Part shown: positions 1-51,397 of the stretch, piece by piece
How the letters are laid out: the number at the start of each line of letters is the position of its first letter
Position numbering within the stretch: position 1 is the stretch's first letter
NCBI GenBank assembly: GCA_944387505.1
Contig: CALXFG010000008.1
Location: 1-51,397 of the forward strand
Direction: 5' to 3'
DNA length: 51,397 bases
From: an uncultured Clostridia bacterium
Lineage (GTDB): Bacteria > Bacillota > Clostridia > TANB77 > CAG-508
The notes under the pieces: model-generated
Database searches by the model: none
Seen by the model: only the letters and a program-made list of their open reading frames with translations
What the model was told of the DNA's origin: nothing
Position numbers and translations under genes: made by a program

Positions 1-307
1 TTGTGATGCCATTTTTTATATTAAAAATTTTTTTAATTTTTTTCAAAAAAACTATTGACTTTTTATAGTTGGTCTTTTATATCTTAATGTATTTCTTCTT
101 AATAATAATCATATTTTCCAATAATTATTTTTTTCATCATACCATAAAGTCTAAAAAAAATAAAGTTTCAAAATAAATCGATTGTTTTGGAAACTTCATT
201 ATAATTTTTTTCATTATTAAAAATTTATATGTATATAATAGAAACGGATGTCTTTGGCAAAATGCCTCCGACATCCTTGTTCCTATTGATAGAAGTGTTT
301 TCTTTTC
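1..307. other. AT-rich non-coding left edge
   Basis: No gene is supported here. The stretch is very AT-rich with runs of A and T. An imperfect stem (AAGTTTC arm at about 163-170 against GGAAACTT at 189-196) is followed on the plus strand by ATAATTTTTTTC. It could be a weak terminator for a gene left of the window. A TTGACT at 55-60 with TATATC 17 bp downstream looks promoter-like, but no gene follows it. Confidence 0.4.
246..276 (-). terminator. Hairpin after orphan gene A
   Basis: GGATGTC (246-252) pairs with GACATCC (270-276), and an inner GGC/GCC pair closes an AAAAT loop. It lies 31 bp past the stop codon of the minus-strand gene at 308-751. The T-tract on the minus strand is poor, so termination is inferred from position and stem only. 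Confidence 0.4.
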
Positions 308-751
308 CTACAGGCCAGAATATAAGGCGCTGAAAAGTTCCTCAACCATTCCTTCGAACTCTTGTCCTACGAAATCATTGACTCCTGCCCTTGTGACAGT
401 TTTTACTAGGTGAAGGATATGCTTTTTCTCTTCTTCATTCCATCGTTTTTGCTGTATAACTCCTTTCATGGTTACATCCCCTTTGATGATAACCTCGTTA
501 ATACAGTCTCTCGCCAGCATTATCTCGGCAATTCTTACCGCACGCTCCTGGCATTTTTTCAAGCCTATTTCCAGCTCTACTCCATACTGATCAAGAATAT
601 CGTTCTTAATCGGAGTAGTGACATCTTTCACCAGCCGTTTTTTCATTTCCTTTGAAAAAACCAGGCTTCTAGCCTTTGTTGTTATTCCTGGATACCGCTT
701 AATAACGTCTCCTATATCCAGAAAATCAAATGGCATCATTTTAACTCCCAT
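308..751 (-). CDS. Orphan gene A, unknown 147-aa protein
   Basis: I do not recognise this 147-aa protein. It has no signal peptide or membrane segment, looks mainly helical, and has mixed charge with a Lys/Arg-rich first half. The start is well supported: AGGAGG lies 8 nt upstream of the ATG, and a consensus promoter (TTGACA, 18-bp spacer, TATAAT) lies upstream. It is a complete single-gene unit, with a hairpin after the stop. Base composition is clearly richer in G+C than the neighbours, with more CTG, GCC and AGG-type codons. This resembles genes B (9056-9403) and C (15040-15447) and suggests recent acquisition. No function can be assigned. Confidence 0.75.
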   Translation of the reverse strand: MGVKMMPFDFLDIGDVIKRYPGITTKARSLVFSKEMKKRLVKDVTTPIKNDILDQYGVELEIGLKKCQERAVRIAEIMLARDCINEVIIKGDVTMKGVIQQKRWNEEEKKHILHLVKTVTRAGVNDFVGQEFEGMVEELFSALYSGL

Positions 752-796
752 CTTCTTCTCCTCCTGCTAATAAATTTTTATTGGGTTCATAATTAT

Positions 797-826
797 ATTA
801 TACCATTTTTTAAAATATTATGTCAA
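797..826 (-). promoter_or_regulatory. Sigma-A promoter of orphan gene A
   Basis: On the minus strand TTGACA (821-826) is followed by an 18-bp spacer and TATAAT (797-802), with a TGG just before the -10. It begins only a few bases past the stop codon of the ZIP transporter gene. Confidence 0.75.
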
Positions 827-827
827 T

Positions 828-1610
828 TTATCCTAATGCCACATCTAATATCATCATAATCACAAAACCAATTGCTACACCAATTGTTCCCATGTTTGAA
901 TGGTCTCCTGCTTGTGATTCTGGAATCAATTCTTCTACGACAACATATATCATAGCTCCTGCCGCAAAAGCTAATAAATATGGTAATATTGGTACAATGG
1001 CATTTGTTAGCAATATCGTTATGATAGCCGCAATTGGTTCAACAATTCCAGATAATGTTCCATACACAAATGCTTTCAACTTAGACATCCCTTGGCTTCT
1101 TAATGGCATAGATATAATAGCACCTTCTGGAAAATTTTGAATCGCTATACCAATTGCTAAACTAACGGCACCTGCTAAGCTAATTCCTACATTTCCTATC
1201 ATCGCTCCTGCTAATGTTACGCCCATTGCCATTCCTTCTGGAATATTATGAAGTGTTACAGCAAAAACAAGCATAGTGGATTCTTTTATTTTTGCCTTAA
1301 TCCCTTCTGGTTTATCTGTATGTAAATGTAAATGTGGTATGATACTATCTAAAAGCAATAAAAAACCAATTCCTAATAAAAATCCAATAACCGCTGGTAA
1401 CCATGAAATTTCATGCTGCTCTGTTGCCATTTCCATAGATGGCATTAGTAAAGACCAAATAGAAGCTGCCATCATGACACCTGCTGCAAAACCAATTAAC
1501 AATTTCTCTACTGTTTTATGAATAGCTTTTTTCATAAAAAATACCATTGCTGAACCTAAAAGTGTTCCCAAAAATGGTATAATCAATACAATTAACATAT
1601 TTTCACTCAT
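828..1610 (-). CDS. ZIP-family divalent metal transporter
   Basis: About 260-aa polytopic membrane protein of the ZIP family (ZupT/GufA type), which imports divalent metals such as zinc. Seen in the sequence: about eight hydrophobic segments, the HNIPEGMAMG signature in TM4, a second metal motif QNFPEGA in TM5, a His-rich HLHLH cytoplasmic loop between TM3 and TM4, and EELIPE in the C-terminal half. Length fits the family. An ATG at 1616 is only 3 nt after the GAGAGG ribosome site, so the second ATG at 1610 (9-nt spacing) is the better start. It stands alone between orphan gene A and the divergent mgtA. The metal cannot be read from the sequence. Confidence 0.93.
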   Translation of the reverse strand: MSENMLIVLIIPFLGTLLGSAMVFFMKKAIHKTVEKLLIGFAAGVMMAASIWSLLMPSMEMATEQHEISWLPAVIGFLLGIGFLLLLDSIIPHLHLHTDKPEGIKAKIKESTMLVFAVTLHNIPEGMAMGVTLAGAMIGNVGISLAGAVSLAIGIAIQNFPEGAIISMPLRSQGMSKLKAFVYGTLSGIVEPIAAIITILLTNAIVPILPYLLAFAAGAMIYVVVEELIPESQAGDHSNMGTIGVAIGFVIMMILDVALG

Positions 1611-1616
1611 ATCCAT

Positions 1617-1909
1617 TTACCTCTCTTTTGTATACTGTATTTCAACATAGTTGTATCATATTTTTATCAATTTGTATAGTATGTATTAGGAAATAATGGA
1701 TATATCAATATTTTTACATCATTATTATCAAATAAGTTTTTAACTGAAATCATAAAAATACCTTCTTCTATTTTTTCCAAAGGCGTTATATACAAAATTT
1801 CTATATTTTTACAATATGTTATAAATTTTTTTATATTTTTTTATATATTTGTTTAATTTCTATTTTCTTGTGGTATAATGGTTAAGAATTTAAAACAAAA
1901 GAAACGGAG
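1617..1909. other. Divergent spacer between ZIP gene and mgtA
   Basis: AT-rich spacer with the two promoters reading outward. I looked for an M-box or other magnesium riboswitch upstream of mgtA and saw neither its conserved core nor an attenuator hairpin. No gene is supported. Confidence 0.5.
1874..1879 (+). promoter_or_regulatory. Extended -10 promoter of mgtA
   Basis: TATAAT preceded by TGG, an extended -10 arrangement, 43 bp before the likely start codon. No good -35 hexamer is visible. Confidence 0.6.
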
Positions 1910-1921
1910 ATGATTTTACCT

Positions 1922-4531
1922 ATGTCAAATGCAAAAGAAGAAGTAAATATTTCTAAACTTTATGACCAAGAATGTTTACTGTCCAGAAATGAATTTATTA
2001 AAAAATTCAAAATTAAAGAAAATGGTCTTACATCACAAGAAGCTGAATACAAGTTAAAACAACTAGGACCAAACATTATTAAGCAAGCAAAACCCAAAAG
2101 ATGGTATCATTATTTTTTTGAAAGTTTATTTACACCTTTTAACTTAATCTTATTAGGCATTACTTTGTTATTATGTTACACAGATGTCATTTTGCCAGAA
2201 ACACCTAGTTATGCCAACATTATTGTTATTGCTATATTAGTTACTGCAAGTACTTTATTAGACTTTTTTGAAGAATATCGTTCTAATAAAGCTGCAAATG
2301 AATTAAAAGAATTGGTTGCTACTACTTGTCATGTTATAAGAGATGGTAAAGAGGTACAAATTCCCATTAAAGATATAACACTTGGAGATATTGTTGTTCT
2401 TTCAGCTGGTAGCATGATTCCCGCAGATTTAAGAATTATTGAAGCAACTGATCTTTATGTTGGACAATCTTCCTTAACTGGTGAATCAGATGCTGTTAAA
2501 AAATTAGTTGAAACAGAAATGAAACCCGAAGATTTAGATAGTATTGCGGATTTAGACACAATCTGCTTTATGGGAACCAATGTTATTTCTGGTAGTGCAA
2601 AAGGAGTTGTTATTAAAACTGCTGACTCTACATATTTTGGAAAAATTGCTCATACCTTAACTACTGGCAAACCAAAAACAGCTTTCCAAAAAGGGATTGA
2701 AAGTATTAGTAAATTACTAATTCGTTTTATGCTAATCATTATTCCTGTTGTGTTTATTCTTAATTTTTCAAAACACAGTATTGTAACAGCCTTTACTTTT
2801 GCAGTAGCCATTTCTATCGCCATTACACCTTTATTACTTCCTGTCATTTTATCTTCTTGTTTATCAAAAGGTGCTATCAAAATGTCTAAGAAAAAAACAA
2901 TTGTTAAAAAGTTAGATGCTATTCAAAATTTTGGTGCTATGAACATTTTATGTACAGATAAAACAGGAACTTTAACTGAAGATAAAATTGTTTTAGAAAA
3001 GTATTTGGATATAAAAGGTGATGAAGATATTGGTGTTTTAAAATATGCCTATTTAAATGCTAGTCTTCAAACCGGTTTAAGAAGTAATATTGATGAAGCG
3101 GTTATTAAACGTGGAGCAGAATACAATATGCCTGAATTAACTAGTAAATATATAAAATTAGATGAAATTCCTTTTGACTTTGCTCGTAGGCGTTTATCTA
3201 TTGCCGTAAAGAATGAAGAAGGTAAAGATGAATTAATTACCAAAGGTGCTGTGGAAGAAATTTTAAATATTTCTACTTCAGTAGAGTATAAAGGCGTCGT
3301 TTCTCCTTTAACTAAGGATATTAAGGAAAATATACAAAGAATTAGTAAAAACTTAAATAAAGAAGGTTTAAGAGTTATTGCTGTTTGCAAAAAATATAAT
3401 ACTGAACCTAATTATGACTTTGATGTAAAAGATGAAAAAAATATGATATTGATTGGATTTATTGGATTTTTAGACCCACCTAAAGAAAGTGCTAAAGAAG
3501 CTGTTGCCAGAATGAATAAAGCTGGTATTCGTGTAATCGTACTAACAGGTGATAATGCAGAAGTTACAAAATGTATTTGTGAAAAAGTCAATATAAAATC
3601 TAAACATATTATTCTCGGAAGTGAACTTGATAAATTATCAGACGTTGCTGTTCTTAGGTTAATTCGTAAAAATAATATTTTTGCTAAGTTATCTCCTATT
3701 CAAAAAGCTAGAGTTGTAAGACTTTTAAAAGAAGATGGAAATGTTGTAGGATATATGGGAGACGGAATTAATGATAGTCCTTCACTAACCAATTCAGATG
3801 TTGGTATTTCTGTAGATACTGCTGTCGATATTGCCAAAGAATCTGCAGACATTATTCTTCTAGAAAAAGATTTAAATGTTTTATTAGATGGTGTAACAGA
3901 AGGAAGAAAAACATTTGCCAACTTAATGAAATATATTAAAATGGCAACAAGCTTTAACTTCGGAGAAGTATTATCTGTTATTGTCGCAAGTATTGCTTTA
4001 CCATTTTTACCAGAAACACCTATCCAATTATTAGTAGAAGGTTTACTATATGATTTTGGACAAATGACACTTCCCTTTGATGATGTAGACGCAGAAATTG
4101 TACGAAAACCTAAAAAATTGGATATCAAGAGTTTAAAACACTTTATGCTATTTATGGGACCAGTTAGCTCAATCTTTGACTTAATTGTATTTGCCTCTCT
4201 ATGGTTTATTTTTGGAGTTAGAGAAGCAGCTCTTTTCCAAACCATTTGGTTCTCATATAGTATTGTTTCAAACTTAATTGGAATGCATATTATTAGAACG
4301 GCAAAAATACCTTTCATACAAAGTAATGCAAATAAAATGGTATATTTCTCTTCTATTTTATTAATTTTAGTAGGTCTAATTGTACCATTTACCCCTTTAG
4401 GAAGTTTCATTGGATTAGTCCCAATGGCAGCAGAAGATATCATTTTAATTTTTGTTGTAACTTTCTTATATTGTATTTTAGCAATGTTTGCCAAAAAGAT
4501 TTATATCAAAAAATATGGCGAATGGATTTAA
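1922..4531 (+). CDS. mgtA: P-type Mg2+-importing ATPase MgtA
   Basis: P3B-type ATPase that uses ATP to bring magnesium into the cell. About 869 aa, close to the usual length. Seen: TGES actuator motif (about residue 186), phosphorylation site DKTGTLTED (Asp346), hinge motif GDGINDSP (about 613), two N-terminal and six C-terminal membrane segments. Stretches such as NASLQTGL, IPFDFARRRLS and LYDFGQMTLPFDDVD are typical of MgtA/MgtB rather than Ca2+ pumps. An ATG at 1910 overlaps the ribosome site GGAGATGAT; the ATG at 1922 lies 7 nt after that site and gives MSNAKEE, so I chose it. It is monocistronic and followed at once by a REP-type palindrome that can act as terminator. Confidence 0.95.
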   Translation: MSNAKEEVNISKLYDQECLLSRNEFIKKFKIKENGLTSQEAEYKLKQLGPNIIKQAKPKRWYHYFFESLFTPFNLILLGITLLLCYTDVILPETPSYANIIVIAILVTASTLLDFFEEYRSNKAANELKELVATTCHVIRDGKEVQIPIKDITLGDIVVLSAGSMIPADLRIIEATDLYVGQSSLTGESDAVKKLVETEMKPEDLDSIADLDTICFMGTNVISGSAKGVVIKTADSTYFGKIAHTLTTGKPKTAFQKGIESISKLLIRFMLIIIPVVFILNFSKHSIVTAFTFAVAISIAITPLLLPVILSSCLSKGAIKMSKKKTIVKKLDAIQNFGAMNILCTDKTGTLTEDKIVLEKYLDIKGDEDIGVLKYAYLNASLQTGLRSNIDEAVIKRGAEYNMPELTSKYIKLDEIPFDFARRRLSIAVKNEEGKDELITKGAVEEILNISTSVEYKGVVSPLTKDIKENIQRISKNLNKEGLRVIAVCKKYNTEPNYDFDVKDEKNMILIGFIGFLDPPKESAKEAVARMNKAGIRVIVLTGDNAEVTKCICEKVNIKSKHIILGSELDKLSDVAVLRLIRKNNIFAKLSPIQKARVVRLLKEDGNVVGYMGDGINDSPSLTNSDVGISVDTAVDIAKESADIILLEKDLNVLLDGVTEGRKTFANLMKYIKMATSFNFGEVLSVIVASIALPFLPETPIQLLVEGLLYDFGQMTLPFDDVDAEIVRKPKKLDIKSLKHFMLFMGPVSSIFDLIVFASLWFIFGVREAALFQTIWFSYSIVSNLIGMHIIRTAKIPFIQSNANKMVYFSSILLILVGLIVPFTPLGSFIGLVPMAAEDIILIFVVTFLYCILAMFAKKIYIKKYGEWI

Positions 4532-4534
4532 TAA

Positions 4535-4582
4535 AAAAGGGAAATTGGGGACGGACTCGAGTCCGTCTCCAATTTCCCTTTT
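4535..4582 (+). repeat. REP-like palindrome, full copy (mgtA terminator)
   Basis: Near-perfect inverted repeat: GGGAAATTGGGGACGGACTC and its complement meet at a central CTCGAG, with one mismatch, flanked by A and T runs. It starts within 10 bp of the mgtA stop and would fold into a 20-bp stem followed by TTTTC, so it can terminate mgtA and, read the other way, the yfcE transcript. The half-unit recurs at 8915, 13260 and (inverted) 13706. Confidence 0.85.
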
Positions 4583-4586
4583 CTAA

Positions 4587-5138
4587 CTATTCTTTATATC
4601 TATATTCTTCTACCACATTTCCATCAACATCTTTTATAACAATGTCTTTTTCTTCTATCATAGCATAACTGTGTGGCGTATTATCTTTTGGTAATGAAAT
4701 AGAACCTGGATTTACAAATAATTGATTATCATATTTTTTGATAAAGCAAGTATGGAAATGTCCATAAAACATAATATCAAAATCTTCTGGTGGTAAATTA
4801 TCTATATTGTATTTATGTCCATGTGTAAAAAACATATTTTTTCCATTAATTTTTTCCAATATATGTTCTTTTATATCAAATTCTGAAACCATTTGGTCTA
4901 CTTCTGCATCACAATTTCCTCTTACAACTTCTAGCTTATCTTTTACACTATTTAATAGTTTTGTTACCTTCATTGGGTCATATCCATCTGTTAATGGATT
5001 TCTAGGTCCATGATAATATAAATCTCCTAACACAATTATTTTTTCTGGCTTTTCTTTTTTAATAATTTCTTTTAATTTGTCAGCATATAAACCTGACCCA
5101 TGAATATCTGATACAACTAATACTCTCATAAAACTCAT
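4587..5138 (-). CDS. yfcE: YfcE/MJ0936-family metallophosphoesterase
   Basis: Calcineurin-like phosphodiesterase of the YfcE family, which hydrolyses phosphodiesters with a two-metal centre. 183 aa, almost exactly the length of E. coli YfcE. Motifs in order: DIHG (Asp11, His13), GDLYYHGPRN, GNCDAEVDQM, THGH and GHFH, then NPGSISLPK. These supply all metal ligands expected. No signal peptide, so cytoplasmic. The start may be ATG 5138 or the ATG three codons later; both are within reach of the AAGGAAGAAAGGA ribosome region. Natural substrate is unknown. It stands between mgtA (convergent) and a DUF4116 gene that ends in its own terminator. Confidence 0.93.
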   Translation of the reverse strand: MSFMRVLVVSDIHGSGLYADKLKEIIKKEKPEKIIVLGDLYYHGPRNPLTDGYDPMKVTKLLNSVKDKLEVVRGNCDAEVDQMVSEFDIKEHILEKINGKNMFFTHGHKYNIDNLPPEDFDIMFYGHFHTCFIKKYDNQLFVNPGSISLPKDNTPHSYAMIEEKDIVIKDVDGNVVEEYRYKE

Positions 5139-5238
5139 TCCTTTCTTCCTTGGCTAGTTTTTGTATTTTTAATTATCATATATTCTAAGTTATATTATGA
5201 TAAATTGCAACCCCTATATAAAAAAAATATGAATAACT

Positions 5239-5264
5239 AAAAGACATCAAAAATAATGTCTTTT
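5239..5264 (-). terminator. Terminator of the DUF4116 gene
   Basis: AAAAGACAT pairs with ATGTCTTTT around an 8-nt loop, 19 bp past the stop codon of the minus-strand gene at 5283. On the minus strand the stem is followed by TTTTAG. Confidence 0.65.
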
Positions 5265-5282
5265 TTTATTTAAATTTATTTT

Positions 5283-5795
5283 CTATTCCATTAACTTTTT
5301 AATATCCTCATCTTGTTTTAATTTATTAGATATAAAATGATACGCTTGTTTATTTTGTTTTACAGCAATTTCAGCCAATTCTTTATCATCGATTAATCGT
5401 TTACTAGCATATTTGATAATAATCCCCTTATTTTCTACTGCCGTTTTTACAACATCTCTATCATCTCTTAATTCCTCTGATGCATAATATAAAGCTTGTC
5501 CATAGTTTTTACAGCATTCTAACATAATCTCTTTATCCCCTGCTAATTCTTCTGATGCATAACAAATTGTCCAAGGTGCTGTTTTTGTAGCTAATTGTAA
5601 GACTTCTTTATCTCCTTTTAATCTTGTACTGGCAAATTCTAAAGCTTCTCCATCTTGCTTTAATGCTTCCATAACGACTTCTTTATCATCTTGTAATTCT
5701 TCTGATGCTAATTCTAGATTTTTCCCATTTTCTTTTACTGCTTGTAGTATTATTTCTTTGTTATTACTATTTTTTTGTATTTCTTCTATATCCAT
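5283..5795 (-). CDS. DUF4116 repeat protein
   Basis: 170-aa acidic soluble protein built almost entirely of about 24-residue helical repeats with the pattern D-K-E-V-(8)-G-x-A-L-x-(Y/F)-A-S-x-x-L. About six copies are visible, the hallmark of DUF4116. The family occurs as tandem repeats in amoeba-associated and gut bacteria and protists; its role is unknown, and protein binding is the usual guess. No signal peptide or membrane helix. The ribosome site AAAAGGAAG sits upstream of the ATG. The gene starts 29 bp after the stop of the nucleotidase gene (5825-6634) on the same strand, so the two may be co-transcribed. Confidence 0.85.
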   Translation of the reverse strand: MDIEEIQKNSNNKEIILQAVKENGKNLELASEELQDDKEVVMEALKQDGEALEFASTRLKGDKEVLQLATKTAPWTICYASEELAGDKEIMLECCKNYGQALYYASEELRDDRDVVKTAVENKGIIIKYASKRLIDDKELAEIAVKQNKQAYHFISNKLKQDEDIKKLME

Positions 5796-5824
5796 TTATA
5801 TCTACTTCCTTTTTTTCATTTTTA

Positions 5825-6634
5825 TTAATCCATATTTATATACTTCTCTATGTCATAAAAATTATTGTCTTCTGTTAAAACAATGTCAAAATTCTTTTTA
5901 TATACTTCTAAGTTTTCAGTAATATTTTTATTCAAAAATCCGATTTTTAAAGATTTATTTTCTGGATATTCTCCCATCATGTGAATATCCTCAACTAAAT
6001 CCCCAATCACAATTCTATAATCCTTTTCTTTTATTCTTTCTTTTACTTTTAAATTTTCTAATTTATCTATATTTTTATTTAATGTATGAATAATATTATC
6101 AGAAAATTTTATCATATCCCCATTTTCGTCAAACTTTATAAAATTACCAATAATTATTATGTTGCTATAATAACAATTGTTTTCTTTTAAAAATTGTTCT
6201 ATTACATTTCCAATGCCTGCTGAAAAGATAATTACTGGTATTTGATTTTCATATAATTTAGAAAGAAAATCTTTTGCTCCTTCTCTTAATTTTAGATAAC
6301 TATTACTAACACATTTTTTTAGTTTTTCACTTGTAAGATGATATGTATAATATAAATTCATAGATTTTGTATACCATTCTAACATGTATTTTTCTTTTTC
6401 TTTCATGTCTATCGTATAATCTAATTCTATCGGACCATATTTTTCATAAAGCTTATTTAAATCATTAGCTATTTCCATCCCCATTGCCTTTTTATTAGCA
6501 CTGGTCGCCCATGAGTCTTCACTATCGCTTGATGTAATTGTCTTATCATAATCCATAAAAACACATATATTATCTTTATTCATCTTTTCTTTTAATTCAT
6601 TTATTTTTTTTTCACTATTGAAATATATCATCAT
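5825..6634 (-). CDS. Pyrimidine 5'-nucleotidase, UMPH-1 type (HAD fold)
   Basis: 269-aa HAD-superfamily phosphatase closely resembling eukaryotic cytosolic 5'-nucleotidase III, which removes phosphate from UMP and CMP. Seen: nucleophile motif DYDKT (Asp28, Asp30), EWYTKS substrate segment, FSAGIG (motif II, about residue 155), and GDLVEDI near residue 215 for the Mg2+-binding acid. It lacks the N-terminal extension of the human enzyme. The ribosome site AAGGAG precedes two adjacent ATGs. The downstream DUF4116 gene is close and co-directional. This family is much commoner in animals than in bacteria, so transfer is possible but not shown. Substrate choice is inferred from family. Confidence 0.85.
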   Translation of the reverse strand: MMIYFNSEKKINELKEKMNKDNICVFMDYDKTITSSDSEDSWATSANKKAMGMEIANDLNKLYEKYGPIELDYTIDMKEKEKYMLEWYTKSMNLYYTYHLTSEKLKKCVSNSYLKLREGAKDFLSKLYENQIPVIIFSAGIGNVIEQFLKENNCYYSNIIIIGNFIKFDENGDMIKFSDNIIHTLNKNIDKLENLKVKERIKEKDYRIVIGDLVEDIHMMGEYPENKSLKIGFLNKNITENLEVYKKNFDIVLTEDNNFYDIEKYINMD

Positions 6635-6798
6635 TAATCTCCTTATAAATTTTTTATATTGTAAAAAAGTAACTTTTATCTGTCTTTTGCATTATATATT
6701 TTTTTATTTTGTTTTTCAAGTAATAAACTTTATCCACTTTTAATTTTATATATTTCTTAAAAAAACTCGTAAAACTTTATCTTTTTTCTTTGTTGTGC

Positions 6799-6804
6799 TA
6801 TAAT
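6799..6804 (+). promoter_or_regulatory. Extended -10 promoter of murT-gatD
   Basis: TATAAT preceded by TGC, 36 bp before the murT start. No clear -35 hexamer. Confidence 0.55.
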
Positions 6805-6840
6805 GCAAATATAAATTTTATAGAGATAGGAGCATGACAA

Positions 6841-8157
6841 ATGAAAAACTTTTTTATTGTACTTGCAATGAAAATATTAAATATTGCACTAAAGCTATTT
6901 GGAAAACATGGAGGTAATTTTTTAGGAAAAATTGCTTTTGACTGGAATCCAGAAATTTTTAAATATTTCAAAGTTGACTGCCCTGTTATTGCGGTTACTG
7001 CCACAAACGGTAAAACCATGACAAATAATGCGATTGGATATGTTTTTCAAACAGCTGGAAAAAAGGTAATTAGTAACAAAGAAGGAAATAATATGGAAAC
7101 TGGCATTCTTTCTACTTTATTAAAAACATGTAGCTTAACAGGAAAAATCAAAGCTGATTATTTGGTTTTTGAAGTAGATGAAGGATATGTACCAGTTGTA
7201 TTTAAAGATTTTCGACTAGATACTTTAGTTATCTTAGATTTCTTTAGAGACCAATTAGATAGAAATGGTGAAGTAGAATCCTTAATTTTGAAAATCAATG
7301 ATTTTCTAAAAACATATACTGGGAATTTAATTTTAAATAATGATGATCCAAATGTTGCCAGATTAGGAAAAGCAAATCCGAATAATGAAAACATCTATTA
7401 TTTCCATGTTGATAGATATCCATATGCAACAGATAACATGAAAGAAGCTGGAGAAGGAAAATTTTGTCCATTTTGTAAGACACGTTTGGAATATGAATAT
7501 TATCAATATTCTCATATTGGAAAGTTTACTTGTCCTAATTGTGGATATGGTGATAATGAAATTTATAAAGAAACAAAAAATATTAATTTAAATGATATGA
7601 CTTTTGAAGTGGATGATATTTTGTATAAAATTAAATCAAATAGTATTTATATTATCTATAATTTTACAGCTGTTATTTCTTGTTGTTCTTTATATGATAT
7701 TGATACAAAATATATCCAAGAAGCTTTAGCAAATTTTGAATTAAATAATGGTAGATTAGAAAAATTAGTCATTAAAGATGCCCCTACGATTATAAACTTA
7801 GCTAAAAATCCAACTGGTGCCAATGTCAGTTTACGATTATTGAATGAAGATGATGAAGAAAAAGAGCTATTATTTGTTTTAAATGATAATAAAGCAGATG
7901 GATTTGATGTTTCTTGGATTTGGGATATTAATTTTGATAATTTAAATAATGTGAAAAGAATTGTAACTGCTGGAACAAGAGGTTATGACATTGCCATTAG
8001 AATAAAAACATCAGGATTTGATGCAAATAAAATAGAAGCTTATTTAGACCTAGAACAATCAGTAAAGGCTTTATATACCAACACAACAAAAAAATATGTT
8101 ATTGCAAATTATACTTCTTTACAACCTACTAGAACAGAAATTTTAAAATTAAAATAA
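6841..8157 (+). CDS. murT: Lipid II isoglutaminyl synthase subunit MurT
   Basis: Mur-ligase-like subunit of the MurT-GatD complex, which amidates the alpha-carboxyl of D-Glu in lipid II. 438 aa, normal for the family. Seen: ATP-binding motif TATNGKTMTNN (residues 53-63), the central Mur domain with FRDQLDRNGE, a MurT-specific zinc ribbon with paired Cys (C208/C211 and C231/C234), and a C-terminal DUF1727 domain. The ribosome site AGGAG lies 8 nt before the ATG. Its partner gatD begins 11 bp after the stop. The pair makes isoglutamine stems needed for efficient cross-linking by PBPs such as the one at 17120-19750. Confidence 0.96.
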   Translation: MKNFFIVLAMKILNIALKLFGKHGGNFLGKIAFDWNPEIFKYFKVDCPVIAVTATNGKTMTNNAIGYVFQTAGKKVISNKEGNNMETGILSTLLKTCSLTGKIKADYLVFEVDEGYVPVVFKDFRLDTLVILDFFRDQLDRNGEVESLILKINDFLKTYTGNLILNNDDPNVARLGKANPNNENIYYFHVDRYPYATDNMKEAGEGKFCPFCKTRLEYEYYQYSHIGKFTCPNCGYGDNEIYKETKNINLNDMTFEVDDILYKIKSNSIYIIYNFTAVISCCSLYDIDTKYIQEALANFELNNGRLEKLVIKDAPTIINLAKNPTGANVSLRLLNEDDEEKELLFVLNDNKADGFDVSWIWDINFDNLNNVKRIVTAGTRGYDIAIRIKTSGFDANKIEAYLDLEQSVKALYTNTTKKYVIANYTSLQPTRTEILKLK

Positions 8158-8168
8158 GGAGATCAATC

Positions 8169-8909
8169 ATGAAAGATTTAAAAATACTATACCTATACCC
8201 TGATATGCTAGAATTATATGGTGACTATGGAAATATACAAGTATTAAAATATAGACTTGAAAAACGAGGATTTAACTGTATTGTTGATAGATACTCTATT
8301 GGTGATGAAAAACCAGATTTTAAAAGTTATGATATCATCTTTGCAGGTGGTGGAGCTGATAATGAACAAAGTATTTTATCTGAAGATTTAATAAAATACA
8401 AGGATGACATTAAAGAAGCTGAAAATGAAGGTGTATTCTTTTTATTAATTTGTGGTGCTTATCAATTATTTGGTGAATATTATAAAGGTGTTGAAGGAAA
8501 TATCATTCCTGGTTTAGAAATATTTCCATATTATACAGAAGCTATCGCAGATAGAAAAAAGAGATGCATTGGAAATATTGTTCTTAATGTCAATTTAAAT
8601 GGTAAAGATTCAAAAGTTATTGGATTTGAAAATCATGGTGGACAAACTTATGACATTCCTACACCTTTTGGAAAAGTTTTATTTGGAAATGGAAATAAAT
8701 TTGGTGATACAGAAGAAGGCTTTTTTAAAGAAAATGTCATTGCTACTTATTTACATGGACCTCTTCTTTCCAAAAATCCAGAAGTCACAGATTATATTAT
8801 AAAGCGTTGTTTAGATAGAAAATATCAGGAAGATATTACATTAGAACCTTTAAATGATGAATTTGAAAATTTATGCAGAAAACAATTGTTAGATAGGTTT
8901 CTAAACTAA
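8169..8909 (+). CDS. gatD: Lipid II isoglutaminyl synthase subunit GatD
   Basis: Class I glutamine amidotransferase subunit that frees ammonia from glutamine and passes it to MurT. 246 aa, family length. Seen: nucleophile elbow LICGAYQLFG with Cys95, the AGGGADNEQ oxyanion region, NHGGQT, and the catalytic His in YLHGPLLSKNP (His196). Its ribosome site AAGGAG is in the 11-bp gap after murT, so the two are one operon. A half-copy of the REP-like repeat follows 6 bp after the stop. Confidence 0.96.
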   Translation: MKDLKILYLYPDMLELYGDYGNIQVLKYRLEKRGFNCIVDRYSIGDEKPDFKSYDIIFAGGGADNEQSILSEDLIKYKDDIKEAENEGVFFLLICGAYQLFGEYYKGVEGNIIPGLEIFPYYTEAIADRKKRCIGNIVLNVNLNGKDSKVIGFENHGGQTYDIPTPFGKVLFGNGNKFGDTEEGFFKENVIATYLHGPLLSKNPEVTDYIIKRCLDRKYQEDITLEPLNDEFENLCRKQLLDRFLN

Positions 8910-8914
8910 AAGAA

Positions 8915-8943
8915 GGGATTTGGGGGACGGACTCATTTTTCCC
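8915..8943 (+). repeat. REP-like repeat, half copy after gatD
   Basis: GGGATTTGGGGGACGGACTC followed by ATTTTTCCC. Its short GGGA/TCCC ends can pair and a T run follows. It is the same unit as the copies at 4539, 13260 and 13706, and again lies directly behind a stop codon. Confidence 0.8.
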
Positions 8944-8985
8944 TTTTTAGATATAATAAGAATCTTGCTGTCTAACACAATAAAA

Positions 8986-9030
8986 TGCCGGGCGAAATCA
9001 TCTGATACTACCAAATGATTTGCCCGGGGA
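8986..9030 (-). terminator. Terminator of orphan gene B
   Basis: CCGGGC (8988-8993) pairs with GCCCGG (9022-9027), extended by ATCAT/ATGAT. On the minus strand the stem is followed by ATTTTATT. It is the most GC-rich stem of the region and belongs to the gene at 9056-9403. Confidence 0.75.
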
Positions 9031-9055
9031 TTTTTGAGTGAAACGAAGAAATCGG

Positions 9056-9403
9056 TCACTCCTCTTTCAGTTTCTCATAAACTCTTGAAGCCTTCACAGC
9101 TTCATTCAAGTCAGAAAACATGTCTTTCAAAAATGCCAGCATGTATTCTGCCTTTGTTTTTGAATCACAACATTCTTTTAATACTGCCTTTATGAGATTC
9201 GTTATTGCTCTGTAAATAGAAGACATCTCTTCATCGCCTTCTTCTTGAACAAGCTTTTTAAGAAAATCCTCATAAGAAGTGCTACTTTTTAATTCTTCCT
9301 GTAACCCTCTTAAATATCTCTGCACTTTAAGATTTTCTATTCCTTTCTCCTGTTCACAGATTTTCTCCGCAACATACCGCATCAATTCTTTACTTCCACT
9401 CAT
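9056..9403 (-). CDS. Orphan gene B, unknown 115-aa helical protein
   Basis: Not recognised. A 115-aa, all-helical, charged soluble protein with two adjacent cysteines (ECCDSK) and no signal or membrane segment. It is a self-contained unit: consensus promoter at 9494-9522, GGAGAG ribosome site 8 nt before the ATG, and a strong terminator after the stop. Codon use is richer in G+C than the neighbouring nrdG and gatD (for example CTT, GCC and AGC usage). In this it matches orphan genes A and C. It sits between two convergent housekeeping units, the usual landing place for acquired single genes. No function proposed. Confidence 0.75.
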   Translation of the reverse strand: MSGSKELMRYVAEKICEQEKGIENLKVQRYLRGLQEELKSSTSYEDFLKKLVQEEGDEEMSSIYRAITNLIKAVLKECCDSKTKAEYMLAFLKDMFSDLNEAVKASRVYEKLKEE

Positions 9404-9493
9404 TTTTTCTTCTCTCCTATCTTTAATTATTTTTTTATGTCACGAGTCTTTGTGTTTTCTAATATAGGAATATTCTGCAAATGACTCTGTAAT

Positions 9494-9522
9494 ATTATAC
9501 TCTGTTTTTATTGATTTTTCAA
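9494..9522 (-). promoter_or_regulatory. Sigma-A promoter of orphan gene B
   Basis: Minus strand TTGAAA (9517-9522), 17-bp spacer, TATAAT (9494-9499). The predicted transcript has a leader of about 84 nt. Confidence 0.75.
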
Positions 9523-9595
9523 CCTTTCTTTCCTCTACCTGTATTTTCTCAGCAATTTTCAAAAAATGAACTTCTTTTGTTTTTATATAAATATA

Positions 9596-9635
9596 AAAGT
9601 AGTTACATTCATTTCATTGAAACATAACTACTTTT
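9596..9635 (-). terminator. Terminator of nrdG
   Basis: AAAAGTAGTTA (9596-9606) pairs with TAACTACTTTT (9625-9635), 20 bp past the nrdG stop; on the minus strand the stem runs into TTTTATATT. Confidence 0.7.
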
Positions 9636-9654
9636 TATAACTATTTAAAACAAT

Positions 9655-10176
9655 TTATAATTTAAATTCTACTGGTTTATGCTCTTTCAAACTTTCTTGA
9701 ACATCTAAGATTCTTTGATTTGAAGAACCTCTAAATCTAAGACTTAAATCCTTTTTATCTTCTTCAAACTTACCATCTACCATAACATCTATATATTTCA
9801 AAAGCTCTTTTGTTGTTTGATTATTAGGAGCCATTTTTCCGACAACATCTTTTTCAAAATCAAAACCTGTATAACACCATATATCTTTATTAGGAAACTT
9901 TTCTTTTACTTTTTTCACTAATGGTAAAAGTCCTTCTTGATTTTGTTTTTCTAAAGGCTCTCCTCCTAAAAGAGATAATCCTGAAATATAGTCATGGTCT
10001 AAATAATTAATTACTTGGTCTATTTGTTCATCTGTAAATTTATTACCATAATTGAAATCCCATGCACATTCATTAAAGCATCCTTTACAATGATGATTGC
10101 ATCCACTGACAAATACAGATACTCTAACACCTTCTCCATTTGCTACATCTACTCTTTTTATATCTGCATAATTCAT
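9655..10176 (-). CDS. nrdG: Anaerobic ribonucleotide reductase activase NrdG
   Basis: Radical SAM activating enzyme that installs the glycyl radical on NrdD. 173 aa, family length. Seen: the 4Fe-4S motif C26-x3-C30-x2-C33 (CNHHCKGC), the SAM-binding GGEPL, and the C-terminal FRGSSNQR segment common in this family. The ribosome site GAGGG is upstream of the ATG. It follows nrdD by 78 bp on the same strand. A hairpin in that gap (10209-10245) may lower its transcript level relative to nrdD. Oxygen-sensitive cluster, so anaerobic growth is expected. Confidence 0.96.
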   Translation of the reverse strand: MNYADIKRVDVANGEGVRVSVFVSGCNHHCKGCFNECAWDFNYGNKFTDEQIDQVINYLDHDYISGLSLLGGEPLEKQNQEGLLPLVKKVKEKFPNKDIWCYTGFDFEKDVVGKMAPNNQTTKELLKYIDVMVDGKFEEDKKDLSLRFRGSSNQRILDVQESLKEHKPVEFKL

Positions 10177-10208
10177 ATTCTATCCCTCTTTTCTCCCTTT
10201 AGGTAAAT

Positions 10209-10245
10209 TTTGGAACGTTTTGGCATATATCCCTAACGTTCCAAA
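10209..10245 (-). terminator. Intercistronic hairpin nrdD-nrdG
   Basis: Perfect 11-bp inverted repeat, TTTGGAACGTT (10209-10219) against AACGTTCCAAA (10235-10245). There is no long U-tract, so it may be a partial terminator or an mRNA processing/stability stem that sets the nrdD:nrdG ratio. Confidence 0.55.
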
Positions 10246-10254
10246 TTTCTTGTT

Positions 10255-12381
10255 CTACAAGTGTAATACTCTTTGTTTAATTTCTTTTGTTTTTCCTGCA
10301 TTCCAGAAGTTTTCTCCTAGATATCCACAAGTTCTTCTAACAACTGTCATTTTTGAATGATCTTTATTTCCACAGTTTGGGCACTCCCATTCATTATCTT
10401 TATTAATAATAATTTCTCCATCAAATCCGCAAACATGGCAATAATCTGATTTTGTATTAAATTCAGCATATTGAATATTATCATAGATAAATTTAACAGC
10501 TGTTTCTAATGCATCAATATTCTTTTGCATATTTGGTATTTCAATATATGAAATAGCTCCACCTGAAGATATTTTTTGGAATTCACTTTCAAATCCAAGT
10601 TTTTCAAATGCATCAATTTTTTCTCTTACATCTACATGGTATGAATTTGTATAATATCCTTTATCTGTTACATCTTTGATTGTACCAAATTTTTCTTTAT
10701 CAATTCTAGCAAATTTGTAGCATAAGCTTTCAGCTGGTGTTCCATATAATGCAAATCCAATATTGGTTTCTTTTTTCCATCTATCTACAGTTTCTCTTAA
10801 ATGTCTCATAACTCTAATTGCAAAATCATGTCCTTCTGGTGTTGTATGTGATACACCTTTCATGACTTTTGTCATTTCATATATACCAATATATCCTAAT
10901 GAAATTGTTGAATATCCACCATATAATAATTTGTCTATCTTTTCACCTTTTGCTAATCTTGCAATAGCACCATATTGCCAGTGAATTGGGCTGATATCAG
11001 AATGTGTTCCAAGTAATGCATAATGTCTACACATTAAAGCTTCTTTACATAGTTCTAGTCTTTCATCTAATAATTTCCAGAATTTATCTTCATCACCATC
11101 TGCAACAATTGCAACTTGTGGTAAGTTGATACTAACAACACCTTGATTAAATCTTCCTTCGAATTTATAGTTTCCATTTTCATCTTTCCAAGGTGATAAG
11201 AAACTTCTGCATCCCATTGGGCTAAATACATTACCTTCATAATTTTCTCTCATTTTCTTAGCTGAGATATAATCTGGGTACATTCTCTTTGCTGAACATT
11301 TAACTGCTAATTTTGTTAAATAATCATATTCTCCACCTTTTAGACAGTTACATTCATCCAATACATATACTAGTTTTGGGAATGCTGGTGTTACATATAC
11401 GCCTGCTTCGTTTTTAATACCTTGATATCTTTGTCTTAGTACTTCTTCAATAATCATTGCATTTTCTTTAATGTATGGATCTCCATCTTCTAGATGTAAG
11501 AATAACGTTACAAATGGAGATTGTCCATTCGTTGTCATTAATGTATTGATTTGATATTGAATTGTTTGTACACCTGCTTTTAATTCTGCTTTTAATCTAT
11601 CTTGTACTAAATCTTCTATTATTTTATCAGATAATTTTCCTTTATATTTTTTCTCTATTTCTGATTTAAATTTATTATAGCTCTTTCTTAAATATTTTCC
11701 TAAATGTTTTAAGTCTACTGATTGTCCACCATATTGGTTACTTGCAACTGCTGCAATAATTTGTGTTGTAACTGTACATGCTACTTGGAAACTCTTTGGA
11801 CTTTCTATCATTTTTCCGTTCATAACGGTTCCATTATCTAACATATCTGCTATGTTAATTAAACAACAGTTGAAAATTGGTTGTACAAAGTAATCCGCAT
11901 CGTGGAAATGTAAAACTCCGTCAGCATCTGCTTTTGCAATCTTTTCTGGTAATAATAATCTTCTTGTTAAGTCTCTTGATACCTCACCTGCAATGTAATC
12001 TCTTTGTGTTGAAGCAAGTAAAGTATTTTTATTTGAGTTTTCTTCTGCTAGTTCCTTATTTTCATTTCTAATTAATCCTAATATGGTTTCATCAGTTGTA
12101 TTTTGTTTTCTAACTAATGCTCTTGTATATCTATATACAATATATTTTTTAGCTAATTCATATTTTTCAATTTCCATTAATTTTTCTTCGATGATATCTT
12201 GGATATCTTCAACTAACATTCTCTTTTTATTTAATTCTTCTATATATTGAATAATTCCTTTTATATCTTCCTTATTTGCTCTCTCTTTTGGTTTTACCTC
12301 CTGATTTGCTTTTTCGATTGCTGTTTGAATTTTTGCTCTGTCATAGTCTACAGCTCTTCCATCCCTCTTAATAACTTTCAT
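10255..12381 (-). CDS. nrdD: Class III anaerobic ribonucleoside-triphosphate reductase NrdD
   Basis: Makes deoxyribonucleoside triphosphates without oxygen, using a glycyl radical. 708 aa. Domains: N-terminal ATP-cone for allosteric control (VIKRDGRAVDYDRAKI, residues 3-18, to about 90), central barrel with FNCCLIN, GYIGIYE and the CRSFLSPW region, and a C-terminal zinc site from paired CxxC motifs (CHVCGF, CPNCGN). Glycyl-radical site RRTCGYLG gives Gly686. The AAGGAGG ribosome site lies 9 nt upstream of the ATG. The promoter has a good -10 but a poor -35, and a TTGC-N4-GCAA palindrome is centred near -41. This suggests activation by the divergently encoded Crp/Fnr protein. Confidence 0.97.
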   Translation of the reverse strand: MKVIKRDGRAVDYDRAKIQTAIEKANQEVKPKERANKEDIKGIIQYIEELNKKRMLVEDIQDIIEEKLMEIEKYELAKKYIVYRYTRALVRKQNTTDETILGLIRNENKELAEENSNKNTLLASTQRDYIAGEVSRDLTRRLLLPEKIAKADADGVLHFHDADYFVQPIFNCCLINIADMLDNGTVMNGKMIESPKSFQVACTVTTQIIAAVASNQYGGQSVDLKHLGKYLRKSYNKFKSEIEKKYKGKLSDKIIEDLVQDRLKAELKAGVQTIQYQINTLMTTNGQSPFVTLFLHLEDGDPYIKENAMIIEEVLRQRYQGIKNEAGVYVTPAFPKLVYVLDECNCLKGGEYDYLTKLAVKCSAKRMYPDYISAKKMRENYEGNVFSPMGCRSFLSPWKDENGNYKFEGRFNQGVVSINLPQVAIVADGDEDKFWKLLDERLELCKEALMCRHYALLGTHSDISPIHWQYGAIARLAKGEKIDKLLYGGYSTISLGYIGIYEMTKVMKGVSHTTPEGHDFAIRVMRHLRETVDRWKKETNIGFALYGTPAESLCYKFARIDKEKFGTIKDVTDKGYYTNSYHVDVREKIDAFEKLGFESEFQKISSGGAISYIEIPNMQKNIDALETAVKFIYDNIQYAEFNTKSDYCHVCGFDGEIIINKDNEWECPNCGNKDHSKMTVVRRTCGYLGENFWNAGKTKEIKQRVLHL

Positions 12382-12413
12382 TTCACATTTCCTCCTTCGA
12401 TTAGTATGGTTAC

Positions 12414-12454
12414 ATTATACCTCTACAATTTTTATTTTCCGTTGCAAAAGCAAC
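12414..12454 (-). promoter_or_regulatory. nrdD promoter with class II Crp/Fnr operator
   Basis: The minus-strand -10 TATAAT is at 12414-12419. The -35 position reads ACGGAA, a poor match. The 14-bp palindrome GTTGCAAAAGCAAC (12441-12454) is centred about 40 bp upstream of the expected start. This is where Crp/Fnr proteins bind as class II activators. The same 14-mer in reverse complement occurs at 12564. Confidence 0.7.
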
Positions 12455-12517
12455 ACATTATGAAAAAAAACTTTTTCCAGTTCTTAATCTCTTTCACCTC
12501 TAGGCATTTTTCTTTTG

Positions 12518-12550
12518 TTACAAATATATTACAAAAATATTACAAAAATA
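12518..12550 (+). repeat. Three tandem 11-bp A/T repeats upstream of the regulator
   Basis: TTACAAATATA followed by two copies of TTACAAAAATA. The period is close to one DNA turn and the block lies upstream of the regulator promoter, so it could be a curved or UP-type element. Confidence 0.6.
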
Positions 12551-12563
12551 TTTTTATCATTTT

Positions 12564-12593
12564 GTTGCTTTTGCAACTTTTATAATGTATAAT
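12564..12593 (+). promoter_or_regulatory. Promoter of the Crp/Fnr gene with operator over the -35
   Basis: TTGCTT (12565-12570), 17 bp, TATAAT (12588-12593); a second TATAAT lies at 12581. The operator GTTGCTTTTGCAAC (12564-12577) covers the -35, a position that would block RNA polymerase, so autorepression is likely. Confidence 0.7.
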
Positions 12594-12622
12594 GCTTATG
12601 TAATTTTAAAGGAGGAAAAAAC

Positions 12623-13255
12623 GTGAACACCAACTTCGACATAGAAAACTTCATTCTTGACTTTTCAAATTCTTGTCAAAAAAAGCAGAAAAAAATCTTT
12701 AGCAAAAATGAAGTTGTGACAACTTACATTAAAAACCGAAATCAATTATGTATATTACTAGATGGAAATGCCGATTTAGTACGTTATGACTTAAATGGTA
12801 ATCGAACCATTGTAGAACATTTTTCAAAAAATGCTCTTTTTGGTGAAGTATTTTATACGATTACGACAAATAATGAATTATTAGTTGAAGCAAAATCAAA
12901 TTGTACGGTTCTTTTCTATAGCTATGATGATATTTTCCATAAATGTAGAAACAATTGTAAATTTCATCAAACTTTATCTGAGAACTTACCTCAACTCATA
13001 TTAAATAAAGTAACAGATTTAAATATGAGAATTGAATTATTAACCAAAAGGTCTACTAGAGATAAATTACTTGGCTATTTTTCTTTGCTTTCTACTAGAA
13101 AATTAAGTACTTCTTTTGAACTACCTTTTTCTCTAACTGATTTAGCAGATTACTTAAGTGTTGACAGAAGTGCTATGATGAGAGAACTAAAATTGTTAAA
13201 AGAAGATGGCTTTATTGAAAAAATTGGAAATCGAATTACTTTGCTTTATAAATAA
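12623..13255 (+). CDS. Crp/Fnr-family transcription regulator
   Basis: 210-aa regulator with an N-terminal cyclic-nucleotide-binding-like beta-barrel (residues about 20-115), a dimerisation helix, and a C-terminal winged helix-turn-helix (about 150-210; SLTDLADYLSVDRSAMMREL). In the recognition helix the Arg matching Fnr Arg213 is kept, while the Glu and Ser positions are changed. Cysteines are present (one near the N-terminus and a CRNNC pair) but there is no classical Fnr N-terminal Cys cluster, so the signal is unknown. GTG start, with AAAGGAGG 7-8 nt upstream. It is divergent from nrdD, and two identical palindromes in the shared spacer fit activation of nrdDG and autorepression. Confidence 0.9.
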   Translation: MNTNFDIENFILDFSNSCQKKQKKIFSKNEVVTTYIKNRNQLCILLDGNADLVRYDLNGNRTIVEHFSKNALFGEVFYTITTNNELLVEAKSNCTVLFYSYDDIFHKCRNNCKFHQTLSENLPQLILNKVTDLNMRIELLTKRSTRDKLLGYFSLLSTRKLSTSFELPFSLTDLADYLSVDRSAMMRELKLLKEDGFIEKIGNRITLLYK

Positions 13256-13259
13256 AAAA

Positions 13260-13288
13260 GGGAAATTGGGGACGGACTCATTTTTCCC
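13260..13288 (+). repeat. REP-like repeat, half copy after the Crp/Fnr gene
   Basis: GGGAAATTGGGGACGGACTC followed by ATTTTTCCC, starting 5 bp after the stop codon. It is the left end of palindromic element I. Confidence 0.85.
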
Positions 13289-13705
13289 TTTTTCTAATTT
13301 TAGAAACAGAAAAAATATAGAATATAAAAAATGAAACGATTTTGCGTATCTAAATTTGAAACTAGAAATTCTTAAAGAAAAAAATGAGAGATGTTCATGG
13401 GCAATCCAGTGATATATTCATTTCTTATAAATGTCTCGGCTCAATACGTACATTACTCTTTCTACATCAAAAATAAATGAGCCTCTCGCTGCAAGAATTC
13501 GCGCTTCCTCATTTATTTTTGATTAAGAAAGAGTACAAGTACTCCAATCACATTCGACATATTATGCGAAATGAATATATCACTGGATTGAGCCTGAATG
13601 AAAGCGGCACATTTTTTTCTTTTAGAATTTCTGTGAAAATTTAACTTATACAAAATCGTGTAATGACTTTATATTCTATATTTTTTAGATTTTGTAATTT
13701 AAAAA

Positions 13706-13733
13706 GGGAAAATGAGTCCGTCCCCAATTTCCC
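13706..13733 (-). repeat. REP-like repeat, inverted half copy after galE
   Basis: Inverted copy of the 13260 unit (GAGTCCGTCCCC core), 9 bp beyond the galE stop. It is the right end of palindromic element I and may serve as the galE terminator. Confidence 0.85.
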
Positions 13734-13741
13734 TTTTCTAT

Positions 13742-14746
13742 TTATTTTGTTGTTTGTATGTAATTCCATGAATCTAGACACATATCTTCTAGTGTTTTTT
13801 CTGCTGTCCATCCTAATTCTTCTTTTGCTTTTTGAGGGTCTGCATAACAAGTTGCTATGTCTCCTTCTCTTCTTGCTGTAATTTTATATGGTACTTTTTT
13901 TCCTGTTGCCTTTTCAAATGCTTTTACCATATCTAACACACTATATCCTTTTCCTGTTCCTAAATTGTAAATATATAATCCTTCTTTTTCTTTCTCTATT
14001 TTTTCTAATGCTTTTACATGTCCTTTTGCTAAATCTACCACATGAATATAATCTCTAACCCCTGTTCCATCTGGTGTATCATAATCATTTCCAAATACAG
14101 ATAGTTCTGGTAAAGTTCCTGCTGCAACACGTACAATATATGGCATTAAGTTATTTGGAATTCCTTGTGGTTCCTCACCAATTAGTCCGCTTTCATGCGC
14201 TCCTACTGGATTGAAATATCTTAATATACATATATTCCATGTATTGTCTGAATGATAAGTATCTTTTAAAATTTGTTCAATAAATAATTTACTTGTACCA
14301 TATGGATTTGTTGTTCCTCCCGTTTTACATTCTTCTGTTATTGGAATTATCTCTGGATCGCCATATACAGTTGCTGATGAACTAAATATAAATGTTTTAC
14401 AATTATATTTTCTCATCGTATCTAATACAACTAATGCTCCTGAAATATTATTTGTATAATATTCAATTGGTTTTTGAACAGATTCTCCTACAGCTTTAAA
14501 TCCTGCAAAATTGATAACTGCTTCTATGTCATTTTCTTCAAAAACTTTTTCTAGTTTTTCTCTATCCATATAATTCATTTCATAAAATTTAAAATCTTTT
14601 CCTGTTATTTTCTTAATTGCATCTAATACGCTTGGTTTGCTATTAGAAAAATCATCTATAATAACAATTTCTTTTCCTGCATTTAATAATTCTACTGCTG
14701 TATGACTTCCAATAAATCCAGCTCCTCCTGGTAATAATATTGCCAT
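13742..14746 (-). CDS. galE: UDP-glucose 4-epimerase GalE
   Basis: Interconverts UDP-glucose and UDP-galactose using bound NAD+, supplying galactose for surface sugars or the Leloir pathway. 334 aa, typical. Seen: Rossmann motif [11 protein letters not shown] at residues 7-17, DDFSNS, the catalytic FSSSATVYG serine region, YGTSK with the catalytic Tyr/Lys (about residue 149), RYFNPVGAH, and [12 protein letters not shown]. The N-terminus reads AILLPGG where AILVTGG is usual; the glycines are intact. Ribosome site AAGGA. It stands alone here, with no other gal gene. Its 3' end abuts palindromic element I. Confidence 0.96.
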
Positions 14747-14910
14747 AAAATCATTCCTTTCTTTTTTATTATGCCTATATTATATTACTAGTTTCAAAAA
14801 AGTACAAGTCTATATTTTAAAATATTAATTTAAAATATCTGAATATCTGATTTAAAAAATTTCTTATGAATTTTTATTTCTTTACCCTTTTAACTACATA
14901 CTCTCTGGTC

Positions 14911-14939
14911 TTTACAAATTTATGTAAATCTGATATAAT
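14911..14939 (+). promoter_or_regulatory. Sigma-A promoter of orphan gene C
   Basis: TTTACA (14911-14916), 17-bp spacer, TATAAT (14934-14939) with a TGA just upstream. The leader of about 95 nt contains two small stems: AAGCA/TGCTT near 14952, and ATCACC/GGTGAT near 14978-14997. Confidence 0.75.
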
Positions 14940-15039
14940 ATTGAAGGATTAAGCAAAATTGCTTGATGCAGAAAATCCATCACCTCTTTTGGTGATTTCA
15001 ATATAGATGTAACATTTAAAAAACACAGGGAGAAAAAAA

Positions 15040-15447
15040 ATGGAAAAAAAAAGAGAAAAAAATTCTTTAGACACTTTTTGTAAGGTAGTAGGTGCCATTG
15101 TAATAATCATTGGTATCTTATCAGTAGTAATAGTGATTGCCGAGCTCTTCGCCCCTCCGGCTACAAGAGTACGGGATTCAGCATTTATAGAGGAAACTCT
15201 TGAAATGGCTGATGACAATACCCATTCAGAGGAAAAGGCAATGCTTGCTGATTTTGTTAAAAATCAGTATGATTGTGCCCCAGAAAAAGTGGTGTTTTAT
15301 GTCCATGCACCACATGATGCAATGGACTTTGATGTCGAAATCTATTATAAAGATTCCGGCACATGGTTCCATTGCTTAGTAAATGGGTCATCGCCAAAAT
15401 TCTCTAAGGAGCTGTACAATCGGCTTTCCTACTTAGCAACTCAGTAA
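15040..15447 (+). CDS. Orphan gene C, small membrane-anchored protein
   Basis: 135-aa protein not recognised. The N-terminus is basic (MEKKREKN), then one membrane helix (about residues 17-38, VVGAIVIIIGILSVVIVIAEL), then a soluble domain of about 95 residues with a YYKDSGTWFHCLVNG segment. Such a layout puts the domain outside the cell if the basic end stays in; a lipobox is not seen. The gene has its own promoter, a GGGAG ribosome site and a strong terminator. Its G+C content is well above that of cysS and galE on either side (GCC, CGG and CTG codons). It therefore groups with orphan genes A and B as a likely acquired single-gene unit. Confidence 0.75.
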   Translation: MEKKREKNSLDTFCKVVGAIVIIIGILSVVIVIAELFAPPATRVRDSAFIEETLEMADDNTHSEEKAMLADFVKNQYDCAPEKVVFYVHAPHDAMDFDVEIYYKDSGTWFHCLVNGSSPKFSKELYNRLSYLATQ

Positions 15448-15453
15448 ACTCAT

Positions 15454-15491
15454 CCCATCTCCAACTGCAATGCAGAAGGAGATGGGTTTTT
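15454..15491 (+). terminator. Terminator of orphan gene C
   Basis: CCCATCTCC (15454-15462) pairs with GGAGATGGG (15478-15486), followed at once by TTTTT. A textbook intrinsic terminator 6 bp after the stop. Confidence 0.9.
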
Positions 15492-15560
15492 CCTATTATA
15501 TGAAAGATTTAACTTTTATCTCAGTGACATATAAAATTTTTCGTATACAACAACTATTAA

Positions 15561-15610
15561 AAAATGAATCTAACTTATTAACCATTTCTCTAATAAGTTA
15601 GATTCATTTT
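15561..15610 (-). terminator. Terminator of cysS
   Basis: A 20-bp stem: AATGAATCTAACTTATTA on one side and its complement on the other, with a 10-nt loop. On the minus strand it follows the cysS stop by 6 bp and runs into TTTTTTAA. Confidence 0.85.
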
Positions 15611-15616
15611 CCTTAC

Positions 15617-17014
15617 TTAAAGTTCACTAATTTCCATTCCGTCTTTTGTATCTTTTACTTCATATCCTTTTTCTTTGATTAAATCTCTTAATCTATCTGA
15701 CTCTGCCCAATTTTTTTCTTGTCTTGCCTGTTTTCTTTCTTCTACAAGTTTTAAAACTTCTTCTGGAATTTCTATTTCTTTATTTGTCTCTTCTTGATCA
15801 ATTTTAATTCCTAATACTGTATCAAATTTTAGTAATAATTTCGCAATCTCTGGTGATTTTTTTGGATATTTAATGACTTCCCATACAAAACTCATAGCCA
15901 AAGGCATATTCATATCATCATTAATGGCTTTATGGAATTCATTTTCTAATCTATCTAATTCTTTTTTATCTTCTTCGTTTAAAGTATCTGTTCCATGTTT
16001 ATTTGCTTGATAACCATTTCTTAATCTTTCTAATGATTTTGAAGATGCTTCTATTCCTTCCCATGTAAAGTTTAATTTATTTCTATAACTAGATGTATAA
16101 CATAACAATTTATATACCAATGGGTCATATCCTTTTTCTTTAATGTCTTTTAATAAGTAAACATTTCCTAAGCTTTTTGACATTTTGCCACCATTGATTA
16201 ATAGATATTCCCCATGTATCCAATAGTTAGCAGGTATTTTACCACATACACCTTTACTTTGTGCAATTTCATTTTCATGGTGTGTTGGTATTAAATCAAT
16301 TCCTCCTGTATGAATATCAAATTGTTCTCCTAAATGTTTTCTTGACATGGCTGAACATTCAATATGCCATCCTGGATAACTTGGTCCCCATGGACTATCC
16401 CATTTCATTAAATGATTTTCTGGAGCTTTTATCCATAAAGCAAAATCATATGGATTTTTCTTTTCTGGATCCACGTCCACTCTTGCTCCTGCTTTTTGTT
16501 CTTCTACATTTAAGTTTGATAAAACTGGATATTTATCTAATTTAGAAACATCAAAATAGATAGCAGTTGATGTTTCATATGCATATCCTTTTTCTACAAG
16601 TTCTTCTACATATTCTAGCATTTCTGGAATATAATCTGTTGCTTTACAAATAATTTCAGGTATTTCAATATTTAAATCTTTTAAGTCATCAAAAAATAAC
16701 TTGGTATAATGTTCCGCTATTTCTAATGGTGTTTTATGTTCTTCTCTAGCTGATTTAATCATCTTGTCTTCCCCTTCATCTCCATCAGAAACCAGATGTC
16801 CTACATCTGTTATATTCATAACATGTTTAATTGTATATCCATTATATTTTAACATTCTTCTTAAAACATCTTGAAATATATTTGTTCTCATATTTCCAAT
16901 CGTTGCATCTTTATATACAGTTGGTCCACATGAATATATTCTTACTTCCTTTTCATTGATTGGCTTAAATAAATCTTTTTCCTTTGTTAATGTATTATAT
17001 AGATATATATCCAC
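15617..17014 (-). CDS. cysS: Cysteinyl-tRNA synthetase
   Basis: Class I aminoacyl-tRNA synthetase that charges tRNA-Cys. 465 aa, family length. Seen: Cys29 of the zinc site in SCGPTVY, the remaining zinc ligands in HIECSAM and HHENEIAQ, GGKMSKSLGN (KMSKS loop), and a C-terminal anticodon-binding helical domain. Odd point: the HIGH signature reads TIGN (residues 38-41), so its first His is Thr. The start is GTG, with AAGGGATGAT 6 nt upstream. No T-box leader is visible. The gene stands alone, with its own terminator and the PBP terminator stem just upstream. Confidence 0.95.
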   Translation of the reverse strand: MDIYLYNTLTKEKDLFKPINEKEVRIYSCGPTVYKDATIGNMRTNIFQDVLRRMLKYNGYTIKHVMNITDVGHLVSDGDEGEDKMIKSAREEHKTPLEIAEHYTKLFFDDLKDLNIEIPEIICKATDYIPEMLEYVEELVEKGYAYETSTAIYFDVSKLDKYPVLSNLNVEEQKAGARVDVDPEKKNPYDFALWIKAPENHLMKWDSPWGPSYPGWHIECSAMSRKHLGEQFDIHTGGIDLIPTHHENEIAQSKGVCGKIPANYWIHGEYLLINGGKMSKSLGNVYLLKDIKEKGYDPLVYKLLCYTSSYRNKLNFTWEGIEASSKSLERLRNGYQANKHGTDTLNEEDKKELDRLENEFHKAINDDMNMPLAMSFVWEVIKYPKKSPEIAKLLLKFDTVLGIKIDQEETNKEIEIPEEVLKLVEERKQARQEKNWAESDRLRDLIKEKGYEVKDTKDGMEISEL

Positions 17015-17066
17015 TGTTTCATCATCCCTTTCTTATAATGCATTTATTTTGATTGATTTTTGTTTC

Positions 17067-17101
17067 AAATTGAGATGTGAAAAATATTCACATCTCAATT
17101 T
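17067..17101 (-). terminator. Terminator of the PBP gene
   Basis: AAATTGAGATGTGAA (17067-17081) pairs with TTCACATCTCAATTT (17087-17101), a 15-bp stem with a 5-nt loop between the PBP stop and the cysS start. A T-run follows only on the plus strand. Confidence 0.7.
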
Positions 17102-17119
17102 TTTCTTTGTTTTTTATGA

Positions 17120-19750
17120 TTACTGAACAACATTTTCAGTTGGTTTTGTTGTATTTCCATTTCCTCCTGTACTATTACCACCACTTGGAGGATTTTCTCC
17201 ACCGCCTGAAGGTTTTTCTCCAGTTGTATTTCCTCCACTTATTGTATTTCCTCCTCCTGTAGAGTTTGTTGTATTTGTCGTATTCGTATTTGTTTCAGGT
17301 TTTTTAGGTTCTTCCTCTTTCGGTTTTGTATGTAATGTACATACTCCATTTATTCTAGTTCCTGATGCACTTGATCCACTAACTGGTGTCCATAATCCTA
17401 ATTGTTCTTTTGGTAAAACAGCACCATAATAATTTTGTCTAACCTGGCAATATTGTGAACAATATTGTGTTGCCACTAATCCAGATTCTGAACAAATGGT
17501 TTGACTTCCATGTCCCTCACATTGTTCTGGTAAATTATCCTGTGTAAAGATTTCTGTATATTTATTATTACATCCTGTTGTTGCTAAACATCCTGTAGTT
17601 TTACATACTGTTTGTTCTACTATACCGCTTGGTCTTGTAAATGTCGCATTTTCTAAATCTTTATGAATTGCTGTCATAACACCATCCCAAATATTACCTG
17701 CTGGATTTCCAGAATAATGTACAGTCTCTGGTTGATCATATCCAAACCAACAAGCACCTGCATAATATGGTGTAAATCCACAAAGCCATCTATCGTAATC
17801 ATCATCTGTTGTTCCCGTCTTTGCTGCTACATCCATTCCACTAATTGCGCAATAGGTTGCTGTTCCACCAGATTTCACTGGTTCTTGTAATATAGATTTT
17901 ACAATATAAGCATTTTGTTCTGATATCACCCTTGTTTGTTCTTGTTTTGGAGTTAATACGGTATTACCACTCGTATCTACCACTTTTGTATAAAAGGTTG
18001 GCGTAATATATACACCATCATTTGCAATAGTGCTATATGCTGCTGCCATTTCTAATGGTGTAGCACCATTCGTTGTTCCTCCTAACGCTAAAGATAAATC
18101 TGAATCTTCATCTGCATTAATATGACTAAGTCCCATTTTATTCAAGTACTCTATTGATTTACTTGGTGTTAATTCTCTCATAATTTTTACTGCTGGTATA
18201 TTTAAAGATTTTGAAATGAAATATCTTATATTGACTGCTTTATTATTATATCCACTTTGATTTTTTGGAATATAACCTCCTCCAAAATCTGTTTCTTGAT
18301 CCATATAGGCTGTTGCTGCTGTTATCACTTTTTCTTGTAATGCTGGCGCTATAACTGCAATTGGTTTAATAGAAGAACCTGTTTGTCTAATACTTTGTGT
18401 TGCTCTATTTAATCCTCTTGAATCTGTTTTTTCTCCTAATCCTCCAACCGTTCCTAACACATTACCTGTTTTATAATCGATTACTACCATTGCTGCTTGA
18501 GAATGATCATTCTTCTTTTCTCCAGTTTTGCTATCCACATCTCTTCCTGCAACAATATATTTATCTTTTGCAAATTCTTCTTCCATTTGTGCTTGAATAT
18601 TGTTATCAACTGTTGAATAAATGGTAAGTCCACTACTATATACATAGTTTTCCGCTAATTGTTGAGACCAACCTTTTTCTTCCATAACTTGGTCAATAAC
18701 TTGATCTAATACAGCTTCTGTATGATATGAATATGAAGAAGTTGTTGCAATTGCTCCTTTTTGGAAATTTAAACCTGCATCAACTTCTGCAATTGCTGCA
18801 TCATATTCCTCTTGACTATTGATATACCCTAATTCTTTCATTTTATTTAAAGCTACTTTTGTTTGTTTTTTGATTAATTCTGTATTATCTGTTGTTTCAT
18901 CAAATGGATTATACCTACTTGGAGAACTATTAATTCCTGCCATATATGCACATTCTGCTAATGTTAAATCTTTTGCACTTTTGTTAAAATAATATTCTGC
19001 ACCTAATTCAACACCATGTAAATTACCTTCTCCACCAACATATAATATATTTAAGTATAACTCTAAAATTTGATCTTTAGATATCATTCTTTCAACTTGG
19101 TAAGCTTTTGCCCATTCTCTTACTTTTCTCATAATACCAGCTATACCGCTTCTCTCATCATCTTGTGTAAGATTTTTTACTAATTGCTGTGTAATTGTAC
19201 TTCCACCATAAGAACTATTTCCCAATACCGTTTGTAAAATCGCTCCTGCTGTTCTTTTTAAGTCCACACCATGATGTTGATAAAATCTTTCATCTTCCAT
19301 AGCCACATAAGCTTTTGGTAAATATTCTGCCATATCTTCAAGGGTAATAATTTTTCTCTTTTCATCACCACTTAGTTCGGCAATTACAGCACCATTTTGG
19401 TCTACTACCACAGAATTAGCTGCACCTATCGTTAATTCTTCTTTCGTAATTTCAAAATCGTCACCAAATAGGCCAAAAAATACACCTACTATAATGCCTG
19501 CCCCAATAACACATAGTAATAAGAAAATCAATATAAAGATTTTTATTGCCTTCATTAATTTAGGATGTCTTGAAGAAAATTTACCTTCTTTTTTATTTGA
19601 TTTTCTTTCTCTGCCATTTCTGTTTTTCTCTGGAATTCTTCTTGTTGTTCCCCTAGTTGATGTACTACTCTTTCTTCTTTTCTTTGCATTTTTCATATTG
19701 TATTTTCTTGTATTTTCTTTTCTATTACTTCTTTTATTACTACTTGGCAT
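17120..19750 (-). CDS. Class A penicillin-binding protein (PBP1A family)
   Basis: Bifunctional peptidoglycan synthase: glycosyltransferase plus transpeptidase. 876 aa. Layout: very basic Ser/Arg/Lys-rich cytoplasmic tail (1-60), one membrane helix (about 67-92), GT51 domain with EDERFYQHHGVD and the GGSTITQQLVKN motif, then transpeptidase domain with the active-site SxxK in TGSSIKPI, SxN in SKSLN and KTGT. After it comes a Cys-rich segment (about ten Cys, including TTGC and CSQYC) and a disordered Thr/Asn/Gly/Pro tail. Ribosome site AAGGAGG. The substrate would be the amidated lipid II made through MurT-GatD. The Cys-rich extracellular block is unusual and may form disulfides. Confidence 0.95.
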   Translation of the reverse strand: MPSSNKRSNRKENTRKYNMKNAKKRRKSSTSTRGTTRRIPEKNRNGRERKSNKKEGKFSSRHPKLMKAIKIFILIFLLLCVIGAGIIVGVFFGLFGDDFEITKEELTIGAANSVVVDQNGAVIAELSGDEKRKIITLEDMAEYLPKAYVAMEDERFYQHHGVDLKRTAGAILQTVLGNSSYGGSTITQQLVKNLTQDDERSGIAGIMRKVREWAKAYQVERMISKDQILELYLNILYVGGEGNLHGVELGAEYYFNKSAKDLTLAECAYMAGINSSPSRYNPFDETTDNTELIKKQTKVALNKMKELGYINSQEEYDAAIAEVDAGLNFQKGAIATTSSYSYHTEAVLDQVIDQVMEEKGWSQQLAENYVYSSGLTIYSTVDNNIQAQMEEEFAKDKYIVAGRDVDSKTGEKKNDHSQAAMVVIDYKTGNVLGTVGGLGEKTDSRGLNRATQSIRQTGSSIKPIAVIAPALQEKVITAATAYMDQETDFGGGYIPKNQSGYNNKAVNIRYFISKSLNIPAVKIMRELTPSKSIEYLNKMGLSHINADEDSDLSLALGGTTNGATPLEMAAAYSTIANDGVYITPTFYTKVVDTSGNTVLTPKQEQTRVISEQNAYIVKSILQEPVKSGGTATYCAISGMDVAAKTGTTDDDYDRWLCGFTPYYAGACWFGYDQPETVHYSGNPAGNIWDGVMTAIHKDLENATFTRPSGIVEQTVCKTTGCLATTGCNNKYTEIFTQDNLPEQCEGHGSQTICSESGLVATQYCSQYCQVRQNYYGAVLPKEQLGLWTPVSGSSASGTRINGVCTLHTKPKEEEPKKPETNTNTTNTTNSTGGGNTISGGNTTGEKPSGGGENPPSGGNSTGGNGNTTKPTENVVQ

Positions 19751-19938
19751 ACGTTTACCTCCTTGCCAATTTGTACAAATTTCGTTTTGTAAGAACTTTT
19801 TATTTACTCATTTGTATCTTATGATTTCGTCTCGTTCTGTAAAATCGATATCTACATTATATTATATTTTGTAAAAAAAGGAAAGTACTTGATAAAATTT
19901 TATTTTGAAATGAAATGAATTCAAATATTTATGTATTT

Positions 19939-20769
19939 TTAAATGATCGTTTTCGCTCCTTGTAAATATTGAATCGTCACTCTATCTTTTTTTATTTTTT
20001 TTAATATTTCTTCTATTGGTTGATGTTTATATTGCATTGCCATATAAATGTCTTTTGCTTCAAACTTCTCTAGATGTGGATTTGTTTTCCAATTAATTTC
20101 ATAATCATTAATATTTAATCCATTAAACCTTTTGTTTTTTATTTTTACATTTCCCTTAAAATTGATAATTGTCGCTGTATTATTCATTGTATATCGATTA
20201 ATTAATTCTGTTGGAAAATCTAAGTTTAATATAATATTCGTTTTAGATAGACTTTTTCTTTTATTGTTTCCCACATTAATAAATATCCCTTGTTCCTGTG
20301 AAATCTTTTCTTCAATATTTTGAAAAAGCTCTATATGATTGGTAACAATTCTTACATATTTATATTTAAGAACTAATTTTTGAATTGCATAAATTGCTAA
20401 ACTTGAAATATCATTTACCAAAATCCCAATTTTTATATCTTCATTTTTAATTTTTAACTTTTTTATCACATATTCTAAAACCTCAAAAATTAACATTTGA
20501 AATAACCATTTACCATCTACAATTTCATAGTTGTACGAGTACAAATAATCAACATAATTTTCTTGTTGTTTAACCTTTTTACTTAATACTATTTTTTTAC
20601 TATTACTTTTATCTAGAATCTTCTTGGTTTTACTTGCTAACCTATATGCTGTTTTTTCATCCAAACTTGTCTCTGTTATGGGCAAAATAATGGTATCATT
20701 TTCTAATTTTACAAGATGGAACCATTCAGCTATTTTACTAGGCTTGTCAGTTTCTTTTATATAATACAT
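19939..20769 (-). CDS. Unknown 276-aa protein downstream of truB
   Basis: Not recognised. A soluble basic protein of mixed alpha/beta type with no signal peptide. Residues about 110-205 contain alternating hydrophobic strands (IKIGILVND, YVRIVTNH, NIILNLDF, TATIINFKG), which suggests a Rossmann-like core. The ATG is preceded by AGGTGA, 6 nt away, but that ribosome site is in the 3' arm of a strong hairpin (20770-20817). It is the last gene of the truB-side minus-strand block, separated from truB by palindromic element III. The weak start access suggests low or conditional translation. Confidence 0.7.
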   Translation of the reverse strand: MYYIKETDKPSKIAEWFHLVKLENDTIILPITETSLDEKTAYRLASKTKKILDKSNSKKIVLSKKVKQQENYVDYLYSYNYEIVDGKWLFQMLIFEVLEYVIKKLKIKNEDIKIGILVNDISSLAIYAIQKLVLKYKYVRIVTNHIELFQNIEEKISQEQGIFINVGNNKRKSLSKTNIILNLDFPTELINRYTMNNTATIINFKGNVKIKNKRFNGLNINDYEINWKTNPHLEKFEAKDIYMAMQYKHQPIEEILKKIKKDRVTIQYLQGAKTII

Positions 20770-20817
20770 AAAATCACCTCATATACTTTTCTCTTTTAAG
20801 TATATTAAGGTGATTTT
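20770..20817 (-). promoter_or_regulatory. Hairpin sequestering a ribosome binding site
   Basis: AAAATCACCT pairs with AGGTGATTTT (10 bp), and inside it AAGTATAT pairs with ATATACTT (8 bp) around a short A-rich loop. On the minus strand the 3' arm is the Shine-Dalgarno of the gene starting at 20769, ending right at the ATG. Confidence 0.7.
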
Positions 20818-20832
20818 CATTATAGAACTTAT

Positions 20833-20950
20833 ATTATAACTTAATGCACAAGTGGTATGTATTCATAAATTATTTATTACTCGGTTCAATACGATATTTA
20901 AGAATTTGTAACATAATACATACCACTTGTGCATTAAGTTAAGTTATAAT
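20833..20950. repeat. Palindromic element III (118 bp)
   Basis: ATTATAACTTAATGCACAAG and on to GGTATGTATT (left arm, 20833-20863) pairs almost perfectly with the right arm ending at 20950; the right arm has one extra AACTT copy. The roughly 50-nt loop carries CTCGGTTCAATACG (20880-20893), nearly identical to the motif in element I. The inner stem and apex of elements I and II are absent. It lies between truB and the 276-aa gene. Confidence 0.85.
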
Positions 20951-20952
20951 TA

Positions 20953-21819
20953 TCATTTTTCATTTATAATAATATCCCTTTTTAAAAGAAAATCTTGTAA
21001 AATTCCAATTCCAATAAATTGATGATTATAATATATTTTATAAAGTCCATCTTCTAATTTAAAACTTAACTTTACACCATTTAAAAATAATTGTAATTTT
21101 TTTTCATCTAACTCTATATTCTCTAAATTTTTAAATAAATTTTCAATGGTTATCATATGTTTTTCAACACTTTCTTCATTTAAATCTTCCGCCAAAACAG
21201 ATTGTTCTATAGTAAATGTTCCAACCTTTGTTCTTTGCAATTCTTTCATATATCCGACTGTTCCCATTTTTTGTGCTATATCTTCACACAAACTTCTGAT
21301 ATATGTTCCTTTTGAACAACTGACTTCAAATTGAATCTCACAACTTTCTTTATCTATTTTTAATAATTTGATATCATAGATTGTTATCTTTCTTGGCTTA
21401 ATTTCTACTGCTTGTCCCTTTCTTGCATATTCATAAAGCTTTTTTCCTTTTACTTTAATAGCAGAATAGATTGGTGGTATTTGTTCTTGCTCTCCTAAGA
21501 AACTTTCTAAAACCGTTTTTACTTTTTTTCCCTCTAATACTTTCTCATCAACCACTTCTTGTTGTAGAATTTCTCCTTCCTCATCTCCTGTACTTTTCTT
21601 GATTCCTAGTTTTAAAACCACTTTATATGTTTTATCATGATTCATTAAATATTTAGAACATAATGTTCCTTTTCCAATTAATAGTGGTAATACACCTGTT
21701 GCTAATGGATCTAATGTACCTGTGTGTCCCACTTTCTCTCCTGTGATTTTTTTTACTTTTGTAACAATATCATGGGATGTATATCCTTTTGATTTATTAA
21801 CAATTAATATTCCATTCAT
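20953..21819 (-). CDS. truB: tRNA pseudouridine(55) synthase TruB
   Basis: Converts U55 in the T-loop of tRNAs to pseudouridine. 288 aa, usual length. Seen: N-terminal GILIVNKSKGYTSHD, catalytic Asp37 in GHTGTLDPLATGVLP, YSAIKVKGKKLYEYAR, and SKGTYIRSLCEDI. A short PUA-like C-terminal part follows. It belongs to the rbfA-nrnA-truB end of the translation operon. Palindromic element II fills the gap to nrnA and element III follows the stop. Confidence 0.97.
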   Translation of the reverse strand: MNGILIVNKSKGYTSHDIVTKVKKITGEKVGHTGTLDPLATGVLPLLIGKGTLCSKYLMNHDKTYKVVLKLGIKKSTGDEEGEILQQEVVDEKVLEGKKVKTVLESFLGEQEQIPPIYSAIKVKGKKLYEYARKGQAVEIKPRKITIYDIKLLKIDKESCEIQFEVSCSKGTYIRSLCEDIAQKMGTVGYMKELQRTKVGTFTIEQSVLAEDLNEESVEKHMITIENLFKNLENIELDEKKLQLFLNGVKLSFKLEDGLYKIYYNHQFIGIGILQDFLLKRDIIINEK

Positions 21820-21835
21820 ATTTGACCTCTTTTTT

Positions 21836-22063
21836 ACGTTTCAGTATTTTTTCACAGGTGCGGTACCATACATTATTTTTTGAATGATTTCCTCGGCTTG
21901 TTTCATAGATTATAATTTCTAAGTTTTTAATAAGTGAGCCTCTCGCTGCTCGCGCTTCCTCACTTATTAAAAACTAAGAATTTATACATCTATTCCACGG
22001 CACATTCGTCAATGCATTCAAAAAATAATGTATGGTACCGCACCTGTAAAAATACTGAAACGC
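21836..22063. repeat. Palindromic element II (228 bp nested hairpin)
   Basis: Arms of about 100 nt. The outer stem includes ACAGGTGCGGTACCATACAT and on to TTTTTTGAATG with a perfect complement, and its tip is CGTTTCAGTATTTTT/AAAATACTGAAACG. The inner stem AGTTTTTAATAAGTGAG pairs with its complement. Unpaired parts: CTCGGCTTG (21892-21900), a 20-nt apex CCTCTCGCTGC + TCGCGCTTC (21939-21958), and CACATTCGTC (22001-22010). Apex and side loops match element I, but the stems do not. It sits inside the co-directional nrnA-truB transcript. Confidence 0.9.
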
Positions 22064-22072
22064 AAATACTGA

Positions 22073-23026
22073 TTATAATACTTTCTTTATTTCTTTTATT
22101 AATTTTTCTTTTACTTGTTCAACTGTTCCTGATACGGTTGCACCTGCTGCTCTTGGATGTCCTCCCCCGCCAAAAATGTAACAAATATCAGAAACATTAA
22201 TATTGGAACCATTTCCTGTTCTCATAGAAACTTTATATAGATTTTCTTCTTTTTCACGTATAAATACAGAAACCTTAACTCCTTCTATGCTTCTTCCACT
22301 TTCTACAATACCTTCATGGTCTCCAGGTTCGGCATGTACATCTTCTTCATCTTGTTTATTGATATATGTAAATGCAATTCTGTCATCTTCTAAAAGTTCT
22401 AATCGATTCATTGCTCTTCTTAACAATTCAAAGTTGGATTTTCTCCTTGTTTCCAATACTCTTTGATAAATATCAGATATGTTTACACCTTTTCTTAGCA
22501 ATTCTGCTGTAAATTCAAATGTTTCTGCAGTTACACTAGAATACTTAAATCCGCCTGTGTCTGTGATAATTCCTGTTACAATACAACTTCCGATTTCTGC
22601 ATCAATGTCAATATCGAAATATTCAAACATACCTGCTAAAATTTCGCAACAAGCAGGAGATACTGGATTCACAAAATTCAAATCTCCATACATCATATTA
22701 GAACTATGATGGTCAATGACTATTGTTTTTTTGGCTTTTTCAAAATATTCTCTTCCAACCAATCTTTTTAAATCAGCACAGTCTAATGAAATGGCTAAAT
22801 CATATGTTTCCACATCTGAAGTTGTTTTTACTGTATTGGCTCCTGGTAAGAAATCAAATGTTCTCGGAAATTCTTTTACAATCACATCTACTTTCTTTCC
22901 CATTTTCTTTAAAGCCAAGTTCATTGATAATACACTACCTATAGCATCTCCATCTGGTGATTCATGTGCCATGACAATAATGGTTTCTGCTTGTTTTATT
23001 TCTACTAAAATATCATCTAATGTCAT
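22073..23026 (-). CDS. nrnA: DHH-family nanoRNase/pAp phosphatase NrnA
   Basis: Degrades very short RNAs and dephosphorylates 3'-phosphoadenosine 5'-phosphate. 317 aa. Seen: motif I HESPDGDAIGS (His21, Asp25, Asp27), motif II DCAD, motif III IDHHSSN, and the C-terminal DHHA1 domain ending in GGGGHPRAAG. Its ATG is 4 nt after the rbfA stop and the ribosome site GAGAGGAAAGGA lies within rbfA, so the pair is translationally coupled. The rbfA-nrnA-truB order is the standard one in Bacillota. Confidence 0.96.
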   Translation of the reverse strand: MTLDDILVEIKQAETIIVMAHESPDGDAIGSVLSMNLALKKMGKKVDVIVKEFPRTFDFLPGANTVKTTSDVETYDLAISLDCADLKRLVGREYFEKAKKTIVIDHHSSNMMYGDLNFVNPVSPACCEILAGMFEYFDIDIDAEIGSCIVTGIITDTGGFKYSSVTAETFEFTAELLRKGVNISDIYQRVLETRRKSNFELLRRAMNRLELLEDDRIAFTYINKQDEEDVHAEPGDHEGIVESGRSIEGVKVSVFIREKEENLYKVSMRTGNGSNINVSDICYIFGGGGHPRAAGATVSGTVEQVKEKLIKEIKKVL

Positions 23027-23029
23027 TTT

Positions 23030-23404
23030 TTATTCCTTTCCTCTCTCTTCTTTTTTTGGCATGATTTCTTTTAGAATAGAATCAATTTTTGCTCCATATT
23101 CAATAGAATCATCTAATTCAAAGATTAATTCTGGTGTATTTCTTAAATTCACTCTTTTTGCTAATTCACTTCTGATATAACCTGATGATTTTTTTAGTCC
23201 TGCTAATGTATCTTTTATATTCTTTGAATTTAAAATACTAACATACACTTTAGCAAATTTCAAGTCACTTGTCACTTTTACTTTTGTTACACTAATAAGT
23301 CCTGTAACACTTGGATTTTTTAATTCATATCCAATAATTTGGCTAAGTTCTTTTTTATATTCTTCATCAATTCTTCCTAATCTAGGATTATTTTTCCCTT
23401 GCAT
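23030..23404 (-). CDS. rbfA: Ribosome-binding factor A
   Basis: Small KH-like protein needed for 30S subunit maturation. About 124 aa from ATG 23404, which has AAAGGAG 8 nt upstream and starts MQGKNNPRLGRIDEEY, the family beginning. An in-frame ATG further up (23455) would add 17 lysine-rich residues and lacks a ribosome site, so I discard it. Core features are SVTKVKVTSDLKFAKVYVS and RNTPELIFELDDSIEYG. It is separated from infB by a terminator-like stem at 23441-23462. Confidence 0.95.
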   Translation of the reverse strand: MQGKNNPRLGRIDEEYKKELSQIIGYELKNPSVTGLISVTKVKVTSDLKFAKVYVSILNSKNIKDTLAGLKKSSGYIRSELAKRVNLRNTPELIFELDDSIEYGAKIDSILKEIMPKKEERGKE

Positions 23405-23440
23405 ATATTTCTCTCCTTTGTTTTTCCTTATCTTATTAGA

Positions 23441-23462
23441 AAAAAGGGATTTCACCCTTTTT
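23441..23462 (-). terminator. Terminator-like stem between infB and rbfA
   Basis: AAAAAGGG and CCCTTTTT pair around a 6-nt loop; on the minus strand the stem ends in a T-run. It may reduce read-through from infB into rbfA-nrnA-truB. Confidence 0.65.
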
Positions 23463-23468
23463 CCTAAA

Positions 23469-26339
23469 TTATCTCTTAATTTCTTCCATTACATATACTT
23501 CAATAATGTCTCCTTCTTTAATGTCATTATAATCTTCAATTTGCATTCCACATTCAAATCCTTTTGTAACCTCTTTTACATCATCTTTAAATCTCTTCAA
23601 AGTTGCTAAATGTCCATCATGGATAACAATATTATCACGAATAACTCTTACGCCTGCATTTCTTTCTACTTTTCCATTTAATACATAAGCACCTGCCACA
23701 GTTCCTACGTTTGAAATTTTGAAGATTTGTCTTACTTCTACATTTCCGATTACCTTTTCTTCGTATTTTGGTGCTAACATTCCCTTCATAGCAGCTTCTA
23801 CATCTTCAATTGCTTGATAAATAACAGAATATTGTTTGATTTCTACTTCTTCTTTTTCTGCCATTTCTTTTGCTGTATGGTCAGGTCTTACATTAAATGC
23901 AATGATAATCGCATTTGATACTTTTGCAAGTGTGACATCTGATTGGTTAACTGCTCCTGCTGCACTATGGATAACTTTTACTCTAACTTCTTCATTTTGC
24001 AATTTTTCTAATGATTGTTTTACAGCTTCTACAGAACCTTGTACATCTGCTTTTACAATTAAGTTTAATACTTTTAATTTTCCTTCTTCCATTTGGCTAA
24101 ATAGATTATCTAAAGTTACTTTTGTAACACTATTAATTGCTTTTTCTCTTGCTTGACGTTTTCTTCTTTCTATTAAATGTTTTGCCATTTTTTCATTTTT
24201 AACTTCATAGAAAGTATCTCCAGCTTCTGGTACATCTGTTAATCCCATGATTTCAACTGGTGTTGATGGGCCTGCTGATTTTACTTTTTTACCTTTATCA
24301 TTTACCATCGCTCTGATTCTTCCGATTGATGAACCAACCACAATGGTATCTCCAACATCTAAGGTTCCTCTTTGTACTAACATTGTTGCAATTGCACCTT
24401 TTGATTTGTCTAGTCTAGCTTCTATAACGGCACCTTTTGCTTGTTTATGTGGATTTGCTTTTAATTCTAATACATCTGCTTCTAATAATACCATTTCTAA
24501 CAATTGGTCTATATTTTGATGTTTCTTAGCAGAGATTGGAACATAAATCGTATCTCCACCCCATTCTTCTGGTACCAATTCATATGCCATTAATTCTTGT
24601 TTTACTTTATCAATATTCGCATCTGGTAAATCAATTTTGTTAATCGCAACAATAATTGGAATTCCTGCTGATTTTGCATGGTTGATGGCTTCAACTGTTT
24701 GAGGCATAACACCATCATTTGCAGCAACTACTAAGATAGCAATATCTGTAATTTGTGCACCTCTCGCACGCATTGCTGTAAATGCTTCATGTCCTGGTGT
24801 ATCTAAGAAAGTGATTTCTCTATCATTAATCTTTACCATGTATGCACCAATTGCTTGTGTAATTCCTCCTGCTTCACCTTCAATCACATTTGTTTTTCTG
24901 ATGGCATCTAAAAGAGATGTTTTACCATGGTCTACATGTCCCATAACAACAACAACTGGTGGTCTTGGTACTAAATCTTCTTCTCTATCTTCAGATTCGT
25001 CAAATAAGATATCTTCTTCTGTCACAGTTTCTTTCTTTGTTGCTGTAATACCAAATTCTTGGGCAATTAAATATGCTGTATCAAAATCGATTTCTTGATT
25101 GATGGTAGCCATAACACCAAAGCCTAATAATTTTTTGATAACTTCTGCTGTTGTCTTTTTCATTTCTGCTGCAAAGTCTTTTACTGTAATGGTTTCTGGA
25201 ATCTCTATATTGGTTAATTTAAAGATTTTTTGTTTTGTTCTTTCTTCTTGATTTTGATTTTTCTTTTTCTTTCCTCTTCTTCCTCTTTCTGTTGTTAAAT
25301 CATAATAATCTAGCATACCACCGTCTTGGTCATCAAACATATTTGATAATTGATTTGCTGTTTTTAATGTCTTTAATTTTCCCTCATCAAAGTTACCATT
25401 ATTAGAATTTCTTCTATTTTTTGATTTTTTGGTATTTTTATTTTCATCAAATCTGTTATTATTTTTTTGTTTATCAATGTTTTTATTATATTCTCTTACT
25501 GTTTCTTTTTCTACAACTTCTGTTGCCATGATATTTTTTATGTTTTTCTCAATGCCTTTTTCGTCCAATGGTCTTTTACCATATCGATCATTATTATTAG
25601 TATTTCGATTATTAAATTTGTTGTTATTTCTATTATTAAAATTATTATTATTGTTATTAAAATTATTTCTTCTTTGATTATTATAATTATTATTTCTATT
25701 TTGATAATGATTATTCATATTATTGTTATTTACTTTTACATTCCTTGTCTCTGTTTTCATACCCTTATTTACTTCAACCTTTTCTGCAACTTTGTTAGAT
25801 TTTTCTTCTTGAACAGTCTTTGTTTCTGGTTTTGTCGTTACTTCTTCTTTGACAACTGTTTCACTTTTTGCTTCTGTTTTTTCAACTTTTTTTGTTTCTT
25901 CTTTCTTTGGTTCTGGTTTATTTAATCCAAATAATTCACTTACTGTCATTGGTTTATTTGGTTTATTTCTATACACAATATTATAGTCTTTATTAGCTTT
26001 TCTCTCAACAAACCCAATATTACTATTTCTTTTTTCTTCTTTTTTCACCACTTCTTTATTTTTTTCAGATTCATCTTGTGCAATAATGACTTCTCTTCTG
26101 ATAATAACAGGTGTTTCTTTTTTATTCTCTTTCTTAGTATCTTTTTTTGTTTCTTTATTTTCTTTCTTTGTCCCTGTCATTTTCTTCATGATTGCTTCTT
26201 CTATTCTTTTAGCTTCATCTTCTTCTACACCACTTAAATGACTTTTGGCTTCAATATTCAATTTGTTAGCAATATCTAAAACTTCTTTACTTGTTAAATT
26301 TAATTTTTTAGCTATTTCATGTATTTTTATTTTACCCAA
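23469..26339 (-). CDS. infB: Translation initiation factor IF-2
   Basis: GTPase that brings initiator tRNA to the 30S subunit. About 956 aa. The N-terminal IF2N domain begins [19 protein letters not shown], then a long low-complexity linker rich in Lys/Glu and then Asn/Arg (about 75-370), a second IF2N-like segment, and the G domain: [28 protein letters not shown]-terminal domains II-IV follow. I favour a TTG start at 26339: GGGGGTGA lies 6 nt upstream, and the TTG overlaps the end of ylxQ. An ATG at 26354 has no such site. The Asn-rich linker is reflected in A/T triplet repeats near 25600-25720. Confidence 0.96.
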
Positions 26340-26653
26340 GAGCTTCACCCCCATTGTTTATTTTTTCTATTTCTTTCGATAAATTTATATCTTGTATACC
26401 AAGTATTGCTTTATTTTTCTTTCCAATAGCTTTACTTAATGTTTCTATATCTGCTATTTGTATGATTGGTATATCAAATTGTTCACATATTTTTTTAAAT
26501 TTATCTTTTGTTCTATCTGATGAATCCTCTGCTAGAATCACTAACTTTACCGTTTTCTTTTTGATACTGTTTTCTACACTGTCTGCCCCAAAAGCTATTT
26601 TTCCGTGCTTTTGCAGATAATCCAATTAAACCTAATATTTTCTTATTTACCAA
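26332..26653 (-). pseudogene. ylxQ: L7Ae-family protein YlxQ, frameshifted
   Basis: RNA-binding L7Ae/L30e-type protein usually encoded between ylxR and infB. A TTG at 26653 has AGAGGTG 6 nt upstream and overlaps the end of ylxR; it opens the expected MVNKKILGLIGLSAKA. One extra base near 26605 (CCGTGC on the plus strand) then shifts the frame. Removing it restores GKIAFGADSVENSIKKK and the rest of the family (LVILAEDSSDRTKDKF) to the stop at 26332. The shorter open frame from TTG 26625 (97 aa) lacks the first helix. Either the gene is broken or the base is an assembly error. No slippery site is seen. Confidence 0.85.
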
Positions 26654-26903
26654 GTATGACACCTCTTAAACTTTCATAAATTCCATCTGATATATGTACA
26701 TCTAACACTCTTTCTAATCTTTTTGATTTAATTACTCTTTCTAGGCATGTTATATCATCACAAATATATGCCCCTCTGCCTTCCATTTTACCTGTTCTGT
26801 CTACATGTATCTCATTTTCTTTATTTTTTACTATTCTAATTAATTGATTTTTATCTTTTTTTTCATTACATCCCATACAAGTTCTTTGTGGTATCTTTTT
26901 CAC
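26643..26903 (-). CDS. ylxR: YlxR family RNA-binding protein (DUF448)
   Basis: 86-aa YlxR/DUF448 protein, found next to nusA in most Bacillota. Seen: RTCMGCNEKKDKNQLIRIV at residues about 7-25, then DRTGKMEGRGAYIC and the C-terminal LERVLDV region. The role is a nucleoid- or RNA-associated regulator; the details are uncertain. It is the second gene of the nusA-ylxR-ylxQ-infB order, 38 bp after nusA. Its last codons overlap the ylxQ start. Confidence 0.95.
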   Translation of the reverse strand: MKKIPQRTCMGCNEKKDKNQLIRIVKNKENEIHVDRTGKMEGRGAYICDDITCLERVIKSKRLERVLDVHISDGIYESLRGVILGK

Positions 26904-26941
26904 ATAAAAACCCCCTTTTATTGTATGTTCCTGAATTCTAT

Positions 26942-28102
26942 TTATTCTTCATTTTCTGATTCTTGTTGATTTTCTTCTATTGGCTCTTCATTTTGTGGTT
27001 CAGCTTCTTCTTGTGCTTTCATTAACATCTCTCTAAATTGTGTTTCTGACTTAATATCTATTTTCCAATTTGTTAATTTAGCAGCTAGTCTTGCATTTTG
27101 TCCTGATTTTCCAATAGCTAGTGATAATTGGTCATCTGGAACAATGACTTGTGCAAATTTTTCATCTTCTTTTATATCCACTGCTAATATTTTTGCTGGT
27201 AATAATGCTGAAGAAATATAGATGGATGGATCTTCATTCCATTCAATAACATCTATTTTTTCTCCATTTAATTCATTGATAACATTTTGGATTCTAACAC
27301 CTTTTTGTCCTACACAAGAACCAACTGGATCAATGTTTGGATCTGGAGAATAAACAGCAACTTTACTTCTATACCCTGGATCTCTTGATACACTTTTAAT
27401 CTCGATAACACCTTCATAAATTTCAGGTATTTCAAATTCTAATAGTTTTCTTACAAAATCAGGATGACTTCTAGATACAATAACTTGTGGTGCTCCTTTT
27501 GCTCCTCTTTCTACATCTAGTACATATCCTTTTATTTTATCATTGACTCTATAGGTTTCTGTAGGTACTTGTTCTTTTGTTGGCATAATTCCTTCTAATC
27601 TTCCTAAGTCCATTACAACAATATTTTTATCTGCTTTTTGAATAATTCCTGAAACAATTTCACCTTTTCTATCATTAAATTCTGTATAAATAATTTCTCT
27701 TTCTGCTTCTCTTAACTTTTGAATAATAACTTGTTTTGCTGTTTGTGCTGCAATTCTTCCGAAGTTTCTTGGAACGATTTCTACTTCCACTGAATCTCCA
27801 ATGTTAACATCTTTATTAATTTTTTTCGCATCTTCTAAACTGATTTCTAATGCACTATCATTTGCATGCTCCATGACTTCTTTAATAGAATATACATGTG
27901 TTGCGCCTGTTTGTGGATCCATTACAATTTTCACATTGTCTAATGCATCAAAGTTTCTTTTATATGCTGTTAATAATGCAGTTTCAATGGATTCTAATAA
28001 ATATTCTTTTTTGATTCCTTTTTCTTTTTCTAATTCTTCTAAGGCTAATATTAATTCCTTATTATCAATTGCTGGCTCTTTTGCTTTGCTTTTGCTTTTC
28101 AT
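26942..28102 (-). CDS. nusA: Transcription termination/antitermination factor NusA
   Basis: RNA polymerase-associated factor controlling pausing and termination. 386 aa. Layout: N-terminal polymerase-binding domain, S1 domain (VSGIIQKADKNIVVMDLGRLEGIMP, in part), KH1 with DPGYRSKVAVYS and GSCVGQKGVRIQNV, KH2 with LAIGKSGQNARLAA, and an acidic Glu/Gln-rich tail. It has no extra C-terminal AR repeats, as is normal in Gram-positives. The N-terminus has an extra Lys-rich MKSKSKAKEPA stretch. The upstream gap to rimP holds a nested hairpin (28141-28240). Confidence 0.97.
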   Translation of the reverse strand: MKSKSKAKEPAIDNKELILALEELEKEKGIKKEYLLESIETALLTAYKRNFDALDNVKIVMDPQTGATHVYSIKEVMEHANDSALEISLEDAKKINKDVNIGDSVEVEIVPRNFGRIAAQTAKQVIIQKLREAEREIIYTEFNDRKGEIVSGIIQKADKNIVVMDLGRLEGIMPTKEQVPTETYRVNDKIKGYVLDVERGAKGAPQVIVSRSHPDFVRKLLEFEIPEIYEGVIEIKSVSRDPGYRSKVAVYSPDPNIDPVGSCVGQKGVRIQNVINELNGEKIDVIEWNEDPSIYISSALLPAKILAVDIKEDEKFAQVIVPDDQLSLAIGKSGQNARLAAKLTNWKIDIKSETQFREMLMKAQEEAEPQNEEPIEENQQESENEE

Positions 28103-28140
28103 TTTTTCACATTCCTTTCTTACTTTCTAGTTGAAAAATA

Positions 28141-28240
28141 ATTACAATTTTGTCTACGTCAAATTCCATTTAAAACGCGGTTACATACACAAGTATGCTC
28201 CCTTGCCTTTTAAATAAAATTTTCCTTGCCAAAATTTAAT
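28141..28240. repeat. Candidate palindromic element IV (nusA-rimP gap)
   Basis: Nested imperfect inverted repeat: ATTACAATTTTG against CAAAATTTAAT, then AAATT/AATTT, then ATTTAAAA/TTTTAAAT, with a CATAC/GTATG tip. Inside is CGCGGTTACATACA (28176-28189), which matches CTCGGTTCAATACG of element III at 10 of 14 positions in the same orientation. CCTTGCC occurs twice in the right arm. It is weaker than elements I-III and may instead be an unrelated mRNA structure. Confidence 0.45.
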
Positions 28241-28253
28241 TCTTTTCCAACAT

Positions 28254-28706
28254 TTACTTCCAATCATATATAGTCTTTATTTGTGCTATACTCTTTCTTT
28301 CGACGTTTATATCATCTTCCAACATGATATATTCTTCATTAAAATCTTTTAATATTCCTTGATATTCTTTATTTCCTAATGCATCTTTTTTAAATAATTT
28401 GATAACAACTTCTTTTCCTTTATTTTGTTCTAAATGTTTATCTTTTCTTAACACTCTTTCTATGCCTGGTGATGATACTTCTAAGAAATATTGCTCTTTG
28501 ATATAATTTGCTTCATCTAGTAAATCTGATATTTCATCATTTACTTTTTCACAATCTTTTAAGTCAATTCCTTCTGGTTTATCAATATAGATTCTTAGGA
28601 AATAGTTTTTTCCTTCTTTTGCGTATTCTACATCATATAAGTCATAACCTATGTTTTCTATTTTTTCTTTTAATAGGTTTTCAACTTTTTCTTCTATATT
28701 TGCCAA
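28254..28706 (-). CDS. rimP: Ribosome maturation factor RimP
   Basis: 30S assembly factor, first gene of the rimP-nusA operon. 150 aa, family length. Seen: LLKEKIENIGYDLYDVEYAKEG, LRIYIDKPEGIDLKDCEKV, YFLEVSSPGIERVLRKDKH, and a C-terminal SH3-like domain ending KTIYDWK. The start is TTG at 28706, with GGAGG 8 nt upstream; no better ATG exists. A consensus promoter at 28783-28811 and a GC-rich leader stem (28735-28757) precede it, so this is the operon promoter. Confidence 0.96.
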   Translation of the reverse strand: MANIEEKVENLLKEKIENIGYDLYDVEYAKEGKNYFLRIYIDKPEGIDLKDCEKVNDEISDLLDEANYIKEQYFLEVSSPGIERVLRKDKHLEQNKGKEVVIKLFKKDALGNKEYQGILKDFNEEYIMLEDDINVERKSIAQIKTIYDWK

Positions 28707-28734
28707 GAAGTTTTCCTCCTTTTTTCAAAATTTA

Positions 28735-28757
28735 AGAGTGGGATTTGTTCCCACTCT
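28735..28757 (-). other. Leader hairpin of the rimP operon
   Basis: GAGTGGG (28736-28742) pairs with CCCACTC (28750-28756) within the first 40 nt of the predicted transcript. There is no strong U-run. It may protect the 5' end or attenuate. Confidence 0.5.
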
Positions 28758-28782
28758 CTCGCTCTTGTTGTTTTCCTTATAT

Positions 28783-28811
28783 ATTATACCCACTTTTTAC
28801 CAAAAATGCAA
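28783..28811 (-). promoter_or_regulatory. Sigma-A promoter of the rimP-nusA-infB operon
   Basis: Minus strand TTGCAT (28806-28811), 17-bp spacer, TATAAT (28783-28788). It gives a leader of about 70 nt before the TTG start. Confidence 0.75.
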
Positions 28812-28872
28812 GGTTTTTTCAAAAAAAATTATATATCCTTAATTAAACGTCAATAAAAAAAGTATCTAGACA

Positions 28873-28899
28873 AAATTGGTCAGATACATCTGACCAATT
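28873..28899 (-). terminator. Terminator of the yhcG-type gene
   Basis: AAATTGGTCAGAT pairs with ATCTGACCAATTT with almost no loop, 7 bp after the stop at 28906; a TTTTTTT run follows a little further on the minus strand. Confidence 0.7.
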
Positions 28900-28905
28900 T
28901 CATTC

Positions 28906-29934
28906 TTAATTATCTTCTTCATTTTCTTTTATATCTATATGCAAATTTAAGTCTTCTTCTGTTGGCAATGCTTCCATAATATCTTTTGGCAATATTTCAA
29001 AAGAAGATACGCCTATTGGATTTTCGACACTGTTTAATGAATATTCAACTGTTAATCTATTCTTTCCTTTGCATAGTATTAATCCTATTGTGCCATTATC
29101 TTTATCTGTTTTTAATATGTTATTTACAGCATTTATATAAAAGTTCATTTTTCCTGCATACTCTGGTTTAAATTCTCCTATTTTCAATTCAATTACTACA
29201 TAACATCTTAATTTTAAATGATAAAATAACATATCTATAAAATAGTCTGTATTATCTACTGTTATTTTATATTGATTTCCTACAAAACTAAATCCCTTCC
29301 CTAGTTCAATCAAAGTATCTTTAATTCTTTCAACTAAAGCGTCTTCAAGTTCCGTTTCCATATATTTTTCTTTTAATAATGGTAAATTAAATATATATGG
29401 GTCTTTTTGCATATTATTTGCTAAATCACTTAACGGAGGAATCAATTTCTCTTTGAAGTTATTATCCTTAATTTGCTTTCCTTGTCTTTCATACAATTTT
29501 GTATCAATTTGAACTGCCAAAACATCAACAGACCAGCCATTTTCCACACACTTTTCCATATACCATAATCTTTCATCTGTAGCTTTTACTTTATCTAAAA
29601 TAAGCATATTGTGCGACCATGGAATTCGTGCAGATGCTATCTGCACTTTTTCATCTGTACTTAATTCCTTATAAAACTTTTTCATATTTTTTATATTTCT
29701 TACTGAAAAACCCTTTATGTTTGGAAATTCAACTTTCATTGCAATACTTAAATTTTCTATAAATTTATTACCCCAAGAAGATTTTTCATATACTAATTTT
29801 CCCACATAATAATATAAATCTATTAGCCTTTTATTCGCATCGCTCATTATTAATGTTTGTGTTTTATAAATTTCACTTTTTATGCTTTCTACAATTTGTT
29901 TAAAATCTTTTTCTAACATTTTATTTTCTTCCAC
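28906..29934 (-). CDS. YhcG-type PDDEXK nuclease (DUF1016)
   Basis: 342-aa protein with the two-part DUF1016 layout. The N-terminal helical domain has LYYYVGKLVYEKS, SVRNIKNMKKFY and the PWSHNMLIL segment. The C-terminal PDDEXK nuclease domain shows YFIDMLFYHLKLRCYVVIELK (the D...ExK core) and GKMNFYINAVNN. The family is linked to restriction loci and DNA-end processing, but here it is solitary with its own terminator. Start GTG 29934 (or ATG five codons on); the ribosome site is weak. A 19-bp palindrome inside the gene (29628-29646) has a close copy 68 bp upstream of the start. Confidence 0.9.
   Translation of the reverse strand: MEENKMLEKDFKQIVESIKSEIYKTQTLIMSDANKRLIDLYYYVGKLVYEKSSWGNKFIENLSIAMKVEFPNIKGFSVRNIKNMKKFYKELSTDEKVQIASARIPWSHNMLILDKVKATDERLWYMEKCVENGWSVDVLAVQIDTKLYERQGKQIKDNNFKEKLIPPLSDLANNMQKDPYIFNLPLLKEKYMETELEDALVERIKDTLIELGKGFSFVGNQYKITVDNTDYFIDMLFYHLKLRCYVVIELKIGEFKPEYAGKMNFYINAVNNILKTDKDNGTIGLILCKGKNRLTVEYSLNSVENPIGVSSFEILPKDIMEALPTEEDLNLHIDIKENEEDN
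29628..29646. repeat. GTGCAGA-N5-TCTGCAC palindrome inside the yhcG-type gene
   Basis: 7-bp perfect arms around GCTAT-type spacer sequence. It encodes VQIASA of the protein. A copy with three differences lies at 30002-30020. Confidence 0.7.
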
Positions 29935-30001
29935 ATAATCACTCTTTTCATTTTTGATTTTTTATATTTTTATACCTTCAGCTGTTTATATTTTCCAATT
30001 T

Positions 30002-30020
30002 GTGCAGACGGCATCTGCAC
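30002..30020. repeat. GTGCAGA-N5-TCTGCAC palindrome upstream of the yhcG-type gene
   Basis: The 7-bp arms are identical to the copy inside the gene; only the spacer differs. It lies about 68 bp upstream of the GTG start and is operator-like. Confidence 0.65.
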
Positions 30021-30110
30021 AATTTAATGTTATATAAGTATTATAACATTTATTTTTTTTAAATTCATTAAAAATATGAAAAAAACAAATTTATATTATT
30101 AAAATATCAA

Positions 30111-30150
30111 AAAAGATGAAATTGTATTTATTTTTTACAATTCATCTTTT
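30111..30150 (-). terminator. Terminator of the 173-aa acidic gene
   Basis: AAAAGATGAA and TTCATCTTTT pair, extended by TTGTA/TACAA; on the minus strand it runs into TTTTTTGAT. Confidence 0.75.
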
Positions 30151-30263
30151 AAATATGTGAAGATTTTATTTTTACTAAATTGTTGTTAGGAGGAAACCTT
30201 TGCTATTACTACATTTTATTTTTTCGTCATAAGAGAACAAAATTACAATAAAACTTTTGCTTT

Positions 30264-30785
30264 TTATAGAAAACAAATTTGACTTAATTCTTTTATAGCT
30301 TTAGCTTTCATCATATTTTGAGTTGTTAAATCTTCTCCACTTGATTGATCAATTTCAAAATAATCTCCTAACTCGTAATTATCTAAACTATAAAAGATGT
30401 CAGCAACTGTGTGATTAAAATCTTCTCTAAGTTTTTTTCTTAAGCCTTCTTCACTATATTCTTCTTCATATTCTTCTTTTAATACTATTTCTTCTCTATC
30501 TCTACAAGCATCATAAATTGCATCTGCTACATCCAAAAATTTTGAACCATATTCTTCTCTTTCTTCCCAAGTTGTTAAATCTTTCCAATAATGATTATAA
30601 GCTATTGGATTATCAGCATAATCTATTTCTCCTTTTCCATAATCATGCAAGTATTTTGCGTAATCATATAATTCTGTAATTTGATTCTTTGTTAATAAAT
30701 TTGTATCTAATTGCTGAATCAATGATTTTTTATTTTCTAATGGTTCTTTTTTTATTTGTTCTATTAACCTCGCATTTTCTTCCAT
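30264..30785 (-). CDS. Unknown acidic 173-aa protein
   Basis: Not recognised. Soluble and strongly acidic, mostly helical, with a Glu-rich centre (KEEYEEEYSEEG) and many Tyr/Asp/Trp residues (YNHYWKDLTTWEEREEYG). No signal peptide. The overall charge is DNA-mimic-like, but that is only an impression. Ribosome site AAAGGAGG is 11 nt before the ATG. It has its own terminator and lies between mscS and the YhcG-type nuclease on the same strand; a link with the nuclease cannot be claimed from position alone. Confidence 0.7.
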   Translation of the reverse strand: MEENARLIEQIKKEPLENKKSLIQQLDTNLLTKNQITELYDYAKYLHDYGKGEIDYADNPIAYNHYWKDLTTWEEREEYGSKFLDVADAIYDACRDREEIVLKEEYEEEYSEEGLRKKLREDFNHTVADIFYSLDNYELGDYFEIDQSSGEDLTTQNMMKAKAIKELSQICFL

Positions 30786-30905
30786 AATATCTAATTCCTC
30801 CTTTTATTTCTTAAATTTCACCTCTCTAGGATTTATTTATATTAATGATATAAATAAAAAATAATTTTTTAAACTAGTTCACTCAAGAAAATTCTTATTT
30901 TTTGT

Positions 30906-31784
30906 TTAGTCATTTATATATAATGGTAAATTACCTTTTTGATATTCTTCCATAATCCTCATATTAATCTCATTTTGTACTCCTCTTGCTTTTTTAGGAT
31001 GTACCAAATATCTGATGTACATTTCTATATGTGACCTTTCTATTTTTATGTATATAATGGGATCTAGATTATTATAATAAATCCTATATTCTAAAATCGC
31101 TTCATCAACCGCATCTTCCATTTTCTTTGGAATTTCCTTTAATGTTTCATTATCAAATACGATTTCATATAATAATTCTTCTGTTTTCTTAATATCTGCA
31201 TCTAAAGAAACATCTACTTTTATTTCGTCCCATATATATTTAAACACTTTTGTATAATTTTTTAGTGTTTTTGTAAATATATAGGAATTTGGTATATGAA
31301 TAATTCTTCCTGTGCTTTGCTCACCATATACTCTTTTTCCTATTTCTAATATTTCAAACCCTAAGGTATGTTTACTAATCACATCTCCCATCACATCATC
31401 AATTTCAATTCTATCCTCTATTTCAAAAGGTCTATTAATGTTAATATACATTCCAGCAAAAAAGTTAAATATAATTTCTCTTATCGCAATGGTTAAACCT
31501 GCTGATATGAAACTAATCAGTGTAATGATTCCAGATAGTTTTTCTCCCCAAAGGAGAAATACCAATATAAAGGAGATAGCTGTTAATATAATTCGGATTT
31601 TTCGATTTCTAAAAAATTTCTTTTTATCATTTACAGGTAAATTGGAATATATCTTTTTAATAATCGACTTTATAATTCCAAAAACCAAAAATATTAACAC
31701 AGTTAGTATAGTTAATTTTATATATTCACTATCAATTCCTGTAATTTTTCCTATATAATTTGAAAATTCTTGTATATATCCCAT
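30906..31784 (-). CDS. Small-conductance mechanosensitive channel, MscS family
   Basis: 292-aa membrane channel that opens under membrane tension to release solutes. Three hydrophobic segments (about 22-40, 68-86, 88-112) are followed by the family hallmark: pore helix TM3 (ISAGLTIAIREIIFNFFAG) and the beta domain start NINRPFEIEDRIEIDDVMGDV. IHIPNSYIF and a C-terminal alpha/beta domain follow. Length fits MscS/YkuT proteins. Ribosome site AGAGG. It lies downstream of pnp, beyond the pnp terminator, so it probably has its own promoter. Confidence 0.93.
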   Translation of the reverse strand: MGYIQEFSNYIGKITGIDSEYIKLTILTVLIFLVFGIIKSIIKKIYSNLPVNDKKKFFRNRKIRIILTAISFILVFLLWGEKLSGIITLISFISAGLTIAIREIIFNFFAGMYININRPFEIEDRIEIDDVMGDVISKHTLGFEILEIGKRVYGEQSTGRIIHIPNSYIFTKTLKNYTKVFKYIWDEIKVDVSLDADIKKTEELLYEIVFDNETLKEIPKKMEDAVDEAILEYRIYYNNLDPIIYIKIERSHIEMYIRYLVHPKKARGVQNEINMRIMEEYQKGNLPLYIND

Positions 31785-31849
31785 CTCTTCCCTCTTTCTT
31801 TATATCTATTTTTGTTGCTATCGTTATCAATAAGTAAATGAATACAAAA

Positions 31850-31871
31850 GAGTTGTACCTTCATACAACTC
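31850..31871 (-). terminator. Terminator of pnp
   Basis: GAGTTGTA pairs perfectly with TACAACTC around a 6-nt loop, 38 bp after the pnp stop; the minus strand continues TTTTG. Confidence 0.75.
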
Positions 31872-31908
31872 CCCTATATTCTAATATGTTATTTTAATAA
31901 ATTCAATA

Positions 31909-34047
31909 TTATTCTTTATTTTCTTCATTTTCATCTGATTTTGTTTCAGCTAAATCTTTCATAGTTAAATTAATTCTACCTTGGTCATCAATATCTGTAA
32001 CTCTTACAGTTACCTTATCTCCTACATGTAATACATCTTCTACATGTTTTATTCTATCTTTAGAGATTTGAGAAATGTGTAATAAGCCTTCTTTTCCTCC
32101 ACATCCTAAATCAACAAATGCTCCAAAGTTCATAATTCTAACAACTTCTCCATAATAAATACCATCTACTTCTACATCTCTTACGATATCTTCTATCATG
32201 TCTAATGCTTGTTCTGCTTTTTTAGTATCATTTGAATAGATAAATACTTGTCCATCTTCTTCAATATCGATTTTAACACCTGTTTCTTCAATAATTTTAT
32301 TAATTGTTTTTCCACCAGTTCCAATAACATCTTTTATTTTATCTACTTTAATTTGTGTACTAACAATTTTTGGTGCATATGGAGAAATATCTGCTCTTGG
32401 TTTGTCTAATACTGGAAGCATTACATCTTCTAATATATGTTTTCTGGCAATTCTTGTTTTTTCAAATGCTTCTTTGATAATATCATAAGATAATCCATCA
32501 ACCTTGATATCTACTTGAATCGCTGTAATTCCTTTTTCCGTTCCTCCAACTTTAAAATCCATATCTCCAAAGAAATCTTCAAGTCCTTGGATATCTACTA
32601 ACATAACATAGTCATTTTCATCATCTGGATTTGTAACCAATCCTGTTGAAATACCGGCAACTGGTCTTTTGATTGGTACACCTGCATCCATTAATGCTAA
32701 TGTACTTCCACAAATACTTGCTTGTGAAGTTGAACCATTTGAAGATAATACTTCAGATACCACTCTGATAGCATATGGAAATTCTTCTTTTGATGGAATA
32801 ACTGGAACCAATGCTTTTTCTGCTAAAGCTCCATGACCAATTTCTCTTCTACCTGGTCCTCTTGAAGTTCTTGCTTCTCCAACACTATATGCTGGAAAAT
32901 TATAATGATGCATATATCGTTTTGATTCTTCTGTATCGATTCCGTCTAATACTTGTTCTTCACTAATCATACCTAATGTTGCAACAGATAATACTTGTGT
33001 TTGTCCTCTTGTAAATAAAGCACTTCCATGTGTACGAGGTAATAATCCTACTTCACATGATAAAGGTCTAATTTCATCTAATTTTCTTCCATCCACTCTC
33101 TTATGTTCATCAAAAATTAAATGTCTTACACATTTCTTTTCTAATTTATAAATAGCTTCTCCTAAATCACCTTTATGTTCTTCTGCTGCTTCTTGTCCAA
33201 ATTTTTCTTCATAGCTGTTTCCTATTTTTTCTGTTAATTCTGAAATATTATTATCTCTTGTTTCTTTATCTTTTTCTTGAACAGCTGTTAACATATCATC
33301 TTTGAAATTGGTTTCTACAAATTCATAAATATCTTCTGGTACGGCAAATGATTTATATTCGAATTTTGGTTTTCCAATTTCTTCTTTCATTTTTTCAATG
33401 AATTTGCACATTTTCTTGATTTCTTTATGACCTTCTTCAATTGCTTGTAACATTACATCATCTGGAACTTCATTTGCTCCTGCTTCAATCATAGCAATTT
33501 TCTTTTCTGTTCCTGCAACTGTTAAAGTTAAATCACTCTTTTCTCTTTCTGCTTCTGTTGGGTTAATAATAATCTTTCCATCAACTAATCCAACATTAAC
33601 TGCTGCTGTTGGTCCACCAAATGGGATATCTGATATAGATAAGGCTGCTGAAGCGCCAATCATTGCTGCCACTTCTGGTGAATTGTCTTGGTCAACACAT
33701 AGAACAGTTGCCACAACAACTACATCATTTCTAAAATCCTTTGGAAATAAGGGTCTTAAAGGTCTATCGATTGCTCTAGAGGTTAAAATTGCTTTTTCAC
33801 TTGGTTTTCCTTCCCTTTTAATAAAACCTCCTGGTATTTTTCCTACTGAATATAATTTTTCTTCATAATCTACTGAAAGTGGGAAAAAGTCAATTCCTTC
33901 TTTTGGTTCTTTAGAAGCTGTCACATTGACAAGTACAACTGTATCTCCATATCTAACCAATACACTTCCATTTGCTAATCCTGCCATTTTACCTGTTTCA
34001 AAAACAAGTTTTCTTCCTGCTAATTCTGTTTCATAAGTTTTAAACAT
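31909..34047 (-). CDS. pnp: Polynucleotide phosphorylase
   Basis: 3'-to-5' phosphorolytic exoribonuclease of RNA decay. 712 aa, family length. Domains: two RNase PH cores (residues about 10-230 and 310-545, with RPLRPLFPKDF, GRREIGHGALAEKAL and SNGSTSQASICGS), a helical linker, KH domain (IKDVIGTGGKTINKI) and S1 domain (GIYYGEVVRIMNFGAFVDL to about 695). Acidic tail. Ribosome site AGGAGG. Its promoter at 34151-34178 is flanked by a matching 12-bp inverted repeat, which may be part of leader-based control. Confidence 0.98.
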   Translation of the reverse strand: MFKTYETELAGRKLVFETGKMAGLANGSVLVRYGDTVVLVNVTASKEPKEGIDFFPLSVDYEEKLYSVGKIPGGFIKREGKPSEKAILTSRAIDRPLRPLFPKDFRNDVVVVATVLCVDQDNSPEVAAMIGASAALSISDIPFGGPTAAVNVGLVDGKIIINPTEAEREKSDLTLTVAGTEKKIAMIEAGANEVPDDVMLQAIEEGHKEIKKMCKFIEKMKEEIGKPKFEYKSFAVPEDIYEFVETNFKDDMLTAVQEKDKETRDNNISELTEKIGNSYEEKFGQEAAEEHKGDLGEAIYKLEKKCVRHLIFDEHKRVDGRKLDEIRPLSCEVGLLPRTHGSALFTRGQTQVLSVATLGMISEEQVLDGIDTEESKRYMHHYNFPAYSVGEARTSRGPGRREIGHGALAEKALVPVIPSKEEFPYAIRVVSEVLSSNGSTSQASICGSTLALMDAGVPIKRPVAGISTGLVTNPDDENDYVMLVDIQGLEDFFGDMDFKVGGTEKGITAIQVDIKVDGLSYDIIKEAFEKTRIARKHILEDVMLPVLDKPRADISPYAPKIVSTQIKVDKIKDVIGTGGKTINKIIEETGVKIDIEEDGQVFIYSNDTKKAEQALDMIEDIVRDVEVDGIYYGEVVRIMNFGAFVDLGCGGKEGLLHISQISKDRIKHVEDVLHVGDKVTVRVTDIDDQGRINLTMKDLAETKSDENEENKE

Positions 34048-34085
34048 AAAAAATCCTCCTAAATTAAATAAATTTGCACCATTTA

Positions 34086-34187
34086 CAAACTTTAGTAAAC
34101 TTAATTTAGATGGTAACCTCTATAATGTATTATTACTTCTTTCATAATATATTATACAAGCTACTTACCTAATCTCAAGTTTACTAA
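34086..34187 (-). promoter_or_regulatory. pnp promoter and leader within a 12-bp inverted repeat
   Basis: On the minus strand TTGAGA (34173-34178), 16-bp spacer, TATAAT (34151-34156). TTTAGTAAACTT abuts the -35, and its exact complement AAGTTTACTAAA lies about 55 nt into the transcript. The repeat could be a paired operator. Confidence 0.6.
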
Positions 34188-34197
34188 AATTTTTTTT

Positions 34198-34220
34198 AAG
34201 CCCGATTATACACCGGGCTT
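34198..34220 (-). terminator. Hairpin after rpsO
   Basis: AAGCCCG pairs with CGGGCTT, 9 bp after the rpsO stop. The minus-strand sequence after the stem is A-rich, so it may be partial or a processing stem between rpsO and pnp. Confidence 0.55.
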
Positions 34221-34228
34221 ATTTAAAA

Positions 34229-34492
34229 TTATTTTCTTATTCCTAATTTTTCAACGATTGTTCTATATCTGTTGATATCTTTTTTAGCTACGTAGTTTAA
34301 TAGGTTTCTTCTTTTACCAACCATTTTTAGAAGTCCTCTTCTTGAATGGTTATCTTTTTTGTGAACTTTTAAGTGTTCTGTTAATTCATTAATTCTTTCT
34401 GTTAAAAGAGCGATTTGAACTTCTGGTGAACCAGTATCATTTTCTTCTCTTTTATATGTGTTAATGATTTCTTGTTTTCTTTCCTTTGTCAT
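34229..34492 (-). CDS. rpsO: 30S ribosomal protein S15
   Basis: 87 aa, typical. Binds the central domain of 16S rRNA. Seen: [24 protein letters not shown] and the conserved HSRRGLL, followed by [10 protein letters not shown]. The AGGAGGTG ribosome site is 7 nt upstream of the ATG. rpsO-pnp order is conserved. A promoter and an initial hairpin lie at 34569-34622, which would suit S15 autoregulation, although no S15-type pseudoknot or junction was worked out. Confidence 0.98.
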
Positions 34493-34568
34493 CGTTTACA
34501 CCTCCTATTTTTTTGTTTTCTCCTTTAACTGAGCTTAAGATTTGGTGCTTATCTACAAGCTAAGTAAA

Positions 34569-34622
34569 AGGTATGTTGTTTTCCAACATACCTATTTTAC
34601 TATAGATTTGTAAATTTTTCAA
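34569..34622 (-). promoter_or_regulatory. rpsO promoter overlapping a 10-bp palindrome
   Basis: Minus strand TTGAAA (34617-34622), 17 bp, TAAAAT (34594-34599). The palindrome AGGTATGTTG/CAACATACCT (34569-34593) begins right at the -10 and spans the start site, followed by TTTT. It could be an operator or a 5'-end hairpin. Confidence 0.6.
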
Positions 34623-34688
34623 GTGTTATTTTTGAATTTTCAGGAAAACTTAAGGAACTTAAGGCAAAATCCCTTATGCAAGAAATCT

Positions 34689-35693
34689 TTATGTAAATAA
34701 TTTCCTTAAAAATTCTTTTATTTTTCCTAATATTCCTTCCTCTTTAACAACAAGCTCTTTTTCTTCGCTTTTATAGTTTTCATCATTTACTGAATTATGC
34801 ATTAGTTCTTTTGTTGCCTCTTGTGGAATAGGTATTATTATATTTTTATATTCATATAATAACTTATCTTTTCTGATTGTATCTTGCACATTTTCTAAAT
34901 TTGCATTTACAAATACATTTTCACTATTTACTAAGTTTATAAATGTATATGCTTTATTTACATCTTTAGTATATATAACTGCTCCTTTAGTTTTCTTTTT
35001 ATTGATATTTTCTATTACTTCATCTATTTTTCCGGTTAAAATGATTGCGTTACGATTCTTGGTTGCTTCATCTTTAAAACTTTCATCTTCTAAATATACA
35101 TACATTTCTTCTGTCTTTTCTTTTCCCTCTGTTTTGGGAACTTCTAAATGATTTCCTACATCATCATAGGTATATATGACTTTATCAAAATACTCATAAA
35201 AGCACTCATCATATGGTAATAACATGATTAAATTCTCACTGATTTCGAACTTTTTCAATGCTTCTTTTATAATCAACAAAACTAATGATTTAACATTATC
35301 TTCTGCATATTCCACATCAGAAATGGCTATTGCATTTCTAGATTTTATTGCTCTTATATACCATTTTATGACTTCTTGTGTATCATATACTTCTATAGCT
35401 ATTACACCAATCGGCATAGCAATACAAGTGGATAAAAATTTGTCTTGATTTATTTTTAATTTTGCATATCTTTTATATGAATCATCTTCTTCTATTTCTT
35501 TATTGATAATGCTAAATATATCTTCATATGTGATATTCTCTTTTTGTAAATTTATTAAATTTCTAATCTCACTTTCATTTACCTTTATTCTGTCTTTTAT
35601 ATATCCTAATACATTTTTTGTCAATTCATATTGATTATTTAACCTATATTTTCTTGAAGCTTCTTTCAATTTATAAATATTATCTTTCATCAT
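34689..35693 (-). CDS. Degenerate ProA-like (aldehyde dehydrogenase fold) protein
   Basis: 334 aa, shorter than gamma-glutamyl phosphate reductase (about 415). The segment PIGVIAIEVYDTQEVIKWY...KSRNAIAISD resembles the ProA NADPH-binding entry (PLGVIGVIYE...LKSGNA). IYTKDVNKAYTFINLVNSENVFVNANL resembles the ProA VNAS region. I see no catalytic Cys segment (CNALET type), so it is probably not an active reductase. C-terminus is an amphipathic helix (GKIKEFLRKLF). It overlaps the end of the LRR gene by 14 nt and has AAAAGGAG upstream, so translation is coupled and the two products probably act together. The fold assignment is by eye. Confidence 0.6.
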   Translation of the reverse strand: MMKDNIYKLKEASRKYRLNNQYELTKNVLGYIKDRIKVNESEIRNLINLQKENITYEDIFSIINKEIEEDDSYKRYAKLKINQDKFLSTCIAMPIGVIAIEVYDTQEVIKWYIRAIKSRNAIAISDVEYAEDNVKSLVLLIIKEALKKFEISENLIMLLPYDECFYEYFDKVIYTYDDVGNHLEVPKTEGKEKTEEMYVYLEDESFKDEATKNRNAIILTGKIDEVIENINKKKTKGAVIYTKDVNKAYTFINLVNSENVFVNANLENVQDTIRKDKLLYEYKNIIIPIPQEATKELMHNSVNDENYKSEEKELVVKEEGILGKIKEFLRKLFT

Positions 35694-38600
35694 TTGTCTT
35701 TTCTCCTTTTCGCATCGTTTTTCTTAGTTCATCAAGACCTTTTTCCTTTTCTCTTCCTCTTAATCTTTCTGCTTCTTTGACTCTATTTAATAATTCTTGT
35801 ATTTTCTTCTCTTCTTTTTTAATTGCTTCCACTTGTGGTTTTATATATACTCCAAACATTTCTATATCTTCATTATTGCTAAAATAATTATATTGAATCT
35901 CTTCTCCATTTTCTGCATATATTAATCCTTTTTGTTTGTCATAAATTATCTCTTCTTCTTCGTCATCGTATATTTTTACTAATCCTTTTTTTACCATTCG
36001 TTTTATATTGATTAATGATGTATCTCTCGTTGCATCACAGTGAAGCATTTCTCCTTTTTCTCCTACTTCTATTAGTAATTTATATAATGTGTCAGTAGAT
36101 TCTGCTGTGGCTAATTTTACATTTCCTTGCGATTCTTTACTACTTGTTTCTGCATTCATTGCTCCTACTATTGCTAAATCTGATATTTCTATGTTTCCGT
36201 CATCATTTTCACCATATATTAAATACCAGTCTTCGTTACTTCCTATTACTATTTTTGCATCTTCTATTCCATAAATATCTTCTATATCTTCCATATCTTG
36301 TACGGTGGTTGAAGCCATTAGCTGTTGCTCTTCTATATATGCTTGTCTTTCTATATTCTTTATGATATCTATTTCATTTTCTGATATATCTGTTGCTGTG
36401 TATATTGTTGGATCTTTTACATTTTTATACCATAATGGAATTTCTTGAATATTCTCTTGTTTTGCATTTTCGTTTTGTCTTTTCAGAATTTCTTTTCTTT
36501 CTTCTTCAGGAATTTCAGTTAATATAACTGGCATTCCTGGTGAACCATATGGTGCTTCACCTTTTGTGGAATCTATCCATGGATACATATATCCTTGTTT
36601 CGTTTTATATTGATAATATGCTTCATCTGCAACAACAGCTTCTGCTTCTGGTAAGTCATCTAATCCATCCAAATCATTATATCCTGTTCCTGCTATTACT
36701 TCTTTTAATACTAAACTATCGTATTGTTCTTGTGATATTTTACCTTCTTTTTGTAATTTACTTAAAAACTGCTTATCTGTTTCTATTGCTTGCTTTCCTG
36801 CTTGCTGATATACTTCTAGGATTTCTTTATGCTCTTCTTTTGGTATTTCTTCTAGTATTTTTTCTGGTATTTCTATATTATCAAAGCATAATCTATCTCT
36901 TGTACCATCTTTTCCTTTTTGTCTAATTGTTAGAGATTGTGCTACTATATTTCTTTCTCCATTTTCTCCTATTTTTTCTACTACAAATATTCCTGCATCT
37001 TCTTCTATGGAACCTAGTAGCATGGATCCTTCTCCTACATCTCCAAATTTTTGGCAACATGTTGTTATATTTCCTGCAAACAAATTTAATGCATCATCTG
37101 GTTCTAACATTCTTCCTTCATATTTTCCGCTCTTTACACGAATTGGTGGTATACTGCTTCTTTCTCTTCTTTTGGTTATTTCAAAAACATCTTGTACTCT
37201 TTCAAATTCCTCTTCTGTGGTAATTCCTCCTACTGAACTTGCTAGTCTAGCAAGTTCTTCGTTTCCCTCTCTGGTATTGTCAAACTTTGAATTTAATAAA
37301 TACCCCATTATATCAGAAATTTCTAAATCTCCACTTTTATATATATTTTTTAATTCTCTAGAATTTACTATTTTTTCAAAATTATTATGTATTCTACCAA
37401 ATTCCATATAATATTCTGGATTTGATAAAAACTCTTGTCTATGTTTTTTAAAGAATTTCGTAAATTCTTCTGAATATGGTTCATGTATCGATCCAAACAT
37501 ATCATGAATTTGTTTATATGTTACAGCATCTCCATAATTTTTTAATAACGCATATGCTGCTTCTCTGTCTGCTTCCTCTTTTAATTCTACTTTTTGTGTT
37601 GTTTCTATTTCTATATGTAGTGCTTCTTTAAGTTTTTCTATCTCTTCTGCTGTAAATTCATTTGGCAAATTATCAAATGTATATCCCAATTCTTTTAGTG
37701 CTGTATTGATTTTATATTTCCATGCGCCTCCTATTTCACTTTTGGTTTTTTGTAATGCTGTTACCACTGTATGATTTAATAACTTTGATACTTCTTCATC
37801 CTCTAATAAATCTGACATTTTTGATATAATTTTATCTTGATTTTGTCTTACATAATGTGAATGTGCTTCTCCTATTTTTGATGCTAATTTCTCTGCTAGA
37901 TTTTCTTTCGTGACTTCTCCTTGGTCTTTAATCAAATCTTTTATTACACTTTCTATCATGATCCTTACTGGCTTTACTTGTTCTCTTACAATTCCTATTT
38001 CATCTCCAGTATTTTCTGCTAATTTTTCTTCTACTTTTCCTTCTATTTTCCCTAAATTTGCTTTTACCATTCTAGCATTTATTTGTTCTTCTATTTGTTC
38101 AATATTATCTAAGTCTATTTCATATCCTGCACGCTCTACACTCGTTTTTAGCATCTCTGTTAAAGAATATTGATGCGTTTCATCTTCTAATAACCTATTT
38201 AATTCCTTAAATATTTTCATTTCCGCACTATTTTTATTCTGCTCATCCTTTTTGTATATCTGCAATTCTCTACTTAGTGCTTTAAAGATTTCTAAAGTAA
38301 CCCCAAAATCTCCCTGTGTTTGGAATTTTAAATCATATAAACTTTGAAATACTTCATTTTTTTCTGCCATATATTTATTGATTTCTTCTTCAGATAGTTT
38401 TGGTAGTTCAAATATTTTTTCTACTTCCTCTATCCCTATGCTTTTTATCATTCTATGATAAAATATGTCCATTTGTTTTTCATCATAATCTGCATCTTGT
38501 TCTAAATATACTTTATTTTTTTCTTTTAATGTTTCAAATCTTTCTAAATCTTCTCCAAACATTAATGTTTTGTCAATTGGCATTTCTTCACTATATAATT

Positions 38601-38886
38601 TTTCTAATACTTGCTCTGCAATATTTTTGGACATGATGATTTTTTGTAAATTTTTACATCCATTAAAAACCATACTACCTATACTCGTAACACTATTTGG
38701 TATTTGAATTTCTTTTAAACTTTCACATCTGTAAAAAGCACTATCATCTATACTTGTAACACTATTTGGTATTTGGATTTCTGTTAAACTTTCACAGTTC
38801 GCAAAAGCACCATGACCTATACTCATAATACTATCTGGTATTTGGATTTCTGTTAAACTTTCACATCCGTGAAAAGCACCATCCAC
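35680..38886 (-). CDS. C-terminal part of the giant BspA-type LRR protein
   Basis: Open frame of 1068 aa starting at a GTG inside a repeat; it is the continuation of the frame at 38861-40219 after a one-base shift near 38883. It has the last four LRR units (to about residue 90), a Lys/Glu-rich helical region, then a possible enzymatic or binding domain with LNLFAGNITTCCQKFG, GEGSMLLGS, GIFVVEKIGENGERNIVAQS and LCFDNIEI (about 620-700). After that come DLDGLDDLPEAEAVVADEAYYQY and an acidic, coiled-coil C-terminus. No membrane anchor or LPXTG. The TTCCQ...GIFVVE...AQS...CFDNIE block looks conserved, but I cannot name it. The joined protein would be about 1,512 aa. Confidence 0.75.
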   Translation of the reverse strand: MDGAFHGCESLTEIQIPDSIMSIGHGAFANCESLTEIQIPNSVTSIDDSAFYRCESLKEIQIPNSVTSIGSMVFNGCKNLQKIIMSKNIAEQVLEKLYSEEMPIDKTLMFGEDLERFETLKEKNKVYLEQDADYDEKQMDIFYHRMIKSIGIEEVEKIFELPKLSEEEINKYMAEKNEVFQSLYDLKFQTQGDFGVTLEIFKALSRELQIYKKDEQNKNSAEMKIFKELNRLLEDETHQYSLTEMLKTSVERAGYEIDLDNIEQIEEQINARMVKANLGKIEGKVEEKLAENTGDEIGIVREQVKPVRIMIESVIKDLIKDQGEVTKENLAEKLASKIGEAHSHYVRQNQDKIISKMSDLLEDEEVSKLLNHTVVTALQKTKSEIGGAWKYKINTALKELGYTFDNLPNEFTAEEIEKLKEALHIEIETTQKVELKEEADREAAYALLKNYGDAVTYKQIHDMFGSIHEPYSEEFTKFFKKHRQEFLSNPEYYMEFGRIHNNFEKIVNSRELKNIYKSGDLEISDIMGYLLNSKFDNTREGNEELARLASSVGGITTEEEFERVQDVFEITKRRERSSIPPIRVKSGKYEGRMLEPDDALNLFAGNITTCCQKFGDVGEGSMLLGSIEEDAGIFVVEKIGENGERNIVAQSLTIRQKGKDGTRDRLCFDNIEIPEKILEEIPKEEHKEILEVYQQAGKQAIETDKQFLSKLQKEGKISQEQYDSLVLKEVIAGTGYNDLDGLDDLPEAEAVVADEAYYQYKTKQGYMYPWIDSTKGEAPYGSPGMPVILTEIPEEERKEILKRQNENAKQENIQEIPLWYKNVKDPTIYTATDISENEIDIIKNIERQAYIEEQQLMASTTVQDMEDIEDIYGIEDAKIVIGSNEDWYLIYGENDDGNIEISDLAIVGAMNAETSSKESQGNVKLATAESTDTLYKLLIEVGEKGEMLHCDATRDTSLINIKRMVKKGLVKIYDDEEEEIIYDKQKGLIYAENGEEIQYNYFSNNEDIEMFGVYIKPQVEAIKKEEKKIQELLNRVKEAERLRGREKEKGLDELRKTMRKGEKTNDER

Positions 38887-40185
38887 CTATACTCGTAACA
38901 CTATCTGGTATTTGGATTTCTGTTAAACTTTCACATCCATGAAAAGCTCCACTACCTATACTCGTAACACTATTTGGTATTTGGATTTCTGTTAAACTTT
39001 CACATCCTTGAAAAGCACCATCACCTATACTCGTAACACTATTTGGTATTTGGATTTCTGTTAAACTTTCACATCCTTGAAAAGCACCATCACCTATACT
39101 CGTAACACTATTTGGTATTTGGATTTCTGTTAAACTTTCACATCCGTGAAAAGTATCATCACCTATACTCGTAACACTATTTGGTATTTGGATTCCTGTT
39201 AAACTTTCACATCCGTGAAAAGCTCCACCACCTATACTCGTAACACTATTTGGTATTTGGATTTCTGTTAAATTACTGCATCCTGAAAAAGCATCATAAC
39301 TTATACTAGTAACATTATCAGGTATATTTACTTTTTCTAAATTACTACATTCCTCAAAAGCACCACTACCTATACTGGTAACACTATCTGGTATTTGGAT
39401 TTCTGTTAAACTTTCACATCCGTGAAAAGCTCCACCACCTATACTCGTAACACTATTTGGTATTTGGATTTCTGTTAAACTTTCACATCCGTGAAAAGCT
39501 TTATCACCTATACTCGTAACACTATTTGGTATTTGGATTTCTGTTAAACTTTTACATCCATTAAAAACCATACTACCTATACTTGTAACACTATTTGGTA
39601 TTTGGATTTTTGTTAAACTTTTACATCTGTAAAAAGTACCATTACCTATACTCGTAACACTATTTGGTATTTGGATTTCTGTTAAACTTTCACATCCGTT
39701 AAAAGCTCCAGCACCTATACTCATAATACTATCTGGTATCTGGATTTTTTGTAAACTTTTACAATTCTCAAAAGCATCCTCACCTATACTTGTAACACTA
39801 TTTGGTATTTGGATTTTTGTTAAACTTTCACATCCGTAAAAAGCCATAGAAGCTATACTTGTAATACTATTAGGCATATGGATTTCTTTTAAATTACTAC
39901 ATTCAGAAAAAGTACTATCACCTATATTGGTAACACTATCAGGTATATTTATTTTTTCTAAACTTGTACACCCTCTAAAGGCTACTCTACCTATACTTAT
40001 AACACTATCTGGTATATGGATTTCTTTTAAATTACTACATTCCAAAAAAGCGCTCTTACCTATACTAATAACGCTATTAGGTATATTTATTTTCTCTAAT
40101 TTGTCCTTCCACTTAAAGACATCAGGACCTATGCTTGTAACTCTTTCTGGTATCTTAATTGTTCCATTTACTAAATCACGATTAT
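38640..40185 (-). repeat. 69-bp tandem repeat array encoding about 22 LRR units
   Basis: Period 69 bp (23 codons). Units in the middle (about 38890-39560) are nearly identical at DNA level, while those near both ends have diverged. This suggests recent copy-number change by recombination in the centre. The frameshift lies in one of the most homogeneous units. Confidence 0.9.
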
Positions 40186-40219
40186 CAATTTCTATTAATT
40201 TTCCATCTACTATTCTCAT
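38861..40219 (-). CDS. BspA-type leucine-rich repeat protein, N-terminal part
   Basis: 452-aa open frame starting MRIVDGKLIEIDNR (ribosome site TAGGAG, 10 nt). From about residue 20 it is a run of 23-residue LRR_5/BspA repeats with consensus IQIPNSVTSIGxxAFxGCxSLTE. There is no signal peptide, unusual because BspA-type repeats are mostly surface-exposed, so it may be cytoplasmic or use another export path. The frame ends IGGWCFSRM because one G is inserted near 38883; deleting it restores IGDGAFHGCE and joins 35680-38886. The gene begins 75 bp after mrnC. Repeats mediate protein contacts; the partner is unknown. Confidence 0.8.
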   Translation of the reverse strand: MRIVDGKLIEIDNRDLVNGTIKIPERVTSIGPDVFKWKDKLEKINIPNSVISIGKSAFLECSNLKEIHIPDSVISIGRVAFRGCTSLEKINIPDSVTNIGDSTFSECSNLKEIHMPNSITSIASMAFYGCESLTKIQIPNSVTSIGEDAFENCKSLQKIQIPDSIMSIGAGAFNGCESLTEIQIPNSVTSIGNGTFYRCKSLTKIQIPNSVTSIGSMVFNGCKSLTEIQIPNSVTSIGDKAFHGCESLTEIQIPNSVTSIGGGAFHGCESLTEIQIPDSVTSIGSGAFEECSNLEKVNIPDNVTSISYDAFSGCSNLTEIQIPNSVTSIGGGAFHGCESLTGIQIPNSVTSIGDDTFHGCESLTEIQIPNSVTSIGDGAFQGCESLTEIQIPNSVTSIGDGAFQGCESLTEIQIPNSVTSIGSGAFHGCESLTEIQIPDSVTSIGGWCFSRM

Positions 40220-40294
40220 TCGTATTTTTCTCCTAAAATATTTCTTTATTTTTATTGCTTTACAATTTTTTATATTCTCACATTATCATAAATA

Positions 40295-40687
40295 TCAAAT
40301 ATTTGCAAGGATTTCTCTTAACCTTGCATTTTGTTTTGTTAAGTATAAATATCCAATAAAAGCTTCAAATGCTGTTGCATACATATATTCTTGTACATTT
40401 GAATTTTTAGGCAAATGATGATTTTGTGTATTTCTTCCTCTTCTTACTATATCTTTTTCTTCATCTGTTAAAGTTTCGTAGATTTCATTTAACTTTTCTG
40501 CTTGACTTTTTGCTTTTACATATTTGATTGCTTCTATATGTAATTTATGTGGTTTCAAATTTGTTTCATTAATTAATTTATTCCTTATAAATAGTTCATA
40601 TACTGCATCTCCAATATATGCCCATGTTAATGGTGACATTAATTCTATCTCTTCCTTTGGTCTATCTATTTTTAAAAATTCTTCCAT
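40295..40687 (-). CDS. mrnC: Mini-ribonuclease 3 (MrnC)
   Basis: Double-strand-specific RNase III-type enzyme without a dsRNA-binding domain that matures 23S rRNA in Bacillota. 130 aa, family length. Seen: SPLTWAYIGDAVYELFIRN with the catalytic Asp, RRGRNTQNHH, and the YMYATAFEAFIGYLYL segment carrying the second acidic site. In most relatives mrnC follows cysS; here it does not. Ribosome site AAAGGA. Same strand and 75 bp before the LRR gene. Confidence 0.95.
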   Translation of the reverse strand: MEEFLKIDRPKEEIELMSPLTWAYIGDAVYELFIRNKLINETNLKPHKLHIEAIKYVKAKSQAEKLNEIYETLTDEEKDIVRRGRNTQNHHLPKNSNVQEYMYATAFEAFIGYLYLTKQNARLREILANI

Positions 40688-40807
40688 TTTTTTTTATTCC
40701 TTTTCTCTCTTTTTTATTAATTATTATATTTCATCTTAATTTATTATATTTTACAACACTATGTGAGTAAGCATCAGTTTTATACATCATTTATATTATG
40801 ACACACG

Positions 40808-41365
40808 CTACAAACTAAAAATTTTTATGATATCTTTACAATTTTTTTCTGCTTCTTCAATACAGGCTGATAATGTTAATAATTTTTTCTTTTGTTCCAT
40901 CTTTTCTATTACCCTCTCAACTGATTCTTCATATGGTACACCTCTTAATCCAAGTTCGTGAAGCCAAATCAAAGCCCCTTTTACTGTAACAAATTTAAAA
41001 CATTCGGCATTTTTTACTACCTCTGCTACTAATGATGTTGTTTTAATCGCATTATGATGTGCCTCGATTGCATTCAAAATCACTTTTTTGTCTTCCTCTG
41101 ATACGCCCCACTCCTCTAGATACTTTTTAGAAAATTCTGCACTTAATTTAGGATGTTTTTTTTGAATTTCTCCTTTATAAACACGACTAAAAACAGTATG
41201 TTGCAAATATAATGATATTAATACTAAATCTTTATCCACATGATATTGATTAGCCAATTGTTCACCTTTTTCAATTGCAATTTCAGTTAATCCCCATGCT
41301 GGTGCTTTATTCTTTTTTGTTTGCTCATACATTAATTCTCTTGCTTTTTTTACTACCTCTTCCAT
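40808..41365 (-). CDS. HD-domain-like protein with degenerate metal site
   Basis: 185-aa helical soluble protein with the outline of a small HD phosphohydrolase: (Q)LANQYHVDKDLVLISLYLQH, LEEWGVSEEDKKVILNAIEAHH, and KNAECFKFV. The central HD doublet reads QH and the later Asp pair reads NAE, so most metal ligands of the family are missing. It is therefore likely non-catalytic, if the family assignment is right. Ribosome site GGGAG. It lies between rbgA and mrnC on the same strand, 55 bp after rbgA. Confidence 0.6.
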   Translation of the reverse strand: MEEVVKKARELMYEQTKKNKAPAWGLTEIAIEKGEQLANQYHVDKDLVLISLYLQHTVFSRVYKGEIQKKHPKLSAEFSKKYLEEWGVSEEDKKVILNAIEAHHNAIKTTSLVAEVVKNAECFKFVTVKGALIWLHELGLRGVPYEESVERVIEKMEQKKKLLTLSACIEEAEKNCKDIIKIFSL

Positions 41366-41420
41366 TATCTATAACTCCCTATCAGTTTCTATACAATTTT
41401 TCTTCTAATTTTCCAAAATT

Positions 41421-42371
41421 TTATTGGACTTTTTCTAATGTTATTCTTCCTATCTTACCATTCTTAAATTCATCTAATAGAATTCTTGCTGTTTTTTCTT
41501 CATCAATATTTCCGCCAGAAATGATACAACCTCTTTTTTTACCGATTGCTAAAAAAATCTCATAAATATTTTCATTTTCTGGTCTTTCTTCATTTTCTAA
41601 TTGTTCCTTAATATATTCTTCTGTTAATTTATATCTTTCACATAATTGTTTTGGATAATTTTCTATTAAAAATTTTACTAAATGATAGGCAATTTCTGTT
41701 CTTTGTAAAATATCTTCTTTTATGGTTCCTGTAAATGCAAGATGTAATGATACTTCTTCACTTTCAAATTTAGGCCATAATACACCTGGCGTATCTAATA
41801 ATTCAATTTTTTCATTGATACGAATCCATTGTTTTTGTTTTGTAAAGCCTGGCCTATTTTCAACGCCTGCAGATGTTTTCTTAGAAATTCGATTGATAAA
41901 TGAAGATTTGCCTACATTTGGTATTCCTAATACCATTGCTTTTATTTTTCTTCCAATTCTCCCTTTTTCGGCTTGTCCTTTTAAATCTTCTTCCATGATT
42001 TTTTCTATCTTTCTAGCACATTCTTCTATTCCTTTTCCAGAATTAGCATCTGTTAACACTGCTGGAATATTTCTGGTCTTAAAATATTCCACCCATTTTT
42101 TATTTTGTCTTTCATCTGCTAAATCACATTTATTTAATACAATCATTTTCTTTTTGTTTTTTGTGATTTCTGCTATATCTGGATTTTGGCTAGATAGAGG
42201 AATTCGGGCATCTAATAATTCTATGACAATATCTACTAATCTTACATCTTCCATAATTTGTCTTTTGGTTTTTGCCATATGTCCTGGATACCAATTAAGG
42301 ATAACCCCTCTATCCATGTTATCTTTATCTATATTACTTTCTTTTTTTGTCTTTTTATTAGGCAATTTCAT
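41421..42371 (-). CDS. rbgA: Ribosome biogenesis GTPase RbgA (YlqF)
   Basis: Circularly permuted GTPase required for late 50S assembly. 316 aa. The G motifs come in the order G4-G5-G1-G3: NKCDLAD, then GIPNVGKSSFINRI (Walker A) and LLDTPGVLWP. NWYPGHMAKTKRQI near the N-terminus is diagnostic. It has a Lys-rich extension of about 25 residues before that. The start is uncertain: ATG 42371 is only 3 nt from GGAG, and a TTG two codons later has better spacing. C-terminal RNA-binding helices are complete. Confidence 0.96.
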   Translation of the reverse strand: MKLPNKKTKKESNIDKDNMDRGVILNWYPGHMAKTKRQIMEDVRLVDIVIELLDARIPLSSQNPDIAEITKNKKKMIVLNKCDLADERQNKKWVEYFKTRNIPAVLTDANSGKGIEECARKIEKIMEEDLKGQAEKGRIGRKIKAMVLGIPNVGKSSFINRISKKTSAGVENRPGFTKQKQWIRINEKIELLDTPGVLWPKFESEEVSLHLAFTGTIKEDILQRTEIAYHLVKFLIENYPKQLCERYKLTEEYIKEQLENEERPENENIYEIFLAIGKKRGCIISGGNIDEEKTARILLDEFKNGKIGRITLEKVQ

Positions 42372-42443
42372 TCACTCCTTTACTTTTCACTCACCTTGTT
42401 TACTATTATATCACATTTATTCCTTTTTATAAAGAAAAAACAC

Positions 42444-42467
42444 ACAAGTACTTTAAAAGATACTTGT
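42444..42467 (-). terminator. Terminator after the 98-aa membrane gene
   Basis: ACAAGTA pairs with TACTTGT around a self-complementary TTTTAAA loop, followed on the minus strand by GTGTTTTTTC, about 20 bp after the stop at 42486. Confidence 0.8.
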
Positions 42468-42485
42468 ATGCTTTATATCATTAAT

Positions 42486-42782
42486 TTATGTATTTGCAGT
42501 AGTATTTATGTCTGGTTTTTTCTTTTTTGCTATAAATCTTACAATTCCTATTACAATTAGAACAACTCCAACAGCTATCACAGCATTACTATAAGATGGT
42601 AAATCTGTTATTCCTTCTTGAAATGCTTCTAATTTTAATTCTAATGAATCTGCTGTATTTAAATATGCATTAAAAGCAAATCCTCCTATTACCAAAAGTC
42701 CTCCTATAATAATATCAGCCATTTTACTTGCTATAACGAATATTAAACAAATGATTATTGGTATGAATATTAATAAAATCAA
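42486..42782 (-). CDS. Small membrane protein, unknown
   Basis: 98 aa with three hydrophobic segments: one at the extreme N-terminus (MILLIFIPIIICLIFVIA), one around 24-44 and one around 64-84 (AVIAVGVVLIVIGIVRFIA), then a Lys-rich tail. Not recognised. The start is TTG with GGGG 8 nt upstream. It lies 20 bp after the 159-aa membrane gene on the same strand and ends in a terminator, so the two form a small membrane-protein operon. Confidence 0.7.
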   Translation of the reverse strand: MILLIFIPIIICLIFVIASKMADIIIGGLLVIGGFAFNAYLNTADSLELKLEAFQEGITDLPSYSNAVIAVGVVLIVIGIVRFIAKKKKPDINTTANT

Positions 42783-42802
42783 TGTCGTTTCCCCTTTCTT
42801 AC

Positions 42803-43282
42803 CTACAAAGTTCTATAATTATTTTTATCTGCTCTATCATCTAGTTTTCTATCATATGCCTCATTTTTATAAAACCAATCTGTTTTTTTATCTTTAGGAT
42901 GTGCTTTTCTATTTTTATCTGCTAGTAAATCTAATAATATTGCTATTGGTAAAATAATTCCAATTAAAGATATGATTAATGCTGTATAGTCATTTAATCC
43001 TAATTGTGAAGCATCTTCAAATAGTGCTGTCGTTTTTGTGACTACATCTGATCCAAAATACATTCCATAAGCTAATAAATAAATTAAAGCACCTAACATT
43101 TTTCTTTTAACTATTAATATCAAACATAACAATACAACAAATAATAAAACAATTTCTATTGTCAAATCAAAAGGTTGAATAAAAAAGTCTTGATGCATTT
43201 GTGCCATTAAAGCAACCATCATTCTAAATACCCAATACATTACCATAAAGCAAACTAACAACCATGTAGAAAAATTTCTCAT
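42803..43282 (-). CDS. Multi-pass membrane protein, unknown
   Basis: 159 aa with four likely membrane helices (about 5-25, 38-60, 63-85, 98-120) and a charged cytoplasmic tail (DKNRKAHPKDKK, then YDRKLDDRADKNN). Not recognised. Clear GGAGG ribosome site 8 nt before the ATG. It is the first gene of a two-gene unit with the 98-aa membrane protein, separated from DUF1292 by a terminator. Confidence 0.7.
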   Translation of the reverse strand: MRNFSTWLLVCFMVMYWVFRMMVALMAQMHQDFFIQPFDLTIEIVLLFVVLLCLILIVKRKMLGALIYLLAYGMYFGSDVVTKTTALFEDASQLGLNDYTALIISLIGIILPIAILLDLLADKNRKAHPKDKKTDWFYKNEAYDRKLDDRADKNNYRTL

Positions 43283-43311
43283 TCGTAATTCCTCCTTTTA
43301 TTTACATAGAA

Positions 43312-43342
43312 AAATAAAGGCGAAATCCTTTCGCCTTATTTA
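43312..43342 (-). terminator. Terminator of the ireB-ruvX-DUF1292 operon
   Basis: AAATAAAGGCGAAA pairs with TTTCGCCTTATTT around a 4-nt loop, just after the stop of the DUF1292 gene. Confidence 0.85.
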
Positions 43343-43343
43343 A

Positions 43344-43655
43344 TTAATCTACAAAATCAAAATCATCTTTAAATTTTTCTTTAAAAATTTCAAATACTCT
43401 ATTAAGTGTGTCTTCGTCATCAACACTTACATAAGATTCTTCATCTGACTCTTCATCTACATCTTCTACTTTTAAGATAACAACTTCTCCTTCTTCCTCT
43501 TCTCCTTCTTCTGCTATTGGTAATAATACAACATATTCTTCGTCATCTAACTCCACTAAATCTAAGAATTCAAATCTTACTTCATTTCCGTTTTCATCAT
43601 TTAATATCACAATGTTGTCTAAATCTTCTCCTTCATAATTTTCGTTATCGTTCAT
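43344..43655 (-). CDS. DUF1292 protein (YrzB family)
   Basis: 103-aa very acidic protein of the YrzB/DUF1292 family, the third gene of the widespread ireB-ruvX-yrzB group. Seen: NIVILNDENGNEVRFEFLDLVELDDEEYVVLLP, then an acidic stretch and YVSVDDEDTLNRVFEIFKEKF. Function unknown. AAAGGAG ribosome site before the ATG; a strong terminator follows. Confidence 0.93.
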   Translation of the reverse strand: MNDNENYEGEDLDNIVILNDENGNEVRFEFLDLVELDDEEYVVLLPIAEEGEEEEGEVVILKVEDVDEESDEESYVSVDDEDTLNRVFEIFKEKFKDDFDFVD

Positions 43656-43708
43656 AAATTTCTCCTTTCAATTTATTTATTTTATTATATATTACATATA
43701 ATACATGA

Positions 43709-44146
43709 TTAATTTGAATTTTTCAATGTATTTTTTAACTTATTTAAATATGTCTCTAAAATATATACTGCAGATATAGTATCAACTATATTTCTTTTTT
43801 TATGCTTATTTACATCTAAAAAATTCATTGTTTTGTGTGCTGCAACAGTAGTTAATCTTTCATCAATAACTTCGATTTTTATCTTATTATATTTACATTT
43901 TAATTTATGGACAAATTTTTCAGTAACTTCTGCTCTTTCTGACATTGTTCCATCCATATTTAATGGTAATCCTACAACAATTGTATCTACTTTATATGTT
44001 GCCAGTATTTCATCTAATCTTTTTAGTACAATTTTATCAGAATGATTTCTTTGGATTGTTTCTAGTCCTTGTACAGTTATATTTAATTCATCCGTTATCG
44101 CTACGCCTACTCTTGCATCTCCATAATCTATTCCTAATATTCTCAT
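43709..44146 (-). CDS. ruvX: Putative pre-16S rRNA nuclease / resolvase-like RuvX (YqgF)
   Basis: 145-aa RNase H-like nuclease implicated in 16S rRNA 5' end processing. Seen: MRILGIDYGDARVGVAITDE with the first catalytic Asp, VVGLPLNMDGT, and IEVIDERLTTVAA with the second acidic pair. It begins one base after the ireB stop, so the two are coupled. Family length normal. Confidence 0.96.
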   Translation of the reverse strand: MRILGIDYGDARVGVAITDELNITVQGLETIQRNHSDKIVLKRLDEILATYKVDTIVVGLPLNMDGTMSERAEVTEKFVHKLKCKYNKIKIEVIDERLTTVAAHKTMNFLDVNKHKKRNIVDTISAVYILETYLNKLKNTLKNSN

Positions 44147-44147
44147 A

Positions 44148-44405
44148 TTAGTCCTCTTCTAATCCTATATATTTTTTTACCATTTTTTCTAACAATTCAT
44201 CTCTTTCAATTGTTCTAATTTTATTTCTTGCATCATTATGACTTGTTATATAAGTAGGATCTCCAGATAAAATATATCCTACAATTTGATTTATCGGATT
44301 ATATCCTTTTTCCATTAAAGCTTCATACACTTCTTTTAATATTTCTTGGCTTTTTGCATTTTGTTCTCTTTCTACTTTAAAATTCATTGTTTTATCAAAT
44401 TCCAT
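44148..44405 (-). CDS. ireB: IreB family regulatory phosphoprotein (UPF0297)
   Basis: 85 aa, family length. IreB is phosphorylated by the IreK/PASTA kinase at N-terminal Thr and affects cephalosporin tolerance in enterococci. Here Thr6 in the MEFDKTMNF segment is in the right place. Also seen: [38 protein letters not shown], the family core. AAGGAGG ribosome site. alaS, its usual upstream neighbour, is absent here; the pilin/CpaE operon lies there instead. Confidence 0.95.
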
Positions 44406-44498
44406 ACAATTTCCTCCTTTTTGTTTTATTGTATCGAAAATTAATTTTTCTTATATGCTTTAAAAATTTTTATCTATTACAAATTTGAATATTCGTAA

Positions 44499-45626
44499 TT
44501 ATATATTTGTTATATCACTTTCTTGTGGATTTGCATTATCTAGATATTCTTCCAATTTTTTTAGAACTTCTTCTAATCCAGTTCCCTTGTAATAAGATGA
44601 CAATGCAACATTTATAATTGGTGTTACTTCTTGTTTTGACATATCCATCATTTTATCTTCCATATTTTCAGTTGTATAGTTCGTTGTATCCTCTGGTAAA
44701 GATATTTTCATTTGTTCAATATGATCTTTTATGTCATTTATAAATGAAGCAACGCCTTCTATATCCACTCCTGAAAAAGCAATAACAAATTTAGGTCCCA
44801 TATATCTAACAAAAACATAATCTTCTGAAATATTATCTTGAATGTATCTACTAATTTCTTTTATTACTTCATTTCCTAATTCTCTACAATAATTTTTATT
44901 GATTTGTTCTATATTGATAATTTTGAACATACAAATTGTTGATATAGTATATTGGTCTATAACTTTCTTTCCTTCTCCATATAGATATTCTTCAGAATAT
45001 AGGCCAGTAAACAAATCTGTTCTTACAATTGACTCTAATGTTTTTTGATGCACAACTGTTTTTAATACAGATACAATATTGTCTTTTATAACTTCTAAAA
45101 CTGTTATATCAACATTATCAAAATCATGTGGTGTTCCACTTTCTAAAATCCAATATCCAATATATACATTATCAATATATAATGGGAAAAATATGGCTGA
45201 TTTTGCTCTTCCAAATTCCATTTTTTGATATGGAAGTTTTTCATTATCACTATTTACAGTAACATATTTTGGAGTAGCTGTTTGTATACTATCTTTGAAC
45301 ATATCTACATCTTGCAATGACTTTAATGAATCCCAATGTCTTTCATCAACATTGGTTGCCTTGATTTCATATTCTGCGCCATTAAAAACAACTATTGTTG
45401 AATATTTTATTTCATACTTTTCAATCAATATATTATTTATCTTCTTTATTTTTTCATCAACTGAAGATGTTTCACCTATTGTATTCATAAAATCTTGAAC
45501 AACTTGTAGGTTAGTAATTTTTTGATTAATGTTTCTAAATTTTTGAATTTTTTGACTAATCTTAATATTATAAATAACTAGTATAATGACAATTATTACT
45601 AATACTACAGCAACTCCTATTATCAC
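44499..45626 (-). CDS. Membrane-anchored GAF plus degenerate GGDEF protein
   Basis: 375 aa. N-terminal membrane helix (about 1-22), coiled coil (25-45), GAF-like sensor domain (about 50-195, SAIFFPLYIDNVYIGYWILES), then a GGDEF-like domain (about 205-365, RTDLFTGLYSEEYL, a good diguanylate cyclase entry). The active-site loop reads MGPKF where GGDEF is needed, so it should not make cyclic di-GMP but might bind nucleotide or protein. GTG start with ATAGGAGG 9 nt upstream, 16 bp after the CpaE-like gene. Third gene of a three-gene operon. Confidence 0.8.
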   Translation of the reverse strand: MIIGVAVVLVIIVIILVIYNIKISQKIQKFRNINQKITNLQVVQDFMNTIGETSSVDEKIKKINNILIEKYEIKYSTIVVFNGAEYEIKATNVDERHWDSLKSLQDVDMFKDSIQTATPKYVTVNSDNEKLPYQKMEFGRAKSAIFFPLYIDNVYIGYWILESGTPHDFDNVDITVLEVIKDNIVSVLKTVVHQKTLESIVRTDLFTGLYSEEYLYGEGKKVIDQYTISTICMFKIINIEQINKNYCRELGNEVIKEISRYIQDNISEDYVFVRYMGPKFVIAFSGVDIEGVASFINDIKDHIEQMKISLPEDTTNYTTENMEDKMMDMSKQEVTPIINVALSSYYKGTGLEEVLKKLEEYLDNANPQESDITNI

Positions 45627-45642
45627 TGCTAATTCCTCCTAT

Positions 45643-48165
45643 TTAAAAATTTCTTTTCATTTGGTTTAGAGTATCATTCATACTTGGAGAAAAAAATCCT
45701 GATTGGCTATTTTCTCCCCCTACTGCTGGTGGTCTATAAGCTCCTTTTCCTGAAACCAATGGATAAATCATGTTTCCTAGAGCTTTTAGCACTTGCATGA
45801 ATGTTTTTGAATATCCTTTTAAATTAATATCACAATTGATAATTCCTTCTAAATATTTTATATATATTTCTTCTTCAAAAGGTATTGTTATATACTTAAT
45901 CAAACTCCTGTCAAATAACTCTGTCATAAATGACATGGCAGGGTCATTATAAAAAGCCATTCCACCTATAATTGTTTTTTCATTTACCCCTCTAATTTTG
46001 ACAAATTTATTTAGTATAATTTTTAATTTACTTTCCTCTAATATATTCTTTGATTTTAATTCTCTCAAAAAAGCTGTAAGTGGTTGTATTGTTAGAATAT
46101 CTAGAGATTGTACTAAATATGTTTCTAACGATTGTTTAAAATACCCTACTGGTGTATTAAAATCACAATCAATTAAAATTAATGAATAATTTTTTACTAA
46201 GGTTTCTAAGATTTCATCAACTTTGCTAATAGAATCATTCTCATCTGGTAAAGATGTGAATACTGTTAAATTTTTATTTACCTGAATTCCATTTGCCACT
46301 CCTTCAGATAATTGTTCTATACTATTTGCTGCAATATTTCTTAAAGCTTCTTCATTTTTTGTATATATATAATATGAATTTCTATTTGTTGTTGCATCTA
46401 AAATTGCAACATTGATTCCCATTGATGATAATAATTCTGCTACATTATTCACAATAAACGATGTTCCATTTTTACTTGTTCCAACAAATGTTACAATTTT
46501 TTTATCAGATGTTAAAAGTGATGAAATATCAATGGTTTGTACATAATTATTGTTGGTTCTTGTCATATCTCTTGAATTTGAAGGAATATATTCATCATAT
46601 GCATTATGATAACTTGGTTCAGTATATTGATTATTATATGAACTTTGAGTTTCACTTTGAGAATAATTAAATGATGGTTCTTGTGTTGTAGTCTGTTCTT
46701 GTTCTGGAATAGAATCCACTTCTTCAAATCCTGGTAATACAGAATCAGTATTACTATCATCAGTATCATTGTCTTCGAATCCTGGTAACACTGTATCATC
46801 TGCAGTATTTTCAAATCCTGGTAATACTGTATCATTTGCAGTATCTTCGAAGCCTGGCAATACTGTACTATTATTTTCTTCTTGCGTTTCAAAATCATCA
46901 AAACCTGGTAATACAGTATCTGTACTATTCTCTTCTTCTTCAAATCCTGGCAAAATTGTTTCTTCTACTGGAAGCGGATTTTTTCTTGGTCTTCCTCTTC
47001 CTCTTTTAGCTGGTTTTGGTTCTTGACTATTTTCTACTGGAAGTGGATTTTTTCTTGGTCTTCCTCTTCCTCTTTTTACCGGTTGTTGCTCTTGTGTTGT
47101 TGTAATTGATGGTGTACTTGATGTTTGTGTCTCTTTCTCTTTTGGTTCTATATTTTGTGATATAGTAGACATACTTTCTTCTGGTATGGCTGTTTCTACT
47201 GTTCCTACTGATTGTTGCATTGCATGATGTGCCACTTGTTGTGCTACTTGATGTACTGATGGTTGCTTTGGCTCTTGATGTAATGTTTGTTGTACTTCTG
47301 GTGTCTTTTTAGGTTTAGACATTTTTCTTACACCAGTCATGTTAACTGAAGAAGGTATAACAACTGGTTTAGTCATGGTAATTGCCTTATTCTTAGTTTT
47401 AAGCAATTTTTCACTCGTTCCTGTTTCTTCATTTCCCTTATGTTGTCTCAAACTATTAGATACTTTATTATTAAATGACATAATTTTTTGATATTTAGGT
47501 GACCTTTCCTCCAATACCGCTCTTACATTCAAAGGTAAAAATTTTGTAATAATTCTTAATTGTGTATCATTATATTGTGCTGCAATATTATTGAAACTGT
47601 CAATATATCTATCCTCATCTTTTCCTAAACTTTTATAATGTGCTAAGATGTTTTGTATTTCCATCTCACTAACATCATTTTCATTTTCAGATTGATAAGT
47701 TACTTCCTCAGAATCAATTTTATAATATGCTTTTGCCTCTTTTTTTAATCTTGGCCTGTGAATAAGTCTACAAACTTCATCAACACTTCTGTCATTTCCC
47801 AATATAGCATTATATATTCCAATACCAAATAATTTTACTAACATTTGCTCTGACTTTGTTCTTCTGTCTAAACAAATTAGGATAATTGGTATATCATTTC
47901 CTCTCATATTAGACGCTTCATCACTAATACTATCTAATTTTTCAAATATAAATTTATCAATTTGATCATATTGTGTATGTGAAAAAGCTTCTAAATCTTC
48001 ACTGATAACGATTCTATCATATGTTTTATCTTTTTGTATTTCTTTTAATATTGCATTAAAGTAATATACATTTTTATGTGAGATAATTTCTTTATATTCT
48101 TTTTGATATTTTTTTATAATGGCTTGTGAAATTTCTTCATTACTTACAGCAAATAAAACTTTCAT
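45643..48165 (-). CDS. CpaE/MinD-like ATPase with AT-hooks and LPGF repeats
   Basis: 840 aa. N-terminal receiver-like domain (1-140, KVLFAVSNEE, IPIILICLDRRTKS), a helical part to about 230, then a long disordered linker with two identical AT-hooks (GRGRPRKNPLPVE, about 360-400) and six acidic repeats of the type VLPGFED (about 402-482). A P-loop ATPase domain of the ParA/MinD/CpaE class (about 555-780) follows: deviant Walker A VGTSKNGTSF lacks the GK(T/S) lysine pattern; Walker B LILIDCDFNTP. It starts 4 nt after the pilin-like gene with AAGGGGG inside that gene. The layout suggests a polar or secretion-machine positioning ATPase of the TadZ/CpaE type; DNA binding is inferred from the hooks. 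Confidence 0.75.
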   Translation of the reverse strand: MKVLFAVSNEEISQAIIKKYQKEYKEIISHKNVYYFNAILKEIQKDKTYDRIVISEDLEAFSHTQYDQIDKFIFEKLDSISDEASNMRGNDIPIILICLDRRTKSEQMLVKLFGIGIYNAILGNDRSVDEVCRLIHRPRLKKEAKAYYKIDSEEVTYQSENENDVSEMEIQNILAHYKSLGKDEDRYIDSFNNIAAQYNDTQLRIITKFLPLNVRAVLEERSPKYQKIMSFNNKVSNSLRQHKGNEETGTSEKLLKTKNKAITMTKPVVIPSSVNMTGVRKMSKPKKTPEVQQTLHQEPKQPSVHQVAQQVAHHAMQQSVGTVETAIPEESMSTISQNIEPKEKETQTSSTPSITTTQEQQPVKRGRGRPRKNPLPVENSQEPKPAKRGRGRPRKNPLPVEETILPGFEEEENSTDTVLPGFDDFETQEENNSTVLPGFEDTANDTVLPGFENTADDTVLPGFEDNDTDDSNTDSVLPGFEEVDSIPEQEQTTTQEPSFNYSQSETQSSYNNQYTEPSYHNAYDEYIPSNSRDMTRTNNNYVQTIDISSLLTSDKKIVTFVGTSKNGTSFIVNNVAELLSSMGINVAILDATTNRNSYYIYTKNEEALRNIAANSIEQLSEGVANGIQVNKNLTVFTSLPDENDSISKVDEILETLVKNYSLILIDCDFNTPVGYFKQSLETYLVQSLDILTIQPLTAFLRELKSKNILEESKLKIILNKFVKIRGVNEKTIIGGMAFYNDPAMSFMTELFDRSLIKYITIPFEEEIYIKYLEGIINCDINLKGYSKTFMQVLKALGNMIYPLVSGKGAYRPPAVGGENSQSGFFSPSMNDTLNQMKRNF

Positions 48166-48168
48166 TTG

Positions 48169-48576
48169 TTACCCCCTTCCAAATTTTACAAACACTGCAA
48201 ATGCTAGTGGTAATATTTGGCATATAATTAATATTGTTACAAAGGTTACAATTAACCCTAAACCTTTTTCCAAAGTATCTAATTTTCTAATACCTACTAC
48301 ATATCTATGAATAGCTCCAATAGCAATTCCTAGAAAACATAATGGTATACTATAAATTCTAATAATGTTTAATATATACGCAACTGTACCATATACATCT
48401 GAGCCATATTTTTCTTGATAATCTTTTAAAGAATTGGCTGTATTCTCTTTTATTTCCACCAATCTACTTTCTGTTTCTTCATCAATTACTTGTTCAGCTG
48501 CACAAACTGTATTTGTACAAATAAATATTCCAAAAACAATTGTGAATATTGTAACAATGATTATTGCTTTTTTCAT
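48169..48576 (-). CDS. Pilin-like secreted/membrane protein (VirB2/T4SS-pilin-like)
   Basis: 135 aa. Signal peptide (1-26, ending NTVCAAEQ), a short soluble acidic region (27-60), then two membrane helices (about 66-90 and 103-125) joined by a basic loop RYVVGIRKLDTLEKG. This two-helix plan is like VirB2/TrbC and Mbov-type T4SS pilins, although sequence identity cannot be judged by eye. First gene of a tight operon with the CpaE-like ATPase. Ribosome site AAGGGG. No VirB4 or VirD4 gene is in this window. Confidence 0.65.
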   Translation of the reverse strand: MKKAIIIVTIFTIVFGIFICTNTVCAAEQVIDEETESRLVEIKENTANSLKDYQEKYGSDVYGTVAYILNIIRIYSIPLCFLGIAIGAIHRYVVGIRKLDTLEKGLGLIVTFVTILIICQILPLAFAVFVKFGRG

Positions 48577-48684
48577 CTATTTGTTGCCCCTTTCTTCTTT
48601 ATTTTTGGCAAAATACTCCCTATTTTTTCTTATACCTATATATCATACAATAACTTTAGAAAAATAGCAAGAATTTTTTACAAT

Positions 48685-48930
48685 TTATTGTACAAATATT
48701 AGCATCTTTTGATTGACTATTTCTTGCATCTTCTGCATTTTCACTAATTTTTTCTTCTTTCGCATATATCTTCTTTGAATAATATAGATGAATTGAATAA
48801 CACAATAAAAACTAAAAAATATATTAAATATTAAATTCTTAATTGTTATTTTTACTTTTTTCTCCTTATTTTCTTTTGTTTTCGCACGATTATCTATCAT
48901 CATTTTACCTTTTGTGTCCATTTTTGTCAA
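48685..48930 (-). CDS. Possible small basic membrane protein
   Basis: 81-aa frame with a basic N-terminus, one hydrophobic segment (LIFNIFFSFYCVIQFIYII) and a Lys-rich tail, vaguely like DivIC/FtsL. But the first 15 codons coincide with a consensus promoter (48902-48930), and no start codon follows the AAGGAG at about 48865. If translated, it would start inside the frame at a rare codon. It may instead be the long leader of the pilin-like operon. Confidence 0.25.
   Translation of the reverse strand: MTKMDTKGKMMIDNRAKTKENKEKKVKITIKNLIFNIFFSFYCVIQFIYIIQRRYMRKKKKLVKMQKMQEIVNQKMLIFVQ
48902..48930 (-). promoter_or_regulatory. Sigma-A promoter of the pilin-like operon
   Basis: Minus strand TTGACA (48925-48930), 17-bp spacer, TAAAAT (48902-48907). 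It reads toward the pilin-like gene, giving a leader of about 320 nt. Confidence 0.7.
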
Positions 48931-48967
48931 TTTTAAATTTTGGAAAAATTCTATTGGCTTTTTCCTA

Positions 48968-48996
48968 TTGATTTTCTCGTTTTTTTATACTATGAT
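48968..48996 (+). promoter_or_regulatory. Promoter of the acyl-CoA ligase gene
   Basis: TTGATT (48968-48973), 17 bp, TATGAT (48991-48996); GAGGAGG then lies 11 nt before the start codon. Confidence 0.6.
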
Positions 48997-49061
48997 ATAG
49001 TTGTTCGTAATGTATAGTAATAAACTACAGATATTATCTAGATGAGGAGGATTCACAAAAA

Positions 49062-50813
49062 ATGAAAACGAATTTGCCAATTTCTGAACAACTAAGATTG
49101 AAATATCATAAAACAACTGAAGTTACAAATTTTAAAGATATGTTATACAATTCTAGCGAAAATTTTAAATCCAGAACTGCTTTTAAAGAAAAAGATGAAA
49201 ATGGAAATATTATTTCTATTACCTATGAAGAATTTAAGAATGATGTTGTGAATTTAGGAACAGATTTAATCAAACGAGGGTTTTTAAATAAACGAATTGC
49301 CGTTATTGGAAAGAACAGCTATAAATGGTGCGTATCTTATATGGCTGCTTCTATCGTAGGTGTTGTTGTTCCTATTGACAAAGAATTACATTGTGATGAT
49401 GTGATTAATTTTATGAATATTTCAGAAACAGTTTGTATTTTAGGAGATTTAAAAAATTTATCTTCTATAAAAGAAAACATTCAAAAATTAAATAATCCAG
49501 AAACTGTATTAATTTCTTTTGATAAAATCGATTCTAAAACAAATGATATCTTATATTTTGATAATCTTAAAGTTATCGGAAAAGATAGCTATGTAAACGG
49601 TTTTCATGATTTTGATGATATTCAAGTTGACCCTGATGAAATGCGTATCTTGTTATTTACTTCTGGTACAACTGGAAATGCAAAAGGCGTTTGTTTGTCA
49701 CAAAGAAATATCTGCTCTAACATTCTTTCCACTTATGGAATTGTAAAAGTAAAAAGAAGTGACTTATTTTTCTCAGTCCTTCCTTTACATCACACATATG
49801 AATGTACATTAGGCTTTTTACTACCTATTTATAGTGGTGCTAGTATTGCTCATTGTGAAGGATTACGATATATTGCCAAAAACATGGCTGAATTTCACCC
49901 TTCTGTTATTTTATGTGTTCCTTTACTTTTGGAAAAAATGCATAAAACAATTGTTAGAAATATGAATAAAACATTACCAGAAAAATATAGAAAAGAAAAT
50001 CAAGATGAAAATCCATTTGATAGCCTTCCTTTCTTTATAAAGAAAATTGTTAAAAATAAAGTCAAAAATACACTTGGTGGAAGGTTGCGTGTATTTATTG
50101 TCGGTGCTGCCGCTGCCAATCCAGAAATTTTATCTGATTTTAGAAAGTTAAAATTAAATACACTACAAGGATATGGTTTAACAGAATGTTCTCCTTTGGT
50201 TGCTGGAAATACAGATTTCTTCCAAAAAGATGATGCTGCTGGACTTCCTATTCCAAATGTAGAATATAAGATTGATTCACCTAATAACGAAGGCATTGGT
50301 GAAATTATTGTCAAAGGTCCTAATGTTATGTTAGGCTATTACAATAATCCAGAAGCAACTGCAAATGTCATGAAAAATGGTTGGTTCCATACAGGTGATT
50401 TAGGAAAAATTGATAAAAATGGATATTTATATATTACGGGTAGATGTAAAAGTGTGATTGTTACAAAAAATGGCAAAAATATTTACCCTGAAGAAGTAGA
50501 GTATTATTTAAATGATAATCCTTTAATTTCTGAAGCTTTAGTACAAGGAATTCAAGAAGACGATGATGATGAGACTTATGTAAAAGCACAAATATATCCA
50601 AATTTAGAAGCTATTTCAGAATATTTAAAAGGTAGTGTTCCTACAAAAGAAGAAATCAAGAAAATTATTTCTGATGTTGTATCTAGTGTGAATAGTAAAT
50701 TACCAAACTACAAACATATTAAAGGATTTATCATTAGAGATAAAGAATTTGAAAAAACAACTACTCAGAAAGTAAAACGATATGGTGATAATATGAAATA
50801 TAATGAGAAATAA
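49062..50813 (+). CDS. AMP-binding long-chain acyl-CoA ligase
   Basis: 583-aa adenylate-forming enzyme that activates a fatty acid (or other acid) to acyl-CoA. Seen: P-loop LLFTSGTTGNAKGVCLS (about 200-216), LPLHHTYECTLGFL, the GYGLTECSPLV motif, GWFHTGDLGKIDKNGYLYITGR, and the C-terminal Lys domain hinge. LRVFIVGAAAANPEI is typical of long-chain ligases. No membrane segment. Monocistronic, with its own promoter and a bidirectional terminator. Substrate is inferred from family only. Confidence 0.92.
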   Translation: MKTNLPISEQLRLKYHKTTEVTNFKDMLYNSSENFKSRTAFKEKDENGNIISITYEEFKNDVVNLGTDLIKRGFLNKRIAVIGKNSYKWCVSYMAASIVGVVVPIDKELHCDDVINFMNISETVCILGDLKNLSSIKENIQKLNNPETVLISFDKIDSKTNDILYFDNLKVIGKDSYVNGFHDFDDIQVDPDEMRILLFTSGTTGNAKGVCLSQRNICSNILSTYGIVKVKRSDLFFSVLPLHHTYECTLGFLLPIYSGASIAHCEGLRYIAKNMAEFHPSVILCVPLLLEKMHKTIVRNMNKTLPEKYRKENQDENPFDSLPFFIKKIVKNKVKNTLGGRLRVFIVGAAAANPEILSDFRKLKLNTLQGYGLTECSPLVAGNTDFFQKDDAAGLPIPNVEYKIDSPNNEGIGEIIVKGPNVMLGYYNNPEATANVMKNGWFHTGDLGKIDKNGYLYITGRCKSVIVTKNGKNIYPEEVEYYLNDNPLISEALVQGIQEDDDDETYVKAQIYPNLEAISEYLKGSVPTKEEIKKIISDVVSSVNSKLPNYKHIKGFIIRDKEFEKTTTQKVKRYGDNMKYNEK

Positions 50814-50821
50814 AAATAGCA

Positions 50822-50850
50822 AAAGAGAAGTGAAAAACACTTCTCCTTTT
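50822..50850. terminator. Bidirectional terminator
   Basis: GAGAAGTG pairs with CACTTCTC around AAAAA, with T-rich tails on both strands. It serves the acyl-CoA ligase (plus) and the Cys-rich small gene (minus). Confidence 0.85.
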
Positions 50851-50871
50851 TCTATGGGTAACTCTAAAGGA

Positions 50872-50988
50872 TTAGCAACATCCTCCTCTGTTACCTCCGC
50901 AACAACAGCATATTAATAAGATAAGGATTATAATCCAGCAGCAATCATCACCAAATCCGAATCCTCCGCATCCTCTGTTCTCTGGCAT
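50872..50988 (-). CDS. Cys-rich 38-aa membrane protein, YjcZ-like
   Basis: Tiny gene of 38 codons. It has a Gly/Cys-rich start (residues 5-17, GCGGFGFGDDCC), one hydrophobic helix (WIIILILLI, 18-26), four Cys in a row (27-30) and a Gly/Cys end. AAGGAGGT lies 7 nt before the ATG, an almost perfect ribosome site, and a terminator follows, so it is very likely expressed. The pattern resembles the tiny Gly-rich YjcZ/sporulation membrane proteins of Bacillota, with added Cys. The upstream CATATTATA (51049-51057) fits the -10 of sporulation sigma E/K promoters. Role unknown; spore coat or outer-layer cross-linking is a guess. Confidence 0.8.
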   Translation of the reverse strand: MPENRGCGGFGFGDDCCWIIILILLICCCCGGNRGGCC

Positions 50989-51048
50989 AGTCTAGACCTC
51001 CTTCCGTTAAAAGAACTATGTTTCTTTTTTTCTTTCTTCTGTATGATA

Positions 51049-51057
51049 TATAATATG
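51049..51057 (-). promoter_or_regulatory. Possible sporulation-type -10 for the Cys-rich gene
   Basis: Minus strand CATATTATA fits the CATA-N3-TA form of sigma E/K -10 elements, with an AACA about 15 bp upstream. The -35 is weak, and a sigma-A reading is possible. Confidence 0.35.
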
Positions 51058-51194
51058 TTTTTTATTGATTTGTGTTACTGTTTCTATTTTTTATTTGTAT
51101 TTTTTGAAACTGCTCTCATTTTAGTATTTTCAAGTACTTTGGAGGTTGATTTGGAATTTTTATGAAAATTTTTTCAATTTTTTATAAAAATCTA

Positions 51195-51223
51195 TTGACA
51201 AGTTATCAAAAATTTTGTATACT
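51195..51223 (+). promoter_or_regulatory. Strong promoter of the tRNA cluster
   Basis: TTGACA (51195-51200), 17 bp, TATACT (51218-51223), 21 bp before the first tRNA. Confidence 0.85.
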
Positions 51224-51243
51224 AGATTTCGTCGAAAGGACAT

Positions 51244-51319
51244 GGTCGCTTAGCTCAGCTGGGAGAGCATCTGCCTTACAAGCAGGGGGTCACAGGTTCG
51301 AGCCCTGTAGCGACCACCA
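51244..51319 (+). tRNA. tRNA-Val (TAC)
   Basis: 76-nt cloverleaf: acceptor GGTCGCT/AGCGACC, D-loop AGCTGGGAGA, anticodon TAC within CTTACAA, T-arm GGTTCGAGCC, discriminator A and an encoded CCA at 51317-51319. Confidence 0.97.
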
Positions 51320-51329
51320 TGTTTTTTAC

Positions 51330-51397
51330 GGCCCGGTAGTTCAGTTGGTTAGAACGCTAGCCTGTCACGCTAGAGGTCGACGGTTCGAGCCCGTTCC
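51330..51397 (+). tRNA. tRNA-Asp (GTC), cut by window end
   Basis: Starts GGCCCGG, D-loop AGTTGGTTAGA, anticodon GTC within CTGTCAC, T-arm GGTTCGAGCC. About 9 nt of the 3' acceptor strand lie outside the window. It is 10 bp after tRNA-Val in the same transcript. Confidence 0.95.

What the first reader, a model, noticed from the sequence alone, without database searches (positions are those of the whole stretch)
13254..22063. Family of nested palindromes with covarying stems and constant unpaired motifs
Elements I (13254-13740), II (21836-22063) and III (20833-20950) are large hairpins whose stem sequences are unrelated, yet three unpaired motifs are shared in the same order and strand: CTCGGYTCAATACG on the left (I and III; CTCGGCTTG in II), the apex CCTCTCGCTGC + TCGCGCTTC (I and II; I has a 6-nt insert), and CACATTCG on the right (I and II). 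The closing stem is ATGAG/CTCAT in I and GTGAG/CTCAC in II, a compensatory change. Stems that drift while pairing and loops are kept point to selection on a folded RNA or single-stranded DNA. Simple mobile repeats would share stem sequence. I know of no named family with these motifs; that is an absence of recognition, not a search result.
Basis: partly seen in the sequence, partly recalled or inferred. Interest (0 to 1): 0.85.

Follow-up and report, generated by a model that had tools for sequence, protein, structure and literature searches.

The report
Mobile hairpin element carrying structured RNA
The three large hairpins are copies of a small jumping DNA element, found in many uncultured Clostridia, whose core looks like a new structured RNA and whose outer arms seem to be kept matched by DNA copying and flipping rather than by selection on RNA.

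Summary
In detail: I, II and III are extreme hairpins with shared unpaired motifs. They belong to a multicopy family found in 130 of 385 genomes of the order (23 of 48 genera, all but one genome in one family) and, across the phylum, in 1 of 398 (the window's own). They are MITE-like: many copies have TIRs (GTTACAATTCACAG) and 8-bp target duplications. II sits at a site that is empty in relatives; III is a deletion derivative; I is a core nested in a REPIN-like palindrome.

The covariation has two causes. The outer arms show no strand bias (155 v 143), change in compensated pairs, and the core is inverted at 8 of 19 orthologous sites: the two described products of template switching between inverted repeats.

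No Rfam match, partner transposase or published description was found in limited searches. The RNA's function is unknown; most likely a mobile ncRNA serving the element.

The parts
13254..13384 (+). left arm of the outer REPIN-like palindrome of element I (GGGGACGGACTC end)
   Evidence: repeated in G000; folds with 13612-13740 in related copies
13385..13611 (-). inner unit of element I (A type) nested in the apex; predicted RNA strand is minus
   Evidence: 98% identical unit in another outer context, G000:C5:22472-22698; fold z -9.8
13423..13569 (-). RNA core of element I: loop 1, stem S2, loop 2/apex
   Evidence: model R1 match, 138.3 bits; this copy was in the model's own training set
   Evidence: sequence, alignment
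13482..13507 (-). loop 2 and apex
   Evidence: sequence, alignments
   Evidence: sequence
13612..13740 (+). right arm of the outer REPIN-like palindrome of element I
20836..20945 (-). element III: D-type element that lost most of its core and right half
   Evidence: fold z -11.0; orthologous full-length copy L125
20880..20893 (-). remaining loop 1 motif of III (CTCGGTTCAATACG on + strand)
21838..21891 (.). outer arm S1 of element II, left (bounds approximate)
21880..22021 (-). RNA core of element II with about 12 nt of arm on each side; predicted RNA strand is minus
   Evidence: model R1 match, 158.4 bits; in the model's own training set
21939..21958 (-). loop 2 and apex of II (CCTCTCGCTGC + TCGCGCTTC)
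22009..22062 (.). outer arm S1 of element II, right (bounds approximate)
   Evidence: the gap between the two flanking genes is 0-59 nt in 9 of 18 relatives looked at

Best explanation
A family of small non-autonomous DNA transposons (MITE-like) that carry a structured-RNA core. INFERRED: (1) an unidentified DDE-type transposase, encoded elsewhere, moves them in trans; (2) the arms stay complementary because DNA polymerase template switching (or arm-to-arm recombination) copies one arm onto the other and sometimes flips the spacer; (3) the core is transcribed, probably from a promoter within the element, since the strand bias is much the same whichever way the upstream gene points; (4) the RNA, with two internal loops on a long helix, most likely binds a protein and helps the element itself (mobility or expression). 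Step 4 is a guess at about one in three.
For: TSDs: 54 TIR-bounded elements with distinct flanks, mean flank identity 0.69 in the 8-bp register against 0.36-0.42 in registers 5-7 and 9-11; 13 of 54 perfect 8-mers. Empty sites: the two genes flanking II are 0-59 nt apart, without element, in 9 of 18 relatives. Strand test on 84 disjoint sister pairs from 177 elements: core 118 G.U v 28 A.C, p 2.4e-14; arms 155 v 143, p 0.52; for S2, 45 sister pairs with more G.U than A.C, 4 with fewer, 35 ties. Arms 15-30 nt out from the core: 68 compensatory, 6 G.U, 7 A.C, 19 other in 62 sister pairs with alignable arms, mostly scattered single positions rather than blocks. Inversion: L050 v L312, flanks almost identical, interior between the arms inverted; 8 of 19 orthologous sites. 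Bias whatever the upstream gene: 28 v 5 with an antisense upstream gene, 11 v 3 with a sense one (p 0.06 alone), 11 v 0 with none close by. Template switching is reported to yield both arm homogenisation and spacer inversion (PMC8604942, passages read) and to create and maintain hairpin stems (PMC8794818, abstract and start of introduction).
Against: No autonomous partner was found: no TIR pair around IS256 or ISL3 transposases (one lone TIR-like site in L385), IS1595 absent from 58 genomes. No expression data. G.T is also better tolerated than A.C in single-stranded DNA (general knowledge), so the strand bias alone does not prove RNA. B-, D- and C-type ends (AAGTTTCAG..., TGTTCAGACC..., GGGGACGG...) are not the canonical TIR, and no clear TSD was seen for II. 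27 of 54 TIR-bounded elements match at 6 or fewer of the 8 TSD positions (one of them, L126, is perfect at 9). Inversions come from draft assemblies; assembly error at inverted repeats is not excluded, though the arms (about 31 bp in L050) are short; only 3 of the flipped pairs were inspected base by base. Selection for a perfect DNA hairpin could also give compensatory change without intermediates. Arms beyond 30 nt have many uncompensated changes (182 other, 62 G.U, 56 A.C against 73 compensatory).
Confidence: 0.72

Rival explanations
1. The core is selected as single-stranded DNA of one strand (for example a hairpin bound by a nuclease or transposase during transfer or replication), not as RNA.
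For: G.T is also less disruptive than A.C in DNA (general knowledge); the elements are mobile; some cores also sit inside REPIN-like palindromes, and REP-type elements are processed as ssDNA (recalled).
Against: TIRs with 8-bp target duplications point to cut-and-paste of double-stranded DNA (inference). The bias is confined to the core plus at most about 15 nt of arm, whereas a transposing ssDNA hairpin should include the arms.
Confidence: 0.17
2. The core is an mRNA element that acts only when host transcription reads through it (terminator, insulator or processing site that softens insertion damage).
For: Copies sit between genes (1 of 131 inside an ORF), often between genes of one direction (68 of 109).
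Against: The predicted RNA strand is antisense to the flanking operon more often than sense (47 v 21, p 0.002), and the G.U excess is seen when the upstream gene is antisense (28 v 5) as well as when sense (11 v 3).
Confidence: 0.15
3. Everything is mutational: template switching keeps all stems paired, and the loops are just the parts that do not pair; no RNA or ssDNA function.
For: The arms near the core behave like this; the process is proposed to maintain hairpins (PMC8794818).
Against: It predicts no strand bias in S2; the core has 118 v 28. It does not explain why loop motifs stay constant while stems change.
Confidence: 0.06
4. A member of a known RNA or mobile family that the libraries miss (IS110 bridge RNA, attC-like site, retron ncRNA, small ribozyme).
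For: Two conserved internal loops on covarying stems look like several such classes (resemblance recalled only).
Against: No Rfam match at gathering score apart from tRNAs and only matches far below the cut-offs, mostly to microRNA families, in permissive searches; no linked ORF seen; TIR plus 8-bp TSD is not the IS110 pattern (recalled).
Confidence: 0.06

Closest known systems
MITEs (miniature inverted-repeat transposable elements)
   Same: short, TIRs, target duplications, many copies, intergenic
   Different: the interior is a conserved folded core selected on one strand; copies with different outer ends share it; core orientation flips in place; cognate transposase not found
REPINs / REP elements (PMC3116915, PMC3733652: search listing only)
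   Same: outer palindrome of element I has GGGGACGG-type ends in inverted pairs
   Different: the core is independent of these ends and also occurs in TIR-bounded elements; no RAYT gene was looked for
Inverted repeats evolving by template switching (PMC8604942 passages; PMC8794818 abstract and start of introduction)
   Same: arm homogenisation and spacer inversion, compensatory change without intermediates
   Different: the published cases seen here are short yeast coding repeats and RNA genes; here a mobile element with a second, selected stem inside
Borrelia plasmid intergenic stem-loop repeats (PMC2674063, passages read)
   Same: repeated intergenic stem-loops with compensatory base pairs, compared there with MITEs
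   Different: short stems (11-21 bp in the passages read), other organism; no strand test or long homogenised arms in the passages read
Rfam 15 families
   Same: covarying stems with conserved loops, the usual form of an RNA family
   Different: no match of the elements at gathering score (whole window); permissive searches weak only

Membership tests
MITE | terminal inverted repeats | tested here: met
   GTTACAATTCACAG at both ends of many copies; pattern in 24 of 39 genus genomes, reversed control pattern in 0 of 39; 54 bounded elements. B, D and C types have other ends
MITE | target-site duplication | tested here: met
   8 bp, mean identity 0.69 v 0.36-0.42 in other registers, 54 elements; not clear for element II
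MITE | short, no transposase gene | tested here: met
   54 TIR-bounded elements are 64-387 bp, but the search was limited to under 420 bp. A mechanical 88-aa ORF starts inside II and runs out of it (21934-22200). Wider spacing of core motifs: two cases, 821 and 3394 nt, with ORFs, not followed further
MITE | autonomous relative with the same ends | tested here: inconclusive
   no TIR pair next to IS256 or ISL3 genes, IS1595 absent in 58 genomes; ORFs beside lone TIRs were only looked at by eye; other DDE families not searched; draft genomes often lose IS copies (general knowledge)
REPIN | inverted pair of REP-like ends with a RAYT gene in the genome | not tested
   REP-like ends seen for the outer part of I and some other copies; no RAYT search
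Template-switching inverted repeat | arm homogenisation | tested here: met
   68 compensatory v 32 uncompensated changes (6 G.U, 7 A.C, 19 other) in arms 15-30 nt out; weaker beyond 30 nt
Template-switching inverted repeat | spacer inversion | tested here: met
   8 of 19 orthologous sites; 3 flipped pairs inspected
Structured RNA family | covariation on one strand with G.U intermediates | tested here: met
   118 v 28 in the core
Structured RNA family | transcribed | not testable with these tools
   no RNA-seq
Any Rfam family | match above gathering score | tested here: not met
   window at gathering score: tRNAs only; elements at permissive thresholds: no family over its cut-off apart from a tRNA beside L254
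IS110 bridge RNA | RNA beside an IS110 recombinase gene, element without 8-bp TSD | tested here: not met
   TSD 8 bp, no carrier ORF seen between core motifs at normal spacing; definition recalled; IS110 genes not searched

The most novel reading that the evidence does not exclude
A new class of structured RNA gene that travels as a mobile, self-inverting element: a trans-acting RNA with its own promoter, held between arms that are re-copied from each other and that flip it relative to neighbouring genes, spread through one family of uncultured Clostridia.
Probability: 0.45. Interest if true: 0.78.

Novelty: new variant of a known kind. Interest (0 to 1): 0.62.

Why it matters
It is a natural test case in which one molecule holds two stems kept by two different forces: arms kept paired by DNA copying without selection on RNA, and a core stem kept by selection on one strand. 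That shows directly that covariation alone, the usual proof of RNA structure, can mislead, and that the G.U versus A.C strand test tells the two apart. It also offers an apparently undescribed RNA family in a clade of uncultured Clostridia, with frequent in-place inversion that could switch its relation to neighbouring genes.

Tried and rejected
Rejected or unsuccessful: a known Rfam RNA; a carrier ORF between core motifs (two wide pairs of 821 and 3394 nt were not followed further); IS256, ISL3 and IS1595 as the partner; presence in IMG/VR viral contigs (one exact pattern, 0 hits), plasmids or phages (one D-type copy); arms as blocks of swapped sequence (one search shows mostly scattered single changes); read-through from the upstream gene as the source of selection. 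The first mismatch count mixed core and arms and repeated contexts, and was replaced. A fixed S2 length as a geometric constraint was looked at and no single length came out. The strand test on the REPIN-like C family was too small (6 elements; inner 3 G.U v 0 A.C, outer 2 v 3). In the flip analysis, element II's flagged flip (L029 v L325) was spurious on inspection and dropped, as were pair L111/L351 (same orientation, weak flanks) and the self-pairs of L109 and L159; the edge list was typed by hand, leaving out redundant edges of one cluster. Rows with N, or with short flanks, were dropped before the strand counts (185 cores found; 177 used). The orientation count used loci numbered 120 and up only.

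Literature: searches listed no description of this family; the library holds only open-licence PMC papers. Papers seen: PMC2674063, PMC9606305 and PMC8604942, passages; PMC8794818, abstract, start of introduction and section list; all others as search listings only.
Full report
What is there. The window is a whole contig (C8) of a 1.86-Mb draft genome. The three hairpins exist as described and are far more stable than shuffled sequence (z -9.8, -18.4, -11.0). Element I is a compound: an outer palindrome with REP-like GGGGACGG ends, of which many partial copies occur in the genome, and in its apex a 227-bp unit that is 98% identical to a unit nested in a different palindrome at C5:22472-22698. 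Element II is one of about nine II-type copies in the genome. Element III is a truncated D-type element: its relative G034 has the full element at the same site, and III lacks about 118 nt of it.

A family. The types share one plan: outer arm S1, an internal loop 1 (reader strand CTCGGYTCAATACG or CTCGGCTTG on the left, CCAATCACATTCG or CCACGGCACATTCG on the right), stem S2, an internal loop 2 and an apex. On the opposite strand loop 2 is one of five forms (GAAG, GGATG, GAATG or GAA against AGAGG-type, AAAATG against AGGGTG) in 116 of 179 cores with a predicted loop 2. The REPIN-like C type has a similar loop 2 but not the loop 1 motifs (by eye). Covariation is clear: 17 of 33 pairs with double changes in 15 copies of the I/II type, 42 of 43 in 112 rows from 100 fetched loci, the latter on a model-fitted alignment in which about 19 rows are second matches on the other strand of the same copies.

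Distribution. Two covariance models (R1 from 15 copies, R2 from 7) hit 23 and 24 of 55 genomes, all in the same genus (35 genomes including the window's own), 0 of 20 in other genera. A wider draw gave 130 of 385 genomes of the order, 23 of 48 genera, all in family f1 except G091 in f5, and 1 of 398 in the phylum, the window's own. Searches of over 40 genomes use stricter filters and score few candidates per genome, so these are lower bounds. Viral contigs: 0 for that pattern; plasmids and phages: none for one D-type copy.

Mobility. Many copies end in GTTACAATTCACAG. The pattern occurs in 24 of 39 genus genomes, its reversed control in none. Among 54 TIR-bounded elements with distinct flanks the flanks match best at exactly 8 bp (0.69 against 0.36-0.42 in other registers), 13 perfectly; 27 of 54 match at 6 or fewer of 8 positions. 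The same ends bound elements of about 64-107, 157-160 and 195-197 bp; three read in full (73, 159 and 196 bp) have other interiors. At the site of II, between a TruB-family and a DHH-family gene, the gap is 0-59 nt with no element in 9 of 18 relatives; in three it is 95, 102 and 223 nt, two of them holding REP-like palindromes (L410, L415); in six (L405-L409, L417) the TruB gene was not adjacent or could not be aligned, among them the closest relative. No copy with a carrier ORF was identified, and IS256, ISL3 and IS1595 searches gave no partner, so the transposase is unknown.

Which strand, and which stems. By segment the bias is in S2 (67 v 11 and 28 v 7), weaker in the apex (23 v 10, p 0.035) and, in pairs with alignable arms, in the first 15 nt of the arm (14 v 3, p 0.013; 16 v 7, p 0.09 in the core-distance set). 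It is absent further out.

The arms. In arms 15-30 nt out from the core, 62 sister pairs show 68 compensatory changes, 6 G.U, 7 A.C and 19 other; beyond 30 nt compensation is weaker (73 against 300 uncompensated). The changes are mostly scattered single positions. At orthologous sites the core is often inverted between its arms: L050 and L312 have almost identical flanks and differ mainly by inversion of the interior; over 165 copies with usable flanks I found 19 orthologous sites, 8 with a flip, 3 flipped pairs inspected. Arm homogenisation and spacer inversion are the two products described for polymerase template switching between inverted repeats (PMC8604942), and template switching is proposed to create and maintain hairpin stems (PMC8794818). 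Ordinary recombination between arms would do as well.

Expression. Between genes of one direction the RNA strand is antisense to the operon in 47 copies and sense in 21 (p 0.002; 131 copies, 109 with both neighbours, the other 41 between divergent or convergent genes; orthologous copies were not all removed). The G.U excess is present when the upstream gene is antisense (28 v 5), sense (11 v 3) or not close (11 v 0). Read-through from the upstream gene is therefore not needed, which points to an own promoter; this is inference. In the window, II and III have the RNA strand co-directional with their operon and I lies between convergent genes.

Verdict. No Rfam family matches the elements and no description was found in the searches listed, in an open-access library only. 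I file it as a new variant of a known kind: MITE-type mobile elements with an apparently undescribed structured-RNA cargo.

Noticed in passing
L262, L263, L264 (and other TIR-bounded loci): The same GTTACAATTCACAG ends bound other small elements (73, 159, 196 bp) with different palindromic interiors; the 196-bp one has its own elaborate fold.
   Followed up: partly
L049 and L052 (G000), L254 (G058): Long forms of the A2-type core carry an extra insertion of roughly 130-170 nt with several hairpins (GGCGCC...GTGTGCATTGAG, on the RNA strand) shared between two genomes; perhaps a fuller version of the RNA.
   Followed up: partly
window 13254-13384 and 13612-13740; L410, L415: REPIN-like palindromes with GGGGACGG ends; in two relatives such a palindrome sits at the very site where the window has element II.
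   Followed up: partly
G091 (family f5): Only genome outside family f1 with a model match (E 1.9e-17); possible horizontal transfer or contamination.
   Followed up: no
D-type cores such as L057: Loop 1 GGCTCAAT is the exact complement of ATTGAGCC at the tip of S2, so an alternative pairing or pseudoknot is possible.
   Followed up: no
L339 (near 6168), L349 (near 5810): D-type apex with a nested A-type unit (L349) or a core-less remnant of one (L339), both in reverse orientation, as in element I.
   Followed up: partly
L313 (near 6804), L293 (near 16): Core motifs spaced 821 and 3394 nt apart with ORFs between them; may be two separate elements or an interrupted one.
   Followed up: no
window 51244-51397: Two adjacent tRNA genes at the contig end.
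   Followed up: no
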